Below, one piece after another: positions 1-8,013 of a stretch of 8,013 nucleotides of DNA. The notes beneath the pieces are model-generated. The model had not been told where the DNA came from. It did no database searches and worked only from the letters and a program-made list of their open reading frames with translations. Position numbers and translations under genes: made by a program. This DNA is from a bacterium (GTDB lineage Bacteria > JAJVIF01 > JAGGVT01), in the NCBI GenBank assembly GCA_021157815.1, contig JAGGVT010000133.1, forward strand, positions 1 through 8,013. The letters are read 5' to 3'. Within the stretch, counting starts at the first letter, position 1. Each line of letters opens with the position of its first letter.

Positions 1-380
1 CGCTGATCTTTTTCTGGTGGAATCATAAGCTGCCTTATAGCCTCAAATACCTGTCTGAACTGCTTGTCATATTTCGACTCAAGTTCATCAAGACGTTTTG
101 CCAGTTTCGCGTTGGATGCAATAATACCGCGCAGACGGACGAAAGCCCTCATGATTTCGATATTCACCTTGACAGCCCTTTCGCTGTTCAGCACACTTGA
201 GAGCATAGCCACTCCCTGTTCAGTGAAGGCGTATGGCGGGTAACGTCGACCGCCCCACGATCTTGAGGTGCCAAATTGGCATCTCAAGTTTTGCTCCAGA
301 CCGTAGGGGCAACTCTCCGTGGTTGCCCTGTATTTATGCCAAAACTTTTGGCAGGCACGGAGACCTGCCCCTACATTCAT
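1..380 (-). pseudogene. ORF6N-domain protein, C-terminal part, 5'-disrupted, runs off left edge
   Basis: The reading frame from about position 297 down to 1 gives a recognisable ORF6N segment: [20 protein letters not shown], then an IMRAFVRLR stretch and a helical tail with [12 protein letters not shown] and [11 protein letters not shown]6N proteins are phage- and island-associated and are thought to bind DNA; no enzyme activity is established. The usual N-terminal half, which carries the LAxLYGV-type motif, is absent. Instead a 72-bp palindromic repeat (303-374) lies directly upstream. The frame stays open through the repeat to an ATG at 378-380, so a short chimeric protein of at least 126 residues could be made, but I see no good ribosome binding site. 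I read it as a gene broken by, or rebuilt on, the repeat. The family call is fairly sure; functionality is doubtful. The 3' end is outside the window. Confidence 0.7.
303..374. repeat. 72-bp nested palindromic repeat (copy 1)
   Basis: The ends are perfect inverted repeats, GTAGGGGCA (303-311) and TGCCCCTAC (366-374). Inside are three hairpins: GGGCAAC/GTTGCCC (307-313 with 322-328, loop TCTCCGTG), TGCCAAAA/TTTTGGCA (337-344 with 346-353, single-base loop), and GGCAGG/CCTGCC (350-355 with 364-369, loop CACGGAGA). The loops of the outer two hairpins are exact reverse complements, and their stems differ by paired changes (AAC/GTT against AGG/CCT). A related copy lies inside hsdM at 1877-1928. 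This is the architecture of REP/MITE-like elements. No mobilising enzyme is seen in the window. Confidence 0.85.
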
Positions 381-401
381 GGATTTTTCAACAATCCCAT
401 A

Positions 402-550
402 ATGTCCACATCCTGGACATGATAATAGAATATGTCTAGGAAGCGCTAAAACGTGGACATGGCCATTGCGATATGTCGATGTCATCGACATATACAAAAA
501 ACATGTCGATATAATCGCAAAACATCGACACATGCGGAGTGATGTGTCGA
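402..550. repeat. array of palindromes with TGTC(G/C)A half-sites
   Basis: This gene-free stretch between fic and the ORF6N frame has three perfect inverted repeats: ATGTCCA/TGGACAT (402-408 with 414-420, 5-nt spacer), ATATGTCGATG/CATCGACATAT (471-481 with 483-493, 1-nt spacer) and TCGACACAT/ATGTGTCGA (525-533 with 542-550, 8-nt spacer). Further single half-sites are TGGACAT (454-460), ATGTCTA (432-438) and ATGTCGAT (503-510). All share TGTC(G/C)A or its complement. It could be an operator array, a set of recombination sites or degenerate small repeats. Nothing in the window identifies the binding protein. Confidence 0.6.
519..550 (-). terminator. possible terminator after the hsdM-fic operon
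   Basis: Reading on the - strand, 14 bases past the fic stop codon there is a perfect 9-bp stem (550-542 with 533-525) with an 8-base loop, followed by TGTTTTG. The T-tract is short, so termination may be inefficient. The same palindrome belongs to the TGTC(G/C)A array, so it may be a protein-binding site instead. Confidence 0.35.
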
Positions 551-564
551 AAGGGGGTAGAAGA

Positions 565-1647
565 CTATTTGGATAACAATTCATAGAGTTTAACATTTAT
601 GTAGATATTCTCCCTCCCGGCTTTTTGCTTTTTTAAAATACCGATTTTCGCACATTCATCAAGATATAAAGCAGCAGTCTGACGTTCTGCAATTCCGGCA
701 TCTACCACAGCCTGATTCCTGCAATAAGGCATGACAAAAAGAAGTTCAATTAATTCCTTGGAATAGACCCTTTTAGGTAAATCGTTTCGAGCTTTTTCGA
801 TGGTTTGATCCAGCAGACTACGAATATTCATTATCTTCTTTCTGGTGTCGTTGGAAGTTATTTCGATACCTTCCAGCATGAAGAGAATCCATGGTTCCCA
901 CTTTTCGGATTTTGATATGCCAAGGAGAAGTTTCTGATACTTGGTTCTGTTTTCCATGATGAATTTGCTCAGGTAAAGAATGGGAAGGTCAAGCAATCCG
1001 GACTGCACAAGATAGAGAATGCAAAGGATGCGTCCTGAACGTCCGTTGCCATCATAGAAAGGATGAATTGCTTCGAATTGATAATGCTGTACAGCCATTT
1101 TGATGAGCGGGTCAACTTCATTATCGGTATTTAGATATTTTTCAAGGTTAGCCAGTTTATCACGGATAATTTTCTCACCTTCAGGAGGAGTATAAAGCAC
1201 TTTACCTGAGGAGGTGGAAAGCGTTGTGCCGGGGATTTTTCTTATTCCAGCATCAGTACTCTTTATCCGGTTACCGATTTCAACAAGCAGATTAGTTGTA
1301 AGATTCCCTCGTTTTTTCAGTTGATTGAATCCTTCCCAAACAGCGTCTCTGTAAGCAAGGACTTCTTTTGTTTGTGGATCCAAGCCGGATTCATCTGTTC
1401 CCAGGGCTTTGTATAATGCGTCATTGGTTGTAACCACATTCTCAATCTCAGAACTGATTTTCGCTTCCTGTAGAGTGATTGTATTGATAAGTATTGCTGA
1501 ATTGGGAAGTGAATCCTTGGTGCCGTTAAGGGATGCCAGAGAACGAGCAGCAGATGCTGTTTTTTTCAAAACAGGTTTCGTTTCCAAATCCTTCTTTGGT
1601 GGCAGCAATGGTAATTCGTTAAATGGTTTTTGTGGATTAAATACCAT
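565..1647 (-). CDS. Fic family protein, probable AMP-transferase, with C-terminal winged helix
   Basis: The product is a 360-residue Fic protein. Fic enzymes typically transfer AMP from ATP to a hydroxyl side chain of a target protein. The complete catalytic motif [12 protein letters not shown] is at residues 195-206, with the catalytic His first. An N-terminal SSEIEN at 65-70 matches the (S/T)xxxE(G/N) inhibitory helix, so this looks like a self-inhibited class II Fic. Residues about 296-360 look like a winged helix-turn-helix, suggesting DNA binding. I chose the ATG at 1647 rather than an in-frame one at 1695 because GGGAGG lies 7 bases upstream and the start overlaps the hsdM stop by 11 bp, pointing to translational coupling. 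Fic genes are often found inside type I restriction-modification loci, usually between hsdM and hsdS. The target is unknown; control of the locus is a guess. Confidence 0.92.
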
Positions 1648-3229
1648 AACCCAGCCTCCCAAGATTCTTCTTGATTTCCTTTTCCAGCTTCGCACTTTCT
1701 TTGAATTGCTCCTTCAGTTGCGATGTCAGACGTTGCATTTTCTCATCGAATGGTTCGCCGTCATCCTCGATTGCCTCCGCGCCAACATACCGTCCGGGAG
1801 TCAAAACAAATCCGTGAGATTCGATTTCCTCAATCGTTGCGCTCTTGCAGAATCCGGGGATGTCTTCATATTCAGGATAGGCACGGAGACCTGTCCCTAC
1901 TGTAGGGGCATCTCTTTGTGGTTGCCCTCTCCACGCGTGATATGTTTTCGCGATTCGTGAGATATCCTCATCTGTCAGTTCACGATGCACACGGTCTATC
2001 AGCACACCGAGTTTCCGGGCATCGATAAAAAGCGTCTCACCGCGACGATCCCTGAATTTCCCGTTTCCTTTGCTCCGCGAAACAAACCACAGGCAGGCGG
2101 GAATCGCAGTGCCGTAGAACAACTGGCCGGGAAGCGCGATCATGCAATCGACAATATCATTTTCGATAATGCTTTGGCGAATTTTCCCCTCACCGGACTG
2201 GTTACTCGACATCGAGCCGTTAGCGAGAACGAATCCCGCGATACCCTTTGGCGCAAGATGATGAATAAAATGCTGAACCCAGGCATAGTTCGCGTTCCCT
2301 TTTGGCGGGACGCCGTATTTCCAGCGAACATCATCCCTGAGACGTTCACCGCCCCAATCGCTATCGTTGAACGGAGGATTGGCAAGCAGGAAATCAACTT
2401 TTAAATCCTTGTGTAAATCGTTGTGGAATGAATCCGCAGCGTAACCGCCAAGGTTAGCCTCAATCGCGCGAATGGCAAGATTCATCTTCGCCAGTCGCCA
2501 TGTTGTGGGATTGGACTCCTGACCGTAGATTGCGATATTACCGATGCGCCCATTATGAGATTGTATGAACTTTTCGCTTTGAACAAACATGCCAGCCGAT
2601 CCGCAACAGGGGTCATAGACGCGCCCTTTGTACGGTTCGATCATCTCAACAAGCAATTTAACAATGCAGTTCGGGGTATAAAATTCACCGCCTTTCTTTC
2701 CTTCTCTGCTGGCGAATTGTTTCAGGAAATATTCATAAACACGTCCGAGAATGTCCTTGCTTCTGCTGTCAGCATCGCCAAGCCCGATTGTCCCGATGAT
2801 ATCGATTAACCCGCCGAGACGCTGTTTATCGAGTTGCGGACGGTTATAATCCTTCGGGAGAACGCCTTTAAGTGTTGGATTCTCTTTCTCGATTGCGACC
2901 ATCGCATCATCAATTGCCTTGCCGATGGTTGGCAGTTTTGCCTCCGCCTGAAGTTTTGACCACCGAGCATCCTGAGGCACCCAGAAGATATTCTCCGCGA
3001 TATACTCGTCGCGATCCTCAGGATCAGAAAGTTTATCCTCTGTGAGTTTCGCGTGATGCTCGTTAAATGCATCAGAGATATACTTCAGGAATATCAATCC
3101 AAGCGCGACATGCTTATATTCGGATGAATCCATATTACCGCGCATCTTATCCGCAGCAGCCCACAGTTTCTGCTCGAATTCAAGCTTCGCACTGTTGTTC
3201 GCTTTTTTCGTTGTTTTCTTTTTTTCCAT
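1637..3229 (-). CDS. hsdM: type I restriction-modification system DNA methyltransferase subunit (HsdM)
   Basis: HsdM is the N6-adenine methyltransferase of type I systems. With HsdS it methylates the recognition site using S-adenosylmethionine, and with HsdR it forms the restriction complex. The 530-residue product has the N-terminal helical HsdM domain (about 14-150, including [15 protein letters not shown]), then [11 protein letters not shown] (180-190). The AdoMet motif [10 protein letters not shown] is at 206-215, where relatives usually have GSGGMF, and the catalytic motif NPPF is at 284-287. Residues about 435-451 ([17 protein letters not shown]) are encoded by a palindromic repeat and appear inserted between conserved HAWRG and EYEDIPGFC blocks. 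That site lies C-terminal to the catalytic core, so activity may survive. The start at 3229 has only a distant GAGG, about 16 bases upstream. The gene sits 23 bp after a small ORF and overlaps fic. hsdS and hsdR are not in the window. Confidence 0.96.
1877..1928. repeat. palindromic repeat inserted in frame in hsdM (copy 2)
   Basis: The + strand reads GGCACGGAGACCTGTCCCTA, then a second arm starting TGTAGGGGCA and ending GTTGCCC. Each arm is a version of the arms in the 303-374 repeat, here joined tail to tail. The second arm folds with stem GGGCA/TGCCC; the first can form AGG/CCT with the same CACGGAGA loop. It accounts for about 51 bases (17 codons) of hsdM, so the reading frame is kept. 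On the coding strand it gives TVGTGLRA, closely matching NVGAGLRA from the other copy. This resembles protein-coding palindromic elements such as those of Rickettsia in behaviour, not in sequence. Confidence 0.75.
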
Positions 3230-3252
3230 AATATTTGGTTATTTACCTCACT

Positions 3253-3477
3253 TTATTTCCATGATCCGATCAAAGGAATCGGGAATCGGCAGACAAGATG
3301 CTCCTTGGATAATTGTTGATTTCGAATCGTTCCGGGAAACTTCATTAGGATTAGGTCTAAAGTGTAAAGCGCAAGTCTCGTAGCCAGTATCCTTTTAAAG
3401 AATCCGACTGCATCATCAATAAAACCCCTGAAGTCCTGTATATCTTTTTTAAGACTGGCGTTGAATGTTTCCTGCAT
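3253..3477 (-). CDS. small hypothetical protein, 74 residues
   Basis: I do not recognise this protein. The ATG at 3477 lies two bases after the TGA of the upstream gene, with GGAGG 6 bases before it, a strong ribosome binding site that supports translation. A TTG two codons earlier is a less likely start. Residues 1-47 look helical, with a mixed hydrophobic stretch (VGFFKRILATRLALYTLDLI, about 25-44) that might be amphipathic or weakly membrane-associated. The last 25 residues are basic and proline-containing. It sits between the replication-relaxation protein and hsdM in a tightly packed operon, so it may be a partner of either. It could also be a decayed remnant. Confidence 0.55.
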   Translation of the reverse strand: MQETFNASLKKDIQDFRGFIDDAVGFFKRILATRLALYTLDLILMKFPGTIRNQQLSKEHLVCRFPIPLIGSWK

Positions 3478-3479
3478 AA

Positions 3480-4439
3480 TCAACCTCCGATGGAATCTAA
3501 AATGCTGGCTTTCTCAGCGAGATCATACTTTTCAATTTGATGTGTTCCCTCATCGCAGCCCTGATAAAGATCGCTTGCGCGAGTCCATATCTTTTCAAGC
3601 ACATTCTCAGGGGTGATTTCCTGAGCGACAGTGTACCAAAATCCACGTTTGCCTCCAAGAAAAACCGTTTTCTTCGCGAGCGACATAATGCGCCTTTCGC
3701 TGGTGGTTACTGTCAGCACAATAAACCAGTTCGTATGGAATCGTTCCTTCAATTCGGATGATTTCATGTACTCCCGATAAACAATGATCTTTTCCATCCA
3801 CCGCTTGAGAGACATCGTTCCCCGGTCAACCTCGACAAAGAACAATCCAAATTTGCGTTTGAATTTCACGCCGATAATTGCATCCGGGATTACGGATGAT
3901 TCATAGCGCGAGCCATCCTCTTTCCTGCGCACAACGGAAATCCTGTGGCTGTCAGGATTTGTGGATAAAGCCTTGAAGTCCTTTACTCTGCCTTGATCCT
4001 GAGCATCAGCCAGAGACTTCTCATAGGAGATGAGAACATCGTTCACATCGAGAAGATGCTGTATATGGGATAAACCCACTTTGTTGTGGAATCTATTCCA
4101 CGCGATTTCATCGCGAGCTACATCATCCGCTTGAGCTAATAAACGTGCGCCTTTCTCAGCCATTGCATAAATCAGTTTGTGTGAGTACACATTATCCGAA
4201 AGCATGAGCCGATCCAGATACTTGTTGTGGTACATGTATCTGAGACGGTTTTCGATACCGCGCTTGCTTGCTTCGGGAAACAACCATGCTAGTTGTTCAA
4301 GTAAAAGGAATCTGTATTTACAGATTGCCCGGATGAATTCGATATCCCGATCTGTTATCTGAAATCTTGGAGGTTTTTTAGCCCTCCTCTTTTTAGGGAG
4401 TCTATTTTGGTCTGTTTTTCTTTCTCTTGGAGGAATCAT
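3480..4439 (-). CDS. replication-relaxation family protein
   Basis: The 319-residue product matches the replication-relaxation family known from plasmids and integrative elements, whose biochemical role is poorly defined. Residues 1-25 are a very basic tail (KKRRAKKPP). Residues 26-105 form a winged-helix-like region (RFQITDRDIEFIRAICKYRF, with an EQLAWLF helix and MAEKGARLL). The conserved core follows: HIQHLLDVNDVLI (125-137), PDAIIGV (185-191), FFVEVDRGTMSLKRWMEKI (200-218) and YREY. The PD...ExD...K spacing resembles a PD-(D/E)xK nuclease fold; this is an inference. The ATG has no clear Shine-Dalgarno site but sits just after a candidate -10 box, so a leaderless or short-leader mRNA is possible. 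The stop is two bases from the next ATG. Such genes fit a mobile or defence island. Confidence 0.8.
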   Translation of the reverse strand: MIPPRERKTDQNRLPKKRRAKKPPRFQITDRDIEFIRAICKYRFLLLEQLAWLFPEASKRGIENRLRYMYHNKYLDRLMLSDNVYSHKLIYAMAEKGARLLAQADDVARDEIAWNRFHNKVGLSHIQHLLDVNDVLISYEKSLADAQDQGRVKDFKALSTNPDSHRISVVRRKEDGSRYESSVIPDAIIGVKFKRKFGLFFVEVDRGTMSLKRWMEKIIVYREYMKSSELKERFHTNWFIVLTVTTSERRIMSLAKKTVFLGGKRGFWYTVAQEITPENVLEKIWTRASDLYQGCDEGTHQIEKYDLAEKASILDSIGG

Positions 4440-4449
4440 AAACGGTGTA

Positions 4450-4479
4450 ATTATCGCATATACTTAATCTCATTTTAAA
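4450..4479 (-). promoter_or_regulatory. candidate promoter for the relaxation-hsdM-fic operon
   Basis: On the - strand TTTAAA (4479-4474) is followed, after an 18-base spacer, by GATAAT (4455-4450), a five-of-six match to the -10 consensus. A start about 7 bases downstream would leave a leader of only a few bases before the ATG at 4439, agreeing with the lack of a Shine-Dalgarno site there. The -35 is weak. Confidence 0.35.
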
Positions 4480-4492
4480 CCATGTTCCGATA

Positions 4493-4894
4493 TTATTCTT
4501 TACCACCCCAGATGATTATTCCAAGAGTGGCCATCATAGTAACAATCGTTGTTTCCGTTTCGATTTTGCCATAGACTGTTAATACTGCTACTGCCGTGAC
4601 TAGAAGAATAACTGTAATAACTCGCGCCCACAGAAATTGTGTGTTGAACTTGGCTTTCAAAATCATAGATTCTTTTTCGTTTGAAATTCTGTCCGATACT
4701 TCCTTGTGTTTTCTCCGAAGATGCTCACCAAATTCTGGTAAGATTTTTTCAGCGAAAACAGGTGATGAAATGAATTCAAGTAGGTCAGCAATTAGTTCTC
4801 CCGCATCTCCCTCATCGTCAGGGAATATTATCTTAGTCCCTTTTGGAAGTGGAACATTAGAGAGAGTGTTATCATTGTCGGGTTTCTCTTCCAT
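4493..4894 (-). CDS. small two-helix membrane protein, unknown function
   Basis: The family of this 133-residue protein is not recognised. The N-terminal 85 residues are hydrophilic and largely acidic at first (FPDDEGDAGELIADLLEF, 24-41), then a charged, probably helical segment follows (EHLRRKHKEVSDRISNEKES, 57-76). Two hydrophobic helices come next: about 88-108 (LWARVITVILLVTAVAVLTV) and about 115-130 (TTIVTMMATLGIIIWG), ending GGKE. This predicts a cytoplasmic domain followed by a membrane hairpin; there is no signal peptide. GGAG 7 bases before the ATG supports the start. It is the first gene of the - strand run, 53 bp before the relaxation-family gene, though the gap holds a candidate promoter. 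A membrane-anchored accessory of an island system is possible but unproven. Confidence 0.7.
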   Translation of the reverse strand: MEEKPDNDNTLSNVPLPKGTKIIFPDDEGDAGELIADLLEFISSPVFAEKILPEFGEHLRRKHKEVSDRISNEKESMILKAKFNTQFLWARVITVILLVTAVAVLTVYGKIETETTIVTMMATLGIIIWGGKE

Positions 4895-4913
4895 TTTTTT
4901 CTCCGAAATTTGA

Positions 4914-5394
4914 TTAGAATTTTCAATATGCTAACCCGCCCATCTCAGGGTAAAGATGAGGCGATCAGCATACAGAATCTTAAGTGCTTGGGAATCTGCA
5001 CACAGATTGCCCTTTGTTAATTGCTTGCGTCGAGTAATAGTACCATCGTGGAATGTCCAATGGTAGTTATTTGCTCTCTGCAAGTTCCTCCTCTAAATCC
5101 TTGATTTGCATTGTTGCATGTTTAGCGGTAAGTGTGGCTATCTCCTTGTAATCAGGCTTGTCGCCTAACTGGTGCTGGAGATATCCGAGGTATCGAAGTT
5201 GTAGACCGGCACAGGCGAATTATTTTCAATTTATTTCTATTAGGCTATTGCGCGAATTAAATCGAGCTGATAAATTAATATTATTGCATATTTGAACCAC
5301 GCAAGAAATAGGGACTAATATGTTATATTATTGTGAATTACTAATGGATCTTTCGCTTTTAATTTATCTATCACATAAAGCCAAGGAGGCTTAT
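4914..5394. other. stretch without an intact gene, AT-rich on the right
   Basis: Apart from the remnants at 4931-5219, I see no gene here. A TACCAT/ATGGTA inverted repeat (5041-5046 with 5060-5065) encloses one ATGTCCA, the half-site seen at 402-550. From about 5210 the sequence is strongly AT-rich, with a weak TTGAAC (5292-5297) and TAATAT (5316-5321) pair, 18 bases apart, that might be a promoter for the small gene at 5395. Confidence 0.4.
4931..5219 (-). pseudogene. coding-like remnants in two overlapping frames, unidentified
   Basis: Two short - strand frames overlap here. Frame A (5219-5067, 50 codons from a stop, no start codon before an internal ATG) reads ACAGLQLRYLGYLQHQLGDK and ends in KDLEEELAESK, like the helical C-terminus of some larger protein. 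Frame B (5083-4931) starts at a possible TTG, only 3 bases after an AGGAGG, and contains NNYHWTFHDGTITRRKQLTK and ALKILYADRLIF. Neither is recognised. A frameshifted single gene missing its 5' end would explain both. They lie just upstream of the membrane-protein gene on the same strand. Confidence 0.3.
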
Positions 5395-5610
5395 ATGAGC
5401 TACATGAAATTTTTGCTCAGCGAAGTTAATGATTCTGTAGATGCAGAGGATGTTTACGATGAGTTGCATGCATTCCTCTCTTATTGTGCTTTAGACGCTT
5501 TCCTGGGAGCAGATGATGAATTAGAGAGTCTCATTCGAGGATGGCTTGAAGCGCTTGAAGCTTTAATGCAACTACGAGCAAAATTTAAAGTTGTTCCCGT
5601 TTCAACCTAA
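5395..5610 (+). CDS. small acidic hypothetical protein, 71 residues
   Basis: The product is not recognised. The start is the ATG at 5395, set by an ideal AAGGAGG (5383-5389) 5 bases upstream. An in-frame ATG at 5320 would give 96 residues but has no such site. The protein is acidic, with clustered Asp/Glu (DSVDAEDVYDELH, 13-25; GADDELESL, 38-46). It ends in an amphipathic helix (IRGWLEALEALMQLRAKF, 47-64) and is predicted all-helical with no membrane span. It stands alone in AT-rich DNA, divergent from the membrane-protein gene and followed by a hairpin. Small acidic helical proteins in islands can be antitoxins, inhibitors or DNA mimics, but nothing here shows which. Confidence 0.6.
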   Translation: MSYMKFLLSEVNDSVDAEDVYDELHAFLSYCALDAFLGADDELESLIRGWLEALEALMQLRAKFKVVPVST

Positions 5611-5619
5611 TCCTCATAT

Positions 5620-5642
5620 TCTGTGGCTGCTTTCGCCACGGA
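5620..5642 (+). terminator. hairpin after the small acidic-protein gene
   Basis: Ten bases past the stop, TCTGTGGC (5620-5627) pairs with GCCACGGA (5635-5642), 8 bp with one G-T pair, around a 7-base loop. The sequence that follows is AT-rich (ATTATAATATA) but has no proper T-run, so this is only a possible intrinsic terminator. Confidence 0.4.
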
Positions 5643-5721
5643 ATTATAATATACTATAAAAGATTTATTCAACACTAACAATAAATGCTATTGATGATAA
5701 TAATATAAAAGTAATAATTTC

Positions 5722-5739
5722 GCTTTGCTTGCTTTGCTT
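5722..5739. repeat. tandem GCTTTGCTT, two copies
   Basis: Two exact adjacent copies of the 9-mer GCTTTGCTT lie about 20 bp before the point where the recombinase homology abruptly begins. They may mark a deletion or slippage junction. Confidence 0.5.
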
Positions 5740-6050
5740 TATAATCCAATTTACTAAATTACGTTCTGCAGGTCAGCCAGGGAATGGACTACGATTTGGA
5801 ACACCTTGCGAGTTGAAGAAGCATCTCGTGTCAGCGAGCATTCTCTTGATCTGAGAAAAGATTCTAAAGAGATCGAAGCGAAGCTTCGCAGGTTGAACGA
5901 CTTGGTCGTGGATGGAGAAATAGATCGAGAGGAGTATGCCTCTCGTAAAAAGAAATTTGTGAATGAAAAAATTGCCACAGAAAAAAAAGTGGAGGTAATC
6001 GCCAGTGAAGGCGTAATGTACTGGCTCGAACCATTAAAGGAGTTCGTAAA

Positions 6051-6081
6051 CACAGTCTGGGAGAGGAATCTCCAGACTGTG
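6051..6081. repeat. 10-bp perfect inverted repeat inside the recombinase fragment
   Basis: CACAGTCTGG (6051-6060) and CCAGACTGTG (6072-6081) are exact inverted repeats. GAGA and TCT inside extend the hairpin to about 13 pairs with one bulge. It is unusually strong for coding sequence. Confidence 0.7.
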
Positions 6082-6099
6082 GGGGATGATAATTTAAAA

Positions 6100-6120
6100 C
6101 TCCGCGACTTCTTCGCGGAG
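6100..6120. repeat. 7-bp GC-rich hairpin inside the recombinase fragment
   Basis: CTCCGCG (6100-6106) pairs with CGCGGAG (6114-6120) across ACTTCTT. It lies 18 bases after the previous hairpin and before a third. Confidence 0.6.
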
Positions 6121-6179
6121 GGTGGCTCGAACCATAGAATTGAATCGCGGAAAGTGCTTTGGGACTGGAATTTACCTCA

Positions 6180-6199
6180 CTCGCTCCTCGCGGAGCGAG
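6180..6199. terminator. 8-bp perfect hairpin just past the tRNA 3' end
   Basis: CTCGCTCC (6180-6187) and GGAGCGAG (6192-6199) pair across TCGC. On the - strand it lies 14 bases beyond the tRNA CCA end, where a tRNA transcript could terminate or be held for processing. There is no T-run on either strand, so the terminator role is tentative. Confidence 0.35.
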
Positions 6200-6213
6200 G
6201 CGTTCGTTCCGAA

Positions 6214-6290
6214 TGGTGGGCGTAGCTGGAGTCGAACCAGCGACCTCGTCCTTATCAGGGACGCGCTCTAACCAACTGAGCTATACGCCC
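6214..6290 (-). tRNA. tRNA-Ile (anticodon GAT), CCA encoded
   Basis: The - strand gives a full cloverleaf. The acceptor stem GGGCGTA pairs with TACGCCC, the D-arm contains AGCTCAGTTGGTTAGAGC, the anticodon loop is CTGATAA with anticodon GAT, and the T-arm carries GGTTCGACTCC. The discriminator A is followed by a genomically encoded CCA (6216-6214). It reads the isoleucine codons AUC and AUU. It stands alone and not in an rRNA spacer, and faces away from pyrH. Its 3' end is shared with the recombinase fragment, so it is the likely attachment site of the region to its left. Confidence 0.97.
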
Positions 6291-6307
6291 AAAAACCAAA
6301 GCGCCAT

Positions 6308-6337
6308 ATTCTAACAAATACGGCTTGGAAATGTAAA
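6308..6337 (-). promoter_or_regulatory. promoter of the tRNA-Ile gene
   Basis: On the - strand TTTACA (6337-6332), five of six to the -35 consensus, is followed after 18 bases by TAGAAT (6313-6308), five of six to the -10. Transcription would start about 10 bases before the mature tRNA 5' end. Confidence 0.65.
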
Positions 6338-6395
6338 GCGTGGAACATTCATTTTCCCCATGATGTTTTTCGGCAATATTGCTTCCCCCCACACC

Positions 6396-6424
6396 TTTAT
6401 TTTAAAGCGATTAGCCTATATAAT
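6396..6424 (+). promoter_or_regulatory. candidate promoter for pyrH-frr
   Basis: A perfect TATAAT (6419-6424) lies 17 bases after TTTATT (6396-6401), a weak -35. Transcription starting near 6431 would give a leader of about 77 bases before pyrH. Because the tRNA gene runs the other way, pyrH needs its own promoter here. Confidence 0.5.
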
Positions 6425-6507
6425 GACCATTTTATGCTGGTTGACTGCCGGGAAGTTTTTTTTCTCAACGGTTTGCCTGCGATTGGATTAGATGAGGTGT
6501 ATCGAAT

Positions 6508-7224
6508 TTGAAACCCGCCTATAAAAGAATTTTGCTGAAACTTAGCGGTGAAGTGCTTGATGAAAAGCCGCCGGATGGTTCATCGAAAACGATGATGGAT
6601 TTTATTATCAACGAGGTGGCTCAGATTCACGCAGCGGGTGTCGAGACCGCGATTGTGATTGGCGGCGGGAATATCATGAGGGGAATCAACAAGGATGATG
6701 AAAATATTCATGACCGTGTTACCGCTGACCAAATCGGCATGCTCGCGACTGTCATTAACGCGTTGAAATTCAAGGACGCGGTTGAATCCCGCAATATCAA
6801 AGCGGTTGTGATGACCTCATTCAGCATAGACAGCATCGCGCAGCGATTTAACAAATCTTCGGCGCTGGAATGTCTTACGGATGGCAAAATCGTGCTTTTT
6901 GCCGGGGGAACATCGAATCCCTTCTTCTCGACCGATTCAGCCGCCGCTCTTCGTGCACTTGAGATTAACGCTGATGTGATAATCAAGGGGTCCAATGTCG
7001 ATGGCGTTTACGATAAAGACCCTGGAAAATTCAAAGACGCGAAAAAACTGGATGAATTGACGTATAATGATGCCCTTGAAAATGATATCCGGGTTTTGGA
7101 TCAAACCGCGTTCGCGCTGTTAAAAGATCATAAAATCCCAATTGTTGTCTATCGCATGGCCGATTCCGGTATGCTTTTGAAAATTATCCGGGGGGAAAAG
7201 GCCGGTTCGATTGTAAGAAATTAA
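6508..7224 (+). CDS. pyrH: uridylate kinase (UMP kinase)
   Basis: PyrH phosphorylates UMP to UDP with ATP in de novo pyrimidine synthesis, in the cytoplasm as a hexamer of the amino-acid-kinase fold. The 238 residues match the usual 235-245. Conserved motifs are KLSGE (11-15), GGGNIMRG (52-59, phosphate and GTP region), ADQIGMLATVINAL (73-86), FAGGTSNPFFSTDSAAALRA (131-150, UMP and catalytic region) and NVDGVYDKDP (163-172, ATP side). The start is TTG at 6508; this fits the family N-terminus (MKPAYKRILLKLSGE), and GAGG lies about 10 bases upstream. frr follows after 42 bp, as in most bacteria. The usual upstream tsf is not adjacent; a divergent tRNA and accessory DNA lie there instead. Confidence 0.97.
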   Translation: MKPAYKRILLKLSGEVLDEKPPDGSSKTMMDFIINEVAQIHAAGVETAIVIGGGNIMRGINKDDENIHDRVTADQIGMLATVINALKFKDAVESRNIKAVVMTSFSIDSIAQRFNKSSALECLTDGKIVLFAGGTSNPFFSTDSAAALRALEINADVIIKGSNVDGVYDKDPGKFKDAKKLDELTYNDALENDIRVLDQTAFALLKDHKIPIVVYRMADSGMLLKIIRGEKAGSIVRN

Positions 7225-7266
7225 GATTATTCGCCGTCAATTACTTTTACGGGAAAGGATAGAAAA

Positions 7267-7821
7267 ATGCTTGATCAACAACTGAACGAATCAAAACGAA
7301 AAATGGAACAGAGTCTGGAAGCGGCCCGCCAGGAATTGGGCAGAATCAGAACCGGACGTGCAAATCCATCGATACTCGACAAGGTGATTGTGGAAGCGTA
7401 CGGGCAGCAGATGCCGCTAATTCAGGTGGCTTCTCTTGCCGTACCCGATCCGCATACAATTGTCATCAAACCATTCGATAAAAGCCAGCTGGCAAATATT
7501 GAAAAAGGGATTTCAAAATCGGATGTCGGATTGCCGCCAAACTCGGATGGCAATATCATACGCCTTCACATTCCACCTCTGACAAAGGAACGCCGCGAGA
7601 AACTTGTCAAACTGGCGAAAACCCAAATTGAAAATGGTAAAGTCTCCATCAGGAACCTTCGCAGGGACGCGAATGATTTCATCAAGGAAATGGAAAAAAA
7701 CAAGGATGTAAGTGAGGACCAGATGAAGGATGGCCTGGACAGAGTTCAGAAACTAACGGATGAGTATATTAAAAAAATGGATGAGCTGATTAAAAAGAAA
7801 GAGGAAGAGATACTTCAATAG
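7267..7821 (+). CDS. frr: ribosome recycling factor
   Basis: RRF works with EF-G to split the post-termination ribosome so that subunits can be reused. At 184 residues it is full length (typically about 185). It shows RTGRANPSIL (28-37), the YGQQMPLIQVASLAVPDP segment of the beta domain (45-62), GLPPNSDGNIIRLHIPPLTK (88-107) followed by ERREKLVK, and RNLRRDAND (129-137). The long helices at both ends form the three-helix bundle. The ATG has AAGGA (7255-7259) 7 bases upstream. It is in the conserved pyrH-frr pair and is probably cotranscribed. Confidence 0.98.
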   Translation: MLDQQLNESKRKMEQSLEAARQELGRIRTGRANPSILDKVIVEAYGQQMPLIQVASLAVPDPHTIVIKPFDKSQLANIEKGISKSDVGLPPNSDGNIIRLHIPPLTKERREKLVKLAKTQIENGKVSIRNLRRDANDFIKEMEKNKDVSEDQMKDGLDRVQKLTDEYIKKMDELIKKKEEEILQ

Positions 7822-7830
7822 GCTGATTGA

Positions 7831-7863
7831 AATATACGTATATTGAGTGCCTTTAATCAATAT
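7831..7863. repeat. overlapping AT-rich palindromes between frr and the next gene
   Basis: AATATACGTATATT (7831-7844) is a perfect 14-bp palindrome. Overlapping it, ATATTGA (7840-7846) pairs with TCAATAT (7857-7863) across 10 bases. The two structures are mutually exclusive. The pairing is weak and there is no T-run, so a role is uncertain. Confidence 0.4.
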
Positions 7864-7890
7864 AAGAGGAAACCAGGGCTTAATTAAATT

Positions 7891-8013
7891 ATGGATAAAG
7901 GACAAACTGAAAAAATCGCAGGTACGGATGTTGGCCTGAATAAAGCTATTGCGGTCGGGGAATCGGAAAATAAAGCGCCTAACATGTTCATTGAGCAGCC
8001 TGAACTGCTTAAG
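7891..8013 (+). CDS. 5' end of a gene, possibly isoprenyl (undecaprenyl) diphosphate synthase
   Basis: The open frame from ATG 7891 runs off the right edge after 41 codons (MDKGQTEKIAGTDVGLNKAI through FIEQPELLK). The visible part is a hydrophilic, poorly conserved N-terminus without a diagnostic motif. In many bacteria pyrH-frr is followed by uppS, whose product often has such a leader before the conserved HxAIIMDGNGRW block. That block would lie just outside the window. The name rests on gene order alone. The ribosome binding site is weak (AGGG 12 bases upstream). No symbol is given for that reason. Confidence 0.5.
   Translation, partial: MDKGQTEKIAGTDVGLNKAIAVGESENKAPNMFIEQPELLK

Follow-up and report, generated by a model that had tools for sequence, protein, structure and literature searches.

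The hsdM gene and the palindrome inside it

The window, that is, the whole stretch of 8,013 nucleotides analyzed here, carries an hsdM gene with an intact frame on the minus strand (1637-3229), which encodes the 530-amino acid methylation subunit of a type I restriction-modification (RM) system. The product matched the Pfam domains N6_Mtase (PF02384, E=2.7e-107) and HsdM_N (PF12161, E=5.8e-27) and retained the NPPF catalytic motif at residues 284-287, which is invariant across the HsdM alignment. The two domains and the intact motif place the protein among the HsdM subunits, and its nearest relatives are 74-76% identical. A Fic-family gene (565-1695, minus strand; Pfam Fic_N, Fic, and SoFic-like_C) lies directly 3' of hsdM as an accessory gene of the RM locus. 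HsdM of this type is present as a single copy in the genome, on the window contig (C221). One hsdR match exceeded the cut-off genome-wide, on a second contig (C10), and no HsdS was found in the 91%-complete genome. Three genomes of the same class contained no HsdM of the present type and, hence, offered no close empty site.

Beside hsdM, a Replic_Relax gene (PF13814) occupies positions 3480-4439. A tRNA-Ile(GAT) gene (6214-6290, minus strand) lies between the RM region and two ORFs (6508-7821) that resemble the core genes pyrH and frr. The arrangement of the tRNA, the pyrH-frr-like ORFs, and the Replic_Relax gene looks like an island boundary.

The repeat within hsdM comprises 53 nt (1875-1927) and covers codons 435-452 of the minus-strand gene. 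It consists of two GTAG-tagged REP palindromes of 26 nt each, arranged tail-to-tail as a dimer, with their GTAG ends facing each other across a 1-nt T spacer at position 1901. The inverted module (1875-1900) reads GTAGGGACAGGTCTCCGTGCCTATCC on the minus strand and encodes VGTGLRAYP. The second module (1902-1927) has the plus-strand sequence GTAGGGGCATCTCTTTGTGGTTGCCC, contributes GQPQRDAPT to the minus-strand product, and differs by three substitutions from the commonest REP of the genome, GTAGGGGCAACTCTCCGTGGTTGCCC. Both modules begin with an unpaired GTAG, which forms the foot of their palindrome, and their stems and their length agree with the dimensions of GTAG-REPs (stem of about 5-13 bp, total of 20-40 nt). 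The consensus REP stem is GGGCAAC/GTTGCCC, with 7 bp, of which one or two pairs are broken in the hsdM copies. An Rfam search returned no family for the element.

A preliminary description of the window had reported a palindromic repeat at 1877-1928; the repeat is indeed there, with its limits slightly shifted, and it belongs to a sharper class than was then recognized, a GTAG-REP dimer linked to a RAYT gene. The dimer is translated in frame without a stop codon, and the flanking blocks HAWR434 and Y454-EDIPGFC are both intact, in agreement with the earlier view of a coding palindromic element in a restriction-modification gene. The Arg codon in this hsdM is AGA, not CGN. The dimer sits in a linker, here named S1 (1870-1930, minus strand), which runs from HAWR to YEDIPGFC and is a recurrent insertion site among the HsdM relatives. 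The spacing from R434 to Y454 is 19 residues in the window HsdM versus seven in most relatives, where the linker is mostly G-E/D-K-x-A-G-K/E (GEKGAGK or GDKxAGx). The net gain is therefore 12 residues, and the 17 extra codons (51 bases) proposed earlier were an overestimate. The alignment indicates that the dimer substitutes for the usual linker and was not added on top of it. A very close insert-free relative was not found among the HsdM sequences (the best are 76-77% identical), so the exact bases gained and lost at hsdM cannot be read. Homologues without a repeat that carry the same residues at this position, which would have contradicted the preliminary description, were absent from the approximately 136 other HsdM ORFs.

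AlphaFold models with a mean pLDDT of 71-72 agreed on a helix at residues 420-434, a coil after it, and a strand beyond. The model of L039, a relative without an insert, likewise had the linker as a coil between the helix 420-434 and a strand at 449-453, in a block with pLDDT of 84-89. The extra loop anticipated in the preliminary description fits these models: the linker was modeled as a coil, and residues 441-448 of the window HsdM had pLDDT below 50. S1 is predicted to be a flexible coil that joins a late helix in the methyltransferase domain to the next strand. By sequence, the closest solved structure is 3khk, whose linker at this place is shorter.

REPs and a RAYT gene in the same genome

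We searched the 3.2-Mb genome for the minus-strand module with up to three mismatches. The search resulted in seven places, five on C10 and two on the window contig, whereas the reversed-pattern control gave none; the hsdM REP at this stringency is thus restricted to these two contigs, and the hsdM module differs by one mismatch from four of the C10 copies. The looser pattern GTAGGGGCN{11,15}GCCC matched 128 times versus two in the control, a high copy number as seen for GTAG-REPs. The REP family is therefore dispersed through the genome.

The second REP site of the window is a head-to-head dimer with the GTAG ends outward, composed of a left half at 303-328 (plus strand) and a right half at 349-374 (minus strand), the latter where a truncated ORF6N gene breaks off. 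The Pfam match of the truncated gene (3 to about 300, minus strand) covers profile positions 54-86 only. Read over 3-596 on the minus strand, the ORF6N gene is cut at the dimer (303-374), and the second half of the domain stays in frame. Relatives of ORF6N were also observed near hsdM in other loci.

A gene for a REP-associated tyrosine transposase (RAYT) was located at C10:273-1217, with matches to NF047646 (E=2.3e-15, below the curated cut-off) and Pfam Y1_Tnp (E=5e-4). It is flanked by the same REP: copies lie at C10 69-94, 192-217, and 283-308, and two more lie inside the gene, where they are translated as KVGTGLRACP and ARRPVPTL. The peptide KVGTGLRACP is in the same reading frame as the hsdM copy. 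The genome-wide Y1_Tnp search missed this gene, probably because the in-frame repeats split the domain. Between the two in-frame REPs, the RAYT carries an amplified tandem repeat, (IEEGQARIRK)n (G000:C10:651-970, L134), which looks as if it had grown from a REP end and split the transposase domain. The hsdR gene is 1.6 kb downstream of the RAYT. C10 and C221 are separate contigs that likely belong to one RM locus, and the C10 RAYT is the likely source of the hsdM REP.

In the part of the genome scanned, REP-decorated genes were limited to hsdM, the C10 RAYT, the broken ORF6N gene, and a spurious frame of 120 aa. A MITE-like repeat of about 130 bp with GGGGCTGTTGAAAAA ends holds many REPs in head-to-head arrangement. 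This element (GGGGCTGTTGAAAAA...TTTTTCAACAGCCCC, with a REP pair) is present in many copies, often at contig ends (own-genome loci L014-L038). It shares the REP modules with the hsdM copy; however, the latter has no outer inverted repeats and the opposite, tail-to-tail arrangement. The hsdM element was also considered as a DDE-type MITE, an assignment that was rejected, as hsdM codons flank it directly and GGGGCTGTTGAAAAA ends are absent.

Recurrent insertion at two HsdM linkers

For the survey of relatives, we assembled 137 different HsdM ORFs, drawn from 80 loci in named genomes and from 60 loci found among 395 genomes of the phylum to which L063 belongs. Both samples were taken without regard to inserts, and inserts of at least 8 aa were located by alignment to insert-free references. 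The inserts clustered at a few places: S1, a second linker named S2, and sites around residue 60 and residues 220-224, the last two being ancestral length variants.

A repeat insert at S1 was found in 27 of the 116 relatives with a readable linker, 11 of 75 in the named genomes and 16 of 41 in the L063 phylum. Assigned post hoc by pattern and by eye, the inserts fall into at least five repeat families that are unrelated to one another. The GTAG-REPs were found in L056, L062, L063, and L071, and as a head-to-head dimer in L104. The other families are CCCTCTCCC...GGGAGAGGG ('PSPSKGEGRGEG'), here called the CTC type; the GTTCG/CTCAGG and TTCGACAGGCTCAGGACGAA types (L188 and L202); CCCGCGAAAGCGGG / CATTCCCGCGAAAGCGGGAATCC ('HSRESGNP'; L191 and L209); and a CTCCGCG type (L107). 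Across these families, the inserts were found in both orientations and at varied offsets. On an HsdM tree computed with S1 and S2 left out, the S1 repeats called for 18 or more changes, six of which fall to the six GTAG carriers. The presence of unrelated repeats from many phyla in S1, with open frames, gives strong support to the suggestion of the preliminary description that the site tolerates an extra loop.

S2 (CLWF..RxKxxG|xFRDRRG, residues about 387-393) behaves like S1, and the window HsdM is canonical there. In-frame palindromes at S2 were observed, for example, in L081, L083, L192, L205, L209, L216, and L218, including CCCCCCTTTAAAAAAGGGGGG and a GTAG-REP. Stems of at least 8 bp were present in 29 of 40 inserts at S1 and S2, and none of the 26 inserts at the ancestral pair of sites had one (Mann-Whitney p=3e-8); the other length-variable HsdM sites contained no palindromes.

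The CCCTCTCCC palindrome was dispersed in most carrier genomes, with up to 158 copies versus 0-1 in the controls. Genome G125 has two CTC palindromes in total, both within hsdM. In G006, the genome of L063, the hsd locus accounts for five of the seven REP matches, which lie within the RAYT, behind it, and in hsdM. The hsdM REP of L063 is one base apart from the REPs that lie within and next to the RAYT of its locus, and these REPs are nearly absent elsewhere in the genome. In L056, L063, and L104, the CTAC end of the REP provides the TAC that encodes the invariant Tyr. L056 has two copies of the hsdM 3' region (1764-1835 and 3128-3199) with an identical REP in the same linker; therefore, the decorated region was duplicated.

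REPs are non-autonomous elements thought to be moved by RAYT transposases. Rickettsia palindromic elements (RPE) are palindromic repeats translated in frame inside unrelated proteins; they resemble the hsdM element as in-frame palindromes in proteins, and their sequence and host are, as far as is known, unrelated. Di Nocera et al. 2013 (PMC3733652) assigned RPE-4 and RPE-6 to intragenic repeats of R. conorii. The same authors described intragenic GTAG-tagged REPs, inserted in frame, in 'REP-decorated' proteins, with a bias to genes of DNA transactions. They reported dimers with GTAG inside (TT) and spacers of 1-2 bp (O. terrae GTAG-19), dimers encoding 20-30 aa, and different REPs at about one site of recB in two Xanthomonas species, and they accounted for REP survival by flexible linkers or loops. 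The hsdM REPs share the GTAG foot and stem-loop, the TT dimer, the short spacer, and the in-frame insertion with those elements. Unlike that work, whose main text mentions no hsd or restriction genes, the present case is an HsdM linker reused across phyla by several unrelated families. Quentin et al. 2018 (PMC6006769) described in-frame REPs between HuH and Y in tnpA_REP genes of subclass 2.4. The C10 RAYT and RAYTs of other hsd loci likewise carry in-frame REPs after the HUH motif; that work concerns the transposase gene itself, whereas the present RAYTs lie in type I RM loci and, as for C10 and L063, can share the REP with hsdM.

No prior report of in-frame palindromic repeats in hsdM or type I RM genes was found in searches that covered subscription journals thinly. 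Single in-frame REP insertions are already known. As far as these searches reach, the repeated use of one HsdM linker across phyla by several repeat families is new, and so are REP-decorated RAYTs within RM loci whose hsdM bears the same REP.

Proposed origin of the inserts and candidate mobilizer genes in RM loci

RAYTs of the C10 kind, decorated with REPs, were found within 6 kb of hsdM in eight loci (L055, L056, L062, L063, L198, L209, L213, and L219, from the HMM list), with in-frame REPs inside the RAYT in L055, L063, L198, L209, L213, and L219. Some tblastn matches of L062R were rejected as RAYTs; they correspond to its RhuM-like half. A GTAG insert and a RAYT in the locus coincided in 3/6 versus 5/127 loci (Fisher p=0.003), and a CTC insert and DUF559 in 8/19 versus 1/114 loci (p=3e-7). 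In tree-aware pairs, the GTAG-RAYT link was reduced to two or three pairs for and none against, too few to confirm it, and the CTC-DUF559 link was likewise reduced to few independent pairs. For this reason, neither link carries weight in the explanation below.

We consider it highly probable that RAYT-mobilized REPs survive where an HsdM loop tolerates in-frame DNA and that S1 and S2 keep such repeats independently. The REP dimer, as a non-autonomous element, would have been moved by a RAYT (TnpA_REP, Y1 HUH) transposase, with the C10 RAYT, which carries the same REP around and inside it, as the candidate donor. It would have landed in hsdM in a stop-free frame, taking the place of a short flexible linker, and would have been kept because the enzyme tolerates 12 extra residues at S1; HsdM may still be active. 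Insertions elsewhere or out of frame would have been removed by selection. In the HsdMs of many phyla, S1 and S2 have independently retained REPs together with four or more further families of repeats.

Active targeting would explain the same concentration differently: RAYTs, and other type I RM-resident enzymes for the other repeat families, would prefer the DNA of S1, and the RM operon would serve as a safe haven. The decorated RAYTs near hsdM in eight loci, the nearly private hsdM REP of G006, and the two CTC palindromes of G125 agree with it, and the invariant Tyr codon formed by the CTAC end, in half of the GTAG cases, is suggestive. We regard it as unlikely, since a site shared by five or more unrelated families, inserted in either orientation and at varying offsets, fits tolerance better than one target sequence, and since the RAYT and DUF559 links rest on few tree-independent pairs. 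Moreover, concentration at S1 is insufficient to prove targeting because frame-breaking insertions elsewhere cannot be seen. A selected function of the insert, either as an mRNA hairpin tuning hsdM/hsdS expression or as a loop through which a second protein is adapted, would fit the stable plus-strand RNA fold of the dimer (-22.9 kcal/mol, z=-2.7) and the maintenance of open frames. However, the coding-strand fold is weak (-16.6, z=-1.6), the S1 peptides differ completely between families, most relatives have no insert, and one module of the hsdM copy has departed from the consensus by three substitutions, which makes such a function quite improbable.

Type I RM genes often move horizontally, and the palindrome is confined to the RM locus in some genomes; the recurrence could then reflect the spread of a few hsdM genes already bearing the insert. 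Against this very improbable origin, the six GTAG carriers correspond to six tree changes and all S1 repeats to at least 18, the sequence, orientation, and boundaries of the REP differ in each carrier, and the hsdM REP matches the REPs of its own genome. Near-identical hsdM genes with their insert in distant genomes lacking the repeat elsewhere were not seen among the GTAG carriers. The variability of S1 would also allow an ordinary divergent linker that merely looks palindromic, a chance origin that we consider nearly negligible. It is contradicted by the genomic copies on another contig (1 mismatch in 26, control 0), by the canonical length of seven residues, and by the stem comparison, in which the other variable sites had no palindromes; the looser REP pattern (128 versus two) and the plus-strand fold also speak against it.

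With tolerance as the preferred explanation, S1 and S2 are two places at which a type I methyltransferase can take up additional sequence. In-frame mobile palindromes were so far known one gene at a time; HsdM provides a natural replicate, in which unrelated elements entered a single enzyme linker again and again across distant bacteria. The linker offers a means to tell tolerance and targeting apart and to read REP insertion boundaries, and the HsdM loci a means to test local REP movement by RAYTs resident in RM operons.

A related reading, which we hold to be rather unlikely, takes type I RM loci as preferred homes of palindrome mobilizers that insert in frame, with the HsdM and HsdS linkers as true landing sites. 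The mobilizers would be RAYTs for the GTAG-REPs and possibly DUF559 endonucleases for the CCCTCTCCC palindromes, and L218 and L239 would have received a whole DUF559 domain along with the repeats. In these two loci, a nuclease-like DUF559 domain (PF04480) of about 110 aa was observed in frame inside hsdM (L218:5329-7401, minus strand; L239:2401-3657), flanked by CCCTCTCCC/GGGAGAGGG palindromes. This insert resembles a mobile nuclease cassette of the CCCTCTCCC/GGGAGAGGG repeat family, carried in frame. DUF559 domains were also observed in frame inside hsdS in L201, L209, L230, and L233.
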